Shown here piece by piece: positions 1 through 64,000 of a DNA stretch of 64,000 bases. Numbering within the stretch: the stretch's first letter is position 1; the number at the start of each line of letters is the position of its first letter. The stretch is taken from NCBI GenBank assembly GCA_037481695.1, contig JBBFLE010000018.1:1-64000 (forward strand). The letters are read 5' to 3'. The notes below the pieces were generated by a model. It saw only the letters and a program-made list of their open reading frames with translations. It did not search any database and was not told the DNA's origin. A program made the position numbers and the translations under genes. The stretch is from a bacterium. Lineage in GTDB: Bacteria > Desulfobacterota > Desulfocorpusculales > Desulfocorpusculum.

Positions 1-310
1 TCTCCTCTCTGGGCACAAGGCTTCTGGCAGTAGTTATTATGGCCCCGAAATTAATCCCCATGGGGCAGGCCCAGGTGCACCTCTGGCAGTTGGTGCACTG
101 CCAAATCCAGTTGGACTTGATGACCTCCTGGTCCAGATCATAATGGATCATGCGTATGAGCTTCCTGGGGTCCATGCCCTCCCAGTCGGCCACAGGACAT
201 CCACCTGCACATGTGCCACAGGTAAGACACTGATCCAGCTTGCTGCTTTGTCCTGCGATCTCCTTGAGTGGGTTTTGGGCCTTTTGTCTTTTTACCACTA
301 TCTTTCCCAC
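1..310 (-). CDS. HdrC-like 4Fe-4S protein, 5' part only
   Basis: The first 103 codons are present; the rest lies beyond the left edge. The GTG at 310 is preceded by GGAGG at a 7-nt spacing, which decides the start. After a short basic N-terminus come two cysteine clusters, CLTCGTCAGGCP and CTNCQRCTWACP, the classic pair of CxxCxxCxxxCP ferredoxin motifs seen in heterodisulfide reductase subunit C and related iron-sulfur subunits. The reading direction matches the acs operon and it is the next gene after the DRTGG protein (75 nt gap). Established knowledge: hdr genes flank acetyl-CoA pathway genes in several acetogens and sulfate reducers, where they couple ferredoxin, NADH or thiol redox to folate reduction. 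A role as electron-transfer subunit for methylene-THF reductase is inference. It could also be part of a QmoC-like or other oxidoreductase. Confidence 0.7.
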   Translation of the reverse strand, partial: MGKIVVKRQKAQNPLKEIAGQSSKLDQCLTCGTCAGGCPVADWEGMDPRKLIRMIHYDLDQEVIKSNWIWQCTNCQRCTWACPMGINFGAIITTARSLVPREE

Positions 311-385
311 TGGCCCACCTCCCTGTTGTTTCTTGGCTCCCGTGACTTTTCCTGGGAGCTTTTCTGAACGCTCACAGAAATTCTT

Positions 386-775
386 CTAAATCTCCTCTGC
401 AGCCCAAGAAAGCTTACAACCGTTCACCTTTTTTCTGCAACCTGTGATCCCGCACTGATAGAGACGACCGCAGCTTTCGTACAATATGTAAGGAGTGCTC
501 AAAAGAGGGATTCCCCTGCTCTTGGCCAATTCCACGGCTTCGGCCTGAGGCCTCTTGCCCCTCACAAAAACCACGGCCGACATATCCAGCATCTCGGCTG
601 TACGGACCACCTGGGCATTGGTCAGACCTGTCAGAAGCATGGTCCCCTCTGTGGCAAAGGCCAAGACATCGCTCATCAGGTCAGAGGCAAAAGCCTTGTG
701 GATCTCCATGTCCAACTTATCCTGTCCTACGATCACCTCGGCCTCTAAAACATCTATGAGATCTCTGAGCTTCAT
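386..775 (-). CDS. DRTGG-domain protein
   Basis: A small cytoplasmic protein of about 130 residues. It carries the hallmark stretch TGLTNAQVVRTAEM followed by VVFVRGKRP, which is the core of the DRTGG domain, a fold also found between domains of phosphotransacetylase and CBS proteins. The C-terminus holds four cysteines (near ESC, QCG, GCRKK and GCKLS) that could bind metal or an iron-sulfur cluster. The ATG at 775 fits the family's usual N-terminus (MKLRDLIDVL); a GTG nine codons upstream (802) is possible. Stand-alone DRTGG proteins are often found next to hydrogenase, Hdr and acetyl-CoA pathway genes, but their activity is unknown, so a regulatory or ligand-sensing role is inference. It sits between acsE and the HdrC-like gene on the same strand. 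Confidence 0.75.
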   Translation of the reverse strand: MKLRDLIDVLEAEVIVGQDKLDMEIHKAFASDLMSDVLAFATEGTMLLTGLTNAQVVRTAEMLDMSAVVFVRGKRPQAEAVELAKSRGIPLLSTPYILYESCGRLYQCGITGCRKKVNGCKLSWAAEEI

Positions 776-828
776 CGGCTTGAGCCCGCCTCCCTGCCTC
801 ACACCTTTTCCACAAGGAACCCTTCGGC

Positions 829-1728
829 CTAAAGCTCCAGCCAGGAATCTGAATAAAGGGTATGGCCCAAAAGCACCCTGACTGTTTTCACGTAATCCTG
901 CTGCTCCTTGCTCAAGGATCCCATGTCAATGGACTCTCCATCCAAGACCTTGTTTATTATGGCCACTATGTCAGGCCTCTGCCCTTTGGCTATGGCAGCA
1001 AGCTGTTTGTCAAAGGCATCCACTATTGCAGTGGTCATGCCGTACCGCTCCAGGATCACCATCATGGTCTGGTTCAAGATGGGCCTTAGGTGATCCGGAG
1101 CGCCATTGGAGCAGTTGGAAAGCCCGCAGGTGGAGTTGACACCTGGGGCTAGCACTTCAGCCATCTCCATCAGTTGTCTCATAAACTCCAAGCACTCCAG
1201 GAGCTGCTGTTGCTGAACATTCACAGGAGTGATTATGGGGTCAACGTAGATGTCCTGTGGTGCAATGCCAGCCTCCACGGCCCGGCTCAGGATGTCCGTG
1301 GCCAGCAGGCTCCTTTCCGAGGCATCTCTGGGAAGCCCCTCTGGCCCCCACAACAAGGCCACCATACCAGCGTCGTACTTCTTGGCCATGGGAATCTGGG
1401 CCTCCATACGCTCGGGTCGGCACATTATGGAGTTGATGACCGCCTTGCCCTTCTTGGGTTTGTAAACCCTCAGGCCTGCTTCCATGGCCTGGATGTTTGT
1501 TGTATCCAGGTAAAGAGGGGTATCCACCACCTCCTGCACGGTCTTCACCATCCATTCCATCAGCTCCTCGCCCCCCTTGCGAGCTGGCCCCAGATTTATG
1601 TCTATCCAATCCACTCCGGCCTCGGCCTCGGCAATGGCCATCTCCTGAATGGGCTTGGGATCCCTGTTCTTCATGGCCTCACCGATGCGCTTGACCATCA
1701 CATTGAGATTCTCCCCTATACGCAGCAT
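829..1728 (-). CDS. acsE: Methyltetrahydrofolate:corrinoid/iron-sulfur protein methyltransferase
   Basis: Transfers the methyl group of 5-methyl-tetrahydrofolate to Co(I) of the corrinoid iron-sulfur protein AcsCD, joining the methyl and carbonyl branches of the Wood-Ljungdahl pathway. The protein has the pterin-binding TIM-barrel pattern: IGENLNVM at the N-terminus, WIDINLGP for strand 2, YLDTTN for strand 3, INSI around residue 100, and GVNSTCGLSNCSNG near residue 205, the loop that shapes the folate and B12 contact in MeTr proteins. It is 299 residues long against about 262 in Moorella, with the extra length at the C-terminus (from about 270). The start ATG at 1728 is followed downstream by the expected MLRIGENLN and is preceded by a purine-rich AGGAGG. 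It lies 50 nt after acsC in the same operon. Confidence 0.95.
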   Translation of the reverse strand: MLRIGENLNVMVKRIGEAMKNRDPKPIQEMAIAEAEAGVDWIDINLGPARKGGEELMEWMVKTVQEVVDTPLYLDTTNIQAMEAGLRVYKPKKGKAVINSIMCRPERMEAQIPMAKKYDAGMVALLWGPEGLPRDASERSLLATDILSRAVEAGIAPQDIYVDPIITPVNVQQQQLLECLEFMRQLMEMAEVLAPGVNSTCGLSNCSNGAPDHLRPILNQTMMVILERYGMTTAIVDAFDKQLAAIAKGQRPDIVAIINKVLDGESIDMGSLSKEQQDYVKTVRVLLGHTLYSDSWLEL

Positions 1729-1778
1729 GAATCACCTCCTCCTAGCCATGAAATGTTTAAGTCCCGCCAGCCCTTTTT

Positions 1779-3119
1779 TCAGGCCTTAAATTCCTTGAGG
1801 TACGCCGGCAGGGCCGATGCCTCCCTGGGGCCCACAAGCACTGTCCAGTCCACAAGCTCCTCCTCCAGGTCTCCAGCGATGGCTGCCGCATAACCCGGGA
1901 TAATGACTTTCTTGTGCTTGACCTTTTCCACAGCCCCTGATTTCTTCATGAAGATACCTATGGCGTCACCTGCAAACTTACCGGCTGCCCAGGCGGTCAT
2001 GACCGAGAGGCCTTCGGTATCCACCACCAAGAGCCAGGAAGGAACCCTACTGGTCTCTATCTCGCCGCTGACTATGAAGTAAGTAAGGGAGAAGTTGCTC
2101 GTAACGCAAAGCGGCGAGTTCTCATCAGGACCGTTTATTTCGTAGATGCCCGGGGATGTGGCCATAGGTCTTTGAGGATCTGTATAGATATTCAGCCTTT
2201 GAAGCAGCAAGGGGAACAAGCTCTCCGGGGCAAGCTCATCCAGAACTATGATCCCCGCATACTTGGGAACAAGCATGGCTGCTGCAGCTGTCTGCTCTGC
2301 AATGGTTTCCCCCAAGGCATTGGCAAAGGCTATGGTGGGAAAACCAAAGGCCCTGTTCTTGTCTATCAAGGCGGCCCTCCTTATGGCCACCTGATCCAGG
2401 AAGGCTCCTGCCAGATCCCTGGCCCCCGAATCTATGACCAGATCCTTGAGTCCTGCCTCGGTAAGCTCTGTTGTAAGCTCTGCCACCTCCTCCAGATCCA
2501 CACCCCGCACGGCCAGAGGGCATCCGGTCTGGGCGGCCAGCTCGCACATCTTGTCGGCATTGGCCTGGGTGGCTGCGTACAAAAGTGGCTTTCTTTCCTG
2601 GATGGCTTTGGCTGCAGGCGCCAGTATCTGGGGATCTTCACACCCCAAGATCAACGAGAAATCCGTGTTTTGAGCCACAGCCTTAGCAGCAGAAGCAAAT
2701 TTCTCCTGATCCCCTGATTCACATTTCAGGAATACCAGCTCCGGCTGAAGGGTGAGCCCTATTCTCTCCCACTTGAGCCCAGCCCACTTCTTGACCTTGT
2801 CCAAGAGCTCGGGATCCGTGTCGCTTACCTGCCCGGCCAGTCCGCAAGGGTTGTAGAAGGTCTTCTCATGTCTGAACAGAACCGTCTCACCGCCCACCTT
2901 CAGGGAACGGCCGTCGCTGCCAATCACCACCGGTCTTATGGGAGGCGCACTGGCCTCGGCCAGTTGCTCCTTGGCCTCTTCCGAAACATAGGGACAGGCA
3001 GACAGCTCCGCCTTCCCGGCTGCCAAAGCCATGGCAAAGGCCAGACAAGTAGGTACACCGCATTCTCCGCAATTGGTCTTGGGAAGCAACTTATAGATCT
3101 GAATTCCGGTCAGCGCCAT
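1779..3119 (-). CDS. acsC: Corrinoid iron-sulfur protein large (gamma) subunit
   Basis: Large subunit of the CFeSP heterodimer, which carries a methyl group on its cobamide from AcsE to acetyl-CoA synthase. The first 60 residues contain the 4Fe-4S binding set TNCGECGVPTC followed by ACPYV, the motif that tunes the cob(II)/cob(I) couple. A TIM-barrel domain follows (about 90-310), then the C-terminal B12-binding domain (about 320-446) that includes STPG-like TSPGIYEI and VVDTEGLSV segments. Length 446 matches the family (about 446 in Moorella). It lies between acsB (108 nt upstream) and acsE. Partner subunit AcsD is encoded four genes upstream in the same operon, so the two CFeSP subunits are not adjacent here. 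Confidence 0.96.
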   Translation of the reverse strand: MALTGIQIYKLLPKTNCGECGVPTCLAFAMALAAGKAELSACPYVSEEAKEQLAEASAPPIRPVVIGSDGRSLKVGGETVLFRHEKTFYNPCGLAGQVSDTDPELLDKVKKWAGLKWERIGLTLQPELVFLKCESGDQEKFASAAKAVAQNTDFSLILGCEDPQILAPAAKAIQERKPLLYAATQANADKMCELAAQTGCPLAVRGVDLEEVAELTTELTEAGLKDLVIDSGARDLAGAFLDQVAIRRAALIDKNRAFGFPTIAFANALGETIAEQTAAAAMLVPKYAGIIVLDELAPESLFPLLLQRLNIYTDPQRPMATSPGIYEINGPDENSPLCVTSNFSLTYFIVSGEIETSRVPSWLLVVDTEGLSVMTAWAAGKFAGDAIGIFMKKSGAVEKVKHKKVIIPGYAAAIAGDLEEELVDWTVLVGPREASALPAYLKEFKA

Positions 3120-3227
3120 TTTCCACTCCTTCCTGCGTTAGCGTGTTACTGCCCGAGGCCTTCTTTTTACATGGCCCGGCTGGAAATCCAGAGGCCCTTC
3201 CCCTGGGGGAAGGGCCTCCAACATGGC

Positions 3228-5441
3228 CTAACCCGTGATGGGAGGCATGGAAAGGGCAGGATGATTAACCCTCTTCATGAACTCCAGCACCGACGCCTCA
3301 TCGGTCCCGACGGTCTCATCAGCAATCTTGTCTATGAGATCTGGAACTCCCAGCTCCTGGCCCCTCCTGAGCAGACCCTCTCGGAGCTCTTCCTTAAGCG
3401 CCTTGGGCATCCAGACCATTCTCAAGAGCCCGCCGTCTCCCATGAGGTACTTGCGCTGGATGATGTTGTACTTGGAGTGGCCCACAAAACCAGGACTGGA
3501 CTGCCCTCCCCCCATCACACCTGCCAAGGTGGTGAACTTCATCCCGCAGGGGGTGTCCCCAGTATAGTCCCGATTGACGGTCATGACCCCGTTGCAACCC
3601 GGAAGCACCGCAGCGATGCACTCACAGCACCCGCATGTGGTCATGGGGTCGTACACTATGCTGTAGAAGTTGTAGTGGTCTATTTTCCCACGGCTGGCCT
3701 TTTGCACGAACTCGTTGACACCCTTCCACTGTCCCAGCTTGGGATCCAAGCACTCCCCTTTTTCCACAGGTTGGTTGGGGCCAGTGGGATTTATCTCATA
3801 GCTGGCCTTGCAGTCAAACCAGTTGTAAGCACCGCAAAGCCCTGTGCGCTCAGGGCTTATCATGCACACATGACTGGGCGCAAAAGACTGGCAAAGAGTA
3901 CAGGAATAGTAGGTCTCCACCCCTTCGTCCGTCATGTTCTCCACGCGGGCGTCCCTGTCCTTGTACACAGCCCTGGCCATCTGGGTGAACTTCTCTACAT
4001 CCTCGGCATTGGTGTAAAGGGTAACCTCCACCTTGTCCAGGATGGAGCCAAAGTCCTTGTGAAACATATCATGGATGATCTGACCAATGTGTTTCAGGCG
4101 GAATCCTTTGTCAGTGGCCAGAGCCGACAGCCTGATCCAAGCTATGTCCCTCTGCCCTATGTGCATTACTCCCTGGGCGTAATTCAGCAGGTGGTGAATC
4201 TGCCTCTCCAGAATGGGTTCGAAATCCGGCTGCATCTTTCGGCCTGCCACCCTCACATGGATACCCAGGGGGATCCTCTCGCCTTTTTCACAGTCTGGGA
4301 TGTCTTTGCCGATGACCGTTATCTTCCCATCCTCTATCTCTTCCATGGAGGCCATTTGCACCAGCTCTGTGCACTGGGTCTTGCCCCCACCCATCTCCAG
4401 CACCAGGTCCTCTTTGCGGACCCGTTCACCTTCGAAGGCTGGTCCATAGGAGACAGGAATGTCCACCTTGGTTATGGTGGTCTTGAGTCCCCTTACCTCC
4501 ACGGACTTCTGCACCATCTCGCTGTGAGGCACATTGGCCACCACATGCTCATAGGTGCACACACCAGTTGGCAGGATCTCTGGTATGTCCGTGTCCGCGA
4601 TGGTGGGGAATCCCCAGTTTATGGCTCCAGCGGCATTGGCCGCCCATTCGGCATTGACCTCACCCAATGCGTTCACAAAGGCAAATATCCTGTCCTTGTT
4701 GTAAAGAAGTATCTTCCGGTAATCTCCAGGTCTTACCCCTCCAAAGGCCATGGCAGCCCTGTTGGCAAAACCCAAAGCAAACACCGCAGCACTGATCTCA
4801 GGGCCAAAGGGCACCAGCCTGGTGTTCCAACCCACCTGGACCCCGGCCTGAACCAGCTGCTCCGCAAAAGTAGTGCCTGCCTGGTGGGCGCACATGAAAA
4901 CATAGAGGTTTCTCCTCTGGTATTCCTCTGCAATCATCTTGGCTGTCTCAGGATCAGGAGCTGCTCCCACAATGGCTGCAAACCCTGGAGCCGTGCCGTC
5001 TACGAACTCCACCCCGCGTTTTCTCATTATCACGTCATCGGCTGCCCCCAGCCACAGGTGACCGTTTTCCGGGTCGCACTCCTCCCCAGGATAGTAAAAA
5101 TCTGGATCGTCCACGTACCTGATGGCCTCAACTATCTCTTCGGCAAAGAGAGTAGCCATTCCAGCATCCAGGGTGGGCCCCAAGTAAGGCAGGTGGTGGC
5201 GGTTTTTCACGATGGGTGGAAGTAGCTTCTTGGCTATTTCCAGCACCTTTCCCGCATCCTTGAGGGTCTTAACCGGTATTCCCAGCAGGGAATAGATTAT
5301 GGGCAGGTAATAAGCGGTGTTGGGGAACTCCAACTTCTGATCCGGTCCATATTGTTCCAGGGCCCTCTTGTAAGTACCTTCCGCCTTCGAGACGATGTTT
5401 CGGGCACCCTGGATCGCCGCAAACGCAACCAGCTTGGACAT
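3228..5441 (-). CDS. acsB: Acetyl-CoA synthase catalytic subunit
   Basis: Assembles acetyl-CoA from CO, the CFeSP methyl group and CoA at the Ni-Ni-[4Fe-4S] A-cluster. The 737-residue length equals that of acetogen AcsB. The N-terminal domain that docks CO dehydrogenase is complete, which separates it from the shorter archaeal CdhC. A-cluster ligands are visible in YSCTLCQSFAPSHVC and TGLCGAYNWFDCKASYEINP (about 505-555) and in CGCCECIAAVLPGCNG (about 600). The gene follows acsA by 43 nt and the start ATG at 5441 has a GGAGG-type ribosome site. CO reaches the A-cluster through an internal tunnel from AcsA in known enzymes, and the adjacency fits an AcsA2B2 complex. Confidence 0.97.
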   Translation of the reverse strand: MSKLVAFAAIQGARNIVSKAEGTYKRALEQYGPDQKLEFPNTAYYLPIIYSLLGIPVKTLKDAGKVLEIAKKLLPPIVKNRHHLPYLGPTLDAGMATLFAEEIVEAIRYVDDPDFYYPGEECDPENGHLWLGAADDVIMRKRGVEFVDGTAPGFAAIVGAAPDPETAKMIAEEYQRRNLYVFMCAHQAGTTFAEQLVQAGVQVGWNTRLVPFGPEISAAVFALGFANRAAMAFGGVRPGDYRKILLYNKDRIFAFVNALGEVNAEWAANAAGAINWGFPTIADTDIPEILPTGVCTYEHVVANVPHSEMVQKSVEVRGLKTTITKVDIPVSYGPAFEGERVRKEDLVLEMGGGKTQCTELVQMASMEEIEDGKITVIGKDIPDCEKGERIPLGIHVRVAGRKMQPDFEPILERQIHHLLNYAQGVMHIGQRDIAWIRLSALATDKGFRLKHIGQIIHDMFHKDFGSILDKVEVTLYTNAEDVEKFTQMARAVYKDRDARVENMTDEGVETYYSCTLCQSFAPSHVCMISPERTGLCGAYNWFDCKASYEINPTGPNQPVEKGECLDPKLGQWKGVNEFVQKASRGKIDHYNFYSIVYDPMTTCGCCECIAAVLPGCNGVMTVNRDYTGDTPCGMKFTTLAGVMGGGQSSPGFVGHSKYNIIQRKYLMGDGGLLRMVWMPKALKEELREGLLRRGQELGVPDLIDKIADETVGTDEASVLEFMKRVNHPALSMPPITG

Positions 5442-5484
5442 GTCTCTCTGTCCTCCTTTCCGGAGTGTCTATTCCCTTCTTGGG

Positions 5485-7527
5485 TCAGGCCACTTCCAAA
5501 GCACGACGATCTGCCATGTCGAAAAGCTTCCTCTCCTTGGCCTTGTCCAGGCCCAGGGCCTTCCTCTTCTTGTCTATATGAGCGATCATCTTACGGGCCA
5601 TCTCATAGGGATCAGGCTCTACATCCCACATACCCCCATAGATGTTCTCCAATTCCTTGGTGAGATAATTGGCAAACCTGGGGGCTCCTGTTATGGGAAG
5701 TCCCACCCCGAATAAGGTATACACTCCGCTTGCCACAAAGTATTGGCCTATGCTTATGGCCTTTTCGCTCATCCACTCAGGTGCACATCCGGCAGCAGGC
5801 AGGTCAGAGATGTCCTTTCCCAGGCCTCCTGCCTTCACCACCTGGGTGGCGGCCATGAGGATGCGGCTGTTGTCCACGCAGGCCCCCATGTGAAGCACCG
5901 GCGGGATCCCTACTGTCTCGCAAACCTCTGCAAGACCGGCTCCGCAATATACCTTTGCTGCCTCTGGGGTCAGAAGACCTGCCTTGCCGCAGGCCATGGC
6001 ATTGCAACCTGTGGTGAGCACTATGACGTCGTTCTTGAGAAGCTCCTTGACAACTATCAGGTGGGCGGAGTCATGGGTTGTCCTGGCATTGTTGCACCCT
6101 ACCACTCCACCTATGCCTCGGATGCGGCCGTTTATTATGTTGTCATTGAGAGGCCAGTATGAACCTCTGAAGGTTCCTCCCAAATGGTAGTTGATGGCTT
6201 CGTAGCTGAAGCCCACCACCATCATCTCCTTTTCCTTGGGAATCAGTATCTCGGATTTACGGTTGGGGAAGTTCTCTATGGCCAATTTCACGATCTTCTT
6301 GGCGTCTTCCAGGGCATGATGCTCGTCGAACTCGATGTGCACGGTCTCACCGCTGGCCATCATGGCTCTGGGGTTCGTGGTCACGATCTTGGTGTGGTAG
6401 CAAGAGGCAACATTGGCTATGTTCTCCATGATACATTGCACATCCACCACCATGGCGTCCACTGCCCCTGTCACTATGGCCAGCTCTTGCTGCAAGTAGT
6501 TCCCTGCAATGGGAAGCCCGTGCCTCACCAAGATCTCATTGGCAGTGCAGCACATGCCTGCCAGCACTATGCCCTTGGCACCCTTGCTCTGGGCATAGGC
6601 CAACATTTCGGGGTCCCTGGCTGCAACTACTATCATCTCTGAGAGAAGAGGCTCGTGGCCGTGAACCACTATGTTTACGTGGTCAGCCTTCAGCACCCCC
6701 AGGTTTATCTCCCCCTGTATGGGGTAAGGGGTGCCAAAGAGAACATCCTGAAGGTCTGTTGCGATCATGGAGCCTGCCCAGCCGTCTGCCAGGGCAGCCC
6801 TGGTGCACTGCTTGACCAGGTTCTTGTAATCCTGGTCCACTCCCATGTGGGTGCGGTGCATTATTTCCACTATTTCCCTGTCAATTCCCCTTGGGATCAC
6901 ATCCAGCTTTTTCCAAAGCTCATAGCGCGCCTGTGGGGCCCTCCTGGCAAAGAAGATCTCCCCTTCCTGCTTACCCCACTCCCCCAAGGCCTTTTCCCCA
7001 ACCTCCACGGCGATCTCATAGATGTCCCTTTCCACCTCTTCGCCGTTTTCTATTACATGGGTGGCCACTCCGAAGTCAGGGGCTATTTCCAAGAGCTTCT
7101 GTGTGTCTTTAATGGTGTAATCCTCGGTTTCCCTTCTGGCCGCAGCCAAGAACACCTCGGCCACTCCTCTGCCGTGGTCGCTGTGTGCGGCTGAGCCGGC
7201 CGCTACCATACGGGCGAAATTGCGCGCCGCGATGGTCTCTGGGGTGGCTCCGCAAAGCCCCTTTCGATTGTCCGGACCTTCCAAGTCCTTTTTGGTCAAT
7301 GGCAACCTGCACGGCCCCTGGGCGCACATCTTGCAGCAGGTACCCTGCTCGCCTATGTTGCAAGGCTTCATAGCTTGGGCCCTGTCAAAGATGGTTTCCA
7401 CCTGCTCGGCCTGTGCCTTGGCCAGCATTGCCTGGGTGGCCGTATCCACACTCAACTCCTTGGGATCGACCTTTTTGGTCTTGGCTTCGGCCAAGCCCGC
7501 CACCTTCTCCTTTTTCTCTTCTGCCAT
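5485..7527 (-). CDS. acsA: Ni-containing anaerobic CO dehydrogenase, catalytic subunit
   Basis: Reduces CO2 to CO for acetyl-CoA synthase or oxidises CO, using a Ni-Fe-S C-cluster. Residues 50-75 hold the conserved PCNIGEQGTCCKMCAQGPCR block, which supplies the B- and D-cluster cysteines. Further conserved blocks are GMCCTANE near 330, HYHT-type segment SCYHTKIVTTN near 385, VGCNNARTTHD near 470, TGCNAMACGKAG near 510 and LHMGACVDNSRI near 545, the last three contributing C-cluster ligands. The 680-residue length is typical of AcsA/CooS. The first 30 residues are Lys/Glu/Ala rich and probably flexible. It lies between acsD and acsB, so the bifunctional CODH/ACS role is far more likely than a stand-alone CooS. 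Confidence 0.96.
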   Translation of the reverse strand: MAEEKKEKVAGLAEAKTKKVDPKELSVDTATQAMLAKAQAEQVETIFDRAQAMKPCNIGEQGTCCKMCAQGPCRLPLTKKDLEGPDNRKGLCGATPETIAARNFARMVAAGSAAHSDHGRGVAEVFLAAARRETEDYTIKDTQKLLEIAPDFGVATHVIENGEEVERDIYEIAVEVGEKALGEWGKQEGEIFFARRAPQARYELWKKLDVIPRGIDREIVEIMHRTHMGVDQDYKNLVKQCTRAALADGWAGSMIATDLQDVLFGTPYPIQGEINLGVLKADHVNIVVHGHEPLLSEMIVVAARDPEMLAYAQSKGAKGIVLAGMCCTANEILVRHGLPIAGNYLQQELAIVTGAVDAMVVDVQCIMENIANVASCYHTKIVTTNPRAMMASGETVHIEFDEHHALEDAKKIVKLAIENFPNRKSEILIPKEKEMMVVGFSYEAINYHLGGTFRGSYWPLNDNIINGRIRGIGGVVGCNNARTTHDSAHLIVVKELLKNDVIVLTTGCNAMACGKAGLLTPEAAKVYCGAGLAEVCETVGIPPVLHMGACVDNSRILMAATQVVKAGGLGKDISDLPAAGCAPEWMSEKAISIGQYFVASGVYTLFGVGLPITGAPRFANYLTKELENIYGGMWDVEPDPYEMARKMIAHIDKKRKALGLDKAKERKLFDMADRRALEVA

Positions 7528-7632
7528 AGCGGTTCCTCCTCCGCTTGTTTTCTTCGGAAAGGGGGGCCTTCCCGATGGGTATTCCTACCCAATTTTAGTC
7601 TAACGAGCCTCTCACCCCTAGAACACCCCCCC

Positions 7633-9162
7633 TTACTTACGCAAAATGCCCTCCCCTCTGAGCCTCCACCTATCAAGCTGTCTCAAGATGTATAACCCAT
7701 CCGGACCTGCTGTGCCGGGTTCAGGGCCTTTGCCGAACTGCACTTCCTTTTTCTGCACCAGATGAAGTTCTGCCTGTCTTCGCTCCCGCTCCTCCCTGCG
7801 CTTTCTTCTGAGCTCCATCAGCTCTTCCTCAGCCTTGGCCTTGGCCTCCTCTTTGGCCTTGGCCTCTGCCTCTGCCCTTGCCCTGGCTTCTGCCTCGGCC
7901 CTGGCCTTGGCTTCGGCTTCTGCCCTGGCTTTGGCTTCTGCCTCGGCCTTGGCCTTGGCTTCGGCTTCTGCCTTGGCCTTGGCCTCTGCCTCGGCTTTAG
8001 CCCTTGCTGCTGCCTCCAGGTCTACCTCCACCTTTTCTTCCACCTTGGGAGCCGCCTTGGGTGGAGGCGGCGGGGCAACTGCGGGCTTGGGTGGGGGCGG
8101 TGGTGGAGCAGCTGCAGGCTTGGCCGCGGGTGCTGCTGCAGGCTTGGCTGCGGGTGCTGCTGCTATGGGTTTGGCTTTGTCCCTTTGTACCTTTAACCTG
8201 GCCGGGGCTTCAGCTCTTTGGGCTGTGATCCTTTCCATGAACTTCTTGACCAGCTTTACGCTCTCTGGATGTCGGAGGATCAGGATGTCCGAGCCGGCCA
8301 GCAAAAACGAGATGGCGGTCACTGTCTCCATGAGGATCCCCCGCAGCTCTGGATCCCCCAGCTCTGGGGCCTCTTCCCGCCCCACCTTGGCCTCCTTGGT
8401 CTTCCAAACCTCGTTTCCAACATTGTTGATCATGGGCTGGGCCAGCTGGTCGTCCTCCTGCACCAAAGCGGCCATCCTTATGCGCTCCATGACTGAATAG
8501 CTATACTCCAGTCCGTAGCCCAGACCTCCTGTGGTGGGATCGATGATGATCTTGTCTCTTGGCACACCCAGGTTTCCCAGAAGGATGTTGAGCTGTTTGG
8601 CCAGGTTCACATCAATGGGGGAGCTGGCTATGACCGTATGCCCGAACCCCAGGGCTGCAGCCCCGATGGCTTTATGGTTCTCCTCCTCAACTGGCCCCAG
8701 GATCAGATTCCTGTTTTGGTAATCCTCTGCGATCTTTCTCAAGACCACCGTGTCCTTGGCTGTGTTTGCCGTGCCCCAGACAATGACTGGTACATCCACG
8801 GCAGCCAGCACCTTGCCCACAGCCTCGCTTGCCTTCTCGGCCGGAGCATCCAGGCCATTGGGATCCGTGGACTTTAGCTGCACAACTATTGCCTCAGCCC
8901 CGTAATGCTCCACGCATTTTTTTGCCCAGGCCCCCGGGTCATCCAAAACTCCCTCAAAGGGTTTCTCGCAGGCCTCGGGCCAACCCTCGGGCTTCATGTC
9001 CCAGACTTCCATGGCCACCAGGGGCTTGTTGGGCATGGAGCCCTCAAAAATGTGAAATGGATAGCAGTCCTCTCCGCCCACGCGCGCGACCTTGGGCTCC
9101 TTGCCCAGGGTCACCTCCCTGATCCTCCCCGTGTACTTGATCTTAGAGATTGCGAAAGCCAA
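7633..9162 (-). CDS. acsD: Corrinoid iron-sulfur protein small (delta) subunit with long repetitive C-terminal tail
   Basis: Residues 1 to about 318 form the normal AcsD TIM barrel, recognisable from YPFHIFEGSMPNKP, AIVVQLKSTDPNGLD, VPVIVWG and IIIDPTTGGLGYGLEYSYS. This part pairs with AcsC to hold the cobamide. The usual family length is about 310-325, but this protein is 509. The additional 190 residues are an Ala/Pro-rich hinge (about 322-378), a charged alpha-helical repeat of AEAKAKAEAEAKAR type (about 380-445), a strongly basic RRKRREERERRQAE segment (about 447-470), and a non-repetitive end finishing in RGEGILRK. The tail is in frame with no break, so it is a real part of the reading frame. 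Function of the tail is unknown. It resembles TolA domain II in composition; anchoring or scaffolding of the CODH/ACS complex is inference. Confidence 0.93.
   Translation of the reverse strand: MAFAISKIKYTGRIREVTLGKEPKVARVGGEDCYPFHIFEGSMPNKPLVAMEVWDMKPEGWPEACEKPFEGVLDDPGAWAKKCVEHYGAEAIVVQLKSTDPNGLDAPAEKASEAVGKVLAAVDVPVIVWGTANTAKDTVVLRKIAEDYQNRNLILGPVEEENHKAIGAAALGFGHTVIASSPIDVNLAKQLNILLGNLGVPRDKIIIDPTTGGLGYGLEYSYSVMERIRMAALVQEDDQLAQPMINNVGNEVWKTKEAKVGREEAPELGDPELRGILMETVTAISFLLAGSDILILRHPESVKLVKKFMERITAQRAEAPARLKVQRDKAKPIAAAPAAKPAAAPAAKPAAAPPPPPPKPAVAPPPPPKAAPKVEEKVEVDLEAAARAKAEAEAKAKAEAEAKAKAEAEAKARAEAEAKARAEAEARARAEAEAKAKEEAKAKAEEELMELRRKRREERERRQAELHLVQKKEVQFGKGPEPGTAGPDGLYILRQLDRWRLRGEGILRK
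7815..8190 (-). repeat. Low-complexity repeat encoding the AcsD tail
   Basis: A run of imperfect short repeats inside acsD. On the plus strand it reads as alternations of GGCCTTGGC, CTCTGCCTC, GGCTTCTGC and GGCCCTGGC units that encode Ala-Glu-Ala-Lys/Arg periods, preceded (8040-8190) by Ala-Pro repeats. The unit length is variable and synonymous positions differ between copies, so it is degenerate and not a recent clonal expansion. Repeats of this kind are prone to length change between strains. Both strands stay open across it, which creates long spurious reading frames on the plus strand. Confidence 0.85.
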
Positions 9163-9237
9163 TTTGCCACCCCCTGTTGAGATTGCGCGCCGCGTGCCCT
9201 CCAGGGAACGCGGGGATTCGAGGCTTGGTTTGCTTTT

Positions 9238-10125
9238 CTATTTTTCCCCTATTGCCTTCAAAGCTGCCTTGACGGTGTTTTTCATAAGCATGGTTATGGT
9301 CATGGGCCCAACCCCACCCGGCACAGGAGTTATGGCCGCAACCTTGTCCACCACCTCATCAAATGCCACATCCCCCACCAGTTTTCGCTTCCCATCAGCC
9401 GTGCGCCCCACTTCGTTAACCCCTACGTCTATGACCACCGAGCCCTCTTTGACCATGTCTCCTTTCACATATTCAGGTACCCCCGCAGCCACTATCAGGA
9501 TGTCCGCCCGTCTGGTGTGAAAAGCCACGTCCCTGGTCCTGGTGTGCACCACAGTTACGGTGGCATTTGCCCCAGGCCCCTTCTGGATCAGCATGTTGGC
9601 AATGGGCTTCCCCACTATGTTGGATCTCCCCACCACCACCACCTCTGCACCCTCGATCTTTGTGCCTGAGCGCACAAGCAGCTCCTGGATCCCGGCCGGG
9701 GTACAGGGCAAGAAGTCAGCTGTCCCTATCATCAGTTTCCCAACATTCACGGGATGAAATCCGTCCACGTCTTTGTCCGGATCTATGGCATACAATACCC
9801 TGGTTTCATCTATGTGTTTGGGCAAGGGAAGCTGAACCAGGATTCCGTGGATCTTGGGGTCTTTGTTGTACTTCTGGATAAGATCCAGCAGAGCTGCTTC
9901 GCTGATATCCGCGGGCTGATCATCCTGGACCGAATAGAAGCCTAATTCGTGGGCTGTCTGCTGTTTGGCCCTCACATAACTCTGGGAAGCCGGATTCTCT
10001 CCCACCAGGATGGTAACCAAACCTGGCACGACGCCGCGCTTCTCCTTCATCTGGACCACCTGTTGTCTCAACTCCTCCCTTATCTCCTTCGCCACTTCTG
10101 CACCTTTGATGAGTTTGGCAGCCAC
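9238..10125 (-). CDS. folD: Bifunctional methylene-THF dehydrogenase / methenyl-THF cyclohydrolase
   Basis: Interconverts 10-formyl-, 5,10-methenyl- and 5,10-methylene-tetrahydrofolate with NAD(P)H, the middle steps of the methyl branch. Conserved blocks are SYVRAKQQTAHELGF with the catalytic Lys, GILVQLPLPKHID, KDVDGFHPVNVGKL, CTPAGIQELL, VVVGRSNIVGKP for the dinucleotide fold and VIDVGVNE, then PVPGGVGPMT at the end. The GTG at 10125 is chosen because GGAGGAGGGG stands 4 to 12 nt upstream and it gives the normal N-terminus (AAKLIKGAEVAKEI); a longer frame to 10191 adds an unrelated 22 residues. Length 295 is typical. It sits between cooC and acsD, which places it inside the acetyl-CoA operon and points to a one-carbon fixation role in addition to biosynthesis. 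Confidence 0.96.
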   Translation of the reverse strand: MAAKLIKGAEVAKEIREELRQQVVQMKEKRGVVPGLVTILVGENPASQSYVRAKQQTAHELGFYSVQDDQPADISEAALLDLIQKYNKDPKIHGILVQLPLPKHIDETRVLYAIDPDKDVDGFHPVNVGKLMIGTADFLPCTPAGIQELLVRSGTKIEGAEVVVVGRSNIVGKPIANMLIQKGPGANATVTVVHTRTRDVAFHTRRADILIVAAGVPEYVKGDMVKEGSVVIDVGVNEVGRTADGKRKLVGDVAFDEVVDKVAAITPVPGGVGPMTITMLMKNTVKAALKAIGEK

Positions 10126-10284
10126 TGTCCCCTCCTCCTGTTCCCTTCGCGGTATGGTGGATCCTTTGGATAAGAAAAGCGAGACAATCAAAAATCCGGA
10201 AAACCCCCCTTCTGTTGACGATCCGCTATTATAAGGTCATCCCTTCTGGTTTCCAAGTCTCTGAATTCAATAGAGGCTGTAGCC

Positions 10285-11031
10285 TCAGGCCAATAGCTTA
10301 TCCATGATCTCATAGAGAGCTTTCACAGCCACTGAGTCCTTTGGCAGCTCCACAACGGGTCTCCCTCTCAGATCGAATTGCTCCACATTGGGATCAGATG
10401 GGATCACCCCCCCCAAATCCAGGCCCTTGGCCTGGAGCTCCTCTTCCAATTGGGAATCCAGTTCCCCGCTGGAGCGGTTCACTATGACCTTGAGCTTACT
10501 GACCCTGATCTTGAGTTCCTGAGTCAGGTCTTTTACCCGCTGCGCCGTGAGAATACCCCTCTTGGTGGGATCTGTGACCACAAGCATCAGATCCACATCC
10601 TGCTGGTTCAGGCGGCTTATGTGCTCCAGACCTGCCTCATTGTCCACCACCACGTATGGATAATTCCTCTGAAGAATGTCCAGGTACTTGCACAAGAGGG
10701 TGTTAGCGTAGCAGTAACAGCCCGGCCCTTCAGGCCTTCCCATCACTATGAGATCAAATCCGTCGCACTCCACCAGGGCTTCCTGGACCTTCATCTCCAT
10801 GTAAGTTTCCTTGGTCATACCAGTGGGAACCTGTGTCTTCATCTCCTCTCTGGCGTCTCCGACAACCTTGTGAACTTTCACCCCCAACATCTCGTTGAGA
10901 TTAGAGTTGGCGTCTGCATCCACCGCCAGAACAGGCTTCAAGCCTTTTTCCACCAAATACCTAATGGTCAAAGCCGCCACCGTGGTCTTGCCGGTGCCGC
11001 CTTTGCCAGCCATGGCTATCTGGAAACTCAT
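10285..11031 (-). CDS. cooC: CooC-type nickel insertion ATPase for CODH
   Basis: MinD-family ATPase that loads nickel into CO dehydrogenase or acetyl-CoA synthase. The P-loop is MAGKGGTGKTTVAAL (deviant Walker A with signature Lys), followed by AVDADANSNLNEMLG, the switch motif VVDNEAGLEHISR, and the CooC-type metal-binding GPGCYCYAN (CxC) at about residue 112, which is expected at the dimer interface. The ATG at 11031 overlaps the TGA of acsV by 4 nt (ATGA), so translation is likely coupled. This start gives 248 residues; a GTG nine codons upstream is an alternative. Whether it serves AcsA (CooC) or AcsB (AcsF) cannot be told from the sequence; both names are used for this family. Confidence 0.92.
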   Translation of the reverse strand: MSFQIAMAGKGGTGKTTVAALTIRYLVEKGLKPVLAVDADANSNLNEMLGVKVHKVVGDAREEMKTQVPTGMTKETYMEMKVQEALVECDGFDLIVMGRPEGPGCYCYANTLLCKYLDILQRNYPYVVVDNEAGLEHISRLNQQDVDLMLVVTDPTKRGILTAQRVKDLTQELKIRVSKLKVIVNRSSGELDSQLEEELQAKGLDLGGVIPSDPNVEQFDLRGRPVVELPKDSVAVKALYEIMDKLLA

Positions 11032-13019
11032 CGCTGACCCATCTCCTGTTTCAGACACTTGATCCTACCCAATACTCCCGGGAAGAAACGGGAGTGTGTA
11101 TGGGGTAGAAAAAGAGCTGCCATGTAATTATCCATGAATGAACGGCTCTCACTGAGCTCCACGTTGGTCATCATCCTGGCCACCCTCTCCGCATCATCCA
11201 GCATCTCGTTGGAAAGCGATATGAGTCTGGCCCCAAGCAAAGAGCCGTTGCCCACAAAGTGGAATTTCTCCAGGGGCAATTCAGGCAGAAGACCTATGGT
11301 TATGGCGCTTTCCACATTCAGGTAGCTGCCAAAGGCCCCGGCTATCATGACCCTGTCGAGGTCCTCAGGTCTCAGATCCGCACTCTCCAAAAGGGTCTGG
11401 CAACCGGCGAACATGGCTGCCTTTGCTCTGATCACATTGTCAACATCGGCTTCGGTCAGTACTATGTCCTGACCAATGGCAGTGTCTTTGGCCCAAACCA
11501 CAACGTATTCCAGGCCGGAATCACCCTGGCGTATCCTGGGAGTGTTTAGATTTGTCTTAAATTTTCCGTTCTGCTCTATCACACAGCACTCCAACAACTC
11601 GGCCAGCATGTTAATGAGGCCTGATCCGCATATGCCCCTTGGCTTTGCTCTTCCCACAGTCAGTACCACAGGCTCCAAACACCTGGGGTCCAACTTGAAA
11701 TCCTCTATGGCTCCTGTGGTGGCCCTCATCCCGTGGCGAAGCCCTCCACCTTCAAAGGCCGGTCCTGCCGAGCAAGAGGCTGTGATCATCCAGTCGGAAT
11801 TGCCCACCACTATCTCTCCGTTGGTGCCCACATCCATGTAAAGGGTAAGCTCTTTTCTCTGGAAAAGACCTGAGCCCAGCACCCCAGAGACTATGTCTCC
11901 CCCCACATAGCTGGACACCGATGGAAATGTGTACAGGTGCACATGGGAGCCCACCTCCAGACCCAGACCAACGGCCCTCACAGGAGGCACGAAGTTGGCA
12001 GCAGGCACATAGGGAGCCTCCCTGATATATTTGGGATTTATTCCCAGGAGAAGGTGGGTCATGGTGGTGTTTCCAGCTGCGGTCAGGTGAGAGATCCTGT
12101 CTCTGGAAACGCCCGTTTTTTGCAACAGCTCCTCTATGACCCCGTTTATGGTGGCCACCACTGCCTGCTGCAAGGCTTTAAGGCCCCCAGGCTTAAGCGC
12201 GTACACTATTCTGGTGATTACGTCGTCGCCGTAACGGATCTGGCCGTTATAATCCGAGGCCTCGGCCAAGGTTATCCCTTGGTTTAGATCCAGCAGTTGT
12301 CCCCATACGGTGGTGGTGCCGATATCCAGTACCACCGAATAGTGCTCCTTGCTGGTGTCCCCAGGCTCCACTCGTATGAGCTTGGGTTTTCGAGGTCCGT
12401 GGAACTGCAGATCCTCCACAGAGTGAGACACCCTGGTGTGCACCACCGTGCATGTGACCTTCCAATCGGCCTTTCTAAGAAGCTCAGGCAGCTCTTGAAT
12501 CACTCTGAAATCAGTGGAAATGCTGTCCAGGTTGTGGGTTTTTTTTAGCCCCAGCAAAAGCCTGGTTAAGTCGCTGCGATTGTCCTCAGAGTTGGGTGGG
12601 GAGAGTTCCACATAAAACTTGCGAAGAGCCGGATTGAAGCGCCAACCAACTGCCAGGTTCTCCAGCTCTTGAGTGCTGGCAAGCCTTCCGGCTGCCTGCC
12701 CATCCCTGTCCCTGGCCAGGGCACCTCTATCCAGTTGAGACTCCAGGGGAACCTCTACAACCAGATCCCCCTTCACAGTACTCTGGCAGGCCTGTCTGAA
12801 ACCCTGAGCTAACTCATCCTGGCTTAGGTAGGTTCCGGGGATTGAATCCAGAGTGCCCTTTATGATCCTCACCCGGCACTTGCCGCATACACCCGCGCCC
12901 CCACAGGCTGCATTCAAGAAAACCCCCGCAGCCATTGCGGCCCGCAAAAGGTTTTCCCCTTGGTCCACCCGGATCTCCAGCCCTTCAGGCTCAAAACGAA
13001 CCCGCACCTGTCTTCTCAT
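11028..13019 (-). CDS. acsV: Reductive activator of the corrinoid protein (RACo), 2Fe-2S/ASKHA protein
   Basis: Uses ATP to drive electron transfer that returns inactive Co(II) CFeSP to Co(I). The N-terminal ferredoxin domain has CGGAGVCGKC with a further Cys near residue 80, giving a plant-type 2Fe-2S site. A linker follows, then the C-terminal ASKHA ATPase domain (from about 200) with VVLDIGTTTVWGQLLD as phosphate loop 1, LYMDVGTNGEIVVG as phosphate loop 2, and DRVMIAGAFGSYLN near 590. The ATG at 13019 has AGGTGG at a 5-nt spacing; GTG at 13028 is a weaker alternative. It is the first gene of the acs operon and overlaps cooC. Length (663) agrees with characterised RACo proteins of about 600-650. 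Confidence 0.94.
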   Translation of the reverse strand: MRRQVRVRFEPEGLEIRVDQGENLLRAAMAAGVFLNAACGGAGVCGKCRVRIIKGTLDSIPGTYLSQDELAQGFRQACQSTVKGDLVVEVPLESQLDRGALARDRDGQAAGRLASTQELENLAVGWRFNPALRKFYVELSPPNSEDNRSDLTRLLLGLKKTHNLDSISTDFRVIQELPELLRKADWKVTCTVVHTRVSHSVEDLQFHGPRKPKLIRVEPGDTSKEHYSVVLDIGTTTVWGQLLDLNQGITLAEASDYNGQIRYGDDVITRIVYALKPGGLKALQQAVVATINGVIEELLQKTGVSRDRISHLTAAGNTTMTHLLLGINPKYIREAPYVPAANFVPPVRAVGLGLEVGSHVHLYTFPSVSSYVGGDIVSGVLGSGLFQRKELTLYMDVGTNGEIVVGNSDWMITASCSAGPAFEGGGLRHGMRATTGAIEDFKLDPRCLEPVVLTVGRAKPRGICGSGLINMLAELLECCVIEQNGKFKTNLNTPRIRQGDSGLEYVVVWAKDTAIGQDIVLTEADVDNVIRAKAAMFAGCQTLLESADLRPEDLDRVMIAGAFGSYLNVESAITIGLLPELPLEKFHFVGNGSLLGARLISLSNEMLDDAERVARMMTNVELSESRSFMDNYMAALFLPHTHSRFFPGVLGRIKCLKQEMGQR

Positions 13020-13262
13020 GAGGACCACCTAAGGAACCTGCACCGCCTAAGCCTCAGCAATAGACTCCTTTTCCGCCTCTGCAGCCGCATCACGGTGCTG
13101 GGCCCGAATGTGCAACCCTTCCGCTCCAATATCCACACCGGCCTCTCACCGGAGAAGAACTCTATTTTTCCCAAGAGGGAACGGTTCGGGTGGTACGCTC
13201 AAAAAGGCTGGGTGCCCGGCGGAAAAGCCACGCCCTGGGAATCCCACTTGGTCTAAATGTTT
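13020..13262 (-). other. Long untranslated leader of the acs operon
   Basis: About 240 nt between the predicted transcription start and the acsV start codon. I looked for a cobalamin B12 box, a THF riboswitch core, and a T-box and saw none. An open frame starting at a TTG near 13162 runs through it, but its codon content is poor and it ends overlapping the acsV start region, so I do not call a gene. The length is unusual for an operon leader in this window and may hold an unrecognised regulatory structure. Confidence 0.4.
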
Positions 13263-13268
13263 CACTTA

Positions 13269-13297
13269 ATTTTACAAATAGAGCCCAGGGGTGTCAA
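13269..13297 (-). promoter_or_regulatory. Sigma-70-type promoter of the acs operon
   Basis: On the minus strand TTGACA (13297-13292) and TAAAAT (13274-13269) are separated by exactly 17 nt, a perfect -35 box and a 5/6 -10 box. Expected start of transcription is near 13262. It reads into acsV and the eight genes after it. The -35 box lies in one arm of an inverted repeat (see the next entry), so a repressor or the upstream terminator may overlap it. Confidence 0.65.
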
Positions 13298-13321
13298 GTT
13301 TTGACACAAACCCTTGGGCTC
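13281..13321 (-). terminator. Long imperfect hairpin between the FBP aldolase/phosphatase gene and the acs operon
   Basis: The outer arms GAGCCCAGGG (13281-13290) and CCCTTGGGCTC (13311-13321) pair with one bulge, and the inner arms GTGTCAA (13291-13297) and TTGACAC (13301-13307) pair perfectly around GTT. Read on the minus strand it is followed by TATTTGTAAAATT, a weak U-rich tail, so it can serve as terminator of the upstream gene. The inner palindrome is also a plausible operator because it contains the acs -35 box. The two readings are not exclusive. Confidence 0.5.
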
Positions 13322-13372
13322 GTATCTGTGGCCAAGCCACCTGCTCATGAAAAAGCCCCGTGCCCATATTTC

Positions 13373-14473
13373 TTATGAACGCACCACAAAGCGGGAGTCC
13401 AGCCTGGAGAGCTTTTCCACTATGCCCCCGTATTCCAGTTCCGAAAACGGGAGCATGGCATTTCCAAAGAAACCCTGTCTTCTTATATCCAGGGCCTTGC
13501 GAGATACTTCCTGCCTCACATATTCCCAAAAAGGATGATCAAAGGCATCTGCCGACTCGGTGAGATGGCCTTCGTGCACACAATATGCTGCACAGCTTAC
13601 AACAGGAGGACCGTCGAAGTAAGAAATGGTGGAATTTCGCTTTACTGGCATAAGAGGTCCTGTATGACTGCCTCGCATGAAGCCAGCCACATAATGTCCT
13701 ATGCTAAAGGGAGCCAGAACTTCACCTGTGGCAGGGAAAGCCCCCTGCACCCTCACCAACATGATGGGATCGTCCTTACCTGTGTACTTACCGGCTATGT
13801 TGTGTAACCTGGTGGTACTGACTGCCGCGGCCTGCTCCCCCGTGGCCCTGGAGTACACGGCTTCCACCACGAATCTTTCAGGATCCCTCAGCAACGCGGC
13901 TATATCGTAGAGCTCCTCTGGGGCGTTGAGTTCTATGATCCTGTCTGCCTCCACATAGTTCACATCCATGATAATAAAACGAAATCCCTTGAACATTCCC
14001 GGAGACAAAATAAGACCGCTGTTGAACATGGGATCGCAGAAACCCAGGTAAAGGGGCAAGTTATAGGCACCCGGATCTGTCTTGTCAGCAGCAAAAAACA
14101 AGAAGGGCTCGTTGGGACGCTCCTCGAACTCCATTTCTGCCACCGCTGGCCCCAGCCCTTTCACGTTGCCCGAAAAGGCATCTTTCAGAAGGTCTTGACC
14201 GGCTCCATAAAGGCCCTGCTTTCGAGCCACTTCAGCGCCCTCCCAGAAAGCGTCCCAGGCAAGTTTATGCACCTGCTCGTCGCCTACACCCCTTTCATGG
14301 GTGCACAGTATCGCCACATCATCCCCAGTGAAGGAAACCTTGTAGTCTATAAGGAGTCCCCTTCTGTGTTCCTCCAGAAAACTCCTCACAGCATCCAGAA
14401 GTCTCTGGCTGGGCCTTATGTGACCTCCTATGCTCCCCACGTCCGCCTTGATAGCCGAGATAGTTGTTTTCAT
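13373..14473 (-). CDS. Bifunctional fructose-1,6-bisphosphate aldolase/phosphatase (archaeal type)
   Basis: Makes fructose 6-phosphate directly from triose phosphates, a one-way gluconeogenic enzyme known from archaea and deep-branching, mostly thermophilic or autotrophic bacteria. The family signature is complete: MKTTISAIKADVGSIGGH at the start, FTGDDVAILCTH, GLYGAGQDLLKDAFSGNVKG near residue 105, FAADKTDPGAYNLPLYL, and near 300 ISYFDGPPVVSCAAYCVHEG, which carries residues of the Schiff-base and metal sites. Length 366 is normal. The start has GGAGG 5 nt upstream. It stands just upstream of the acs operon on the same strand, separated by a terminator-like hairpin. The pairing suggests autotrophic sugar synthesis from acetyl-CoA; physiological use is inference. 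Confidence 0.95.
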   Translation of the reverse strand: MKTTISAIKADVGSIGGHIRPSQRLLDAVRSFLEEHRRGLLIDYKVSFTGDDVAILCTHERGVGDEQVHKLAWDAFWEGAEVARKQGLYGAGQDLLKDAFSGNVKGLGPAVAEMEFEERPNEPFLFFAADKTDPGAYNLPLYLGFCDPMFNSGLILSPGMFKGFRFIIMDVNYVEADRIIELNAPEELYDIAALLRDPERFVVEAVYSRATGEQAAAVSTTRLHNIAGKYTGKDDPIMLVRVQGAFPATGEVLAPFSIGHYVAGFMRGSHTGPLMPVKRNSTISYFDGPPVVSCAAYCVHEGHLTESADAFDHPFWEYVRQEVSRKALDIRRQGFFGNAMLPFSELEYGGIVEKLSRLDSRFVVRS

Positions 14474-14556
14474 GGCTTCCTCCTGATGGACTTACCCTTG
14501 CCCCAAGACTTGGGGACAAGGGTCGGGATGAGACAAGCTTTGTGTGAGCCGCCCTT

Positions 14557-14585
14557 ACCCTAGGGAAAGGCATCGCTGCTGTCAA
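14557..14585 (-). promoter_or_regulatory. Possible promoter of the FBP aldolase/phosphatase gene
   Basis: Minus-strand TTGACA (14585-14580), 17-nt spacer, TAGGGT (14562-14557). The -35 box is perfect and the -10 box matches at 3 of 6 positions. It would give a 5' leader of about 75 nt for the gene starting at 14473. Confidence 0.4.
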
Positions 14586-14633
14586 GCCCATTGTGCTAGG
14601 CTCTGCGGCGGGCACCACAGTTCTTTCTGGGCT

Positions 14634-15740
14634 CTAGTAAGGTGGACCCAGCAAATGGGCGTTTCCCAGTCTTACCTGCCTCAGGCCTGCCTCCCTGGCT
14701 ATTTCAAGACACTCCGTGGCATGCTTTGCCGAGGTTGTGGGAAGATCTCCAAGCCAAAACTGGGGGTAAAAGGCCAGAAGGGTGTAGGGGATTTCGGGAT
14801 CCAGCTCCTTTATGAAAATGGCCAGGTTCTTGACCTCCACATGATCCACATATCCTGGGACCAAAAGGGTGCTGGCCACCAGCAAAGGAGGCTCTCTTCT
14901 CATGGGGATCCAGGCGGCCAACCTCCTGAAGCTATCCAGGGTGTGGCGGTTGCTCACCCCACACAATGCATGATGGATCCCTTCATCCCATGCCTTGAGA
15001 TCCACCTTGATGCATCCTCCGGTCTTAAGGGAGATCTGGGCCATTCGACTCAAGAAAGGCTCCTTCAAGGAGCCGTTGGTCTCCCAACATATTCTGAGCA
15101 CCCTACCAGCATTGGCCTTCAAAGCCATCTTGGAGGCGCTCAGGGCATGAAGCACCTGGGCAGAGGGATCTCCTCCGAAAAAACAAATGCAGCTGGTATT
15201 CTCATCCACAGCCTGAGCCAGCTCCCAGGCATGCTTTTGAGGAGCTTGGAGGGTGAGATCCCTGTAATGATGATTCTGACAGAAAAGACAGTTGAAAGAG
15301 CAGCAATGATAGAATACGGCCAGATTGAAATACCCCCTCTCCGCTCCCCTCTTCCTGGAATAGGTGGGGTATCCACACCCCGTGCCACCAGGGCAGACCC
15401 AATCTGCCACGCAGTTGGTGGGAAGGGGATCCTTATACCATGAAAAATTGCCTTCATGAGCCCTCCCCCCCACGAGCCTCCCAGCTCTACAGGATCGGAT
15501 CCCGCAATATCCCAGACCTCCTTGGGGTATGCTGCATTGATGCATGCAGATGTTGCACCTGATACCTTGAGGGTCTTTGGGGGGCTCGGCAGGCAGCCTG
15601 GATTCTCTCCTGCTCTTTAGATGGATCTGTCTTATGCTGGGCCAAAGCTCCTGGAAGTGCACCCTGATACACGGGCCACAGTAGCCTATGGACTCCGATA
15701 TTTCCCTGCCTTGTTTTCCGCAATGGCCGCAACGCGCCAT
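14634..15740 (-). CDS. Radical SAM protein of the PflA-like COG1180 group
   Basis: A radical SAM enzyme: HCCSFNCLFCQNHHY (about residue 150) contains the CxxxCxxC cluster motif, followed by FFGGDPS, a glycine-rich SAM contact, WETNGS, and VDLKAW. The N-terminal 130 residues are rich in additional Cys pairs (CGHCG, YCGPC, CNICMHQC, YCGIRSC, CPGGTGC), which suggests auxiliary iron-sulfur or zinc sites. The nearest familiar relatives are the pyruvate-formate-lyase activating enzyme group and AmrS, which is also encoded in this window at 44.3 kb. No glycyl-radical enzyme lies nearby, so a substrate cannot be named. The ribosome site for the ATG at 15740 is weak. Length 368. Confidence 0.8.
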   Translation of the reverse strand: MARCGHCGKQGREISESIGYCGPCIRVHFQELWPSIRQIHLKSRRESRLPAEPPKDPQGIRCNICMHQCSIPQGGLGYCGIRSCRAGRLVGGRAHEGNFSWYKDPLPTNCVADWVCPGGTGCGYPTYSRKRGAERGYFNLAVFYHCCSFNCLFCQNHHYRDLTLQAPQKHAWELAQAVDENTSCICFFGGDPSAQVLHALSASKMALKANAGRVLRICWETNGSLKEPFLSRMAQISLKTGGCIKVDLKAWDEGIHHALCGVSNRHTLDSFRRLAAWIPMRREPPLLVASTLLVPGYVDHVEVKNLAIFIKELDPEIPYTLLAFYPQFWLGDLPTTSAKHATECLEIAREAGLRQVRLGNAHLLGPPY

Positions 15741-15916
15741 GATGCCCTGGCTGAGGTCATTTGGCTCTGATCAGAAACACTTGGCTGATCTCGCATCCCG
15801 ATGACGTCTTTGACTCAATTGGGATTGGCTTTACAACCACGACATCTTTTATAACAAACTGACCTGGATCACCACCAGGCCCCAAGGGGTTGACACCCCT
15901 GGTATGTTGATTTTGG

Positions 15917-16903
15917 TCAGGCTCCATCACCAGGGCCTAACATGGAAGAATTCACAACGTTCTGGGGTTTGCCAGCCAAGAAAGCCTTGACATTTTCCAC
16001 TGTGGTTTTCATCAACCTCCTTCTAGCCTCCAGTGTGGCCCAGGCAATGTGGGGGGTGATAATTACATTGGGAGCCTTTAATAGGGGGTTGTCAGGCCTT
16101 ATGGGTTCTTGAGAGACCACGTCCAGGGCAGCTCCTGCCAGGATACCTTTTTCCAAAGCCAGTGCCAAATCCCTCTCGTTAACAAGCCCTCCCCTGGAAG
16201 TGTTTATGAGAAATGAGGTGGGCTTCATATTGCTCAAGAGCTTCATGTTTACAAAGCCAACATTTTCAGGGCGTTGGTAACAGTGAAGCGTCACAAAGTC
16301 AGAGCAGCCGAAAAGCTCTTCCAGACCCATCCACTCAAAGGGCTGGTATGCTGGATCAGAACCTCTTTGAGTATCATTGGCCACAACTTTCATGCCAAAG
16401 GCATGGGCTATTTCACCCACTCGCCTGCCTATGCGCCCGAAACCCACTATCCCCATGGTTCGGCCAGCCAGCTCCAGCAATGGAACCTTCCAGAAGCACC
16501 AATCCGGCTGACTCCACCAGCCCCCTGCCTTTACCGCTTGGTCATGCAAGGCAGTTCTGCGCGCAAGCTCCAGCACCAGGGCAAAGACATGCTCGGCCAC
16601 GGTGTCTGTGCCATACACAGGCACATTGGAGACGGGAATCCCTCTTTGGGCAGCGGCCTTCACATCCACCACATCATATCCTGTGGCCAAGACCGATATG
16701 AACCTAAGATGAGGTAACCTTGCGATGGCCTGCCCTGTTATAGGGGTTTTGTTGGTAAGAAGGACCTCGGCCCCTTGAGCCCTTGGCACCACATCCTCCA
16801 CTGATGTCCGGTCATGGACTTCTAAGTCCCCCAACTGAGCCAGTTCATCCCAGGGATTGTCTCCCGGGTTCAGGGTATAGCCATCCAAGACCACTATCTT
16901 CAT
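15917..16903 (-). CDS. D-2-hydroxyacid dehydrogenase, glycerate/hydroxypyruvate type
   Basis: NAD(P)-dependent oxidoreductase of the D-isomer hydroxyacid family, most like glycerate dehydrogenase (HprA) that reduces hydroxypyruvate to glycerate. The start MKIVVLDGYTLNPGDNPWD is typical of that group. The Rossmann motif GIVGFGRIGRRVGE is near residue 155, catalytic Arg in INTSRGGLVNE, Glu in VVSQEPIRPDNP and His in ITPHIAWAT. The ATG at 16903 is chosen because AAGGAGG stands upstream at a good spacing; the open frame extends 70 codons further but that part is not family-like. Length 328 is normal. Together with the serine hydroxymethyltransferase in this window it could form a serine-hydroxypyruvate-glycerate route; this link is inference. 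Confidence 0.9.
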   Translation of the reverse strand: MKIVVLDGYTLNPGDNPWDELAQLGDLEVHDRTSVEDVVPRAQGAEVLLTNKTPITGQAIARLPHLRFISVLATGYDVVDVKAAAQRGIPVSNVPVYGTDTVAEHVFALVLELARRTALHDQAVKAGGWWSQPDWCFWKVPLLELAGRTMGIVGFGRIGRRVGEIAHAFGMKVVANDTQRGSDPAYQPFEWMGLEELFGCSDFVTLHCYQRPENVGFVNMKLLSNMKPTSFLINTSRGGLVNERDLALALEKGILAGAALDVVSQEPIRPDNPLLKAPNVIITPHIAWATLEARRRLMKTTVENVKAFLAGKPQNVVNSSMLGPGDGA

Positions 16904-17264
16904 TGTATTAACCTCCTTGTCTATGAAACCACTTTTCTTAACGCACTGGGTAAAGCGCAATGAAGGGATGATATAACCAAATGTTAAACGAAAAACAGGT
17001 TGCTTGATCCCCTGTTCAAGGCAACTGAAATCCTCTTTGGGCTGGCCCATGCTTCTTTTCATGCTCTTGTAATTTGCCAGATGATGCTTTCCCACCTGAC
17101 CATCCCTCGGCATTGGTTATTTAGGTACACACCCCTATACTAATTTTATCCCAGGACACCTGGGAGAATTGGCCCACATCATTCGCTCATGAGAAATAAA
17201 AGGGGCTGGACTATTATATACCTGCACGGGCGCTCCATGTTTTTCATGTACAGGCTCTCAGCGC
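16904..17264. other. Intergenic stretch without a recognised gene
   Basis: About 360 nt between the hydroxyacid dehydrogenase and the zinc-ribbon gene. It is locally AT-rich around 16980 and 17210 (TATAT-like runs), which fits promoter sequence for the dehydrogenase, but I cannot name boxes with confidence. No tRNA or convincing open frame was seen. Confidence 0.5.
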
Positions 17265-17426
17265 TCATCGGGGAGTCAACCTGGGCGGGATTTCCCTTCC
17301 GCAGAACTTGCAGCGCACGCTTTGTTTTTTTTTGCTAAGGGGAAAGATCTGTACCCTCTTGCAGGCCGGACACCTTCTGCCCAGGGATGAAAGGGTTCCC
17401 AACAAAAAACTCAGGAAATGAATCAT
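17265..17426 (-). CDS. Small zinc-ribbon protein, 53 residues
   Basis: A short gene whose ATG (17426) overlaps the TGA of the upstream antiporter gene as ATGA, so it is probably translated by coupling. The protein begins MIHFLSFLLG, then has GRRCPACKRVQIFPL and VRCKFCGREIPPRL: two CxxC knuckles 18 residues apart, the pattern of a zinc ribbon or rubredoxin-like knuckle. The segment between the knuckles is basic (SKKKQS). No known family can be named. Support comes from the 4-nt overlap, the two CxxC pairs and a codon pattern consistent with neighbours. A role linked to the antiporter is only suggested by the coupling. Confidence 0.65.
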   Translation of the reverse strand: MIHFLSFLLGTLSSLGRRCPACKRVQIFPLSKKKQSVRCKFCGREIPPRLTPR

Positions 17427-19414
17427 TTAACCCCCTGGGCTCTATCGTGTGATTCCAAAATACCCATGAGCTGGGGAAAATTCCTGGGATCTGCCAGGAT
17501 CACCAGCACGTCCCCTGGCATGATGGGCATTTGGGGATCAGGATTCACCATCAACTCCTCACCTCGTCTGATAGCCACCACCGTCACGCCATATCTCTTT
17601 CTGAGATCTAGCTGAGCCAGACTTCTGCCAGCAGCCTGGGAACCCTGCTGGACTGTTAAGGAACGTACCTCGATACCTTGACTCATGGTACCCAGATCAC
17701 ACACGGTGGATCTGGCTGATGAAGGGGTTCTTAACATTTCGTAGCCTTCTGCCCTTATATCTTCCACCATTTTTTCAACCTGGTCTTCTGGGACCAGGAA
17801 ACGCCTCAACACCCTTGTAAAGATCTCCACCGATGTTTCAAACTCCTCTGGAATTACCTCGTCCGCCCCCAGCCTGTAGAGGGCTTCCACCTCTTGAACA
17901 TATCTGGTTCTGGCTATTATGTAGAGACCAGGGGAGAGTCTCCTGGCAAGGCTGACTATCCTGCGCGTGGCCCCCGGATCGTTTATGACCACAACCAGCA
18001 CCCGGGCCAGCTTCAGCCCTGCTGCCTGAAGCACCGACTCATGGGTCGCATCCCCGTAAAGTATTGGCTCTTTCTTGTCCCTCTCTTTTCGCACTGTCTG
18101 GAGATTGGCCTCCACGATCACATATCTGATCCCTCCCGCCCTGGCAGCCCTGGCCAGGTTTCTGCCGTTGAGGCCAAAGCCCACTATGACAAGGTGCCCA
18201 GCAAAACCGCTATTAGAGACAGAATCAGGGACAGATTCCCTAAGCAGCCAACTCGGCCAACCCTTCCATCTCATGGCCCCAGAGGCCAAGACATGTCCTG
18301 CCCTGATGAGAAGAGGAGTTCCCCCCATGCTCAAGACCGCAGCAGCCAGGAAACCCTGATAGATCTCCTCGGGCAGAAGTCCCCTGCTTAAGGCCGACTG
18401 GGCTAGCACAAAGGAAAGCTCCCCTATCTGAGCCAAGGCTGAGCCCACAAGAATCAAGGCCCTGAGGGAAAGGCCCATGACAATACCAGTGCCCATGACC
18501 ACCGCTGCCTTAAGCAGCACCAACGATACTGCGGCAAAAACTATCCAAAGGGGCTCCCTCATGAGAACCTGGGGATCCATCAACATGCCCATGGAAACAA
18601 AGAAGAAGCTCATGAAAACATCTCTAAAAGGCAGCACATTTCCCAGGGCCTCATGGCTGAACTCAGACCTTGAGATGACGATGCCGGCCAACAGAGCCCC
18701 TATGGCGGGCGAAAGCCCCTGTGCATGGGCAAACCAGGCCATGAAAAAACATACGGCCAGCAGACTCAATAGAAACATCTCCCTGTTTCTGGATCTGGCA
18801 GCCAGAAAAAGCACCCAGGGCAAAATCTTCCAGCCTGCCAAAGTCACCAACAACATGAGTCCCATACCCCTGAGCACCTCCAACCACTCAGGCCCACCCC
18901 CTTGGCCGCCTCCCAAAAGAGGAAGCGCCAACATCATGGGAATTACCAGCAGATCCTGAAAGATCAAGATGCCCAGAGCGTTTTGGCCGTGGGGAGAGTC
19001 CAGTTCGGCCCTTTCCTGCAATGAGCGAATTACTATGGCCGTGCTGCTTAGCGCAGCCAACATTCCCACCAGGAGGGCCAATGGGAAGCTCCAACCTGAA
19101 AAAAAACCTATGAGGAGACAAACTACCAGTGTGCCCCCTACCTGGAGGGGACCTCCTTTTAGCATGGCCAGTCGAATGCGGCTTAGGCTCTCCTGGGTGA
19201 ACTCCATTCCCACGCTGAAAAGCAAAAGAGACACCCCCACTTCTGCCAGGAGCTGCACCCTATGAGGGCCACCTACCCATCCCAGGCCGTGGGGCCCTGC
19301 CACCAATCCCACCCCAAGAAACCCAAGCAGAACCGGAGCCCTGATCAGCCCGCACAGGAATAAGGCCGCTACAGCCGATGCCAGCAGGATCTCTATGTCC
19401 AGTAAAACGTCCAT
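17423..19414 (-). CDS. Monovalent cation:proton antiporter, CPA2/KefB type with RCK domain
   Basis: Inner-membrane K+ or Na+/H+ antiporter. Residues 1-380 hold 12-13 hydrophobic helices of the Na_H_exchanger domain with GVGLVAGPHGLGW and LIFQDLLVIPMMLAL, where the QDL stretch is characteristic of KefB/KefC. A TrkA-N (RCK) nucleotide-binding domain follows from about 398, with LVIVGFGLNGRNLARAA as GxGxxG and YGDATHESVLQAAG. A TrkA-C domain (about 570-655) ends the protein, VEVRSLTVQQGSQAAGRSL. The arrangement predicts gating by NAD(H) or another nucleotide. Length 663. The gene ends inside the start of a zinc-ribbon gene. No separate KefG/KefF ancillary protein is present. Confidence 0.9.
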   Translation of the reverse strand: MDVLLDIEILLASAVAALFLCGLIRAPVLLGFLGVGLVAGPHGLGWVGGPHRVQLLAEVGVSLLLFSVGMEFTQESLSRIRLAMLKGGPLQVGGTLVVCLLIGFFSGWSFPLALLVGMLAALSSTAIVIRSLQERAELDSPHGQNALGILIFQDLLVIPMMLALPLLGGGQGGGPEWLEVLRGMGLMLLVTLAGWKILPWVLFLAARSRNREMFLLSLLAVCFFMAWFAHAQGLSPAIGALLAGIVISRSEFSHEALGNVLPFRDVFMSFFFVSMGMLMDPQVLMREPLWIVFAAVSLVLLKAAVVMGTGIVMGLSLRALILVGSALAQIGELSFVLAQSALSRGLLPEEIYQGFLAAAVLSMGGTPLLIRAGHVLASGAMRWKGWPSWLLRESVPDSVSNSGFAGHLVIVGFGLNGRNLARAARAGGIRYVIVEANLQTVRKERDKKEPILYGDATHESVLQAAGLKLARVLVVVINDPGATRRIVSLARRLSPGLYIIARTRYVQEVEALYRLGADEVIPEEFETSVEIFTRVLRRFLVPEDQVEKMVEDIRAEGYEMLRTPSSARSTVCDLGTMSQGIEVRSLTVQQGSQAAGRSLAQLDLRKRYGVTVVAIRRGEELMVNPDPQMPIMPGDVLVILADPRNFPQLMGILESHDRAQGVK

Positions 19415-19574
19415 TCTCTTCCCAGGATTCCTAGAGATTTAACACAGGGGCCAGTTGTTCCCAGTGGAGCTCTCATCCCTAGGGATTCGCTGAACATGGT
19501 CCCTCAACTCAGGCCTTTTCAGTTCACAGGTCCCAGCCACCCGAGCTAGCAGCCTACAACACATAGGCCTTGGC

Positions 19575-20513
19575 TTAAGATTCCCTTCTGAGCGTCCTCA
19601 TTTTCTTTTTTTCCCAGATCAGGGCCTGCTCATGTTCTTTTCCCAGCTGGAGTAACACCACCGCAGCTATCACCAGAGCCCCTCCCAAGGCCTGGAGAGG
19701 TTCCAGCGCTTCTCCCAGGAACAAGAAGGAGATTAACCCTGCGAATATGGGCTCCATGGTAGCTGTGATGATGGCCCTCGTGGACCTGATACGGCTAACC
19801 CCCAGCAGATATAACCCAAAGGGAAGAACAGTACCTGCCAGGGCAATGTAAAGAAGCCATCCCCACTGCTCCAGGCTGAAACCGGCTCTTATGTAGCGAA
19901 AAGGCTCCATGAACAAGTGCCAGAATAAGGCTGCAAAGAGCATGGCATATTCAAGCACAGTCCAGGGCGAATTCCTCTCCATGGCCCTTTCTCCCAAGAG
20001 GGTATAGGCTGCAAAGCAAAAGGCAGCTCCTACCCCTCCCAGGATCCCTTCTCTATTGAGTTCCAGGAGTCTCAAATTGTAGCCTCCCACAACCAGATAA
20101 CAGCCTCCTAGAGCCAGAGCCAAGGCCAGCGCCTTGAATTTGCCCATGCGCTCGCCCCAAAAAAACAACGTATAGAGAGTCACTATGATGGGGGCCATGT
20201 ATTGCAACAGTATGGCGGCGGCCACCTGGATATTGCTTATGGCGTAGAAGTAGGTGGCATTGTTGAGAGCCATAAAAAGCCCCAAGAACAAAAGACGCGG
20301 AATATCAACTAGCTGGATCTTAAAGGTTCCTTTGGTCTTCAGAAGGAGCACTGCCCCCAGCAGCAAGGCGGCAAAGGTGATTCTTATCTGAACCAGATCC
20401 AGCAGGCTCATGCCTTGGGAAAGAAGCCCCTTGCCTGCAGCTCCTGATGAGGCCCAAAGCAATGCTGCTGCAATAACACACAGGTAACCCTTGTACTGAG
20501 CGGTTGGGGGCAT
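19575..20513 (-). CDS. EamA-family (DMT superfamily) permease
   Basis: Ten hydrophobic segments in two repeats of five, with the EamA signatures ALLWASSGAAGKGL in the first half and EPIFAGLISFLFLGEAL in the second, the usual RhaT/YdcZ-like exporter pattern. The C-terminal tail is short and basic (WEKKKMRTLRRES), as expected for a cytoplasmic end. Substrates of this family include amino acids and metabolites, and no specific substrate can be inferred. It is divergent from gcvH, with about 184 nt between them that must hold both promoters. Confidence 0.88.
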   Translation of the reverse strand: MPPTAQYKGYLCVIAAALLWASSGAAGKGLLSQGMSLLDLVQIRITFAALLLGAVLLLKTKGTFKIQLVDIPRLLFLGLFMALNNATYFYAISNIQVAAAILLQYMAPIIVTLYTLFFWGERMGKFKALALALALGGCYLVVGGYNLRLLELNREGILGGVGAAFCFAAYTLLGERAMERNSPWTVLEYAMLFAALFWHLFMEPFRYIRAGFSLEQWGWLLYIALAGTVLPFGLYLLGVSRIRSTRAIITATMEPIFAGLISFLFLGEALEPLQALGGALVIAAVVLLQLGKEHEQALIWEKKKMRTLRRES

Positions 20514-20593
20514 CTGGAAAGCTGCCTGCCTTTCTCGGGCCCTTATATCATTTGAGCCGATGGGAGGTCAACGAAAGGAGCTTTTGAATCAGC

Positions 20594-20621
20594 TTGCAAA
20601 TAGTTGAGCAGCACTTAGAAT
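20594..20621 (+). promoter_or_regulatory. Probable promoter of the glycine cleavage operon
   Basis: TTGCAA (20594-20599), 16-nt spacer, TAGAAT (20616-20621), so start near 20628 and a leader of about 70 nt. The leader contains the hairpin CCACAGG (20632-20638) / CCTGTGG (20651-20657) with a 12-nt loop. I searched for the two-aptamer glycine riboswitch core and did not find it, so control may lie with the GcvR-like protein encoded at the end of the cluster. Confidence 0.45.
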
Positions 20622-20697
20622 AGGCCTTATCCCACAGGCAAAGGATCTGTCCTGTGGCATAGCGCTTTGCCCAATACTAACCCTCAGGAGCCGTAAC

Positions 20698-21084
20698 ATG
20701 TTGATTCCAGATCACCTCAGGTACAGCAAGGATCATGAGTGGGCCTCTGTGGAGGATGGCAGGGTCCTGGTGGGCATAACAGATTTTGCCCAACAGCAGC
20801 TGGGCGACATCGTCTATGTGGAGCTTCCCGGCCCAGGAGAAAAACTTAAGGCAGGCCAGAGCTTTGGGGTGGTGGAGTCCGTCAAGGCCGTATCTGATCT
20901 CCTAGCTCCTGTAAGCGGTGAGGTGCTGGAGGTGAACGGGGAATTGGCAGAGCATCCGGAATGGGTGAACCAGGACCCTTATGGAAAAGGCTGGATGATA
21001 GCAGTGCAAATGGATAATCCTTCGGAGTTGGAAGGTCTTCTGGACGCAAAAGGCTATGGGGCCTTTATAGCCGAGGAGGCCTGA
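20698..21084 (+). CDS. gcvH: Glycine cleavage system H protein
   Basis: Lipoyl carrier of the glycine cleavage system, shuttling the aminomethyl group between P, T and L proteins. HEWASVEDGRVLVGITDFAQQQLGDIVYVELP and GVVESVKAVSDLLAPVSGEV are family-typical; the lipoylated lysine is in ESVKA at about residue 63. Length 128 is normal. The start has AGGAG 7 nt upstream. First gene of a plus-strand cluster with gcvPA, gcvPB and the glyA-gcvT fusion. No L protein (lipoamide dehydrogenase) or lipoate ligase is in the window. Confidence 0.97.
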   Translation: MLIPDHLRYSKDHEWASVEDGRVLVGITDFAQQQLGDIVYVELPGPGEKLKAGQSFGVVESVKAVSDLLAPVSGEVLEVNGELAEHPEWVNQDPYGKGWMIAVQMDNPSELEGLLDAKGYGAFIAEEA

Positions 21085-21230
21085 TGTGCCTTGCGGAAAT
21101 ATTCTTGGAACCAGATGTGCTCACCTCTGAGTTAAAAATGGGCACAGGATCAATGCCCGTTAGTTTTCCCAGCAGGTCCAGGAGGGATGAGGGCATAGGC
21201 CTAGGGAAGCTCTAGCCAGGGAGGGATCAC

Positions 21231-22586
21231 GTGGGCTTGATCTCGGAGCAAGAGGCTACCAAGCGCATGATGGATTTCATAGGGATCAGCTCCTTGGAGG
21301 AGCTTTTCCAGGAAATCCCAGAGCAGGTGCGCCTCGAGGAAGAACTGGATCTGCCGGGGCCTATGAGGGAGTGGGAGCTCTTGGCCCATCTTAGGTCCAT
21401 GGCAGGCAGGAACATTTCCAGCCAGGACATGGTGAATTTCCTTGGGGCAGGCTGTTATGACCACCATGTTTTTTCAGCAGTCAAGAGTTTGATTCGCCGC
21501 GGGGAGTTCTTCACAGCTTACACTCCTTACCAGCCAGAGCTCAGCCAGGGGACCCTGCAGGCCATGTTTGAGTTTCAGACCTATGTATGCCGTCTTTCGG
21601 GCATGGAGGTGGCCAACGCCTCCATGTATGACGGAGCCTCGGCCCTGGCTGAGGCAGTCTTGATGGCTCAGAGGCTCAGACCAGGCAGAAGCCGCGTGGT
21701 CATCTCAGGAGCGGTCCATCCGGAGTATCGGGCGGTGGTTCGCACCATGACCCATCCTTTGGGCTTGCAGCTGCTGGAAGTAGAGCCTGACTCTTCATGG
21801 GAAACCTGCTGGGAGAAATTGGAAGACTCGGTGACACCAGAGACCTCTTGCCTGGTGATTCAGAACCCCAACTTCTTTGGAACCATAGAGGATTTGGAGG
21901 GGATTCAAAGAGCTAAGAGGGCCATTGAACGCGTGGGAGGGCTTCTCATTTTTTTGGTGGTGGAAACCACCTCCCTGGGGCTTCTCAGACCACCTGGAGA
22001 GCTAGGGGCAGACATCTTTGTTGGAGAGGGCCAGCCCCTGGGTCTCCCCATGAGTTTCGGGGGACCTCACTTGGGACTTCTGGCCACCAAAGAGATTTTC
22101 CTTAGACAGATGCCTGGAAGGCTGGTGGGGCAAAGCACAGACAACAGAGGAAGAAGGGGTTTTGTTCTGACCCTTGCCACAAGGGAGCAACACATCAGAA
22201 GGGAAAGGGCCACTTCCAATATCTGCACCAACCAGTCCCTTTGCGCTTTGGCCATGACCATCCAGTTGGCCCTCTTGGGCCCCGAGGGGTTAAAAGAAAT
22301 AGCGGTTCGAAGCTCTGAAGCCGCCCGTTGCACCATGGAGGCTTTGGAAGGCCTTGGGGGTATGGTCATACCCCAAAAACGGATATACAACGAGTTCGTG
22401 GTGCGCAGTGCCTTTGATCCGCTGCGGCTCAACATGGAACTGCTCAAAAGGGGAATAATGGGGGGAGTGGATCTGGGCAGATTCAGCCCGGCATGGAAGG
22501 GGAACTGGCTATTGTGTTGCACCGAAAGGACCTCCCCTCAAGATATAGATAAACTGCTTGGCTGTCTCAGGGATATCTTGGCATGA
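21231..22586 (+). CDS. gcvPA: Glycine dehydrogenase (decarboxylating) subunit 1
   Basis: N-terminal half of the split P protein, which forms a heterotetramer with GcvPB and decarboxylates glycine, or in reverse fixes CO2 on the aminomethyl group. Recognised from FLGAGCYDHHVFSAVKSLIRRGEFFTAYTPYQPELSQGTLQ (about 68-110) and ASMYDGASALAEAV. Length 451 fits. The GTG start at 21231 has GGGAGGG 5 nt upstream. The stop overlaps the gcvPB ATG by 4 nt. It follows gcvH after 146 nt that hold no gene. Confidence 0.96.
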   Translation: MGLISEQEATKRMMDFIGISSLEELFQEIPEQVRLEEELDLPGPMREWELLAHLRSMAGRNISSQDMVNFLGAGCYDHHVFSAVKSLIRRGEFFTAYTPYQPELSQGTLQAMFEFQTYVCRLSGMEVANASMYDGASALAEAVLMAQRLRPGRSRVVISGAVHPEYRAVVRTMTHPLGLQLLEVEPDSSWETCWEKLEDSVTPETSCLVIQNPNFFGTIEDLEGIQRAKRAIERVGGLLIFLVVETTSLGLLRPPGELGADIFVGEGQPLGLPMSFGGPHLGLLATKEIFLRQMPGRLVGQSTDNRGRRGFVLTLATREQHIRRERATSNICTNQSLCALAMTIQLALLGPEGLKEIAVRSSEAARCTMEALEGLGGMVIPQKRIYNEFVVRSAFDPLRLNMELLKRGIMGGVDLGRFSPAWKGNWLLCCTERTSPQDIDKLLGCLRDILA

Positions 22587-24103
22587 ATGGCAAAGAACCT
22601 GGAGATTTTCTTGATGCCCAAAGCGGGCTTGTTTTCAAAGAGCCCTTGATCTTTGAACTGGATGCAGGCGAAGGGGATGGTCTGTCTTTTGGGAAAAAGC
22701 AGGTTCCAGGGCCAGGGCTCGGGATCCCCCAGGAATTCCTCAGGCAAGAGCTGCCCATTCCGCAGCTTACCGAGCAACAGGTGGTTCGGCATTTCACACG
22801 CCTTTCTCAATGGAACTTCTGTGTGGACACGGGCTTCTATCCCTTGGGCTCCTGCACCATGAAATACAATCCAAGGGTAAACGAGGAAGGGGCTTCCTTA
22901 GAGGGTTTTGTCTCCATACATCCTTATGCTCCTGAACAGGCTGTTCAGGGGGCCTTGGCCCTGATGTACGAACTGGAGTCCATGCTGGCAATAATTACTG
23001 GAATGGACAGGGTCACGCTTCAGCCTGCTGCTGGGGCACAGGCAGAACTCACAGGGATGCTCATGGTGAGGGCCTACCACAGAGACTCAGGCAGTCCACG
23101 CAAGAAAGTCTTGATCCCTGATTCTGCCCATGGCACAAATCCAGCCTCCTGCGCTCTTTGCGGCTTCCAGGTAGTGCAGGTGCCTTCGGATGAAAGAGGT
23201 TTGCTCTCTCCCAAGGATATCTCCTCCAGGCTGGACGAGGATGTGGCAGCCTTGATGTTGACCAACCCCAACACCCTGGGTTTATTCGAGGAAAACATCC
23301 TGGAAATCTGTGAGATGGTTCACAGCGTGGGAGGCCTCGTGTACTGCGATGGGGCCAACCTGAATGCCTTGACCGGGATCGCCAGAATCGGCGACATGGG
23401 CGTGGATCTGTTGCACATGAACCTGCACAAGACATTCTCCACCCCTCACGGGGGCGGCGGACCTGGGGCAGGTCCTCTGGCAGTGAAGGCCATCTTGGAG
23501 CCTTTTCTGCCTGTGCCCAGGGTGGAGAAAGCAGGAGAGGATTTTTGCCTGCGAGAGGATTTCCCCAAGAGCATAGGCCGTGTAAAGGCCTTTTATGGAC
23601 ACTTTGGGGTATTGGTTAGAGCTTATGGTTATCTACTGTCCTTGGGGCCCCGGGGGCTCACAGAGGCCACCCGCAGGGCTGTGCTAAACGCCAATTACTT
23701 GAGAGTTGCCCTGAGGGATCTTTACCACCTTCCCTATGACAGGCTCTGCAAGCATGAGTGCGTCTTCTCCGACCGAAACCAGGCCCGTCTAGGAATTCAG
23801 GCCTTGGACATTGCCAAGAGATTGATGGATTATGGTTTTCATCCCCCCACCATCTACTTCCCGCTCATCGTAAAAGGGGCTCTCATGATAGAACCCACAG
23901 AAACCGAGACCCTAGAAACATTGGACAGGTTCGTGGAGGCCATGCGCAAAATAGCCTTGGAGGCGCAAAATGAGCCTGAGACCGTGCGCTCAGCTCCCCA
24001 CATCACCAAAGTGGGACGGCTTGACGAAGTAGCCGCAGCCAGAAGGCCTCTGCTGGTGGCCCCCAGGGCAAAGGTTGGCTCATCCAACCAAGGGCCTTTC
24101 TGA
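22583..24103 (+). CDS. gcvPB: Glycine dehydrogenase (decarboxylating) subunit 2
   Basis: C-terminal half of the split P protein that carries pyridoxal phosphate. The PLP lysine is in DLLHMNLHKTFSTPHGGGGPG near residue 275, and GSCTMKYNPRVNE near 92 and PDSAHGTNPASCALCGF near 175 are family blocks. Length 506 is normal. ATGA overlap with gcvPA indicates coupled translation and a 1:1 complex. The end lies just before the glyA-gcvT fusion. Confidence 0.96.
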   Translation: MNGKEPGDFLDAQSGLVFKEPLIFELDAGEGDGLSFGKKQVPGPGLGIPQEFLRQELPIPQLTEQQVVRHFTRLSQWNFCVDTGFYPLGSCTMKYNPRVNEEGASLEGFVSIHPYAPEQAVQGALALMYELESMLAIITGMDRVTLQPAAGAQAELTGMLMVRAYHRDSGSPRKKVLIPDSAHGTNPASCALCGFQVVQVPSDERGLLSPKDISSRLDEDVAALMLTNPNTLGLFEENILEICEMVHSVGGLVYCDGANLNALTGIARIGDMGVDLLHMNLHKTFSTPHGGGGPGAGPLAVKAILEPFLPVPRVEKAGEDFCLREDFPKSIGRVKAFYGHFGVLVRAYGYLLSLGPRGLTEATRRAVLNANYLRVALRDLYHLPYDRLCKHECVFSDRNQARLGIQALDIAKRLMDYGFHPPTIYFPLIVKGALMIEPTETETLETLDRFVEAMRKIALEAQNEPETVRSAPHITKVGRLDEVAAARRPLLVAPRAKVGSSNQGPF

Positions 24104-24136
24104 GAACTCATATCATATGAAATGGAGATTCCTTTG

Positions 24137-27100
24137 ATGGCAGAAAAGGACTCATACATGCGTTGGAAGGACTTGGGGCTGCAAGAGGTGGATCCTTTCC
24201 TGGCCCGACTCACCCAATGGGAGGATGCGCGGCAAAGACTCAAGCTGATTCTGATTCCCTCTGAGAGCATATGTCCCAAGGCTGTAAGAGATGCCTTGGC
24301 CTCATCTTTCACCAGTGTTTATGCAGAGGGTTACCCACCCAATCTCATGGAGGGAGCCAGCGAGGAAGAGCTTCAGGATGTGGAAGAACACTTGATTCGC
24401 TACAGAAGGTACGGGGACAGAAGATTCTACAAGGGTACAGAATACGTTCACTTTGTGGAGGCGCTGGCTAAGGCCAGAGTGAGCCGTTTGTTTGCCACCT
24501 CTGATTGCCCGGCCAGAAACATCTTCGCCAATGTTCAACCCCTTTCTGGAGCTGCAGCCAATAATGCCGTGTACCAGGCCCTCCTGCAACCAGGCGACAC
24601 CATAATGGGCATGGCCCTGGCCCATGGGGGGCATCTGACCCATGGTAGCGAGCTTAACAGATCAGGAAGGCTTTACAGAGCTGTGCCTTACTGTGTGTCC
24701 AGCCGCACCGGCAGGATCGATTACCAGCAGTTGAGAAGCCTAGCCACAGAGCACCGCCCCAAGATGATAGTGGCTGGTTTCACCTCATACCCGTGGGCTC
24801 CGGACTGGAAAGAGCTAAGAGAGATCGCCGATGAGGTGGGAGCTTTTTTACTGGCCGATATTGCGCATCCAGCAGGCCTGGTGGCAGCCGGGCTTTATCC
24901 CAATCCTGTGGGCATCGCCCATGTTGTCACCTTCACCACCCACAAGACCCTGTGCGGGCCAAGGGGAGCTGTTATCTTGAGCACAGATCCTTCCATTGCC
25001 CAGAGGCTGGATTCGGCCGTTTTTCCAGGGGAGCAGGGCGGCCCCCATGTAAACAAAATAGCCGCCATGGCAGTAGCCTTTGCCATGGCCAACAGGGAGC
25101 AGTTTAGGCAACTTCAGAGGAAAATAGTTGAAAACGCAAAGGCTCTGGCTAATGCCCTGGAGGATCAAGGGGTCACCATCTGTTATGGCGGAACAGATAC
25201 CCACTTGCTGGTGGTGGACTTGAAGGGGTTGGGAAGGCCCACGGGTTATCCTCTTCTGGGGGAAATAGCAGCCCGCATCCTGGATTTGGCTGGTCTGGTG
25301 GTGAACCGCAACTCTTTGCCTGGTGATCCATCCTTTGCCCAGGCCAGAGGCATCAGGCTGGGCACGCCCTGGGCCACCCAAAGGGGCATGGGGCCCCAAG
25401 AAATGAAGGAAGTGGCCCGTTTGATAGCCTTTATCCTGGAAGAGATAAGACCTTTTACCTATAAAGGCTCCATCGGAGCTCTACCCAGAGGGAAGCTGCC
25501 CCAAGAAGTGCTGGAAAAGGCCAGGCTCAGGGTCCGGGAGCTCCTGGAAGGGGTTGATCCCGGAATATCTCCCTTGGGCTATCCCCACGAGACCAGCCCT
25601 CCCGAATCTGCCCTGGAAAAGGACGCTGCCGGAAAATCTCTATTTATTAGGATCCAAGGGGAGCGGGCCTGGGCTTTTCTGCAGGAGGTCTGCACGAGGG
25701 ATCTCACGGGGCTCTGCATGGGCGAAGCCAGGGAATCCTATGTGCTCGACGAGCAAGGCAAACTGCTGGATCGAATCCTTGTTCTCAGAGAAGGCCCGGA
25801 GTCTTTCAGAATATATTCGGGTCTTGGAAAGATATTGCCCTTGGCCACCTGGTTCAGAAACCTTTCTGACGGCTATGTTCTCTTTGACCCCGAAGACCTC
25901 CTCGCAAAAGTGCAGGGCCCTGTCAAGGTTCAGCTGGAGACCTGTCCTGAATCTGGCTTCCTTCAGCACTGGGAGGAGTCAATTGCAGCCCCAGAGCTTT
26001 TCCAAAAAAACCCATCTCTTATAGACATTCACAAACCATACTTCATAGGGCTTTGGGCACTGAAAGATCACCAGAGGCCTAGGTGTTTTTCCCCTTGGGA
26101 ACCTCCGCCCTCTCCCCAGTCACTGCGAAGGACCTCTCTTTATTCAAGACACAAGCTTTTGGCAAAAAAAATGGCTCCCTTTGCAGGTTGGGAGATGCCC
26201 ATTTGGTTTAGTTCCATACAAGAGGAGCACGGGGCTGTGAGAAAGGCTGCCGGGCTTTTTGACGTGAGCCACATGGGCACCATAGAGATACAGGGTGGCG
26301 AAGGTGCACATTTTTTGGATCTTGTGACCACCAATTACGTGCGCTGGCTCAGGCCAGGTGAGAGTCAGTACAGTTTTCTGCTTAGCCCAGATGGAGCCGT
26401 GATGGATGATTTATTGGTGTACAGGCTGGAAAAACAAAGATATCTTCTGGTGGTCAACGCAGCCAATGCTGAGAAGGATTTCAGTTGGCTTTCGGCCGTG
26501 GCAAGGGGTGAGGTGGCTCTTGATTTGGAAGGCAGAGGAGTCTTTTTTGGAGGAGAGTTGAGCCTAAAGTACCTGCAAGATCCCGAGGCCGGGGAAAGTG
26601 CACTGGTGGATCTGGCTCTCCAGGGCCCGGCCTCCAGGGCAATCCTGGAGCAAATGGCCGCAAGCCTGTGGGACAGGTGGGTACTGAGGGGACTCAAGAA
26701 GGGACAGGTGGCCAAGGTCAAGATGGGAGATACTTGCCTTTGGGTGGCCAGAACCGGGTACACAGGAGAGCAGGTAGGCTTCGAGATATTTGTACATCCT
26801 GAGAAAGCACCCCAAGTTTGGGATCAGATCCTGGAGTTGGGCAAACCCTTGGATGTGATTCCAGCAGGACTCGGGGCCAGGGACTCTCTTCGAATAGAAG
26901 CCGGCCTCCCCCTTTACGGTTTTGAACTGGCAGGCCCCCTGGGAATAGACCCTTTTGAGGCGGGTTTGGGGCAATTCGTGAAGTTTCACAAGCCATTTTT
27001 CTGCGGCCGCAGGGAAATGCTCACCAAAAGTCAAAAAGTAAAAAGAAGACTCATTCGCTTTCGCTTGATTCAGAAGGGAGTTCGTGTGGTCAGATCAGGG

Positions 27101-27361
27101 GATCTGGTCTTGCACAGAAGATCCCAACAAGTCATGGGATGGGTCACCAGCGCAGCCCCCAACAACCATGGGATCCAGATGGGCCTAGCTCTGGTGGAAT
27201 CCCGCTTTGCCCAGCCCAACACACCCATTGCCATCTTGAGCAAGGAACGTATCAAAGGCCAGCCTTCAGAGTCCATAGGCCCAGGCCAACATTTGGCGCT
27301 TCACGAGGAAGGGCTTATTCTGGAACGCTTCCCGGGCCGTGATACCCTTGCACAAGCCTGA
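24137..27361 (+). CDS. Serine hydroxymethyltransferase - aminomethyltransferase fusion (GlyA-GcvT)
   Basis: One uninterrupted frame of 1074 residues. The first ~475 are a complete serine hydroxymethyltransferase: LILIPSES, GYPPNLMEGASEE, NVQPLSGAAANNAVYQ, DIAHPAGLVAAG and PLP lysine in HVVTFTTHKTLCGPRG. About residues 500-680 form a shortened GcvT/YgfZ-like folate domain (IRIQGERAWAFLQEVCTRDL; YVLDEQGKLLDRILVL). From about 700 to the end is a full GcvT: HKLLAKKMAPFAGWEMPIW, GLFDVSHMGTIEIQG, ALQGPASRAIL, ARTGYTGEQVGFEIF, GLGARDSLRIEAGLPLYG and VTSAAPNNHG. The folate methylene group made by GcvT is the substrate of the GlyA half. ATG at 24137 has GGAG 9 nt upstream; the in-frame ATG at 24122 has no ribosome site. 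The T protein has no other copy nearby, so the fusion must supply it. Whether it is cleaved is unknown. Confidence 0.92.
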   Translation: MAEKDSYMRWKDLGLQEVDPFLARLTQWEDARQRLKLILIPSESICPKAVRDALASSFTSVYAEGYPPNLMEGASEEELQDVEEHLIRYRRYGDRRFYKGTEYVHFVEALAKARVSRLFATSDCPARNIFANVQPLSGAAANNAVYQALLQPGDTIMGMALAHGGHLTHGSELNRSGRLYRAVPYCVSSRTGRIDYQQLRSLATEHRPKMIVAGFTSYPWAPDWKELREIADEVGAFLLADIAHPAGLVAAGLYPNPVGIAHVVTFTTHKTLCGPRGAVILSTDPSIAQRLDSAVFPGEQGGPHVNKIAAMAVAFAMANREQFRQLQRKIVENAKALANALEDQGVTICYGGTDTHLLVVDLKGLGRPTGYPLLGEIAARILDLAGLVVNRNSLPGDPSFAQARGIRLGTPWATQRGMGPQEMKEVARLIAFILEEIRPFTYKGSIGALPRGKLPQEVLEKARLRVRELLEGVDPGISPLGYPHETSPPESALEKDAAGKSLFIRIQGERAWAFLQEVCTRDLTGLCMGEARESYVLDEQGKLLDRILVLREGPESFRIYSGLGKILPLATWFRNLSDGYVLFDPEDLLAKVQGPVKVQLETCPESGFLQHWEESIAAPELFQKNPSLIDIHKPYFIGLWALKDHQRPRCFSPWEPPPSPQSLRRTSLYSRHKLLAKKMAPFAGWEMPIWFSSIQEEHGAVRKAAGLFDVSHMGTIEIQGGEGAHFLDLVTTNYVRWLRPGESQYSFLLSPDGAVMDDLLVYRLEKQRYLLVVNAANAEKDFSWLSAVARGEVALDLEGRGVFFGGELSLKYLQDPEAGESALVDLALQGPASRAILEQMAASLWDRWVLRGLKKGQVAKVKMGDTCLWVARTGYTGEQVGFEIFVHPEKAPQVWDQILELGKPLDVIPAGLGARDSLRIEAGLPLYGFELAGPLGIDPFEAGLGQFVKFHKPFFCGRREMLTKSQKVKRRLIRFRLIQKGVRVVRSGDLVLHRRSQQVMGWVTSAAPNNHGIQMGLALVESRFAQPNTPIAILSKERIKGQPSESIGPGQHLALHEEGLILERFPGRDTLAQA

Positions 27362-27501
27362 TAGCCACTTCTTGGAGTTGGCTCCAATATGGCAAGCGTT
27401 ATTTTCCACGGCCCATGGAGATTCGGCTGGGGCCTGCTATCCACGAATTATCTTAACTGAAAGCACCCCGGAGTCTTGGGCTGCCATTGCCCGAAGATGG
27501 C

Positions 27502-28062
27502 CTACCTGGATGTATGATCTGGGCTGGGCAGTTTGGTTAGAGATATCTCCACCTGAAGCTCTTCAGCTAGGCCCTCTAGGTCCTTGCGCAAGGCTTTTCG
27601 ATCCATTTCCTGAGGCACGCTGACCTCCATCACCATGGTAAATACAGGACTGCCTGTGGTAGGAGCTGGCTCCACATGGGTATGCAGGTTGGTGATGTTG
27701 ATCCCCTTGGAGGCCAAAAGTTTGGAAGTTCTATACACTATTCCGGCTCGATCCAGACCCACCACCCGCACCTCATAATCCGGTTCCGGGTGCAGCCCAT
27801 GGATGGGAATCTGTTCTTGCATCACGGACAAAAACACAGTCAGACCTTTGTCCCACTCCAAGCGCTTGCATCCCCTCTGGAGCCTCTCTGGGAGGTCTTC
27901 CCCTTGACCTGAAAGTAGTATGAGCAAGGCAAAGTGATCCCCCAGAAGAGTCATGCTGGAGTCTTCCAGGTTGCAACCGCATTCGAATATCAGTTCAGTC
28001 ACATCGGCCACTATTCCAGGCCTGTCTTTGCCGATGGCCGAAATCACGAAAAAGCTTCTCAT
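27502..28062 (-). CDS. GcvR-like protein with two ACT domains
   Basis: Two ACT domains in tandem (about 1-78 and 88-175), starting FFVISAIGKDRPGIVADVTEL and repeating as YEVRVVGLDRAGIVYRTSKLL. The first half of each is the fold seen in GcvR, the glycine cleavage regulatory protein of enterobacteria, which represses gcv by binding GcvA. No GcvA-type LysR regulator is in the window. It is convergent with the glycine cleavage cluster and ends 140 nt from it. A glycine sensor for that cluster is a reasonable inference. ACT pairs of this kind are also called formyltetrahydrofolate deformylase-like regulators; no catalytic domain follows here. Confidence 0.8.
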   Translation of the reverse strand: MRSFFVISAIGKDRPGIVADVTELIFECGCNLEDSSMTLLGDHFALLILLSGQGEDLPERLQRGCKRLEWDKGLTVFLSVMQEQIPIHGLHPEPDYEVRVVGLDRAGIVYRTSKLLASKGINITNLHTHVEPAPTTGSPVFTMVMEVSVPQEMDRKALRKDLEGLAEELQVEISLTKLPSPDHTSR

Positions 28063-28251
28063 GAAAAACTCCCCTGGGGCTTCCCAGCTCCCACACCTTG
28101 GAGATTTCGCCTAAGGGACTTCTAGCAGGCCCAGCCATCCCATGAACAGGCCCCAGATTTCTGAGAACTACATAGAGCCTCCTTGGGCAGAAAACCAAGA
28201 ATCAAGCTCTCCTGGCAGATTGCCCTCGGCCTTCCCTATAAGACTCCCCAT

Positions 28252-29067
28252 TCAGCGTTTGCGCATCCTGCCGCCCTCATAACCGGGGTATCCCTCTTGC
28301 TGTTCCCTGGGACTCGGCGGCTTCCTAAAGCTCTCCGATTCCCTGTCAGGCAGGGGAAGGATTACCTCTATGCCCTCTTGTTGCAATTCCTTCTGGATCT
28401 CGTCTGCGTACCTTTTTTGCTCCTCAGGCGAGAGCCTGGAGAAGAAACCCAGGATCTCCTTGAGTTCCTCGGTGCCTATGGTTCCAGTAATCACGCGCCC
28501 ATCAGGAAAGATGATGGCAAACTGGCCGCTCTTGATTACCAGCTTTTCCCCGGTTACTGAATTGGTGATCTCCAGATCCCCAAATATGTGATAGGCCTTG
28601 GTGGTGTCCCCCTCCAGCATGGCTATGCTGTCGCTGCCCCTCACCCCCAGCACTGCAGTGGGGGTCTGGACCCGAAAATTGGAGCTTTCTTTGGAAAGAT
28701 ACTTGGTTACTATGAACCTGAGCTTCCCCTGCAAGAGCCCTATAACGGATTGTTTTCTCTTCTTGTCCCAAGTCAGTTCATACTGACGGATTTCTATGGC
28801 AGAATTCTCCGCCAATACTGTCATGCTGTCATCCTCGTACAGGATCTTGGCTCTCCCATCAGGGCCTGTTCTCACCTTATCCTTCTCGAACACCTCATCG
28901 TATCGCTTGGCTATCTTGAAGGAAGTTTCTCCTTCATGAAGTATCTCCACTGTTCCTCGCACCTCGGTGAGCACACCCACCTTCTGGGCCGAATGGGCTG
29001 GCAAGCTCCAGAAAACCATAACCAGAATCGTTAACAATGCTCCAAAACCTCTTGTCCAAATGCTCAT
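28252..29067 (-). CDS. FecR-domain envelope protein
   Basis: Begins with a signal peptide (TRGFGALLTILVMVFWSLPAHSA) and is then a secreted FecR domain: VRGTVEILHEGE, RTGPDGRAKILYEDDS, QTPTAVLGVRGSD and VIKSGQFAIIFPDGR. The C-terminus is charged and disordered (Glu/Arg/Pro, ending RKR). In other bacteria stand-alone FecR proteins are found beside beta-barrel or TPR surface proteins and have no known enzymatic role. The ATG at 29067 is chosen for its GAGGAGG ribosome site and for the clean signal peptide; the frame extends 29 codons upstream. It is cotranscribed with the TPR/beta-barrel gene 28 nt upstream. Confidence 0.82.
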   Translation of the reverse strand: MSIWTRGFGALLTILVMVFWSLPAHSAQKVGVLTEVRGTVEILHEGETSFKIAKRYDEVFEKDKVRTGPDGRAKILYEDDSMTVLAENSAIEIRQYELTWDKKRKQSVIGLLQGKLRFIVTKYLSKESSNFRVQTPTAVLGVRGSDSIAMLEGDTTKAYHIFGDLEITNSVTGEKLVIKSGQFAIIFPDGRVITGTIGTEELKEILGFFSRLSPEEQKRYADEIQKELQQEGIEVILPLPDRESESFRKPPSPREQQEGYPGYEGGRMRKR

Positions 29068-29095
29068 CTTGGACCTCCTCGGGGTTCGACCCAGT

Positions 29096-30601
29096 TCAGT
29101 AGCTCCAGGAAAACAGAAGTGAGTAAATCTGGCGATCATAGTCAAAATCCCCAATGTTGGAATCGTTTCTCACAAAAGCCATTCTGCCTTTGACCTCAAA
29201 ACCGTTTCCCAGAGGTCTGGAAAGCTGCCAGGCCATGGAGTACTGGTTGTCCTGCCTTTCCAAACCGAATAGAGATTGAACTCTGTCATAAGAGCGCCTC
29301 TGGTACTCGAAATCAAAGTTGAATTGCATCTTCCAGGGCAGTTGATATTGAAACCCGGCCAGCACCAAGAAGGACCTGTAGTCAAGGTTGCTCCCATCAG
29401 CCTGGTTTCCCTCAAATCCAAGGCCTGCCCGGAGGTAGCCCCGGCCTCCTTGCAGGAGGTAATACTGGTTGTATTCTGCCCTCAAATTCCAGGAATCAGG
29501 GTCGCTCTTATGTACTGTCGGGAAATTGTACTGTCTGCTTTGCCCCCTCAAGTAAAGCTCCGGGGCCAAGTTGTAAGGTCCATGATACATGAGGCTGGCT
29601 CCCAGGGAGTGGGTATCTGACAACTGATCTCCCCCCAGCAGAACCGACTGGTAGTAATAGAAGGGACGCAGATACCACTCTGCCCTGCGCCACACCCCGT
29701 AAAGCTCTCCAGTATTGCTTAGGACGTTCATATCGCTACTGTCGTCGTGCACGCTGGCATAAAAGCCGTACCTGCCTCCAAAGGACCACTCTCCCACATC
29801 CAGGAAGCGATAATCCAGAAGGGCAGAAAAGGGGAAGCGCACCTGAAACCTATCGGGTGTTTTCAGGGGAACTTCCAAGGAGTTCCTCCGCCCCTCTATG
29901 GTAACGTTGGTGTCATATTCCACCCCTGTGCTGAGCCTGGCCGAAAAACGGGGGCCTGCCTCCCTTGCCCCAATCTTATTGGCCTCCCAGGCGTATTCGC
30001 TCATGGGATTGATCTCACTCACCCTCTGGAAGACCGAGCTGGCAGCCTCATGCTGGTTGAGTTGTTTGAGTGCCAGCCCTTCATAGAACATGGAAGCCTG
30101 GTTGAGTCTTGGCTCCAGGGCCCTGGCTTTTTGCAAATCCCCCACGGCCTCCTTGGGCTGCCCCAGTTTGAGCCTCACCAGGCCCATAAAGAAAACCACT
30201 TCCCCGGAGGCTGGATCCAACTTGCTTGCTTCCTCCAGATACCCCAAGGCCTCTGGGAAAGATCCTTCCAAATACAAGGCTGCTGCCAAATCCAGCTTCA
30301 ATCTGGCATCTCCAGGCCTCTTTCCCACCTCCCCTTTGAACAGCTCAGAGGCAGAAGCCTTTCCCGAGGCCTTGGCCTTGGCCAGAAAAAGATACTTACG
30401 AATCTCCAGATTGCCCGGGTCCTCTTTCAGAGCCTCCCCTAGAGCTTCGGCTGCTTCACGGTAAGAGCCCTTGTCATAATACATCATGCCCTTGCTCATG
30501 AGCACCTCGGAGAGATCAGAGGCCATGGATACTGCCGGTGATTCTACACATACCATCAATGCCAAAATGATCACCAACCCCAAGCTGCATCTGACCACCA
30601 T
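29096..30601 (-). CDS. TPR protein with C-terminal outer-membrane beta-barrel
   Basis: Signal peptide (VIILALMVCVESPAVSMA), then five to six tetratricopeptide repeats between about 35 and 210 (AEALGEALKEDPGN; LGYLEEASKLDPAS; VGDLQKARALEPR). From about 228 the sequence changes to alternating hydrophobic/polar strands rich in aromatics (STGVEYDTNV, GRYGFYASVHDD, YLRPFYYYQS) and ends LLFSWSY, an aromatic C-terminus typical of barrel assembly signals. Length 501. Such TPR-barrel proteins are surface-exposed, probably exporting or anchoring a partner; the target is not identifiable. The downstream FecR gene is the likely partner. Start ATG at 30601 with GGAGG just upstream; the next codon GTG is better spaced and is an alternative start. 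Confidence 0.78.
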   Translation of the reverse strand: MVVRCSLGLVIILALMVCVESPAVSMASDLSEVLMSKGMMYYDKGSYREAAEALGEALKEDPGNLEIRKYLFLAKAKASGKASASELFKGEVGKRPGDARLKLDLAAALYLEGSFPEALGYLEEASKLDPASGEVVFFMGLVRLKLGQPKEAVGDLQKARALEPRLNQASMFYEGLALKQLNQHEAASSVFQRVSEINPMSEYAWEANKIGAREAGPRFSARLSTGVEYDTNVTIEGRRNSLEVPLKTPDRFQVRFPFSALLDYRFLDVGEWSFGGRYGFYASVHDDSSDMNVLSNTGELYGVWRRAEWYLRPFYYYQSVLLGGDQLSDTHSLGASLMYHGPYNLAPELYLRGQSRQYNFPTVHKSDPDSWNLRAEYNQYYLLQGGRGYLRAGLGFEGNQADGSNLDYRSFLVLAGFQYQLPWKMQFNFDFEYQRRSYDRVQSLFGLERQDNQYSMAWQLSRPLGNGFEVKGRMAFVRNDSNIGDFDYDRQIYSLLFSWSY

Positions 30602-30669
30602 GACTCCTCCCCATATCCGGGAATTCCCGGGGAAACCGTTTTGGAACCTAACCGGGTCGGTCTTTGCCG

Positions 30670-30698
30670 TTTTTAGTTGAAAACCGCTCTACAGTCAA
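30670..30698 (-). promoter_or_regulatory. Probable promoter of the TPR-barrel/FecR operon
   Basis: Minus-strand TTGACT (30698-30693), 17-nt spacer, TAAAAA (30675-30670): 5/6 and 4/6 matches. Start expected near 30663, leader about 60 nt. Confidence 0.45.
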
Positions 30699-30732
30699 GA
30701 ACTATTTGCAGCATCAAGATTTAGGCAGGCCT

Positions 30733-30808
30733 GAGGCTTCTGGGTGTGAGCTCTCAAGGCCCTGCAATTTTCATGAGTCCATCATAGACTCTGGGGAGCA
30801 GAAGCCTC
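30733..30808. other. Long inverted repeat, possible structured RNA
   Basis: GAGGCTTCTG (30733-30742) and CAGAAGCCTC (30799-30808) are perfect 10-nt complements separated by 56 nt. Inside it a second hairpin, GAGTC / GACTC (30776-30792 region), is possible. It lies in the 260-nt gap between the FecR/TPR operon and the tRNA-Sec gene. No poly-U tail is present on either strand. I cannot assign it to a family. Confidence 0.35.
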
Positions 30809-30858
30809 AAAATAGGGATTTCCAATAGGTTAGTGATGATCTGGAAGACCCGGGGACA

Positions 30859-30887
30859 TTGACACTGCCTGTTGGTTCTGCCAGAAT
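30859..30887 (+). promoter_or_regulatory. Promoter of the selenocysteine tRNA
   Basis: TTGACA (30859-30864), 17-nt spacer, CAGAAT (30882-30887). Transcription would begin near 30894, two bases ahead of the tRNA. Perfect -35, 4/6 -10. tatA probably shares the transcript. Confidence 0.6.
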
Positions 30888-30895
30888 GAGCAGGT

Positions 30896-30992
30896 GGAAG
30901 TGGAGAGGTTCTGGTGGGCCTCCTGGACTTCAAATCCAGTGTACCGGCCTAAAAAGTCGGTAGGTGGGTTCGATTCCCACGCACTTCCGCCA
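30896..30992 (+). tRNA. selC: tRNA-Sec (UCA anticodon), CCA encoded
   Basis: A 97-nt transcript with all features of bacterial tRNA-Sec. The anticodon arm is CTGGA-CTTCAAA-TCCAG with anticodon TCA. The D stem has 6 bp (AGGTTC/GGGCCT) with a 4-nt loop TGGT. The variable arm is a long hairpin ACCGGC-CTAAAAA-GTCGGT. The T arm is GTGGG-TTCGATT-CCCAC. The acceptor stem has seven pairs (GGAAGTG/CACTTCC); at the eighth position G faces G, where other bacterial tRNA-Sec have a pair. The discriminator is G and CCA is encoded. Presence implies that the genome makes selenoproteins, though no selA, selB or selD is in the window. Confidence 0.95.
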
Positions 30993-31036
30993 ACAGCCAT
31001 GGGAACAGGGCATTGCAAAGACCCGGGGAGGTCCAT

Positions 31037-31237
31037 ATGTTCACACCAGGTCCATGGGAACTGATAATCATCTTGCTCATCGTGCTCATAATATTTGGGG
31101 CCGGGAAGCTGCCTGAGATAGGAAGTGGCCTTGGCAAGGGCATACGTAATTTTAAAAAGGCCACCTCCGGCAAAGAGGAGATAGATGTCTCCAACTCCTC
31201 CACAAGCGAGGCCCAGCCTCCCAAGAAGGAAGGCTAG
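31037..31237 (+). CDS. tatA: Sec-independent translocase subunit TatA
   Basis: A 66-residue single-span protein: short periplasmic start FTPGPWE, hydrophobic helix [21 protein letters not shown], amphipathic helix [14 protein letters not shown], then a charged disordered tail. The FGxxKLPE hinge is diagnostic for TatA/TatE. The ATG at 31037 has GGGGAGG 5 nt upstream. It begins 44 nt after the tRNA-Sec end. The Tat pathway would be needed for folded cofactor-containing proteins such as the radical SAM protein AmrS encoded in this window, which has a Tat-type signal. TatB/TatC are not in the window. Confidence 0.95.
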
Positions 31238-31408
31238 CACCCAGGGAAAACCCGTGACAAGATATTCTTGGGGGCTTCACAGCTCGGATCGTGCGAGCCT
31301 CACAAGAGGGACTTGAGAGCCTGAGCCTCTTACCATGGTGAGGGGTTGGAACCAGGCTAATTTCAACCAGACTTGGGCCGGAGATGGACCGGCGGGTGAG
31401 GGGTATAA

Positions 31409-31603
31409 ATGTCCAGGTTGTGGAGTGAACAGGATCTAGAAGGCAGGATGGATTGCTTCGGAGAGTTCGAGTGCACAGATGAAATCTGTCTCTCTTATTG
31501 CGGGGTAAATATAGCTTGTGCCGCATCAAGCCATCAGGAACTGGAGGAGGACTGGGCAGAGCAAGAAGGGTTGGACGGCCTGCCCAGTATGGGCATGGAT
31601 TGA
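31409..31603 (+). CDS. Small Cys-containing acidic protein (CFG..C..C..C type)
   Basis: A 64-residue frame starting ATG at 31409 with GAGGGG 5 nt upstream. Cysteines are arranged as DCFGEFECTDEICLSYCG and NIACAAS, followed by a strongly acidic tail (QELEEDWAEQEG). The CFG...C..C...C arrangement resembles short hypothetical proteins of Deltaproteobacteria known to me only as a pattern, so the family cannot be named. An ATG at 31448 would give a 51-residue version starting at DCFGEFE. It sits alone in the 475-nt gap between tatA and dtd. Real gene is more likely than not; role unknown. Confidence 0.5.
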   Translation: MSRLWSEQDLEGRMDCFGEFECTDEICLSYCGVNIACAASSHQELEEDWAEQEGLDGLPSMGMD

Positions 31604-31712
31604 CCCTATTTTAGGCAAACAGAGTATTTAAAACCTTTGTGATATGATTTGGGGGCTCAAAGAACCTTAGGGTTATCTGTCTGTCTCCAGTTTCTGTTTC
31701 CTCCAAGGCCTC

Positions 31713-32180
31713 ATGAGAGTAGTGATACAAAGGGTTAGTCGTGCCCAAGTTACTTCAGGCCAGAGTCTTCTGGGCCGAATAGAAAAGGGGTTATTGATTT
31801 TCTTGGGAGTGGGAAAAGGAGACACCCATAGAGAAGTCACGGAGATGGTAGAAAAAATAGTTAATCTTCGCATCTTTGAAAATGAAGAAGGCAGATTCGA
31901 CAGATCCCTTTTGGATCTTCAGGGGGAAGTCCTTGTGGTGTCTCAATTCACCCTCTATGCAGACTGTAGGAAAGGCAGGAGGCCTTCATTCACAGAAGCG
32001 GCTTCACCTCAAGAAGCACTGCCCTTGTACCACAAGTTCATAGAAGAGTTGAGCTGCAGAGGGCTCCATGTGGAGGCGGGCAGCTTCGGGGAGCGGATGC
32101 AGGTGGAACTGGTAAATGAGGGGCCTGTGACCATATGTTTGGAAATTTCCCCTGGATGTAAAGAGGGGGGGGTGAAATGA
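31713..32180 (+). CDS. dtd: D-aminoacyl-tRNA deacylase
   Basis: Removes D-amino acids (and glycine mischarged on tRNA-Ala) from tRNAs in the cytoplasm. It has the two cross-subunit motifs: SQFTLYADCRKGRRPSF and NEGPVTICLE (Gly-Pro motif), and VVIQRVSRAQV at the start. Length 155 is normal; the C-terminal GCKEGGVK is a little longer than in E. coli. Confidence 0.95.
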   Translation: MRVVIQRVSRAQVTSGQSLLGRIEKGLLIFLGVGKGDTHREVTEMVEKIVNLRIFENEEGRFDRSLLDLQGEVLVVSQFTLYADCRKGRRPSFTEAASPQEALPLYHKFIEELSCRGLHVEAGSFGERMQVELVNEGPVTICLEISPGCKEGGVK

Positions 32181-32225
32181 GCTCCTTCATGTTCCAAACG
32201 CAGATTCAAAGGGCATGGGTTGAGG

Positions 32226-32714
32226 ATGTCCACTGAGGTGTGGGACATGGGGACTCAAGAGGTTTTGGGGGCTATTTACATTGACAAAGAAGGGCAGTGG
32301 TTTTTCCAGGGAGCCCCTATAATCAGAGAGGAAATAGTATCCTTTCTGAGCCAACATTTGGTTAGGCTGGAAGACGGCTCTTACCATATAAGATGGAAAA
32401 ATCAGGACTGCACTGTTTTAGTGGAAGATACTCCATTTGTGGTATGCTCGGTGACTCCTGTGGAGAACAATGGCCGAGTTCAGGGAGCCCTTCTAAACCT
32501 CAATGACGGGACCACCGAGATGCTAAACCCAGAAAGCCTGTCCATAGGATTTGACAATGTTCCTTACTGCAGCGTGAAACAAGGCAGGTTCCGAGCCAGG
32601 TTCTCCCGCAAGGCGTACTATCAGTTGGCCCGTATGATAGAGGAAATACCAGGCACAGAACAAGGTTTTTGCCTGCGCCTAGGGGATAAAGTGTACCCCA
32701 TCCATCAGGCCTGA
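32226..32714 (+). CDS. DUF1285-like protein
   Basis: A 162-residue cytoplasmic protein. The block IDKEGQWFFQGAPIIREEIVSFLSQ and the following VLVEDTPFVVCSV match my memory of the DUF1285 pattern (DGxWFYxGxPIxRxxLVxLFS; VEDAPFxxxxM). No enzymatic motif is visible. The start is uncertain: ATG 32226, or ATG 32247 with TGAGGTG 7 nt upstream. It lies between dtd and queA on the same strand, which gives no functional clue. Confidence 0.6.
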   Translation: MSTEVWDMGTQEVLGAIYIDKEGQWFFQGAPIIREEIVSFLSQHLVRLEDGSYHIRWKNQDCTVLVEDTPFVVCSVTPVENNGRVQGALLNLNDGTTEMLNPESLSIGFDNVPYCSVKQGRFRARFSRKAYYQLARMIEEIPGTEQGFCLRLGDKVYPIHQA

Positions 32715-32820
32715 GCGGTCTTCAATCATGGCCTCTCTTCAGTAGCCGGCGCATCGGGTCAGGGCCCATGGAGGATTGACACGGGGTGGGGAATCTGGAT
32801 AATTGCAGCAACTGTCTGCC

Positions 32821-33888
32821 ATGCAAATAGAAGAATTGGATTATCATTTGCCTGGGAGTTTGATTGCGCAGTTTCCTTCAAGACGAAGGGACGAATCTAG
32901 GCTTTTGGTGCTAAACAAAGAGAATGGGAACATCTGGCATGGTCGTTTCCGGGATCTGGTGAAATGGCTTTGCCCCAATGATCTTCTGGTGGTCAATGAC
33001 ACGAAGGTTTTCCCAGCCAGGCTATGGGGGCAAAAGGAAACGGGAGGGAAGGTGGAGATCCTGCTGTGCGAACCCCTCTCAGAAAGGGGAGATCCTCTGC
33101 CCCCTCTGCAAGAAACCGGGGCTTTCAGGAGCCTCGTTTGGAAATGCCTGGTCAGGCCCTCCTGGCGGCTCTCGGAGGGGACTGAGCTCACTTTTGGCTT
33201 GAAAGTCAAGGGCACCCTGCACCGCAGGGCCGAGTATTGGGTAATAGAGTTTACTGGGGTGAAAGATCTACTTTCTTTCTTGCGAAGGCACGGTCAGGTG
33301 CCGCTTCCCCCTTACGTAGGGCGTCGTCCCAATCCCAGGGATAGAAGCAGATATCAGACCCTTTTTGCCAAGAGGGAGGGCTCCATTGCCGCTCCTACAG
33401 CAGGCCTGCACTTTAACAAGTCCGTGCTCCAGAAGTTAAAGGAGTCGGGGGTCTCATGGACCAGCATCACACTTCAGGTGGGGATAGGAACTTTTCTCCC
33501 AGTTCGAGCCCAGAGCCTCGAGGAGCATAGGATGCACCCTGAATATGTGGAAGTCCCAGAAAGCTGCTGTGAGGCATGGCTGAGGACTCGTCGCCAAGGG
33601 GGACGGGTGGTGGCAGTGGGTACCACCGTTGTAAGAGCATTGGAATCGGCCATGGGGCAGGGGGAGACCTTGAGTCCTTACAGAGGCTTTACGGATCTTT
33701 TCCTTAAGCCCGGATGTTCTTTCAAGGCCATTGACGCTTTGTTGACCAACTTTCACCTTCCCAGAACCAGTCTGCTGGCCTTGGTCATGGCTTTTGCGGG
33801 CAAGGAAAAGGTCAGGAAGGCTTATGAAGAGGCAATATCTTTGGGCTACAGGTTCTACAGTTATGGAGACGCAATGTTTATTACCTGA
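32821..33888 (+). CDS. queA: S-adenosylmethionine:tRNA ribosyltransferase-isomerase
   Basis: Builds epoxyqueuosine by moving the ribosyl group of SAM onto 7-aminomethyl-7-deazaguanine in tRNA. Family blocks are FDYHLP-like LDYHLPGSLIAQFP, VVNDTKVFPARLWG, GQVPLPPYVGR, YQTLFAKREGSIAAPTAGLHF and VAVGTTVVRALESA, LLTNFHLPRTSLLALV. Length 355 is normal from the ATG at 32821. It is followed by tgt 11 nt later, yajC, secD and secF, the conserved order of many bacteria. Confidence 0.96.
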   Translation: MQIEELDYHLPGSLIAQFPSRRRDESRLLVLNKENGNIWHGRFRDLVKWLCPNDLLVVNDTKVFPARLWGQKETGGKVEILLCEPLSERGDPLPPLQETGAFRSLVWKCLVRPSWRLSEGTELTFGLKVKGTLHRRAEYWVIEFTGVKDLLSFLRRHGQVPLPPYVGRRPNPRDRSRYQTLFAKREGSIAAPTAGLHFNKSVLQKLKESGVSWTSITLQVGIGTFLPVRAQSLEEHRMHPEYVEVPESCCEAWLRTRRQGGRVVAVGTTVVRALESAMGQGETLSPYRGFTDLFLKPGCSFKAIDALLTNFHLPRTSLLALVMAFAGKEKVRKAYEEAISLGYRFYSYGDAMFIT

Positions 33889-33899
33889 GCAAAAGGATC

Positions 33900-35102
33900 A
33901 TGGGGCAGGCTCTAGAGAGGCCATCTGGTCAGAACATAGATAAAAAGATAGGATTTCAGGTGCTTGCAAAGGATGTGCAAAGCCCTGGGAGGCTGGGGAT
34001 TTTCCACACCTCCCACGGTGCTTTCACCACTCCGGCCTTCATACCAGTGGCCACACAGGCCACTGTCAAGGGCATGACCCCTGAGGAGTTAAGAGATCTG
34101 GGGTTCCAGATAATTCTTTGCAACGTCTATCATCTACACCTGCGACCGGGAGAAAAGATTATACGGGATTTGGGAGGACTTCACCGCTTCATGAATTGGC
34201 CAGGGCCTATCCTCACCGACAGTGGAGGTTATCAGGTTTTCAGCCTCTCCACCCTCAGGAGGATAACGGAGGAAGGAGTCTTGTTTAGATCTCATCTGGA
34301 TGGAACTCCTCTTTTCTTGAGCCCAGAGGATGTCGTAAGCATCCAAAAGGATCTCGGCGTGGACCTGGCCATGTGTTTGGATGAATGCATTGCGCATGAT
34401 GTTTCCCGTCAGTATGCACAGGAGTCCACCAACAGAACCCTGAGGTGGGCTTTGCGCTGCAAGAATGCATTGAATCAGGATCCGGGAGGGATCAGCCTTT
34501 TTGGGATAGTGCAGGGTGGCCTTTTCCCTGAGCTGAGGCGTCGAAGCGCCCAAGAATTGGTGGAGATGGGTTTCCATGGATATGCCATCGGAGGTTTGAG
34601 CGTGGGGGAGTCCCCGGCCCAACGTGTGGAGATGGTCCAGATGGCCCTGGAGGCTTTGCCCGATGATGCGCCTAGATACCTGATGGGAGTGGGTTCCCCA
34701 GAGGACCTGGTCATGTTTGTTCCCATGGGGGTCGACATGTTTGATTGCGTGCTTCCAACCCGCTGTGCACGAAACGGCCTGTTGTTTACTAGGAGGGGAA
34801 AGCTGGACATAAGACATGCTGAAAATGCTCGTTCGGATCTGCCCATAGAGGAATCCTGTACATGCTATACTTGCACTCACTATTCCAGGGCCTATCTAAG
34901 ACACCTTTACATGTCCAGAGAAATACTTGCTTCAAGGTTGAACACGCTACACAACCTTTTTTATTATTCAAGCTTGATGCAGGAGTTGCAAAGCGCCATC
35001 AAGGAGGGAAGACTCCTTCAGTATAGGAATGATTTTTTCAGGGACCGCATCTCTCAGCAGACAGATCAAAGCATTGTAAAAGGAAAGGAGGCACTAGATT
35101 GA
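33900..35102 (+). CDS. tgt: tRNA-guanine transglycosylase
   Basis: Exchanges guanine 34 of GUN anticodons for preQ1. Catalytic nucleophile and base-recognition segments are ILTDSGGYQVFSL and the VGSPEDLVMFVPMGVDMFDCVLPTR block. The zinc site is CTCYTCTHYSRAYLRHL near residue 320. Length 400 is about 25 longer than E. coli, from an N-terminal extension before FQVLAKD. Its stop overlaps the yajC start (TTGA). Confidence 0.96.
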   Translation: MGQALERPSGQNIDKKIGFQVLAKDVQSPGRLGIFHTSHGAFTTPAFIPVATQATVKGMTPEELRDLGFQIILCNVYHLHLRPGEKIIRDLGGLHRFMNWPGPILTDSGGYQVFSLSTLRRITEEGVLFRSHLDGTPLFLSPEDVVSIQKDLGVDLAMCLDECIAHDVSRQYAQESTNRTLRWALRCKNALNQDPGGISLFGIVQGGLFPELRRRSAQELVEMGFHGYAIGGLSVGESPAQRVEMVQMALEALPDDAPRYLMGVGSPEDLVMFVPMGVDMFDCVLPTRCARNGLLFTRRGKLDIRHAENARSDLPIEESCTCYTCTHYSRAYLRHLYMSREILASRLNTLHNLFYYSSLMQELQSAIKEGRLLQYRNDFFRDRISQQTDQSIVKGKEALD

Positions 35103-35488
35103 TAGACATCGTCTACGCAATGGCACCAGGTGGTGCGCAGGGAGGTGGGCAGGCTTCTCCATGGGGAACATTTGTCATGTTGGGGGCAATTTTTGCGATT
35201 TTCTACTTCCTGATGATTCGCCCTCAGCAAAAGAGGCAGAAGCAACACAGGGAAATGCTAGCCAACCTCAAGAAAGGCGACACCGTAATAACAGGAGGGG
35301 GACTCATAGGAAAGGTCACGGCCATAAGCGACTCTATTCTCACCCTGGAGGTGGCCGATAGGGTGAGGGTCAAGGTTCTGCGTTCCTCGGTCTCCAATGT
35401 TTCATCTCAACCTCTCCTGGGTGAGACCACCAATCGCAAAGCAGAGAGAAAAAAGGGGAAAGAGGAAGAGGGCGAGACTGCGGAGTGA
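35099..35488 (+). CDS. yajC: Preprotein translocase subunit YajC
   Basis: A 129-residue inner-membrane protein with one hydrophobic span FVMLGAIFAIFYFLMIRPQQKR and the following RQKQHREMLANLKKGDTVITGGGLIGKV. The start is unusual: TTG at 35099, chosen because AAAGGAGG stands 7 nt upstream and because it overlaps the tgt stop. The C-terminus is Lys/Glu rich. YajC binds SecDF and may stimulate export. Confidence 0.95.
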   Translation: MIDIVYAMAPGGAQGGGQASPWGTFVMLGAIFAIFYFLMIRPQQKRQKQHREMLANLKKGDTVITGGGLIGKVTAISDSILTLEVADRVRVKVLRSSVSNVSSQPLLGETTNRKAERKKGKEEEGETAE

Positions 35489-35554
35489 AGAATGGGCATG
35501 TTGTGAGGATTGCGCCAGGCCCGAGCTGGAAACCGTGAAGGAGCGCAAAAAGTG

Positions 35555-37156
35555 ATGAAGATAGATATCAGATGGCGGGGGCTTTCCATCTTAGTGGTAT
35601 TGCTTCTTTGCATCTTTTTTGTAGGGCCCTCCTTGGTGAATGACTTGCCTGAATTCTGGAAAAAGAACTCCCGGAAGATATCCCTCGGTTTGGATCTCCG
35701 AGGTGGGGCCCATCTGCTCTTGCAGGTAAAGGTGGAAGAAGCTGTGAAGAATTCTGTTGTACAGATCTCTGGAGATCTCAAGGACCTTCTGGTCAAGGAC
35801 AAAGTGCGGTTTGCTAGGCTGGAAGCCAAAGACAGAGAGCTGGAGATCGTTTTGCTGAAGCCTGAACAGGAACCAGACCTGATCAATATTGTCTCCAGGC
35901 AGTATCCCGGGCTCAAACGGGTTTCCTCAGCACCCGAAGAGGGAAAACTCAGGGTCAGATTTCAGATTTCCCAGGAAGAGGCCGATAGGATTCGGGAAAA
36001 CGCTGTTAGACAAGCTGTGGAGACCATAAGGAACCGCCTTGACCCCGAAGGGGTGAAAGAGCACGACATAGTGGCTCAGGGTGAGGATCGAATCCTGGTC
36101 CAGCTGCCAGGGGTGGAAGATGTGGAACACGCCAAGGAGATGATCAAGAGGGTAGCTCTGCTGGAATTCAAGATAGTGGACAGGGAGCATTCTCTAGAGG
36201 ATGCGCTTAGGGGAAATGTGCCTCCAGACTCAGAGATCCTCTATACCTCCAAGGTGGATCCTCAAACCAGGAGAAGAGTTCGCGGTGAACCTATTTTGGT
36301 CAAGAAACAGACTCTGCTCACAGGGGATATGCTGGATCAGGCTAGGGTGGAGTTTGAGTATAACATGCCCAAGGTGGGCATAAGTTTTGATTCCAGAGGA
36401 GCCAAGATCTTTGACCAGGTGGCTGAGGCCAATGTGGGAAAGGAACTGGCCATAATTCTGGACAACACGGTCTATTCCCACCCGGTCATTAAACAGCGCC
36501 ACTACGGTGGAAGAGCGGTGATAGAGGGTAACTTCACTCCGGAGGAGGCACGGGATCTGGTGGTGGTTCTGAAAGCCGGGTCTTTGCCAGCGCCAGTGGA
36601 AATTGAAGAGGAGCGCACGGTGGGACCCTCTCTGGGAAAGGACAGCATACAGGCAGGGCTTACGGCAGGTCTGGTTGGGGCAGTGGCAGTGGTGATCTTC
36701 ATGGCCTTGTATTATGGCACAGCAGGAGTCGTGGCAGACCTGGCACTGGCCTTCAATGTGATGATCGTGCTGGCCGCCCTGGCAGCTCTCAGGGCCACCC
36801 TCACCCTTCCAGGTATAGCTGGCATAATACTGGGGGTGGGCATGGCAGTGGATGCCAATGTGCTGATTTTTGAGCGAATCCGGGAAGAGCTAAGGGCAGG
36901 CAAGCCCTTCAGGCTAGCGGTGGATGCAGGTTTTTCCCGAGCCTTTTCCGCCATTTTCGACTCCAATCTTACAACCCTCATAGCAGCAGCCTTGCTGTTT
37001 CAGTTCGGGACTGGTCCCCTCAGGGGATTCGCCGTCACCTTGTGCATTGGACTGGTGGCCAACCTTTTTACAGCAGTGTGGGTTAGCCGGACAATAATGG
37101 ATTACCTCATTGGCAGGCACCGGGCCATAGGAGTAGGCATCAGGGTGACAGGGTAA
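35555..37156 (+). CDS. secD: Protein translocase subunit SecD
   Basis: Membrane component that uses the proton gradient to complete protein export. One N-terminal span, large periplasmic domain with LGLDLRGGAHLLLQV and QAVETIRNRLDPEGVKE, and C-terminal five-span domain with FNVMIVLAALAALRATLTLPGIAGIILGVGMAVDANVLIFERIREE near 415, the SecD signature. Length 534 is normal. The ATG at 35555 is preferred over upstream codons for the MKIDIRW N-terminus; GTG 35552 is possible. Confidence 0.96.
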   Translation: MKIDIRWRGLSILVVLLLCIFFVGPSLVNDLPEFWKKNSRKISLGLDLRGGAHLLLQVKVEEAVKNSVVQISGDLKDLLVKDKVRFARLEAKDRELEIVLLKPEQEPDLINIVSRQYPGLKRVSSAPEEGKLRVRFQISQEEADRIRENAVRQAVETIRNRLDPEGVKEHDIVAQGEDRILVQLPGVEDVEHAKEMIKRVALLEFKIVDREHSLEDALRGNVPPDSEILYTSKVDPQTRRRVRGEPILVKKQTLLTGDMLDQARVEFEYNMPKVGISFDSRGAKIFDQVAEANVGKELAIILDNTVYSHPVIKQRHYGGRAVIEGNFTPEEARDLVVVLKAGSLPAPVEIEEERTVGPSLGKDSIQAGLTAGLVGAVAVVIFMALYYGTAGVVADLALAFNVMIVLAALAALRATLTLPGIAGIILGVGMAVDANVLIFERIREELRAGKPFRLAVDAGFSRAFSAIFDSNLTTLIAAALLFQFGTGPLRGFAVTLCIGLVANLFTAVWVSRTIMDYLIGRHRAIGVGIRVTG

Positions 37157-37175
37157 AGGAGAAAGAGGGCGTCTC

Positions 37176-38111
37176 ATGGAACTAATCCGTTCAGACCTCA
37201 ACATCGATTTTCTAAGAAGAAAATGGCTGTTCATGGGCTTATCTGGAGTGCTCATCCTTGTGGGGATTGTTTCACTGGTAGTAAAAGGCGGACCTGACTT
37301 CGGAATCGACTTCGCAGGTGGACTTCTTGTGGAACTCCGCACCCAAAAGCCTACCTCCCCAGCAGAGGTGCGCCAAGCCCTAGCAGAAAAAAGAATGGGA
37401 AACTTCGTAGTTCAAAATGCATGGGAACTTGGTAAGGCCAGCGGACAGGATTTTTTGATAAGAATGGACCTGGGGGAAGGCAAGCCCGAGGAATTGTCCA
37501 AGCTTGTCCAGAAGGCTCTTGAGGATCACTTTGGAAAAGAGGGCCTTGAAATCAGGCGGGTCGAAATGGTAGGCCCCAAGGTAGGAAAGGAATTACAGCG
37601 TAAAGGAACATGGGCAGTGATATTGGCTTTGATTGCCATTTTGGTTTACTTGGCATGGCGTTTTGAGTTCAAGTACTCCTTAGGGGCAGTGACAGCCCTT
37701 TTCCATGACGTGATGATAACCTTGGGAGCCTTTTCCGTAACAGGCAGAGAGATCGATCTTCCCATAGTGGCAGCCTTTCTGACCATAGTAGGATACTCTG
37801 TCAATGACACCATAGTTATTTTCGACAGGGTCAGAGAGAACGTAAGAAAATACAGAAGAACCCCGCTGGCCGAAATAATTAACAGAAGTGTGAACGAAAC
37901 CCTCAGCCGTACTATTCTCACGGCAGGCACTGTTTTCATAACCGACTTGGCCCTTTTCCTGTTTGGGGGGGGAGTCATACACGACTTTGCCTTTGCTCTT
38001 CTGGTGGGGATAGTGGCTGGAACCTACTCCACGGTGTTCATAGCCAGCCCAATTGCCCTAGCCTGGGAGCAGCGTTTCGGAACCAAGCGCTCTTCAGCAG
38101 GGAAAGCTTAA
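37176..38111 (+). CDS. secF: Protein translocase subunit SecF
   Basis: Partner of SecD: RWLFMGLSGVLILVGIVSLV span 1, GPDFGIDFAGGLLVELR periplasmic start, then VAAFLTIVGYSVNDTIVIFDRVRENVRKY near 210 and LSRTILTAGTVFITDLALFLFGGGVI. Length 311 is normal. Follows secD by 19 nt with a separate ribosome site (GGAGAAAGAGGG). Confidence 0.96.
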   Translation: MELIRSDLNIDFLRRKWLFMGLSGVLILVGIVSLVVKGGPDFGIDFAGGLLVELRTQKPTSPAEVRQALAEKRMGNFVVQNAWELGKASGQDFLIRMDLGEGKPEELSKLVQKALEDHFGKEGLEIRRVEMVGPKVGKELQRKGTWAVILALIAILVYLAWRFEFKYSLGAVTALFHDVMITLGAFSVTGREIDLPIVAAFLTIVGYSVNDTIVIFDRVRENVRKYRRTPLAEIINRSVNETLSRTILTAGTVFITDLALFLFGGGVIHDFAFALLVGIVAGTYSTVFIASPIALAWEQRFGTKRSSAGKA

Positions 38112-38126
38112 TAAACCTGAAGTGAC

Positions 38127-38155
38127 TTGGGAAAATTTTTAACCTAACATATAAT
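38127..38155 (+). promoter_or_regulatory. Promoter of the receiver-domain gene
   Basis: TTGGGA (38127-38132), 17-nt spacer, TATAAT (38150-38155): perfect -10, 4/6 -35. Start near 38162, leader about 150 nt. Confidence 0.5.
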
Positions 38156-38240
38156 ATCTTGACAGTTTTTTTTGTGTGTGCTAATGCAGGGAGCAACGTA
38201 TGTGGGGAGTCTCGGGGCCGCCAGATGCTCCTGGATAGGA

Positions 38241-38289
38241 CTCGGAGCCGAGATCCTAGAAGACGGACACAACCCTCCCAGGAGGGTTG
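38241..38289 (+). other. Two hairpins in the leader of the receiver-domain gene
   Basis: CTCGG-AG-CCGAG (38241-38252) and CAACCCTCC-CA-GGAGGGTTG (38270-38289, nine-pair arms with only a tight loop). Neither is followed by a U run. They end 24 nt before the start codon. The ribosome site GAGGGGG is outside the stems. A regulatory role is possible but unproven. Confidence 0.35.
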
Positions 38290-38313
38290 GTCCTTAACCT
38301 GTGAGGGGGTGTT

Positions 38314-40005
38314 ATGGCTCGAAAAGTTCTGCTGGCCGACGACAGCATTGCCGTGCAGAGGGCCGTTGAGGCAACCCTCGAGCCCAAGGACTTCGAAGTT
38401 CTCTCGGTCTCCAGGGGTGCGGAGGTTGTCTTGGAGGCCAAGAAGCTTCACCCTGACGTCATCTTGCTGGATGGAGATCTCTCGGATGTGGACGGCTACG
38501 AAGTTTGCCGCAGGGTGAAGGAAGATCCGGATCTCATGTCGGTCCCGGTCATCATCATGTCTTCAGGAGAGGATCCCGAGCGAGCCAGGGCTGCAGGTGC
38601 CGAAGCCCAGCTGGCCAAACCTTTCCAAGGCAACGAGCTCCTTGAGCAGGTTATGGCGGTTGTGGACATGACAATGGAGTCCACCTTCAAACTGGACACC
38701 TCTGAAATGCAGATCCTGGAAACCCAGGAGGAGGCCCCCCAAGAGGAATTTGATCTGGGAGAACTTGATCTGGATGATTCCATCTTGGAGCTGACCGAGG
38801 AGCTGGATGAGCCGGGCGGGGCCTTGGCCGCCACCTCTGAGGTAACCCTTGAGGGGTTGGATGAGTTGGATTTGGAAGCTGTTTCTGAACCCTCAGCAGC
38901 TCGGCGAAGCATAAAAACAGAAGAGTTGGAGGAAATATCTTTCGAGGAGGAGATAGACGAGCTGGATTTGGGCGAGTTGGAGCTGGAGGGAGCTGACGGC
39001 TTGGGCTCCCTGGAGGAGGATTTGGAATCGGACGCAGGTAAGGATGAGCTCTTGGCCACAGATGAGGTGGAGTTGGGGGTGGATCTGGACGAGGAGCTGG
39101 CCCTGGGAAAAACACAGGGGGAGTCCCTCTTAGGAACAGAAGAAGAGGCAGCAGGCTTGATCCTGGACACTCAAGAGAGCCTCAAGGAGGAGATGACTTC
39201 GGAGAGCATAATCGATACGGATGAGCTGGAGGCTCTCGATCTTGATGCGGGGGAGAAGCTGGCTTCCACAAAAGAGGATTTTCTGACCATCGAGGGACTT
39301 GAGGAGACCACTATCGAGTTTGAAGAGACGCAGGAGCTTGGACAGGCAGATCTGGAGGCTGTGCCTGAAGATAGAGGCCTAGAGGGGATGGCTCAAACTC
39401 TGGAGGCTGACTTGGGTCAATCTTTGGAGGAAACTTCTTTGGATTGGGAAGAAACAGAGATCTCTCTGGATCTGGCTGAGGAGAGTCTTGGGCAGGATGA
39501 AACCACAGTTGAATCTCCTGCCTTGAGGGCAGAAGCTACAGAGTTTACACTTCCCACAGTGGAGCAGCCCCAGGAGTCCAGGAAACCTCTGGAACAGACC
39601 CCCTACATGTTCCCAGAGCAACCCCCTCTGAAAGCAGGGGTGAGTCTGGAGCCATTGGAGGAGGTGCCATTGGAAGAGGAGTTGGGAATCCTGGCTGCTG
39701 TGAGTGAAGAAGCCGGGACTCAGCCCTTAGAGATATTGGAGCTCTCTGTGACACAGATCCCTCCCCTTGCCCAGGGGCTTCGGCTGGAACTAATAGAGGA
39801 AGATTTTGGATTGGTGGATCCTTTTTCAGAAGAGGGGATAAGACGGGAGCTGGCCAGGAATCTCCAAGACATGGTGGAAAGAATTCTTGCACAAATGGCC
39901 CCACCCATAGTGGAAAAGGTCGCCCGCGCCGTGGCTTTGGAGCAGGCCGAGAGGATCGTGTTGGAGGAGATCGAAAGAATAAAACAGGGTCCTGAAAGGG
40001 TGTAA
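38314..40005 (+). CDS. Receiver-domain protein with long acidic region and PopZ-like C-terminus
   Basis: Residues 1-122 are a CheY-like receiver: DD at 9-10, phospho-acceptor Asp in VILLDGDL near 53, Ser in VIIMSSGED, Lys in LAKPF. All catalytic positions are present. Residues 130-500 are an extremely acidic, low-complexity region of repeated E/D-L motifs (EFDLGELDLDDSI; EEIDELDLGELELEGAD), with hardly any basic residues. The last 60 residues return to an amphipathic pattern, LARNLQDMVERILAQMAPPIVEKVARAVALEQAERIVLEEIERI. This end resembles the DUF2497/PopZ C-terminal helices that oligomerise into polar scaffolds. Regulatory output by phosphorylation is inference. It is alone between secF and valS and ends in a rho-independent terminator. 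Confidence 0.88.
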   Translation: MARKVLLADDSIAVQRAVEATLEPKDFEVLSVSRGAEVVLEAKKLHPDVILLDGDLSDVDGYEVCRRVKEDPDLMSVPVIIMSSGEDPERARAAGAEAQLAKPFQGNELLEQVMAVVDMTMESTFKLDTSEMQILETQEEAPQEEFDLGELDLDDSILELTEELDEPGGALAATSEVTLEGLDELDLEAVSEPSAARRSIKTEELEEISFEEEIDELDLGELELEGADGLGSLEEDLESDAGKDELLATDEVELGVDLDEELALGKTQGESLLGTEEEAAGLILDTQESLKEEMTSESIIDTDELEALDLDAGEKLASTKEDFLTIEGLEETTIEFEETQELGQADLEAVPEDRGLEGMAQTLEADLGQSLEETSLDWEETEISLDLAEESLGQDETTVESPALRAEATEFTLPTVEQPQESRKPLEQTPYMFPEQPPLKAGVSLEPLEEVPLEEELGILAAVSEEAGTQPLEILELSVTQIPPLAQGLRLELIEEDFGLVDPFSEEGIRRELARNLQDMVERILAQMAPPIVEKVARAVALEQAERIVLEEIERIKQGPERV

Positions 40006-40058
40006 GGGGGAAAAGTCCTACTAGAGTCATTGGGCCTTGGGTATTGGAAGGGGCTATT

Positions 40059-40091
40059 GGGGGATTGAGGTCCGATCCCCCTTTCATTTTT
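40059..40091 (+). terminator. Rho-independent terminator of the receiver-domain gene
   Basis: GGGGGAT (40059-40065) pairs with ATCCCCC (40075-40081) across TGAGGTCCG, then TTTCATTTTT. It lies 54 nt after the stop codon. Confidence 0.7.
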
Positions 40092-40461
40092 CCTTTATCA
40101 GGATTCTTCGCCAAGAAAGGAATCTTTGGGGACAAGGCATGGTCTTCCGAAGGCTGGGACTTGAGCTTCCTGAATCCCTGTTCCCAAGAAAAAATGAATG
40201 GATTAAGCTTAGCAGACAAGTTAGTCAGGCCCATGGGCAGGGTTAAGCAGGCCAAGTAGAATTTGCGGTTGCGCCCAAAGGTTTCCGGTAAATCCAGCCA
40301 TTCTTGGGTCATGAGCAGAGCCGGACCGGAAGGGAAAAAATAGCTAGGATCTAAGCATAGATCCGTTCATGGAAAGATATATGGGCGGAAAATAAGGGCA
40401 AAGTAGTATGAATGAAGCCAAGGGCTGATTGAGCCTTATAGCAGGCATTGGAGTAGAGAGA
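40092..40461 (+). other. Gap before valS with no recognised gene
   Basis: About 370 nt. A small 7-bp hairpin GGATCTA/TAGATCC (40347-40364) stands about 100 nt ahead of the valS start. I looked for the T-box AGGGUGGNACCGCG core, as the gene is an aminoacyl-tRNA synthetase, and did not find it. Two open frames of 70 residues exist but have no recognisable content. Confidence 0.5.
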
Positions 40462-43122
40462 ATGGCCAATGAACTTCCCAAGACCTTCGACCCGCAGAAG
40501 ATAGAGCAACAATGGTATCCCTACTGGGAGCAAGAGAAGCTTTTCAGGGCTGAACCCGAAAAAGGAGGCATTCCTTATTCCATAGTGATTCCGCCCCCCA
40601 ATGTTACTGGATCCCTTCACATGGGTCATGCCCTCAACAACACTCTCCAGGACATCTGCGTTCGGTACAAGCGCATGGATGGATTCAATGTGTTGTGGAT
40701 GCCGGGCACCGACCACGCCGGAATTGCCACCCAGAACGTAGTGGAAAAACAGCTGGCCCGTGAAGGGCTTACTCGCCATCAGTTAGGACGGGAAGAGTTC
40801 ATAAAAAGAGTCTGGAAGTGGAAGGAGATATATGGAGGACAGATCATCCACCAGCTCAAACGCCTCGGGGCCTCCTGCGATTGGAGCAGGGAGCGCTTCA
40901 CCATGGATGAAGGCCTCTCCAGGGCTGTCAGGGAAGTTTTTGTGCGGCTTTACAAAGAGGGACTCATCTACAAGGGGGATTACATAATCAACTGGTGCCC
41001 CAGATGTTCCACTGCCCTGTCCGATCTTGAGGTAGAGCATCAGGAGCATGGATCCAGTCTTTATTACATCAGGTATCCCCTCGTGAAAGAATCAGGATTT
41101 ATAACTGTGGCCACAACCAGACCAGAGACCATGCTCGGGGATACAGCTGTGGCTGTGAATCCCCAAGACCCACGCTACAGAGCCTTGGTGGGACTCCACT
41201 GCGTGCTGCCTCTAGTGGGACGATCTATTCCCATAATCGCGGATCCTTACGTGGAGCCAGATTTCGGAACAGGGGCTCTCAAGATAACCCCGGCTCATGA
41301 CCCCAATGATTTTGAAATAGGCAACCGCCACGGGCTGGAGAAAATCAGGGTAATAGACGAAGCAGGCAGGATGAACCATGAGGCCGGGGCCTTCGCAGGG
41401 CTGGACAGGGAGCAGTGCAGGACAGCCGTGCTTGAAGCATTGAGACAGCAAGGGCTTTTGGAAAAGGTTGAGCCTTATGCACACAAGGTGGGCCACTGCC
41501 AGAGATGTGGTACGGTCATTGAGCCAACTCTTTCCAAGCAATGGTTCGTGAAGGTTGAACCATTGGCCAAAGAAGCCATTCGAGCGGTTCGAGAGGGAAG
41601 AATCCGCATCATTCCCGTGAAATGGGAAAACGATTATTTTGCCTGGATGGAAAACATAAAAGACTGGTGCATATCCAGACAGATCTGGTGGGGTCACAGA
41701 ATACCGGCCTGGTATTGCATGGAGTGCGAGGCCGTGACCGTGGCCAGCCAGGACCCCACAAACTGCTCAAGGTGCGGCAGCCCAAATTTGGAGCAGGACA
41801 GTGACGTGTTGGACACATGGTTCAGCTCTGCACTTTGGCCTTTTTCCACCCTGGGCTGGCCTGACAAGACCCGTGAGCTACAGTTCTACTACCCAACTAA
41901 TCTCTTGGTCACAGGTTTTGACATCCTGACCTTTTGGGTGGCCAGAATGATTATGATGGGCCTCAAGTTCATGGGAGAGGTTCCTTTCAGGGAAGTGTAC
42001 ATTCACGCCCTAGTAAGGGACATTGAAGGCCGCAAGATGAGCAAGTCTTTGGGAAATGTGATCGATCCTTTGGAGGTGATCGATCAGTATGGAGCAGACG
42101 CCTTCAGGTTTGCCCTGGCGGCATTTGCGGCTCAGGGTAGAGACATCAAACTCTCCACCGAACGGGTGGAAGGCTACCGCAATTTCATGAACAAGCTTTG
42201 GAATGCAGCCCGTTTTGTGCTCATGAACCTGGAGGGGGAGGAAGCTCCCCCAAGACCGTCTCTTCAGGAAAAAAATCGCACTTTGGTGGAGAGATGGATT
42301 TTCAGTAGGCTCACCAAGACAGTAGCTGAGGTCAGGGAACACCTGGACTCATACCGTTTTAACGAGGCTGCTGGAGCCATTTATCAGTTTCTCTGGCATG
42401 AGTACTGCGACTGGTTCCTGGAGTGGATAAAACCTTCTCTTTACCATGCTGACCAACTCCATCAGAAAAAGAGGATCCAAGCCGTAATGCTGGAGGTTCT
42501 GACTCAGGTGCTTCAGGTTCTTCATCCCTTTGCCCCTTTCATAACAGAGGAGATCTGGCACGCCATTCCCGGAAGGGAAGGATCTATAATGGCTTCCACT
42601 TATCCCAAAGCTTCCCCGGAGTTACTGGATGAAGAAGCTGAACAAGAGGTGCGAGTTCTTCAGGCTGTGGTAGCGGGAATTAGAAATCTCAGGGCAGAGA
42701 TGCAGATACCACCTGGGGCAAAGGTGAACGTGGTGCTGATTCCCCCTGCTGAGTTGGAAGATACTTTGAAAGCACATCAGAGCATGATCTGCACCCTGGC
42801 GAGGGTCAAGGATCTATTGGTGGATGCTGGGGCCTCAAGGCCTCCCATGGCTGTCTATTCGGTTTCCGAGGCAGTTGAGATACACTTGCTCTTGAAAGGA
42901 GTCCTGGAACTGGAAAAGGAACTAAACAGGCTCACTAGAGAGAGGGAGCAGATAGAAAGGGAACTCCAGGCAGTGAGGGCAAAACTGGGTAACGAGGGTT
43001 TCATTGGGAAAGCACCTGCGGAAGTGGTCCAACGGGCAAGAGCTAGGGCTTTGGATCTAGAGAACAAGAGTCTCAAGCTCTCAGATGGTATAAGAAGGCT
43101 CCAGGAGGTGGTAAGGAGCTAA
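40462..43122 (+). CDS. valS: Valyl-tRNA synthetase
   Basis: Class I synthetase. HIGH motif is GSLHMGHALN near residue 48, and KMSKS is GRKMSKSLGN near 525. The editing domain TTRPETMLGDTAVAV is present near 220. A zinc knuckle CPRCS / CQRCG pattern is visible around 190 and 350. The C-terminal coiled coil (LEKELNRLTREREQIERELQ) is typical for ValS. Length 886 is normal. Start ATG 40462 with GGAG at a 9-nt spacing. Confidence 0.97.
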   Translation: MANELPKTFDPQKIEQQWYPYWEQEKLFRAEPEKGGIPYSIVIPPPNVTGSLHMGHALNNTLQDICVRYKRMDGFNVLWMPGTDHAGIATQNVVEKQLAREGLTRHQLGREEFIKRVWKWKEIYGGQIIHQLKRLGASCDWSRERFTMDEGLSRAVREVFVRLYKEGLIYKGDYIINWCPRCSTALSDLEVEHQEHGSSLYYIRYPLVKESGFITVATTRPETMLGDTAVAVNPQDPRYRALVGLHCVLPLVGRSIPIIADPYVEPDFGTGALKITPAHDPNDFEIGNRHGLEKIRVIDEAGRMNHEAGAFAGLDREQCRTAVLEALRQQGLLEKVEPYAHKVGHCQRCGTVIEPTLSKQWFVKVEPLAKEAIRAVREGRIRIIPVKWENDYFAWMENIKDWCISRQIWWGHRIPAWYCMECEAVTVASQDPTNCSRCGSPNLEQDSDVLDTWFSSALWPFSTLGWPDKTRELQFYYPTNLLVTGFDILTFWVARMIMMGLKFMGEVPFREVYIHALVRDIEGRKMSKSLGNVIDPLEVIDQYGADAFRFALAAFAAQGRDIKLSTERVEGYRNFMNKLWNAARFVLMNLEGEEAPPRPSLQEKNRTLVERWIFSRLTKTVAEVREHLDSYRFNEAAGAIYQFLWHEYCDWFLEWIKPSLYHADQLHQKKRIQAVMLEVLTQVLQVLHPFAPFITEEIWHAIPGREGSIMASTYPKASPELLDEEAEQEVRVLQAVVAGIRNLRAEMQIPPGAKVNVVLIPPAELEDTLKAHQSMICTLARVKDLLVDAGASRPPMAVYSVSEAVEIHLLLKGVLELEKELNRLTREREQIERELQAVRAKLGNEGFIGKAPAEVVQRARARALDLENKSLKLSDGIRRLQEVVRS

Positions 43123-43426
43123 TCTGTGCTTTCCACTGATTGGGGCCAAGGCAGATCCAAAGCTCATGGACATGAGTAAGCAGCATCAAAGTCCAATTGT
43201 TTTGGAATAGTGAACAGTGAAGATAAGTTCACCATATGCTTGTATCAACTTATGCATGCTCAGATGCAGACCCATATTCCCCGTTGAATCTTTCCCTGGT
43301 GCAGGCCTCAAGAATGGCCAAATGTACCGGGGGTCTTGCAGCGCAGCCCCAGGCTCATGGATCCTGGGGAATAATCCGGGCTAATCCATGGATTCTGCAC
43401 ACCAACCCGCCTGAGGGAGGTCTGAG
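43123..43426 (+). other. Gap between valS and coaX
   Basis: 304 nt. In many bacteria birA stands before coaX, but I see no biotin-ligase pattern in any frame. No RNA gene seen. The gap contains TTGTTTTGG and similar AT-rich runs that may be promoter. Confidence 0.45.
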
Positions 43427-44194
43427 ATGTTGCTGGTGGTGGACGTTGGAAACACCAACACCGTGTTCGGAGTGTATGAAAACAAGAACCTGCTAAGCCA
43501 TTGGCGTATCAGGACCATTCAGGGGCAGACGGCCGATGAGTTCGGCATGTTGATATGGAATCTCTTTCAATGGGCTGGGCTGCCCATGAGGGAGGTCAAG
43601 GCTGTTGTGGTCTCATGCGTGGTGCCACCTCTGCTCAGAGCCATAAATGAGCTTTGCCAGCGTTATTTCAGTGTGCGACCTCTGGTGGTAGGACCAGGGA
43701 TAAAGACCGGAATGCCAATCCTTTACGATAATCCCAGAGAGGTGGGAGCAGACCGCATAGTCAACGCTGTGGCTGCCTTCGAGAGATATCGTCAAGGAGT
43801 GATAGTGGTGGATTTTGGCACAGCCACCACCTTCGACCTGATCTCTCCCAGAGGGGAATACCTGGGTGGGGCCATAGCCCCTGGGGTTGGAGTGGCCAGC
43901 GAAGCTCTGTTTCAAAGAACAGCTCAATTGCCCAAGGTGGAATTTGCCAGGCCCGCTTCAGTGCTGGGCAAGAACACGGTGAGTTCCATCCAGTCCGGAT
44001 TATTCTGGGGATATGTGGGGCTGGTGGATGCCATAGTGGAAAGATTACGCAAGGAACATGGGGAGGGGTCTACCAGGGTTGTGGCTACGGGCGGGCTGGC
44101 CCAGCTCATAGCCTCTGAGTCTAGCACCATAGAAGAGGTGGACGAGTTCCTCCTGTTGGACGGTATGAGGATAATCTACGAGAGGAATTGCTGA
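43427..44194 (+). CDS. coaX: Type III pantothenate kinase
   Basis: First step of CoA biosynthesis, phosphorylation of pantothenate; this type is not feedback inhibited by CoA. ASKHA motifs: LLVVDVGNTNTVFGVY (phosphate 1), GADRIVNAVAAFERY, VIVVDFGTATTFDLISPRGEYLGGAI (phosphate 2/adenosine), and VVATGGLAQLI. Length 255 is normal. Ribosome site GAGGGAGG. It may matter for CoA supply to the acetyl-CoA pathway, but this is only context. Confidence 0.97.
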   Translation: MLLVVDVGNTNTVFGVYENKNLLSHWRIRTIQGQTADEFGMLIWNLFQWAGLPMREVKAVVVSCVVPPLLRAINELCQRYFSVRPLVVGPGIKTGMPILYDNPREVGADRIVNAVAAFERYRQGVIVVDFGTATTFDLISPRGEYLGGAIAPGVGVASEALFQRTAQLPKVEFARPASVLGKNTVSSIQSGLFWGYVGLVDAIVERLRKEHGEGSTRVVATGGLAQLIASESSTIEEVDEFLLLDGMRIIYERNC

Positions 44195-44263
44195 ACTCCA
44201 AAGCTGTGCATGAGCAAGACCGGAAGAACTTTTTAGGTATTTTTTGCAATGGCGGCCTCCAAG

Positions 44264-45391
44264 TTACACCCATATGCCTGGGATGACCGCACCACAGTAT
44301 CCGCAGCGGCCTTCCATCATATTCTTGCTCAAAACAGCGAACCCCTTCCGGGAGATCACGACCTCATTGCAACCCGGACAGCGGGTGTTCTCCTGGGGGT
44401 GCCCCGGCACATTGCCCACGTACACAAAATGCAACCCCTCCTCTTGGGCTATGCTCGAGCATCTCTCCAAGGTGGCAACAGGCGTGGGAGGCAGATCCCT
44501 CATCTTGTATGCTGGATGGAATCTGGTGAAATGCAGAGGTACATCTGGTGAGAGTTCTTCCCGAATCCATCTGGCCATGTCTTTGACCTGAACCGGCTGA
44601 TCATTCTGTCCTGGTACAACCAACACCACTATCTCCGTCCAAATGTTCCAACGTTTGAGCCTGACAAGGGTCTCCTTTACCGGCTTTAATTCCCCCCTGC
44701 AGATCTCCTTGTAGAATTTCTCTGTGAAGGCCTTCAGATCCACCTTTACGGCTGCCACATGATCACAAAGGCGTCTAAGGGGCTCCTCATTGATGTAACC
44801 ATTGGTGACCACCACCGAGCGCATGCCTCTCTTCTGCCCAGCCACTGCTGTGTCAAACATGTATTCATAGAAACTTACAGGCTCCGAGTAGGTATAGGCT
44901 ATGCTCTGACAGGAGGCTTGCTGGGCCCTTCTTACTACCTCCTGCGGCGGCAAGAAGGCGGATTTCACCTGTTCTGGCCTGAACTGGGCGATCTGCCAGT
45001 TCTGACAGAATTGGCATTCTATATTGCAACCGGCCGCGGCAATAGAAAAGGAAAAACTTCCAGGGAGGAAGTGAAAGAAGGGTTTTTTTTCTATGGGATC
45101 CACCTGAATCGCACAGGCTCTGGAATGCACCAAGGTGTAATAACGCCCACCCCGGTTCTCCTTGTTGCCGCAAAACCCCCTCTCCTGATCCGCCACACGG
45201 CATCTTCTCGGACACACCTGGCACTCCACCCTTTTCTCTTCCAGGTTTTTGTAAAACATCACCTCCTTGAGCTCCTCTTCCGGTTCTTGAATTGCCATGG
45301 ATCTAAAAGGAAAAGAGCTCAGGGCAAGCCCGCAGCTGCCCAGCCATAAGGTCCAAGCAAAGTCCCTTCGGCAAAGTAGTTTCTTTTCCAC
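44264..45391 (-). CDS. amrS: AmmeMemoRadiSam-type radical SAM protein AmrS with Tat signal
   Basis: Radical SAM enzyme of COG1180: AAAGCNIECQFCQNWQIAQF carries CxxxCxxC, YTYSEPVSFYEY and VVVTNGYINEEPL follow, VVPGQNDQP, and GNVPGHP near the end. A second cluster of Cys pairs is in the N-terminus (CQVCPRRCRV and RGFCGNKENRGG) and C-terminus (CPGCNEVV, GRCGYCGA). The start is the GTG at 45391, because GGGAGGAGG stands 2-10 nt upstream and it reads MEKKLLCRRDFAWTLW followed by a hydrophobic stretch ending near SFPFRS, a twin-arginine signal. An ATG at 45412 exists without a ribosome site. AmmeMemo partners (AMMECR1, Memo) are not in the window. Substrate unknown. Confidence 0.85.
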   Translation of the reverse strand: MEKKLLCRRDFAWTLWLGSCGLALSSFPFRSMAIQEPEEELKEVMFYKNLEEKRVECQVCPRRCRVADQERGFCGNKENRGGRYYTLVHSRACAIQVDPIEKKPFFHFLPGSFSFSIAAAGCNIECQFCQNWQIAQFRPEQVKSAFLPPQEVVRRAQQASCQSIAYTYSEPVSFYEYMFDTAVAGQKRGMRSVVVTNGYINEEPLRRLCDHVAAVKVDLKAFTEKFYKEICRGELKPVKETLVRLKRWNIWTEIVVLVVPGQNDQPVQVKDMARWIREELSPDVPLHFTRFHPAYKMRDLPPTPVATLERCSSIAQEEGLHFVYVGNVPGHPQENTRCPGCNEVVISRKGFAVLSKNMMEGRCGYCGAVIPGIWV

Positions 45392-45698
45392 GGCCTCCTC
45401 CCTGACCAGCATTATTCCAGATTAATGAATAACCAGGGCCGACTTCAAGATATCCTGGGAGGAACTGATCCATTCAAATGCAGACAGATCTTCCCTCTGG
45501 GGTCCTTCCCCATCTCCAGGTCCAAAAATGGGCCAAGGGAACCAGGGGCAGAGGTTTAGCCCCCGTGTCACTGATCCAGGGGAATGAGGCGGGAGAGTCT
45601 CTTAAGAACCCAAAGGCAAAGGTTTTCCGAGGATATGACCCTAGATCCTCCCCCAGTTGGGAATACTACCTGGGGCAGCAAGCCCATCTTGCCCCGTA

Positions 45699-45735
45699 CA
45701 AGAGAAAACCACCCGGGAAAGGTGTACCCGGGTGG
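45699..45735 (-). terminator. Rho-independent terminator after the FmdB-like gene
   Basis: Perfect 9-bp arms CCACCCGGG (45727-45735 complement) and CCCGGGTGG (45709-45717 complement), followed on the minus strand by TTTTCTCTTGT. It lies 22 nt after the stop of the FmdB-like gene and separates it from amrS. Confidence 0.8.
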
Positions 45736-45757
45736 GCCAAAAAGACCAAGAGTACCC

Positions 45758-46033
45758 TCAATCTTTATTTTCAGATGCTGAACCCTTGGAGGAATCCTTT
45801 TCCGACTTGGACTCCGAGGAGCTATGGGAGGAGGAACTAGAGGCTGAAGAGCCCTTGCGGGCATAGTCCGTGGCATACCAACCTGTGCCCTTTAGGATGA
45901 AAGAAGTGCTGGAAATAAGACGTTGGAGAACACCACCGCAAGAGGGGCAAGTCTCCAAAGGATTCTCGGTTATTTTCTGCATAACTTCCAGCTCCTTACC
46001 ACACCCCTGGCAGCTGTACTCGTAAATGGGCAT
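45758..46033 (-). CDS. FmdB-family zinc ribbon protein
   Basis: Starts [17 protein letters not shown] with CxxC, followed by [13 protein letters not shown] with the second CxxC, the FmdB/CxxC_CxxC_SSSS domain. The end is Ser/Lys/Asp-rich and disordered. Length 91. Members of this family are thought to act as regulators or zinc/metal proteins of one-carbon genes in some organisms, but no such role is shown here. GTG one codon upstream is an alternative start. Confidence 0.85.
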
Positions 46034-46159
46034 CACCTAACCCCCCTCTCATGATACATGACGGGACCTCTGTCCCTTGGTGACCAGGCTGAGTTGATCT
46101 GCCTGCTCCTATCCAGATGTTATAAATATAAACCTTTGGCACTGCGATGCAACCCCCCT

Positions 46160-49100
46160 TCAGCGAGCCCCATATGGGGCTTCGGGTTCCTGGGGCACAG
46201 TGCCAGGCGGACCCAGATCCGCAAAAGGATTCTGAAACAATCGCAGGAACATGTCCATGACCGTCTGTCCAAGAGAGCGAAACGGAATGGCATTCACCTC
46301 AGGTTGATCCAAAGGGCCGGTCACCAGGAAATAAGTAGCCAGCACCGTTCGCTTTGGTCCAGCCAGGTAATGGCGTATAACAGGAAGCTTGTCTACGAAA
46401 CGATCTACTCCCACAAAGGGCTGCACTCCCACCTTCAGGTCGCACTGTCTTTTCTTCAGATCAATCTCTCCCACCATGGTGATCACTACAGCCTCGCTCT
46501 CCACCCTGAGATCTTCTGTCTTCAATATCCCTTGGTCAAGCTGGAAGGTTCCCCTGATCTTTGTGAAGACCATCCCCTCGGAGGACAAATCAGGAAGCCT
46601 CCCGGTGAGAAGTTGAGTCAAGTTCATCATAGACAGCACACTGGCCAAGACTGGAAACCGCCTTATCAACCCTTTCTCTATTTCCAGATTCAATACGCCA
46701 CTATAACCACCGCGCGAATCTTTGTTTGCTCCTCCTTGAATGTCTACGTCCACTCCCAAGGTTCCCTCTATTAGCGCCTCCTTGAAGCCCAGGGCAGGAA
46801 ACAATTCAGCGGAGCGGGCTCCTGTGAGATTCCCAACCAGCCTCCAGAGCCCCTCTGGGCTCAAATCCCCTCTCATGGAAACCTCTCCAGATGCCAGTCG
46901 ACCCGAATAGCCTTCCAAGGAGATACCATGGGTCTTTTTTAGAATTCTGGCCTGCACTCCCGTGAACTCAAGGCCCATGAATCTCATGCTCCGGAAGGCC
47001 AGGCCAAGCTCTGAGTCCTCAAGCTTTTCTACCCATTTCTTAAGGTTATGGCTGGATTGAGGCTCCCTTTCCCCATTTGGCTCCTTTGCCTTGCTGGCCA
47101 GGAATGAATCCAGATCCAACTCCTCTCCCCTCAAGCCTCCCTGGACCTTGAACCTGTCCTGCCCTTGGACCCTGATGGAACCCGAGAAGGTGACATCATG
47201 AGATTCCATGTTGAGTCTCGCAGACTCAACAATGATAAGCGAAGGATTGGCCTGGAAATTCCCAGAGCGGATCACTAAAGGGCTGCCGGCCACCTCAGGA
47301 GCTAGCTTCACTTCCCTGGCTTTAATACTGGCATCCCAATGAAGGGATTGGCCGGATCTCAAAGCAACACTGATCTCAACATGGCCTTCTTCGAGCCTTC
47401 CCTTCAAAGCACTCCAGCGTTTTGCAATGGAGCTGACATCACAGGAGGAGCAGGACAAATTCCAAACATCTCCTTGAGAGGAAGGGGACCTTTTAGCCAG
47501 CACAAGCACATCCCCATCCCTGATCCGCACTTCTTCCAAATTCCAGTCCTCAGGGCTGCTACCCTCTATGACCACTTCCAGGTCCAAGGCATCCCCTTTG
47601 GGTTTCTTCCATATTTCTTTGTAACTCAGCTCCGTATCCGATAGATCGCTTTTTAGCCTAGCAGTGGCCTGGTGAAGATCACCCTGGATTGCAAATTCCA
47701 AAGGAACGCTTTGGGCACTGTTGAGCTTCATCCCGGGCAGGACCCGAGCCAGTGCTCTTTGTAATTGTTCCGAAGAAACCCCCATGTTCCCCTGGAACCG
47801 TACCCCAGGACTTTCTTCTCCCCAGTTCTCCATGGAGCCCGCTGCCTCCCACCAGGAGTCATCCCATGTGCCTTTGAGATATCCTATTTCTACCCTCTTG
47901 GGAGTGGCTGTTATCTGTCCCGAAGTCACCTTCCAAGGGCCTGATATCCAGGGAATTGAACCCCAGGCCCCATTGACTTGGATCTTGGCCTCATAAGAAA
48001 GAGGATCCTTGAGCAAGAAAGCTTTCCTGATACCCAGCTCAAGCATGGCGCTTCCTTGCAGGTTCGACAGGGCAGGCCCTTTAGTCTTCAGGGGTGCCAC
48101 TGTGGAGAAAAGCTCTTCCAACTCTGGCCAAGCCAGCTCCAAAGAGAATCTGCCTTCCAGCAAGGAGATCTTTCCGATCTCTGTGATGCGGGCTTCCATG
48201 TCTTTGAAGGGATGGTTACGGTATTGACCCTTGAGGTTCTTGAACCAAACCCGGTCTCCTTGCCAAACCAAGATCCCGGAGAGTTTTTCAAGAGGATGCA
48301 GGCGCGGATCAAAACGAATGGCAGCATCTTCAAACTCCAGTTCCATGATCAGCCCGTTTGGATTGCCATTGGGTTTCTGGTCCCCTGCCAGAAGGCTGAA
48401 CACAACCTCCTTGCCCTTTCCCTGGAGAAGATCCTCTCTGAAAAAGCCGTAAAGAGCAGGGCCTATTAGTTCGCGCCCCAGATAAGGGACGACTCTCTCA
48501 AAGGGAAATGCACCAGCGCGCACCCAACCCCTCAAACCCTGGGCATTACCGCTGAGCTGTCCCTCCAGGGTCAGATCCTGGCTGTTTATTCGAGCCTCCT
48601 GAACGCTCCAGGAGCCATTCTCCCAGGTTCCACTGGCTTCTGCCTTCAGCTTCGGAGTTTCAAAGGGTACATCCAGCATTCCAGGCCAGTTCACCCTTAC
48701 TTGTTTTGCCTCCAAGGATCCGCTCCAGCGCAGCTGACCGTTAGTTTGTCTTTGGAGCCTGATGGCTATTTTTGATTGCCCTGTGACTCGGTCCATTTCC
48801 AAACCAGGGAACAAAAATCGACTCAGAGCTGCCAAGGGCGTGGAATCCGCTTCTAAGATGGCCTCTGCTGAGCCGTCTGGCTCCAGCCTCCCAGACATCA
48901 CAACTGGCCAATGCCAGCTCTGTGTTTCAATATCCCCTCGAAGGCGAAACTCCACAGCGTTTTTTTCTGCAACAAAATGGATATCTGCCTCCGTGTTCCT
49001 CAATAAAAGATGGTTTTGCCCAGCCAAGGGCCACCTTAGGATGGAGTCCCTAATTCTGAGCTGGCCGAGCCTGAGCAGTCCTGCTCCTCCTTTCTCGGGT

Positions 49101-49483
49101 TGAAGCAGCAGGAGCTCTGGTTGCTCCACCTCCAGAGCCTCCATGATCACAGAATGAAGGACCACCTGCCCTGCCAAGAGCTCTCTCCAGCCAAGCTTGG
49201 CCACTATACGTGGGGCAGCCAAAAAGGGCTCTCCTTCTGGAGTTTCCAATGCCAAGCCCTGTCCCATTATTTCCATGGGAAAAAAGCTGGTAAGCTCAAG
49301 GGATTCCAGTTTAGCGCTATAACCGGTATGGTGTTGGATCTGTTTGCATATGGAGGCCTTTAGATCTTGGCTGTTAAGGAATCCAGGGAGCCAGATCCAC
49401 CTGAGTGAAGCCAGTAGCCCCGCGAAGAAAAGAACTGCAACCCCTAGTGCCAAAAGCTTGCTAGATTTTCCTGAAAAGCTCAA
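46160..49483 (-). CDS. Large AsmA-like/YhdP-type envelope protein
   Basis: About 1100 residues with one N-terminal transmembrane helix (SSKLLALGVAVLFFAGLLASL) and a long periplasmic part made of repeated beta-strand units, as in AsmA/TamB/YhdP proteins that bridge inner and outer membrane and transfer phospholipids. The C-terminal domain (from about 900) contains LASVLSMMNLTQLLTGR and VITMVGEIDLKKRQ, the usual AsmA-C block. The TTG at 49483 is preferred over TTG 49510 for its GGGAGG ribosome site 5 nt upstream. The last codons form the palindrome AGCCCCATATGGGGCT (46166-46181). Divergent from putA by about 240 nt. Confidence 0.82.
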   Translation of the reverse strand: MSFSGKSSKLLALGVAVLFFAGLLASLRWIWLPGFLNSQDLKASICKQIQHHTGYSAKLESLELTSFFPMEIMGQGLALETPEGEPFLAAPRIVAKLGWRELLAGQVVLHSVIMEALEVEQPELLLLQPEKGGAGLLRLGQLRIRDSILRWPLAGQNHLLLRNTEADIHFVAEKNAVEFRLRGDIETQSWHWPVVMSGRLEPDGSAEAILEADSTPLAALSRFLFPGLEMDRVTGQSKIAIRLQRQTNGQLRWSGSLEAKQVRVNWPGMLDVPFETPKLKAEASGTWENGSWSVQEARINSQDLTLEGQLSGNAQGLRGWVRAGAFPFERVVPYLGRELIGPALYGFFREDLLQGKGKEVVFSLLAGDQKPNGNPNGLIMELEFEDAAIRFDPRLHPLEKLSGILVWQGDRVWFKNLKGQYRNHPFKDMEARITEIGKISLLEGRFSLELAWPELEELFSTVAPLKTKGPALSNLQGSAMLELGIRKAFLLKDPLSYEAKIQVNGAWGSIPWISGPWKVTSGQITATPKRVEIGYLKGTWDDSWWEAAGSMENWGEESPGVRFQGNMGVSSEQLQRALARVLPGMKLNSAQSVPLEFAIQGDLHQATARLKSDLSDTELSYKEIWKKPKGDALDLEVVIEGSSPEDWNLEEVRIRDGDVLVLAKRSPSSQGDVWNLSCSSCDVSSIAKRWSALKGRLEEGHVEISVALRSGQSLHWDASIKAREVKLAPEVAGSPLVIRSGNFQANPSLIIVESARLNMESHDVTFSGSIRVQGQDRFKVQGGLRGEELDLDSFLASKAKEPNGEREPQSSHNLKKWVEKLEDSELGLAFRSMRFMGLEFTGVQARILKKTHGISLEGYSGRLASGEVSMRGDLSPEGLWRLVGNLTGARSAELFPALGFKEALIEGTLGVDVDIQGGANKDSRGGYSGVLNLEIEKGLIRRFPVLASVLSMMNLTQLLTGRLPDLSSEGMVFTKIRGTFQLDQGILKTEDLRVESEAVVITMVGEIDLKKRQCDLKVGVQPFVGVDRFVDKLPVIRHYLAGPKRTVLATYFLVTGPLDQPEVNAIPFRSLGQTVMDMFLRLFQNPFADLGPPGTVPQEPEAPYGAR

Positions 49484-49751
49484 ACCTTCCTCCCAGGCTC
49501 TCCTGAGCAAAAGCCTTTATGGGAATGCCTCTAGTATAATCCCACGGCCTTTGCTGAACAAATCCTCTTCCTTGACTGGGATTTGCTTTGTCAAGATGGC
49601 CTTGGCTCTCCTGATGCAAGGGCTCGTGTGAGTTAAGGGAGTTTTGATCCTTTGGAAGCTGCCTATGTGTTAGAATTTCAATGGTGGCCTGGTCCTCCAG
49701 GGCCTGGCCATCCTTGAACAGGACAGGGGCCGAAGTGCCCGGGAGGCACAG

Positions 49752-52751
49752 ATGAAACTAATGATTTCTCCTTGGGAGGAAGAGGTCCAGGCCCTGGGCC
49801 GGGAGATCTTCTTTAGAATGGGCTCTGAGAAGCCTTCTTTGTTTAGAAAGGATTATTGGGTCGGTAGAATGCTGGAATGGTGCATGGAACATCCCTCTTT
49901 CAAGGTTCAGATGTTCAGACTGGTGGATGTTCTTCCAGCCCTTAGTTCTTCCAAACAAGTGGCCGAGCATCTCAAGCAATATTTGATCCAGCAGGGGGCA
50001 GAGCTGCCACCCATGCTCCAGTGGCTTGTAAGTTCCCTGGCTTCAAATCCAGTCACAGCCCCTCTGGCTGCACAACAGGTCAGGAGGAATGTGGAAGAGA
50101 TAGCAAAACGTTTCATTGTGGGCAGCACTCCAGCAGAGGCTGTGGATTTCCTCAGGCAGAACTGGGAGCAAGGCATAGCCTTCACACTGGACCTCTTGGG
50201 AGAGGTGGCTGTGAGCGAACAGGAGGCACAGGAGTACCAACGTCGGTATCTGGAACTCATAGAGGTGTTGGGCCCCCTGGTAGCCACTTGGCCCAGCCTA
50301 CATGGGGAAAGGGAAAAACATTTCCCAAGGCTTAGCATATCTTTGAAGTTGTCATCGCTTTTCTCTCAAATGGATCCCGTGGATTTCCATGGCTCGGTCT
50401 CTGCGTTGAAGCAGAGGTTGAGGCCTATCTTCAGGCAGGCACGGCAACATGGTGCTTTTGTCAACATAGACATGGAGCAGTTCGCCTTCTTGGAACTCAC
50501 CTTAGCCACCTTCAAAAGCCTTTTGGAAGAAGAGGAATTCTTGGAAGCTCCTTCTGCGGGAATAGTCATCCAGACCTATCTGAGGGATTACAGGGATCAC
50601 CTCGACGAAATTATCCAGTGGGCCAGAGCCAGATCCAGGCCTGTGACCATTCGTTTGGTCAAGGGGGCCTATTGGGACTACGAGCAAGTGGTGGCCCGCT
50701 GGAACGGGTGGCCTGTGCCGGTCTTTCTCCAGAAGGGTGAAACAGATGCTGCCTTCGAAGAGGCTACCCGTATCTGCCTTGAAGCCTATCCATTGGTGAA
50801 CACTGCCCTTGCAAGTCACAACGTGAGATCAATAGCCCATGGTATTGTGGCCGCAAGGCATCTCGGAGTAAAGGAAAATGCCATGGAGATCCAGATGCTC
50901 TACGGCATGGCTGAACCCGTAAAAAAGGCCTTGTTGGATTTGGGAATTCCTGTTTGCGATTACTCCCCTATAGGCGAACTGCTTCCAGGCATGGCCTATC
51001 TGGTTCGCAGGCTCTTGGAGAACACCTCCAACGAGTCCTTTTTGAGAAAAAGCTTTGCAGAGGGAGTGCCCCACCAACAGCTTCTTTCAGCTCCCAAGAT
51101 TCATGAGGAACCTCTCCAGGAGCTATCTTCGGTCCCTCCATGGCCAGGGCCTTACCATCCTGAACCCCCGAGGGATTTCGCAAGATCTCCATTGAGAGAA
51201 GCATTTGGCAAGGCGCTTGCAGCTGTTCAGCGAGAACTGGGAGGGAGTTGTCCCCTTTGGGTGGATGGCAAGAAGCTTTACACACCCAGGGAGCTAATCT
51301 CCATCAACCCCGCACGACCCTCCCAGGTGGTGGGTCGCACCTTCCTGGCTACTCGGGAGGAAGCGGAACGAGCAGTTACATCGGCCTACAAGGCCTTGGA
51401 TCAGTGGAGGGAGACCTCGGCCCAAAAGCGTGCTGCCTTGGTACTGCGGGTAGCTGAGATACTACGCTCCCAAAGGGATAGATTGGCAGCTCTCCAAGTG
51501 TATGAAGTTTCTAAGACCTGGAGGGAAGCCGACGCGGATGTTTGCGAAGCCATAGACTTTTGCGAGTATTATGCCAGGGAGATGTTGAGGCTTGCCAAGC
51601 CCAGGAGAATGGATCCCATGGCGGGCGAAACCAACGATTATTTCTACGAGCCCAGAGGTGTGGCTTTGATAATTGCACCCTGGAATTTTCCACTGGCCAT
51701 ATCTGCTGGGATGAGCATGGCAGCTCTTGTGGCAGGCAACACGGTCATATACAAACCCTCCAGCCTTTCTCCCATCACAGGTGCTGCTCTTGCACAAGCC
51801 GTTAGGGAGGCAGGGTTTCCCAAGGGGGTTTTTCATTATCTCCCGTGCACTGGGAGCGAGACAGCTGCTTGGCTGGTGGAACACCCCAGGGTTTCTGTAG
51901 TGGCTTTTACAGGCTCCAAGGATGTGGGTCTGGAAATACTCCAAAGGGCTGCTGGAGTGCGGCCGGGCCAAGAGATGCTCAAAAGGCTGGTGGTAGAAAT
52001 GGGAGGTAAGAATGCCATCATCTTGGACGGGGATGCTGACTTGGATGCTGCGGTTGTGGGGGTGATTCAGTCGGCTTTTGGTTTTCAAGGTCAGAAGTGT
52101 TCGGCTTGTTCTCGTGTAATAGTTCTCAGGGAGCAGTACGACCGCTTTGTGAACCGACTGGTGGAAGCTGCCAAGAGCATCAAGGTTGGAGACCCGGCAG
52201 AGCCTTGTACACGCATGGGTGCTGTCATAGATGCTTCGGCCTTCAACAAGATTTCAGAGTTCATTGAGCTGGGCAAAAAAGAAGGGGAACTGCTCTTCCG
52301 GGGAGAAGCTCCCAAGGAAGGTTATTTCATTGGACCCACCATATTTGCAGCAATACCCCCCCAACATAGGTTGGCTCAAGAGGAAATCTTTGGACCAGTG
52401 CTTTGCGTCATGCAGGCTGAGGATCTCGATGAGGCTTTGGAGATAGCCAATGCAACTCCTTATGCCCTGACCGGAGGCTTTTATTCGAGAACACCGGCAA
52501 ATATAGAAAGGGTGAAAAGGGACTTCAAGGTAGGAAACCTCTATATAAATAGGAAGATCACGGGGGCCATCGTAGGCCGCCAACCCTTCGGGGGGTTCAA
52601 GATGTCTGGAATAGGCTCCAAGGCGGGAGGCCCGGACTATCTCATTCAGTTCATGGAGCCACGAACTGTAACCGAGAATACCTTGAGGCGAGGATTCGCT
52701 CCTGAAATGGAAACATCTCAAGGAAGCTCGGCTGATAAAACTTCAACATGA
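49752..52751 (+). CDS. putA: Bifunctional proline dehydrogenase / P5C dehydrogenase
   Basis: Oxidises proline to glutamate. Residues about 100-440 are the FAD proline dehydrogenase barrel (FVNIDMEQFAFLEL; RLVKGAYWDYE; TALASHNVRSIAHGI; EIQMLYGMAEP). Residues 480-999 are the aldehyde dehydrogenase: IAPWNFPLAISAGMSMAALVAGNTVIYKPS, VVEMGGKNAII with catalytic Glu, QKCSACSR with catalytic Cys, and PFGGFKMSGIGSKAGG. Length 999 is that of the short PutA type without DNA-binding domain. Start ATG 49752 has GGGAGG 5 nt upstream. Confidence 0.95.
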   Translation: MKLMISPWEEEVQALGREIFFRMGSEKPSLFRKDYWVGRMLEWCMEHPSFKVQMFRLVDVLPALSSSKQVAEHLKQYLIQQGAELPPMLQWLVSSLASNPVTAPLAAQQVRRNVEEIAKRFIVGSTPAEAVDFLRQNWEQGIAFTLDLLGEVAVSEQEAQEYQRRYLELIEVLGPLVATWPSLHGEREKHFPRLSISLKLSSLFSQMDPVDFHGSVSALKQRLRPIFRQARQHGAFVNIDMEQFAFLELTLATFKSLLEEEEFLEAPSAGIVIQTYLRDYRDHLDEIIQWARARSRPVTIRLVKGAYWDYEQVVARWNGWPVPVFLQKGETDAAFEEATRICLEAYPLVNTALASHNVRSIAHGIVAARHLGVKENAMEIQMLYGMAEPVKKALLDLGIPVCDYSPIGELLPGMAYLVRRLLENTSNESFLRKSFAEGVPHQQLLSAPKIHEEPLQELSSVPPWPGPYHPEPPRDFARSPLREAFGKALAAVQRELGGSCPLWVDGKKLYTPRELISINPARPSQVVGRTFLATREEAERAVTSAYKALDQWRETSAQKRAALVLRVAEILRSQRDRLAALQVYEVSKTWREADADVCEAIDFCEYYAREMLRLAKPRRMDPMAGETNDYFYEPRGVALIIAPWNFPLAISAGMSMAALVAGNTVIYKPSSLSPITGAALAQAVREAGFPKGVFHYLPCTGSETAAWLVEHPRVSVVAFTGSKDVGLEILQRAAGVRPGQEMLKRLVVEMGGKNAIILDGDADLDAAVVGVIQSAFGFQGQKCSACSRVIVLREQYDRFVNRLVEAAKSIKVGDPAEPCTRMGAVIDASAFNKISEFIELGKKEGELLFRGEAPKEGYFIGPTIFAAIPPQHRLAQEEIFGPVLCVMQAEDLDEALEIANATPYALTGGFYSRTPANIERVKRDFKVGNLYINRKITGAIVGRQPFGGFKMSGIGSKAGGPDYLIQFMEPRTVTENTLRRGFAPEMETSQGSSADKTST

Positions 52752-52836
52752 TCCAAAAGTGGGAATCCCAAGCTGGCTATGAACCATGAGGCACAAAGCC
52801 AGCCCAAAAACTGCCGTTTTACAAGAAAGCCTCCCC

Positions 52837-53787
52837 TCATGATCCTTCAGGGGGGCGGGTGCGCCAACGCCTGTGCATCCAAACCCATTGATCAGGGTGT
52901 TCCCTTATGAACTCCTCCAATCTCTTGGTGTAAAGACAGACCAGCCTCCTTACCTCCTCATGCCTCGGGGCTTCGCGATTTGCGTATATGGGTGGGTCCA
53001 CTGTGACATGGTGTCTGGTTCCCATGCGGATGTCTCTTGCAAGCAGCAGAGGCGCTCCACTGGCGAGGGCCAGCAAGGCCGGGCCCACCGGGGTGTATGC
53101 AGGCCTTCCAAAAAAATCCACGAAGATGCCCCCCACCCTTCTCACGTCTTGATCAGGAAGAACACCCAAAAACTCGTTTCGCTCCAGACACCTGAGCATT
53201 ACCCTCATGGACTGGTCACGATACAAGGTGTGCACCCCCATGGCCCTCCTCATGGAAACGAGTTTCCTGTCAAGCTCCTCAACATAGATACGCCGAGCCA
53301 CTACATTCATGGGAAGCCCCCTGAGGGCCACATACACGGCGCAGAGTTCCCAGTTGGCCAGATGGCCTGTTACGAAAATTCCGCCCTTTCCCCTGGAACG
53401 GGCCTCTTCAACATGCTCCCAGCCTTGGACTTCTATCATTCCTAAAATTTTTTCCCTTTGCAGGGCTTGCAGCTTAAGGCACTCCACGGCGCTAAAAGCC
53501 AGGGACCGGAAGGACCCCATTGCTATTTTTCTGATACTGCTGGGTTCATATTGAGCTCCCAAGGCAAGGCTCAACTGCCGCAAGGCCCGGTTTCTTTCCT
53601 GGACCAGAATGTGGAAAGCCCAGAGACCAAGCCAGCGAGCCCATAAATAAGATCCTCTTTCCCCTAATACAGCCACCCAGATCTGAGCTAGTTCCACTCC
53701 CAGGGGATAAAGGGATCTTCGAAAACGCTTGGAGCGTCTCTTAAGCCATCGGGCCCAACTGAAATCCTCTCTAGGGGAGCTGCTCAC
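52837..53787 (-). CDS. LpxL-like lysophospholipid acyltransferase
   Basis: Member of the LpxL/HtrB/MsbB acyltransferase group that adds secondary acyl chains to lipid A. The catalytic motif is TGHLANWE (HxxxxE) near residue 140. DQDVRRVGGIFVDFFGRPAYTPVGPALLAL and the C-terminal WVWMHRRWRTRP are family features. Length 316. GTG start at 53787 follows the 80-residue gene after only 5 nt, in the same operon. Lipid A acylation is the likely role, which supports an LPS-containing outer membrane; acyl donor unknown. Confidence 0.85.
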   Translation of the reverse strand: MSSSPREDFSWARWLKRRSKRFRRSLYPLGVELAQIWVAVLGERGSYLWARWLGLWAFHILVQERNRALRQLSLALGAQYEPSSIRKIAMGSFRSLAFSAVECLKLQALQREKILGMIEVQGWEHVEEARSRGKGGIFVTGHLANWELCAVYVALRGLPMNVVARRIYVEELDRKLVSMRRAMGVHTLYRDQSMRVMLRCLERNEFLGVLPDQDVRRVGGIFVDFFGRPAYTPVGPALLALASGAPLLLARDIRMGTRHHVTVDPPIYANREAPRHEEVRRLVCLYTKRLEEFIREHPDQWVWMHRRWRTRPPEGS

Positions 53788-53792
53788 CCAAC

Positions 53793-54035
53793 CTACCTCA
53801 GAAACAGCTCATGATATTCGTTCTCTTCCAAGTGAGCTCTCATCAACCCTGTAAGCAGATGTATGGTCCTGTCCATCTCTTCTTGGGTAAGCCTTGGGCA
53901 TATGAGCTCCAGGAGGCGGTCATCGGAGAACTTCTGGAGAAATACTTTGAAAGAAGCTTCATCCAGCTCCCTGGAAAGTCCAAACGCTATTTCCCCCTTA
54001 TAGTTCTCCACAAACTCATGAGAATGTTTGCCCAT
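53793..54035 (-). CDS. Small conserved acidic/helical protein
   Basis: 80 residues: HSHEFVENYKGEIAFGLSREL, then FLQKFSDDRLLELICPRLTQEEMDRTIHLLTGLMRAHLEENEYHELFL. It is helical, with one Cys. The pattern resembles short cytoplasmic proteins of sulfate reducers without assigned function. The ATG at 54035 has GGAG at a 6-nt spacing. It leads the LpxL-like gene and is divergent from the ABC-F gene (61 nt apart). Confidence 0.7.
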   Translation of the reverse strand: MGKHSHEFVENYKGEIAFGLSRELDEASFKVFLQKFSDDRLLELICPRLTQEEMDRTIHLLTGLMRAHLEENEYHELFLR

Positions 54036-54096
54036 GCTCGACTCCTTTTTTGGTTCGTCTTGCGCTATCCATGGGGCGGCAAGTAACATATCGTAC

Positions 54097-56073
54097 ATGC
54101 TCATCGCTGCCAATCATTTAACAAAATTCTACGGCAAACAGGATCTGATCCGAAGAGCCAGCCTTCATATCAACAGAGGCGAGAGGATCGGATTGGTGGG
54201 GCCCAACGGCTCGGGCAAGACCACCCTTCTCAAGATGCTTCTGGGCCAGGTGGAACCAGATGAAGGGGAAATCCATGTGGCCCGCCACATTCGTATCGGC
54301 TACCTGCCCCAGGATCTGCTCTCCTTCAAGGGAAAGACAATAATGGAACAGGTATTGGATGTGGCAGAGGAGGTTCGGTGGATAGAAAAGGAGATAAGCG
54401 CCCTACAAGAAGAAATGGGAAAAGACTCTGGGGCTGATCGGGAGGAAATGGCCCTGAGGTTGTCTCAACTCATGGATAGGTTCCAGAACCTTGGAGGATA
54501 TGATCTGCAACCAAGAGCTGAAAAGATTCTTGCTGGGTTGGGTTTTGAGCAGGCTGATTTTTCAAGGCCTACTGAAACCCTAAGCGGCGGTTGGATGATG
54601 AGGCTGGCCCTGGCTAGAGTTCTTCTGATCAACCCAGACCTGCTTTTGCTGGACGAGCCCACCAATCACCTGGACTTGGATGCCCTGAGGTGGTTGGAGG
54701 ACTTCTTGATGCAGATGGAAGCCTCTTTGCTGATCATCTCTCATGACCGGACTCTGCTTAACAGGGTGGTGACTCGAATCCTGGAGCTGGAAGAAGGGGA
54801 ACTGACCTCATACTCTGGGAATTTTGATTTTTACAGGAAGGAAAAGCAGCGGCGTCTGGAACAAAGGTGGGCTCTGTACAGGGCACAGCAAGAACAACTT
54901 AGACAGGTGCAACGTTTCATCGAGCGCAATAGGGCTCGTAAAGACAGAGCCAGACAGGTCCAAAGTCGTATCAAGTCCGTCGAAAAAATGGAACTTATTG
55001 AACCCCCTCGAATGACTTCCCAAATAAAATTTAGATTTCCTCCCTCACCGCCCTCAGCAAGAATAGTCGCAGAACTGGAGAAGATCTCCTTCGGTTTTGG
55101 TGAGAAGTTGGTCTTCAAGGAAGCCTCCCTTGTTCTGGAAAGGGGAGTCAAGCTTGCGGTAGTGGGTCCCAACGGCTCGGGCAAGACGACTCTCTTGAAG
55201 ATATTGGCCGGCGAACTGGCCCCCAGCAACGGCATCCGTAGGATAGGACACGGAGTTCGGATTGTTCACTTCTCCCAACACCACATGGACAAGCTGCATC
55301 CAGAAAAGACAGTGTTGGAGGAGCTGCAGGACTCCTGCTCTCATCCTCACCAGGGAGAGCTAAGAGATCTCCTGGGTGCCTTTCAATTTAGGGGCGATGC
55401 TGTTTTCAAGAGGGTGTCGGTACTTAGCGGCGGGGAAAGGAGCCGGCTGCTGCTTTGCAAGTTGCTTTTGGCTGAAGCCAACGTATTGCTTTTGGATGAA
55501 CCCACGAATCATCTGGATATTTCTTCCAGAGAAGTGTTGGAAAGGGCTCTGGTGGAGTTCAAGGGGGCCATTTGTTTGGTAACGCATGATCGGGAGCTAA
55601 TGAATCGAGTCACCAATCAGACTCTGGTTGTGCGTTGTCAGGGCTGGGAGGTTTTCCATGGCAATTATCAAGCGTACCTTGGCTCTGAAGCCAAGACTAG
55701 TGAAGAATCCCCCACAGCCCAGCTGTTTTCTAAGACAGGCAGGTCTTCTCGAAGAGACAAAGAGCAAAGGCGGCTAGAAGCCGAGTGGAGAAACAAGTTT
55801 TCCAAAATGCGCGGCCCCATTCAAAGCGAAATACAAGCCCTTGAAAAACAGGTGGAAATTGCCACAAAGAGACTCGATGAGATCCAGGAGCACATGGGAA
55901 ACCCTGAGCTATATCGTTTCGGAGATCGAGCTAGACAAATGCAACAGGAATTCCAAAGTCTAAGGGCTCAAATTAGGCAATGGACCCAACGGTGGGAGCA
56001 ATTGCACTTGGAGCTGGAAGAGATAGAAGACCGAATGATCCGGGAGCGGCCTCAGGCAAAAACCGGCTCATGA
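54097..56073 (+). CDS. ABC-F family ATP-binding protein
   Basis: Two ABC ATPase domains and no membrane helix. Walker A: GPNGSGKTTLLKMLLG and GPNGSGKTTLLKILAG. Signatures: ETLSGGWMMRLALA and SVLSGGERSRLLL. Walker B: LLLLDEPTNHLDLDAL and VLLLDEPTNHLDISSR. The interdomain linker is basic and coiled (RKEKQRRLEQRWALYRAQ). A C-terminal coiled coil (QIRQWTQRWEQLHLELEEIEDR) follows. ABC-F proteins bind the ribosome E-site or give antibiotic protection. This one looks closest to the Uup/EttA-like housekeeping group; no resistance motif can be named. Length 658. Confidence 0.92.
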   Translation: MLIAANHLTKFYGKQDLIRRASLHINRGERIGLVGPNGSGKTTLLKMLLGQVEPDEGEIHVARHIRIGYLPQDLLSFKGKTIMEQVLDVAEEVRWIEKEISALQEEMGKDSGADREEMALRLSQLMDRFQNLGGYDLQPRAEKILAGLGFEQADFSRPTETLSGGWMMRLALARVLLINPDLLLLDEPTNHLDLDALRWLEDFLMQMEASLLIISHDRTLLNRVVTRILELEEGELTSYSGNFDFYRKEKQRRLEQRWALYRAQQEQLRQVQRFIERNRARKDRARQVQSRIKSVEKMELIEPPRMTSQIKFRFPPSPPSARIVAELEKISFGFGEKLVFKEASLVLERGVKLAVVGPNGSGKTTLLKILAGELAPSNGIRRIGHGVRIVHFSQHHMDKLHPEKTVLEELQDSCSHPHQGELRDLLGAFQFRGDAVFKRVSVLSGGERSRLLLCKLLLAEANVLLLDEPTNHLDISSREVLERALVEFKGAICLVTHDRELMNRVTNQTLVVRCQGWEVFHGNYQAYLGSEAKTSEESPTAQLFSKTGRSSRRDKEQRRLEAEWRNKFSKMRGPIQSEIQALEKQVEIATKRLDEIQEHMGNPELYRFGDRARQMQQEFQSLRAQIRQWTQRWEQLHLELEEIEDRMIRERPQAKTGS

Positions 56074-56151
56074 TGACACAGATTAAAGGGGGTCCCAGGT
56101 GGTTTAGCATGTTCGTTAGTGAATATGGATGGAGCACAGAACTCAGATCCC
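56074..56151. other. Intergenic sequence between the ABC-F gene and the small RNA pair
   Basis: About 80 nt without features apart from a short AGGTGG run. It separates the ABC-F stop from the first element. Confidence 0.4.
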
Positions 56152-56228
56152 CAAAAAAGAGCCCCCGCCTTGGTGCGGGGGCCAAAGTAAAGGAGGTTCG
56201 GGGAGTTGTTTCCCCAAAGTATATGACA
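56152..56228 (-). ncRNA. Putative small RNA, copy 1 of a tandem pair
   Basis: On the minus strand: TATACT-like box (56228-56219 region), then GGGGA-AACAAC-TCCCC (five-pair hairpin), an unpaired C-rich stretch with CCTCC, then the perfect eight-pair hairpin GCCCCCGC / GCGGGGGC (56182-56175 / 56168-56161) and a run CTCTTTTTT. The last two make a rho-independent terminator, so the transcript would be about 60-65 nt. The CCUCC is complementary to Shine-Dalgarno sequences. The copy at 56283-56357 shares the order of parts and roughly 75 percent of bases by eye. Confidence 0.6.
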
Positions 56229-56282
56229 CCCGATGCTGCTTTTTGGTTCCCAATGGCGTTGAGCATCAAAGTTTTTTTCCTC

Positions 56283-56357
56283 AAATAAAAACCCCCGCTG
56301 GGTACGGGGGCCAAAGTGGAGGAGGTTGAGGGAGTTGTTTCCTAACTAGTATGACAA
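56283..56357 (-). ncRNA. Putative small RNA, copy 2 of a tandem pair
   Basis: Same layout on the minus strand as copy 1: CATACT, AGGA-AACAAC-TCCC, C-rich linker with ACCTCCTCC, the hairpin CCCCCG / CGGGGG (56110-type arms at 56292-56297 and 56305-56310), and TTTTTATTTG. The 5' hairpin is weaker than in copy 1 while loop AACAAC and linker ACTTTGGCCCCCG are identical. The two copies are about 60 nt apart and both would be transcribed away from the radical SAM gene. Confidence 0.6.
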
Positions 56358-56502
56358 CAGTTCTCCGGAAAAGTTCCGGGGTGGGAAAAAAATTTTTTTG
56401 TTTTTAGGGCAGGCTCTGCTTTGGTGATGACGTCCCCTAGACCATGACTTATCCTTAGGGTGTCTAAGAGCTCAACTAAGCCAAGGAGAAGACTTTTTTG
56501 CC
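56358..56502 (+). other. Upstream region of the radical SAM gene
   Basis: Contains TCCGGAA-AAG-TTCCGG followed by AAAAAAATTTTTTTGTTTTT (56386-56405), a hairpin plus poly-U run that could stop transcripts on the plus strand. The palindromic A7T7 run would be curved DNA. Confidence 0.4.
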
Positions 56503-58236
56503 ATGTGGCCTTTTTTTTCCCATGCAGACCTAATTTTGCTTCATCCCCCTAGCGTTTTTGACTTCAGGGACCACCCAATAATGTTTGGGCCCATAAGCGA
56601 TGTGATCCCATCTACGGCCATCTTCGAAATGTATCCGGTGGGATTTTCAGCCATGGCCGAGTACCTGGACCGAAAAGGTTTCAAGGTAAGGATCATTAAT
56701 CTGGCTCTTCGCATGCTCAAGAGCCGCAAGTATGACCCTGAGGCTGTGATCAGGACCCTAAAGCCTAAGGCCTTTGGAATAGATCTCCATTGGCTGCCCC
56801 ACGTTCAGGGAAGTCTCAAGGTGGCTTCCATATGCAAGAAGCTTCACCCAGACATTCCGGTAATAATGGGGGGTTTTTCTTCCTCTTATTTTTTTAGGGA
56901 ACTGCTCCAAAGGCCCGAGGTGGACTATGTGCTTAGGGGAGATTCCACAGAGGAGCCATTGCGTGTGCTCATGGAGGCCATAAAGAATGGGCGTACCCAA
57001 GACCTCTCACATGTACCAAATCTGGCCTGGAAGACTCCCAGCGGCCAAATAGAAGTCAATCCCATCTCCCATGTCCCTGAGGTTCTTGACCATTATGTGG
57101 ACAACTACGGATTCATGATCAGAACAGCCATCCGCTATTTGGACATCAAGAGCCTGCTGCCCATACATGATTGGTGGTCCTATCCCATCACTGCGGTGAT
57201 GACGTGCAGAGGTTGCGCTCATTCCTGTTCCTTTTGCGGGGGAGGCCGCTATGGACTCAAGTTGTTCGGCCAAAGGGTCAAGCCCGCCTTCAGATCACCA
57301 CAAATGATAGTCCAAGACATCAGACAGATATCCAGTTTCACTTCAGCACCCATATTCGTAGTGGGCGACCTGCGCCAGGCTGGGGAGGCTTATGCTGAGC
57401 AGGTTATGGAAGGGCTCGAACCATTGAAAATCTCAAACCATATTGTGTTGGAACTCTTTGGGAAAGCTCCTTCCTCCTATTTCAAGAGACTGGCCAAGGC
57501 AGTGCCCAACTTCAACTTGGAGATGTCCCCCGAGAGCCATGATATAGATGTGAGGGGAGCCAGTGGAAAGCATTATACGAATCAGGAACTGGAGGAGACC
57601 ATCCAAGCAGCCCTGGAGGCAGGCTGTCGTAAATTCGATCTTTTTTTTATGATTGGATTGCCAAGACAGACCTTTGACTCTGTATTGGAGACAGTAGGCT
57701 ATTGCGAGGAATTGCTGAAGAAGTTCGGGCCGCGGCTGGTGCCTTTCATCTCTCCTCTTGCGCCCTTCATAGATCCCGCAAGCCCCATATTCGAAGATCC
57801 AGAGCGCTTTGGCTACAGGTTGTTTTTCAGAAGATTAGAAGAGTTTGAGAATGCTCTGCTGCAACCCAGTTGGAAGTACGCCCTGGGTTACGAGACCAAA
57901 TGGATGTCCAGAGACCAGATAGTGGAGGCCACCTATGAGGCAGCCCTTAGGCTGAACCGGATAAAGGCTGCCCACGGTCTGCTTGACAGGGGCAGTTCCC
58001 AGAGGCTGGAGCAGCGTATCGAGTTGGCACGAAGGTTAGTAAGGCAGATAGACCAGTGTCTCTTGCTTCCTGAGGCTGAGAGAAAGAGGGCCTTGGAAGC
58101 CATACGAAACCAAATACAGCAAGTCAATTCTGACACTCTTTGCGAGGCAAGGGAAATCCAGTGGCCCTCCCCCAGGAACTTCCATTTCATGGGGATAGTC
58201 AGGCGCCTGCTCCATAGCAGATGGAATGGGGGATGA
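56503..58236 (+). CDS. B12-binding/radical SAM protein
   Basis: N-terminal 180 residues look like a cobalamin-binding domain that has lost its usual DxHxxG motif: LLHPPSVFDFRDHP, AEYLDRKGFKVRIINLAL, FGIDLHWLPHVQG. The central radical SAM domain has MTCRGCAHSCSFCGGG (CxxxCxxC, preceded by another Cys) near residue 230. A long C-terminal helical part follows. This layout matches the group often annotated as B12-binding/radical SAM of unknown reaction; a methyltransferase or lipid/hopanoid-type reaction is only a guess. Length 577. The start ATG 56503 has AAGGAGA at a longer than usual spacing (13 nt). Confidence 0.8.
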   Translation: MWPFFSHADLILLHPPSVFDFRDHPIMFGPISDVIPSTAIFEMYPVGFSAMAEYLDRKGFKVRIINLALRMLKSRKYDPEAVIRTLKPKAFGIDLHWLPHVQGSLKVASICKKLHPDIPVIMGGFSSSYFFRELLQRPEVDYVLRGDSTEEPLRVLMEAIKNGRTQDLSHVPNLAWKTPSGQIEVNPISHVPEVLDHYVDNYGFMIRTAIRYLDIKSLLPIHDWWSYPITAVMTCRGCAHSCSFCGGGRYGLKLFGQRVKPAFRSPQMIVQDIRQISSFTSAPIFVVGDLRQAGEAYAEQVMEGLEPLKISNHIVLELFGKAPSSYFKRLAKAVPNFNLEMSPESHDIDVRGASGKHYTNQELEETIQAALEAGCRKFDLFFMIGLPRQTFDSVLETVGYCEELLKKFGPRLVPFISPLAPFIDPASPIFEDPERFGYRLFFRRLEEFENALLQPSWKYALGYETKWMSRDQIVEATYEAALRLNRIKAAHGLLDRGSSQRLEQRIELARRLVRQIDQCLLLPEAERKRALEAIRNQIQQVNSDTLCEAREIQWPSPRNFHFMGIVRRLLHSRWNGG

Positions 58237-58310
58237 AATGGCCAGCTCAGGCCATGTTTGGCTCGCGCTAATCATGATCAGTGAATGATGCGGTCTAAAA
58301 ATCAGCCAAT

Positions 58311-58550
58311 TCACCCCCCTGCTATGGGCGGGAATATGCTTACCCTGTCCCCTTCTTTAAGGATCTGCTCGCGCATGGCGTGAAGACCGTTGACAAGAAC
58401 TATTTTGGGATCGTCCGGAGGGATCCCCAGTTTTTCAATGAGGTCTTTAATGCTGAATCCTTGCGGAATCTCCATTTGCACCCCTGGCTCAGTCGAAGCC
58501 GGAACGTATTCTCTGAGATGCCCGAAAAGCCTGAGTTGAATCTTAGGCAC
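58311..58550 (-). CDS. MoaD/ThiS-type sulfur carrier
   Basis: About 79 residues with PKIQLRLFGHLREYVP, ILKEGDRVSIFPPIAGG: a ubiquitin-like MoaD fold with C-terminal Gly-Gly needed for thiocarboxylation. The GTG at 58550 is chosen for GGGGG 6 nt upstream; it overlaps the previous gene by 8 nt. Longer starts at 58574 (ATG) and 58625 exist. Likely supplies sulfur for the tungstopterin of the aldehyde:ferredoxin oxidoreductase upstream. Linked with the other MoaD-like gene, the SDR and AOR. Confidence 0.75.
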   Translation of the reverse strand: MPKIQLRLFGHLREYVPASTEPGVQMEIPQGFSIKDLIEKLGIPPDDPKIVLVNGLHAMREQILKEGDRVSIFPPIAGG

Positions 58551-58884
58551 CCTGTGTCCCCCTCTCATCGCCATGGGAAGTTGTCCTTGCCTCCACCCTT
58601 TCCTTTCTAAAGCAGAGCGAGACAAAGGTATTAAAAGATAACTCTGGGGGAAATATTGCCACTCTGTCTCCAGGACTTAGGGCTGTGGAGGCCGATCCAC
58701 CCTTTCCGTTGACCATCACCAGTTTGGCCCTTTCTTGTGCCAAACCTAGCCTCTCCAAGAGCTCCGCAACAGTCATCTGGCCTTGGGTTTCCAGCACAAT
58801 TTCCCCCTCCTGAAGACCCAGCTCTTCCCTCAAATGCCCTCCCACCAAGATCCTGATGCCCTCCTTGCCTTCCCCTTTTTTCAT
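58543..58884 (-). CDS. MoaD/ThiS-like protein without the C-terminal Gly-Gly
   Basis: The first 80 residues carry the same fold: IRILVGGHLREELG, VAELLERLGL, and SPGDRVAIFPPE. After IFPP the usual AGG end is replaced by ELSFNTFVSL and a basic tail (RKERVEARTTSHGD...). It cannot be thiocarboxylated the classic way. ATGA overlap with the SDR stop indicates coupled translation. It could be a non-catalytic partner of the second MoaD, a degenerate duplicate, or a chaperone-type protein. Confidence 0.7.
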   Translation of the reverse strand: MKKGEGKEGIRILVGGHLREELGLQEGEIVLETQGQMTVAELLERLGLAQERAKLVMVNGKGGSASTALSPGDRVAIFPPELSFNTFVSLCFRKERVEARTTSHGDERGTQGA

Positions 58885-59672
58885 AGCAAGCCCTTACAAT
58901 ATCCGCCGTCTATGGCAATAGAGGTCCCTGTAATATAACCCGCCCTATCAGAAGCCAGGAAAGTCACCAAATCCGCCAATTCCTCAGGCTTCCCCAATCT
59001 TCCCATGGGAATTTGCGCCTCCCAACCCCGAATGATCTCCCAACTGTCCGTTTTCTTACTCAGGGCCAGTGATTCAGCCAGTTGTTCAACCCTCTCGGTA
59101 TGCATGAAGCCTGTGCAGACGCAGTTGACCAGCACACCCTCACGGGCCAGCTCATTGGAGAGGCTCTTGGCCCATCCATGGACCGCTGCTCGAATTGAAT
59201 TGGACAAGATAAGGCCTTCCATGGGCTGCTTTACGGCAGCAGAAGTAAGGTTAATTATTCGCCCCCAGCCTTGCTTACGCATGTAAGGCAATACATGGCG
59301 CGTAAGTCTTATGGCACTCATCAGATTGAGGTGAAAGGCCTCTTCCCAGTTCTGGTCATCCAGCTCCAGGAACCTTGCCGAAGGAGGACCGCCCGCGTTG
59401 TTCACCAATATATGCACGGTCTCAAACCTCTTTACCGCCTCCTGTACAAAGGCCTTTACCTCCACAGGATTTGACAGATCAGTGGCCCTCCAGAACACCT
59501 GGGCGCCTGTTTCCCGAGAGATGGCAAGGGCCGTCTGCTCCAAGAGCTCCTTGTTTCTGGCACAGATGGCCACCTTTGCTCCTTCCCTGGCAAGGCTGCG
59601 TGCGACCTCCCGGCCGAGCCCCTTGCTGGCCCCTCCCACTAAAGCCACCTTATCTTTCAAACCAAGATCCAA
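58881..59672 (-). CDS. Short-chain dehydrogenase/reductase with atypical active site
   Basis: Rossmann SDR: VALVGGASKGLGREVARSLA (TGxxxGxG-type), ILVNNAGGPP (NNAG), IINLTSAA. At the catalytic place the sequence is EGLILSNSIRAAVHGWAKSL, so the YxxxK pair is replaced by L...R. C-terminal ITGTSIAIDGGY is normal. The start is a TTG at 59672 with GGAGG 6 nt upstream. Length 263. It is between AOR and the MoaD-like genes, translationally coupled with the first MoaD. It may use another residue or have a non-dehydrogenase role; the subfamily with IRAAV-type ends exists in other bacteria. Confidence 0.85.
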   Translation of the reverse strand: MDLGLKDKVALVGGASKGLGREVARSLAREGAKVAICARNKELLEQTALAISRETGAQVFWRATDLSNPVEVKAFVQEAVKRFETVHILVNNAGGPPSARFLELDDQNWEEAFHLNLMSAIRLTRHVLPYMRKQGWGRIINLTSAAVKQPMEGLILSNSIRAAVHGWAKSLSNELAREGVLVNCVCTGFMHTERVEQLAESLALSKKTDSWEIIRGWEAQIPMGRLGKPEELADLVTFLASDRAGYITGTSIAIDGGYCKGLL

Positions 59673-59836
59673 TTTGAACCTCCGTTGCCCATGAGGCTTT
59701 CAAGCCTCCTTTACCAGAAACGCTCCAGTTTCATTCAGCTCTGTTCACTCCCCGAGCCATTATATGACCAAGGGTTGCATCATGGAGTTTCTTGAACCCT
59801 TGGAACTCTGTGCCCAAGGGCCCTCGCAGCCAAAGA

Positions 59837-59863
59837 AGCTTGGGGGCAAAAGCTCCCCAAGCT
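59837..59863 (-). terminator. Hairpin in the AOR-SDR gap
   Basis: AGCTTGGGG (59855-59863 complement) / CCCCAAGCT (59837-59845 complement), nine perfect pairs with a 9-nt loop, 25 nt after the AOR stop. The following tail is TCTTTGG, only weakly U-rich. It may attenuate transcription between AOR and the SDR-MoaD genes. Confidence 0.4.
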
Positions 59864-59888
59864 CCTCTGCAATGGCCAGGGGTCTAGG

Positions 59889-61625
59889 CTAGAAATTGAA
59901 CAGCTGATCCAGTTCTCTTGCCTCCACGTCAAAAACCACGTTGTGGGGGGGCAGAGGTTCCTTTAGGAAAAACTCCGGCAGACGATCCTGCGAGGCTGTA
60001 AACCCTGCAGAGAGGTTGAAAGCCCTCTCTTTCCGAAGCACATCCTTGCCGTACTCCAATAGCTCATCCATGCCGAAGCTCCAGCCGTACAGGGCCCCTA
60101 CCATCTTGGGAAGAGCCTCCATACCAGAGGGTATGTCCATCACCGCGAAAGCCACAAACACGCACAGTCCAAGAGAGTCAATGGCTGCAGTGGCTATCTG
60201 AAGATTGCGAGAGAGATCCACCTGGCCTTCTGGCTTCAAGGGATCCACAAAGCCACCAACCTTCATGATGTTTGTGGCCACAGCATAACCTGCTGTGTGA
60301 TCTGCACCCATGGGGCTTGTGGCGTAGGTCACACCGATTCCCTTGATGGCCCTGGGATCATATGCTGGAAGTCCCTGACGCTTGACCACAGGCACATGAG
60401 ATACCCCAAAGGCCTGACCCACCACAGCCGCACCACTGCCTATTATGCGTCCCAGAGCAGTACCTTTCCCAACCTCATGGAGGAGTTCTATGGCCCCCTG
60501 GGCATCCCCGAATTTTTTGACACCCGCATACATGGCCACTGCCACAGCACATCCCATCTCGATGGTGTCCAGCCCGTAATCATCGCAAAGCCTGTCTATC
60601 TGGGCTATGGCGTCCAGGTCATCTATGCCGCAGTTGGCTCCGTTGGCCCATACGGTTTCGTACTCCAGACCAGAGGTGAGGTAATTGCCTTCTTTGTCGT
60701 TATACACATTGGAACACTGAATGATACAGGTGGAACAGGCGGAATGTGTTGTGCTTCCTCCTCTGGCCTTTATCACGTCGTGCATGGTCTCACCGCTTAT
60801 CTTGTGAGCACCTTCAAAGCGCCCTTCCGTGAAATTCCTGGTAGGAAAGGCTCCTGCCTCGTTGATGACATTGACCAGCACGTTGGTCCCGTAAACGGCC
60901 AGGCCTCCTCCTGGCTTGGTAACCGGATGCTCCCTCAAGGCGTCCCTGAAGGCCGCCGCAGCTTTCTTGAATGCCTCCTGATCCACGTAGGAGATGCCAG
61001 GGGCATCCGTGTCATCCACGATGATGGCCTTGAGTCCCTTGGCGCCCATCACGGCTCCCATACCCCCCCGCCCGGCATGCCTGGCGGGTTTGCCTTGGGT
61101 GCTGGTCACTGCCACAGAGGCAGCCGAGAGCTTCATCTCGCCGGCGGTCCCGATGGAGATTATGCCAACTTTCTCCCCGTATCTGGCCTGGAGTTTTTCA
61201 CAAAGCGCATAGTTGGTAAGCCCTGCTAGATCGTCCGCTGGGAAGAGCTTGCCTCCTTCCTTGTTTACCAAGAGGTAATACCATTGGGAGCCTTTGGGCA
61301 TACCCTCTACCACGATGCCAGCAATTCCTAGTCTGCCCAGCTTGACAGCCACGTTTCCCCCCACATTACTCTCCTTTATGCCCCCTGTCAGTGGGCTCTT
61401 CCCACCCACAGAAAGCCTTCCAGAGTTGGGGCACGTGCTCCCTGCCAGGAGTCCGGGTGCCACCACCAGCTTGTTGGCTGCCCCAAGGGGGTGACAAAGT
61501 GGGTCGACTTCCCTGGCCACGATGCTGGAAGTCAAGGCTCGTCCCCCCAACCGAGCCTCCGATCCTGACAGATCTTCTATGCGCACCACCCCGGCCGACA
61601 TGTCCACCCTGATGAGCTTTCTCAT
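59889..61625 (-). CDS. Tungsten-containing aldehyde:ferredoxin oxidoreductase
   Basis: Oxidises aldehydes to acids with ferredoxin, or reduces acids. MRKLIRVDMSAGVVRIEDL start, GRLSVGGKSPLTGGIKESNVGG, HAGRGGMGAVMGAKGLKAII for pterin contacts, and CSTCIIQCSNVY (CxxCxxxC) near residue 295 for the 4Fe-4S cluster; the fourth ligand is probably Cys in SLGLCVFVAF near 500. Length 578 is a little short of the 600-605 of characterised AORs. The downstream SDR and MoaD genes probably help make its cofactor. Sits in a single operon. Confidence 0.9.
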   Translation of the reverse strand: MRKLIRVDMSAGVVRIEDLSGSEARLGGRALTSSIVAREVDPLCHPLGAANKLVVAPGLLAGSTCPNSGRLSVGGKSPLTGGIKESNVGGNVAVKLGRLGIAGIVVEGMPKGSQWYYLLVNKEGGKLFPADDLAGLTNYALCEKLQARYGEKVGIISIGTAGEMKLSAASVAVTSTQGKPARHAGRGGMGAVMGAKGLKAIIVDDTDAPGISYVDQEAFKKAAAAFRDALREHPVTKPGGGLAVYGTNVLVNVINEAGAFPTRNFTEGRFEGAHKISGETMHDVIKARGGSTTHSACSTCIIQCSNVYNDKEGNYLTSGLEYETVWANGANCGIDDLDAIAQIDRLCDDYGLDTIEMGCAVAVAMYAGVKKFGDAQGAIELLHEVGKGTALGRIIGSGAAVVGQAFGVSHVPVVKRQGLPAYDPRAIKGIGVTYATSPMGADHTAGYAVATNIMKVGGFVDPLKPEGQVDLSRNLQIATAAIDSLGLCVFVAFAVMDIPSGMEALPKMVGALYGWSFGMDELLEYGKDVLRKERAFNLSAGFTASQDRLPEFFLKEPLPPHNVVFDVEARELDQLFNF

Positions 61626-61683
61626 GGCAACCCTCCTGTTTTATTGGATAGGAAAAGCAATTACACCCAAGGCTTCTGGGCAA

Positions 61684-61713
61684 AGAATAGAGACATGACA
61701 AATTGAATGTCAA
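61684..61713 (-). promoter_or_regulatory. Promoter of the AOR operon
   Basis: Minus-strand TTGACA (61713-61708), 18-nt spacer, TATTCT (61689-61684). Leader of about 50 nt before the ATG, which has GGAGGG 5 nt upstream. Perfect -35, 4/6 -10. Confidence 0.5.
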
Positions 61714-61946
61714 GTCAGTATGCTTGAGACAAGCAAAAATGGAAAAGGCTTTATGTCAAAAAAAACATAATTAATCCAGATTCAACAAAGCTGCCTTGCT
61801 GGCCAAATCTCCTGGGGTGTGGATTCTAGAGTTGTTTTTTCCTTGAGCGTTTTTTTTCAATTAAAGATTAGAAAGGAACTCCATTTTTGAAGACAACTTC
61901 GCCAATGATCCTGGGACATCCCCACCTTGATCCCGATTACCCACCC
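61714..61946. other. AT-rich intergenic region between hisD and AOR
   Basis: About 230 nt with A-runs (61759-61767) and T-runs (61849-61858), no gene or RNA recognised. It contains the hisD 3' end region, where I see no strong terminator. Confidence 0.5.
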
Positions 61947-63248
61947 TTAATCTGGATTACCAGGTGACAGACGCAGATCCACGGATCTGGCGTGAGCAGC
62001 GAGGCCTTCCATTTCAGCCATGCGTATCACCTGGGGGCCAAAGTGTTTCATGGCCGCCCTTGAAACGCCTATTACGCTAGTGCGCTTTAAGAAATCCTCA
62101 ACTCCCAAGGGGGATGAGAATCTGGCTGTTCCCCCTGTGGGCAAAACATGGCTAGGCCCTGCCAGATAGTCTCCCATGGCCTCTGGAGAGCCATCCCCCA
62201 GAAAAACAGCCCCTGCATTTCTCACCATGGGCAGCCAGTCCAAGGGTCTTTCCATCAAGAGCTCTAGATGCTCAGGAGCTATTTCTGCTGCTACCGTAAA
62301 AGCCTCTTCCATGTCTTGGCAAATAATTATTGCCCCAAAATTCTCCAGGGAAGATCTGGCAATTTCCTCACGGGGACTTTGTGTCAGCTGGACTTCCAAC
62401 CTTGTCTCCACCTCATCTGCGTAAGACCTCGAAGGTGTCACCAGCAAAGCCGAGGCAAACTGGTCATGTTCGGCTTGGGAAAGCATGTCTGCTGCTGCCA
62501 AATCGGCCCTCACAGTTCCATCGGCCAGAATGAGAATCTCACTGGGCCCAGCCAGCATGTCTATGTCTACATCCCCGAAGACCATTCGTTTGGCTTCTGT
62601 TACATAAACATTGCCAGGACCCACTATCTTTTGGACCCTGGGGATCTCCCCCGCTCCATAGGCCATGGCTGCAATGGCTTGCGCTCCTCCCAGCCTGAAA
62701 ACACGATCCACGCCTGCGATCCTGGCAGCTGCCAAGACACCAGGAGCCGGGTTGGACCACGGTAGGGGGGAACACATGATGACTTCCTTCACTCCTGCCA
62801 CACGCGCAGGGATAGCGGTCATGAGCACCGAGGAAGGGTATTGGGCCTTGCCTCCAGGCACATAAATACCTACTGTTTCCAAAGGCTGAATCAACTGTCC
62901 CAGCAAACAGCCCTGGGGATCCACTGTGAGCCATGATCTTAGCAAGCAGCGGGCGTGGAACTCTCTGATGCGCTCTGCCGCTATCTCCAGGGCCCTCCTA
63001 TGCTCTTGGGAAAGAAGCTCCTGAGCCCTTTCCCACTCCTCAGCTCCAACTTCCAGACTCTCTGTGCCCTGTGGCATTCCATCCAGCAGCCGAGCCCAAC
63101 TCCTGAGTCTTTCTTCCCCACCTAGACGCACGCTTTCCAAGATCTCCTGTACCCTCTCTCGCACTTGCTTGTTCCTGAAGCCCCCCCTTTCCCGCAAGCT
63201 CTTCAGGAACTTATCCCAGGAAACATCTTTGCTAGCGATCCTCCTCAT
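61947..63248 (-). CDS. hisD: Histidinol dehydrogenase
   Basis: Last two steps of histidine synthesis. GYIVPGGKA-type VGIYVPGGKAQYPSSVLMTAIPARVAGV, AAMAYGAG, VDIDMLAGPSEILILAD, LSQAEHDQFASALLVT with catalytic Glu-His, and SHVLPTGGTARFSSPLGVEDFLKR. Length 433 is normal. The ATG at 63248 overlaps the stop of the sigma-54 activator gene (ATGA). hisD outside a his operon beside a regulator is uncommon but not unique. Confidence 0.96.
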   Translation of the reverse strand: MRRIASKDVSWDKFLKSLRERGGFRNKQVRERVQEILESVRLGGEERLRSWARLLDGMPQGTESLEVGAEEWERAQELLSQEHRRALEIAAERIREFHARCLLRSWLTVDPQGCLLGQLIQPLETVGIYVPGGKAQYPSSVLMTAIPARVAGVKEVIMCSPLPWSNPAPGVLAAARIAGVDRVFRLGGAQAIAAMAYGAGEIPRVQKIVGPGNVYVTEAKRMVFGDVDIDMLAGPSEILILADGTVRADLAAADMLSQAEHDQFASALLVTPSRSYADEVETRLEVQLTQSPREEIARSSLENFGAIIICQDMEEAFTVAAEIAPEHLELLMERPLDWLPMVRNAGAVFLGDGSPEAMGDYLAGPSHVLPTGGTARFSSPLGVEDFLKRTSVIGVSRAAMKHFGPQVIRMAEMEGLAAHARSVDLRLSPGNPD

Positions 63249-64000
63249 GGAATCTCCTCTCCGGAAGGCTCGGAGTCTACACCGGATCTTCGGCCTGGTA
63301 TCTGGATCCCGTATTTTCTGATCTTGTAATGAAGTACTCTTCTGGAAACACCCAGGAGCTTTGCCGCTTCCTTCTGAACCCAGTTGGATCTCTCCAGCGC
63401 CTCCAGAATCAGCTTTTTTTCGCCTCCTTCCAAAGACAGAGAGGGTGTCCTTCTGACCTCAGGCAGCTCTGCCCAACTCTGAGTGACTCCAGCAACGGAA
63501 AGGTCCTTGACACTCAAATGTGTCTGCCTGCACACCACTACTGCAGCTTCTAGGCTGTTACGAAGCTCCCGGACGTTTCCAGGCCATGGGTACGCACATA
63601 ACCACTCCATGGTCTCCCTCGGGATGGACACCCTAGGCTTTCCATGTTTTTGGCAGAAACGCTCCACAAAACGTTCTGCCAGCTCGGGTATGTCCTCCGG
63701 CCGATCCCTCAGGGCGGGCACCCTGAGAATTACCACCCTCAGACGATAGTAGAGATCTTCCCTGAAATGTCCTTCCGCAACCTCCTTGGCCAAATCCACG
63801 TTGGTGGCCGCTATCACCCTGCAGTCAACGGGAATCTCCTTTATGTCTCCTATTCTTCTGATCTTCTTTTCTTCCAGAAAGCGCAGAAGTCTCACCTGCA
63901 TCTCCTGGGAGATGTTCCCTATTTCATCCAAGAACAGAGTCCCGCCGTTGGCCGCTTCTATGAGCCCTTTCTTATCCCTGATGGCATGAGTGAATGAACC
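63245..64000 (-). CDS. Sigma-54-dependent transcriptional activator, C-terminal part
   Basis: The frame is open to the right edge, so the N-terminal part is outside. Present are the AAA+ domain with Walker B GTLFLDEIGN and GAFTGA-adjacent region, VRLLRFLEEKKIRRIGD, RVIAATNVDL, FREDLYYRLRVV, LRDRPEDIP and YPWPGNVRELRN, then a Fis-type helix-turn-helix KEAAKLLGVSRRVLHYKIRKYGI. The domain in front (receiver, PAS or GAF) is unknown. Its stop overlaps the hisD start. Target genes cannot be read from the sequence. Confidence 0.92.
   Translation of the reverse strand, partial: GSFTHAIRDKKGLIEAANGGTLFLDEIGNISQEMQVRLLRFLEEKKIRRIGDIKEIPVDCRVIAATNVDLAKEVAEGHFREDLYYRLRVVILRVPALRDRPEDIPELAERFVERFCQKHGKPRVSIPRETMEWLCAYPWPGNVRELRNSLEAAVVVCRQTHLSVKDLSVAGVTQSWAELPEVRRTPSLSLEGGEKKLILEALERSNWVQKEAAKLLGVSRRVLHYKIRKYGIQIPGRRSGVDSEPSGEEIP

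What the first reader, a model, noticed from the sequence alone, without database searches (positions are those of the whole stretch)
56152..56357. Tandem pair of putative small RNAs with anti-Shine-Dalgarno motifs and built-in terminators
Seen: two copies of a 75-nt element read on the minus strand, each with a 5' GGA-AACAAC-TCC hairpin, a C-rich linker containing CCTCC, and a GC hairpin followed by T runs. The T runs exist only on the minus strand, which fixes the direction. The linker CCTCC would pair with GGAGG of ribosome sites. Inference: a pair of sibling regulatory RNAs that block translation initiation of several mRNAs, like known C-rich sRNAs of other bacteria. I do not recognise a named family.
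Basis: partly seen in the sequence, partly recalled or inferred. Interest (0 to 1): 0.72.

Follow-up and report, generated by a model that had tools for sequence, protein, structure and literature searches.

The report
Twin envelope-stress small RNAs
Side by side in a poorly known Desulfobacterota-type bacterium lie two tiny RNA genes, each with its own envelope-stress promoter and terminator, whose conserved core mimics the ribosome's mRNA-binding tail and fits the start of a porin mRNA, so they probably shut down outer-membrane porin synthesis under stress.

Summary
In detail: two ~65-nt elements on the minus strand (56346-56281 and 56217-56152), each with a CCTCC linker and an intrinsic terminator. 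Each copy has its own sigmaE-type (ECF) promoter, GGAACYN-N15/16-GTCATA. Four more copies, in the only two other genomes held from this family, all carry it too. The best conserved RNA block is CCUCCUYYRCUUUGG; the 5' hairpin is not universal. The block pairs over 15 contiguous bases with the ribosome-binding site of a DESULF_POR1-like porin mRNA: perfectly in G001, with one G-U in the window's genome. Hfq was not detected in the three genomes. Best reading: sigmaE-controlled twin sRNAs that repress porin (perhaps other envelope) mRNAs by covering the Shine-Dalgarno. They work like MicA/RybB and Fusobacterium FoxI/FoxJ, but match no Rfam family and were found in one family of bacteria only. 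Transcription, sigma dependence and repression are inferred, not shown. In the window's genome alone the porin match is not significant genome-wide (about 0.3 such genes expected by chance); the same porin matching in a second genome is what supports it.

The parts
56350..56377 (-). sigmaE-type promoter of copy A: -35 GGAACTTTT, -10 GTCATA
   Evidence: one of 7 genome-wide matches to GGAACYWN{15,16}GTCWNA; conserved in homologs; matches published sigmaE boxes GGAACTTTT and GTCAAA (PMC1804206)
56281..56346 (-). small RNA A (predicted transcript, about 66 nt)
56311..56325 (-). conserved seed of copy A, CCTCCTCCACTTTGG
   Evidence: Invariant or nearly so in six copies; complement located
56290..56312 (-). 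intrinsic terminator of copy A
56222..56250 (-). sigmaE-type promoter of copy B: -35 GGAACCA, -10 GTCATA
   Evidence: conserved position in homologs
56152..56217 (-). small RNA B (predicted transcript, about 66 nt) with 7-bp 5' hairpin
   Evidence: fold z = -4.6
56182..56196 (-). conserved seed of copy B, CCTCCTTTACTTTGG; 15 contiguous pairs (one G-U) with the porin leader
56160..56183 (-). intrinsic terminator of copy B

Best explanation
Two sibling trans-acting small RNAs form the noncoding arm of an ECF (sigmaE-like) envelope-stress response in a bacterium without detectable Hfq. Under stress an ECF sigma factor transcribes each ~60-66-nt RNA from its own GGAAC-N15/16-GTC type promoter. The single-stranded linker, whose CCUCCU mimics the 16S anti-Shine-Dalgarno tail and continues into ACUUUGG, pairs with the ribosome-binding site of a porin mRNA (CCAAAGURRAGGAGG just before AUG), blocks 30S binding and lowers porin synthesis. 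Other envelope mRNAs with A/G-rich extended Shine-Dalgarno sites may be weaker targets. Shown here: gene anatomy, promoter and seed conservation, complementarity, no Hfq detected. Inferred: transcription, sigma dependence, porin repression, its sign and its signal.
For: All six copies in three genomes have GGAAC[CT] and GTC at 15-16/17 spacing directly upstream, close to the published sigmaE boxes GGAACTTTT and GTCAAA (PMC1804206); the promoter was not in the RNA model, and the G001 C5 copy was not a training sequence. Each has its own terminator. The genome has at least three ECF-type sigma genes, one RpoE/SigW-like with an anti-sigma gene. The best conserved RNA block is the one that pairs over 15 contiguous bases with the RBS of the same porin in G000 and G001, each with its own sRNA variant; the sRNA U/C difference is matched by A/G in the target. 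Porin identity: DESULF_POR1, full length, E = 7.1e-18 and 1.6e-27. Porin is the top gene of a 358-gene sample by contiguous pairing.
Against: No expression data. The porin was found by searching for complementarity; about 0.3 genes this good are expected genome-wide with shuffled seeds. By duplex energy it ranks only 18th or 34th of 358. The two porin leaders are homologous, so they are not independent. No porin ortholog was found in G002 (80% complete). Porin profile scores are below the curated cut-off. The promoter motif is not enriched genome-wide and is absent upstream of the ECF genes, so the sigma is unidentified.
Confidence: 0.62

Rival explanations
1. ECF-driven sRNAs that act as broad anti-Shine-Dalgarno repressors of many mRNAs, or on other specific targets, with no special role for the porin.
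For: AGGAGGTT before ATG is common (56 sites against 19 in the control in G000); weaker sites precede TAXI-TRAP and ABC binding proteins and a cytochrome; G002 has the sRNAs but no porin ortholog was found; about 0.3 chance matches of the porin's quality expected genome-wide.
Against: CUUUGG is conserved beyond the CCUCC and pairs with the same porin ortholog in two genomes; porins are the classical target class of sigmaE sRNAs (PMC1804206, PMC11005410).
Confidence: 0.23
2. The sRNAs are real but their promoters are not ECF-dependent (for example a sigma-70 promoter with TATACT), and they serve another response.
For: Copy B has TATACT after the GTC; the sigma was not identified.
Against: No sigma-70-like promoter in the scan; GGAAC and GTC are kept in all six copies.
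Confidence: 0.08
3. Not a gene pair: terminator or REP-like repeats, or plus-strand ribosome-binding sites of small ORFs (AAAGTRRAGGAGGTT reads as an SD on the plus strand).
For: Plus strand carries AGGAGG; intergenic hairpins are common.
Against: Only two copies in the genome; promoter, seed and terminator conserved in one orientation in three genomes; no conserved start codon or reading frame follows the plus-strand AGGAGG (seen in the sequences).
Confidence: 0.07

Closest known systems
MicA and RybB, sigmaE-dependent sRNAs of enterobacteria (PMC1804206)
   Same: Two short sRNAs, each with a GGAACTTTT/GTCAAA-type promoter and its own terminator; porin/OMP mRNAs as targets; pairing near the ribosome-binding site.
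   Different: No sequence similarity or Rfam match; tandem sibling genes; internal 16S-like anti-SD seed (the 5'-end seed of RybB is from my own knowledge); no Hfq detected, whereas MicA/RybB are Hfq-dependent; Desulfobacterota-type host.
FoxI and FoxJ of Fusobacterium nucleatum (PMC11005410)
   Same: sigmaE-dependent pair in a bacterium without Hfq or ProQ; C-rich seed; represses an abundant porin (FomA).
   Different: Different phylum; FoxJ is ~156 nt and also activates; sequence relationship to FoxI/FoxJ was not tested directly.
Alpha-r14/cuckoo RNAs (NfeR1; PMC10746234) and CcsR RNAs (PMC10253847)
   Same: Anti-Shine-Dalgarno CCUCC motifs in unpaired regions; CcsR are homologous sRNAs in tandem under stress sigma factors.
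   Different: Alpha-r14 RNAs have three hairpins each with CCUCCUCCC and a sigma-70 promoter; CcsR are processed from one RpoH transcript with a DUF1127 protein gene; neither holds here.
Rfam RF02278 (Betaproteobacteria toxic sRNA) and RF00519 (suhB/mmgR)
   Same: C-rich linker plus GC-rich terminator gives weak scores.
   Different: 21.1 and 19.3 bits against gathering scores of 50 and 41: not members.

Membership tests
sigmaE-dependent envelope-stress sRNA (functional class: MicA, RybB, FoxI) | sigmaE-type promoter directly upstream of the RNA | tested here: met
   All six copies; consensus from PMC1804206
sigmaE-dependent envelope-stress sRNA (functional class: MicA, RybB, FoxI) | Transcription lost without the sigma factor | not testable with these tools
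   Needs expression data; sigma not identified
sigmaE-dependent envelope-stress sRNA (functional class: MicA, RybB, FoxI) | Base-pairs with porin/OMP mRNAs near the ribosome-binding site | tested here: inconclusive
   15-bp match to the same porin in two genomes, not significant in one genome alone
MicA / RybB as RNA families | Match to a described Rfam family | tested here: not met
   No Rfam family reaches its gathering score in the window or in the homologs' loci
MicA / RybB as RNA families | Hfq-dependent | tested here: not met
   No Hfq found in the three genomes by PF17209 (G000) or TIGR02383 (all three); positive controls ring
Alpha-r14 / cuckoo RNAs | Three hairpins, each with CCUCCUCCC in an unpaired region | tested here: not met
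   One linker with a single CCUCC-containing block, at most two hairpins; definition from PMC10746234
CcsR-type (CIN1) locus | sRNAs cotranscribed with a DUF1127 protein gene | tested here: inconclusive
   Each copy has its own promoter and terminator; the flanking genes are an ABC-F ATPase and a radical SAM protein; DUF1127 itself was not searched for
REP / dispersed repeat | Many copies in the genome | tested here: not met
   Only two copies in G000

The most novel reading that the evidence does not exclude
An independently evolved, Hfq-less sigmaE noncoding arm in a Desulfobacterota-type lineage: twin sRNAs that copy the 16S anti-SD tail and add a specificity extension (ACUUUGG) matched to a porin leader, a further separate invention of porin shut-down by ECF-controlled sRNAs besides enterobacteria and Fusobacterium.
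Probability: 0.5. Interest if true: 0.75.

Novelty: new variant of a known kind. Interest (0 to 1): 0.62.

Why it matters
sigmaE-controlled porin-repressing sRNAs are best known from gammaproteobacteria, with an outlying case in Fusobacterium. A sequence-unrelated case in a lineage without detectable Hfq would suggest that the circuit (ECF sigma, small RNA, porin shut-down) arises repeatedly, and that an anti-SD-mimic seed can gain specificity by a short extension. The prediction is precise enough to test with one reporter fusion.

Tried and rejected
Exact pattern scan of genome contigs with the G000 core: none. Phylum-wide covariance search of 395 genomes: outside the family, hits score at most 32 bits and those inspected lack the promoter; only 13 candidates per genome were scored, so weak relatives may be missed. 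Phylum-wide pattern of ECF promoter plus CCTCCTYY: 24 other hits, only one with even a weak terminator-like hairpin. Loci of more distant radical-SAM homologs: no element by regular expression. Sigma-70 promoter scan: none. REP and plus-strand RBS readings rejected (see rivals). Duplex-energy ranking of targets counted G-rich pairing with the structured 5' end and put the porin 18th/34th; contiguous pairing of the linker was used instead, a choice made after seeing the first result. AlphaFold model of the porin from a single sequence was useless (pLDDT 32) and not used. ECF genes' own upstream regions lack the motif. The flanking 16S 3' end of this genome was not read; the anti-SD comparison uses the canonical bacterial tail.

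Full report
Observation. The two minus-strand elements exist as described. Copy A is 56346-56281, copy B 56217-56152. Each has a C-rich linker with CCTCC and a 9-pair terminator hairpin with a T-rich tail. Copy B also has a strong 7-bp 5' hairpin (UUGGGGA/UCCCCGA; whole RNA -30.9 kcal/mol, z = -4.6); in copy A the 5' hairpin is weak (z = -0.95). The region lies between an ABC-F ATPase gene (54028-56073) and a B12-binding radical SAM gene (56503-58236), both on the plus strand. No Rfam family reaches its threshold at this locus; RF02278 and suhB/mmgR are far below cut-off.

Promoters. Copy A is preceded by GGAACTTTT...GTCATA (56377-56350), copy B by GGAACCA...GTCATA (56250-56222). The published sigmaE boxes of micA and rybB are GGAACTTTT and GTCAAA (PMC1804206). 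In the whole 4.1-Mb genome the pattern GGAACYW-N15/16-GTCWNA occurs seven times (reversed-pattern control: eleven), and two of the seven are these. The motif is not enriched genome-wide; its placement is what is unlikely. Promoter B lies downstream of terminator A, so the two RNAs look like separate transcription units.

Relatives. A DNA search of 59 relatives found the tandem pair, syntenic, in G002 (the same contig appears as Thermodesulfobacteriota isolate RSWS15). A covariance model from five copies, searched in 395 genomes of the phylum, found convincing copies only in the three genomes of this family. G001 has one copy beside the same radical SAM gene (L102; 32 bits, not a training sequence, with a GGAACTTTT...GTCTCA promoter) and one unlinked copy (L009, between a response-regulator-like and a hydrolase-like ORF by my reading). 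All six copies carry GGAAC[CT] and GTC at the right spacing. The promoter was not part of the RNA model, so it is independent evidence for the sixth copy. Other hits that were inspected lack the promoter. A direct search for promoter plus CCTCCTYY gave 28 matches, four of them in the three family genomes; of the other 24 only one has even a weak terminator-like hairpin downstream. The 5' hairpin is lost in two copies. What is kept is promoter, CCTCCTYYRCTTTGG and terminator.

Regulon. Of the exact GGAACTT-N15/16-GTC sites in the three genomes whose loci I examined, most lie inside long ORFs (that test also places the two G002 sRNA promoters inside spurious open frames). The clear sites with A/T-rich -10 regions are the sRNA promoters and one before a conserved 101-aa protein with no NCBIfam match, in G000 (L053) and G002 (L105). 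G000 encodes at least three ECF-type sigma factors: one RpoE/SigW-like followed by an anti-sigma gene (L062), one followed by a putative anti-sigma (L063, by my reading) and one with a C-terminal extension (L065). None has the motif directly upstream, so the responsible sigma is not identified. Hfq was not found in any of the three genomes, with positive controls working.

Target. Searching the three genomes for the complement of the seed and reading the context brought up the same gene in G000 and G001: a 486-510-aa protein with a signal peptide and C-terminal F, matching NCBIfam DESULF_POR1 'outer membrane homotrimeric porin' over its full length (E = 7.1e-18 and 1.6e-27, below the curated cut-off), 50% identical to each other. 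Its leader reads ACCAAAGTAGAGGAGGGAAAGACATG in G000 and ACCAAAGTGAAGGAGGATCATCCATG in G001. The first gives 15 contiguous pairs with sRNA B (one G-U), the second 15 perfect pairs with the G001 C5 sRNA; the sRNA difference U/C is matched by A/G in the target. Among 358 genes sampled from G000 the porin scores 35.7, the next 28.4. Cautions: the gene was found by complementarity; shuffled seeds would give about 0.3 genes this good in the whole genome; the two leaders are homologous; a duplex-energy ranking puts the porin only 18th or 34th of 358; no ortholog was found in G002 (genome 80% complete). The support is good but not conclusive. Weaker sites precede two TAXI-TRAP binding proteins, an ABC-type binding protein and a triheme cytochrome. 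AGGAGGTT before ATG is common (56 sites against 19 in the control), so a broader anti-SD action is possible.

Mechanism. I conclude that an ECF sigma factor turns on the twin RNAs, whose linker, in part identical to the canonical 16S 3' tail and extended by ACUUUGG, covers the porin ribosome-binding site. Shown: anatomy, conservation, complementarity, no Hfq detected. Inferred: expression, sigma dependence, repression, physiological signal.

Known relatives. It works like MicA/RybB (PMC1804206) and like FoxI/FoxJ of Fusobacterium nucleatum, which lacks Hfq and ProQ and uses C-rich seeds against the porin FomA (PMC11005410). It shares the anti-SD idea with alpha-r14/cuckoo and CcsR RNAs (PMC10746234, PMC10253847) but lacks the three-hairpin form of the first, and for the second it differs in having separate promoters. 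My searches of the held literature found no ECF-controlled sRNA described in this part of the tree, but I read few of the listed papers and the library is incomplete.

Noticed in passing
L053 (G000 C4:218305-218278, minus) and L105 (G002 C13:5444-5468, plus): The same sigmaE-like promoter (GGAACTTT...GTCAAAAAAAAT) precedes a conserved 101-aa protein (EEHxREMIxCPHQPGLLLISKKAC...) with no NCBIfam match; probably a member of the same regulon.
   Followed up: partly
L242 (G000 C8) and L142 (G001 C19), about 90 nt before the porin ATG: The porin leader has a second SD and ATG (AAAGGAGGTGATG) that opens a leader frame of about 30 codons; in G001 it appears to end on the porin start (ATGA), in G000 it runs in frame into the porin. 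Possible translational coupling and a second sRNA site.
   Followed up: no
window 56371-56357 region (minus) and L059 near 5181 (minus): The -35 boxes of G000 copy A (CCGGAACTTTTCCGG) and G002 copy B (GGGGAACTTTTTTCCGGGG) lie in short inverted repeats; not seen in the other copies.
   Followed up: no
window 30896-30992, plus: A selenocysteine tRNA gene (Rfam and ARAGORN agree), so selenoproteins should be expected in this genome.
   Followed up: no
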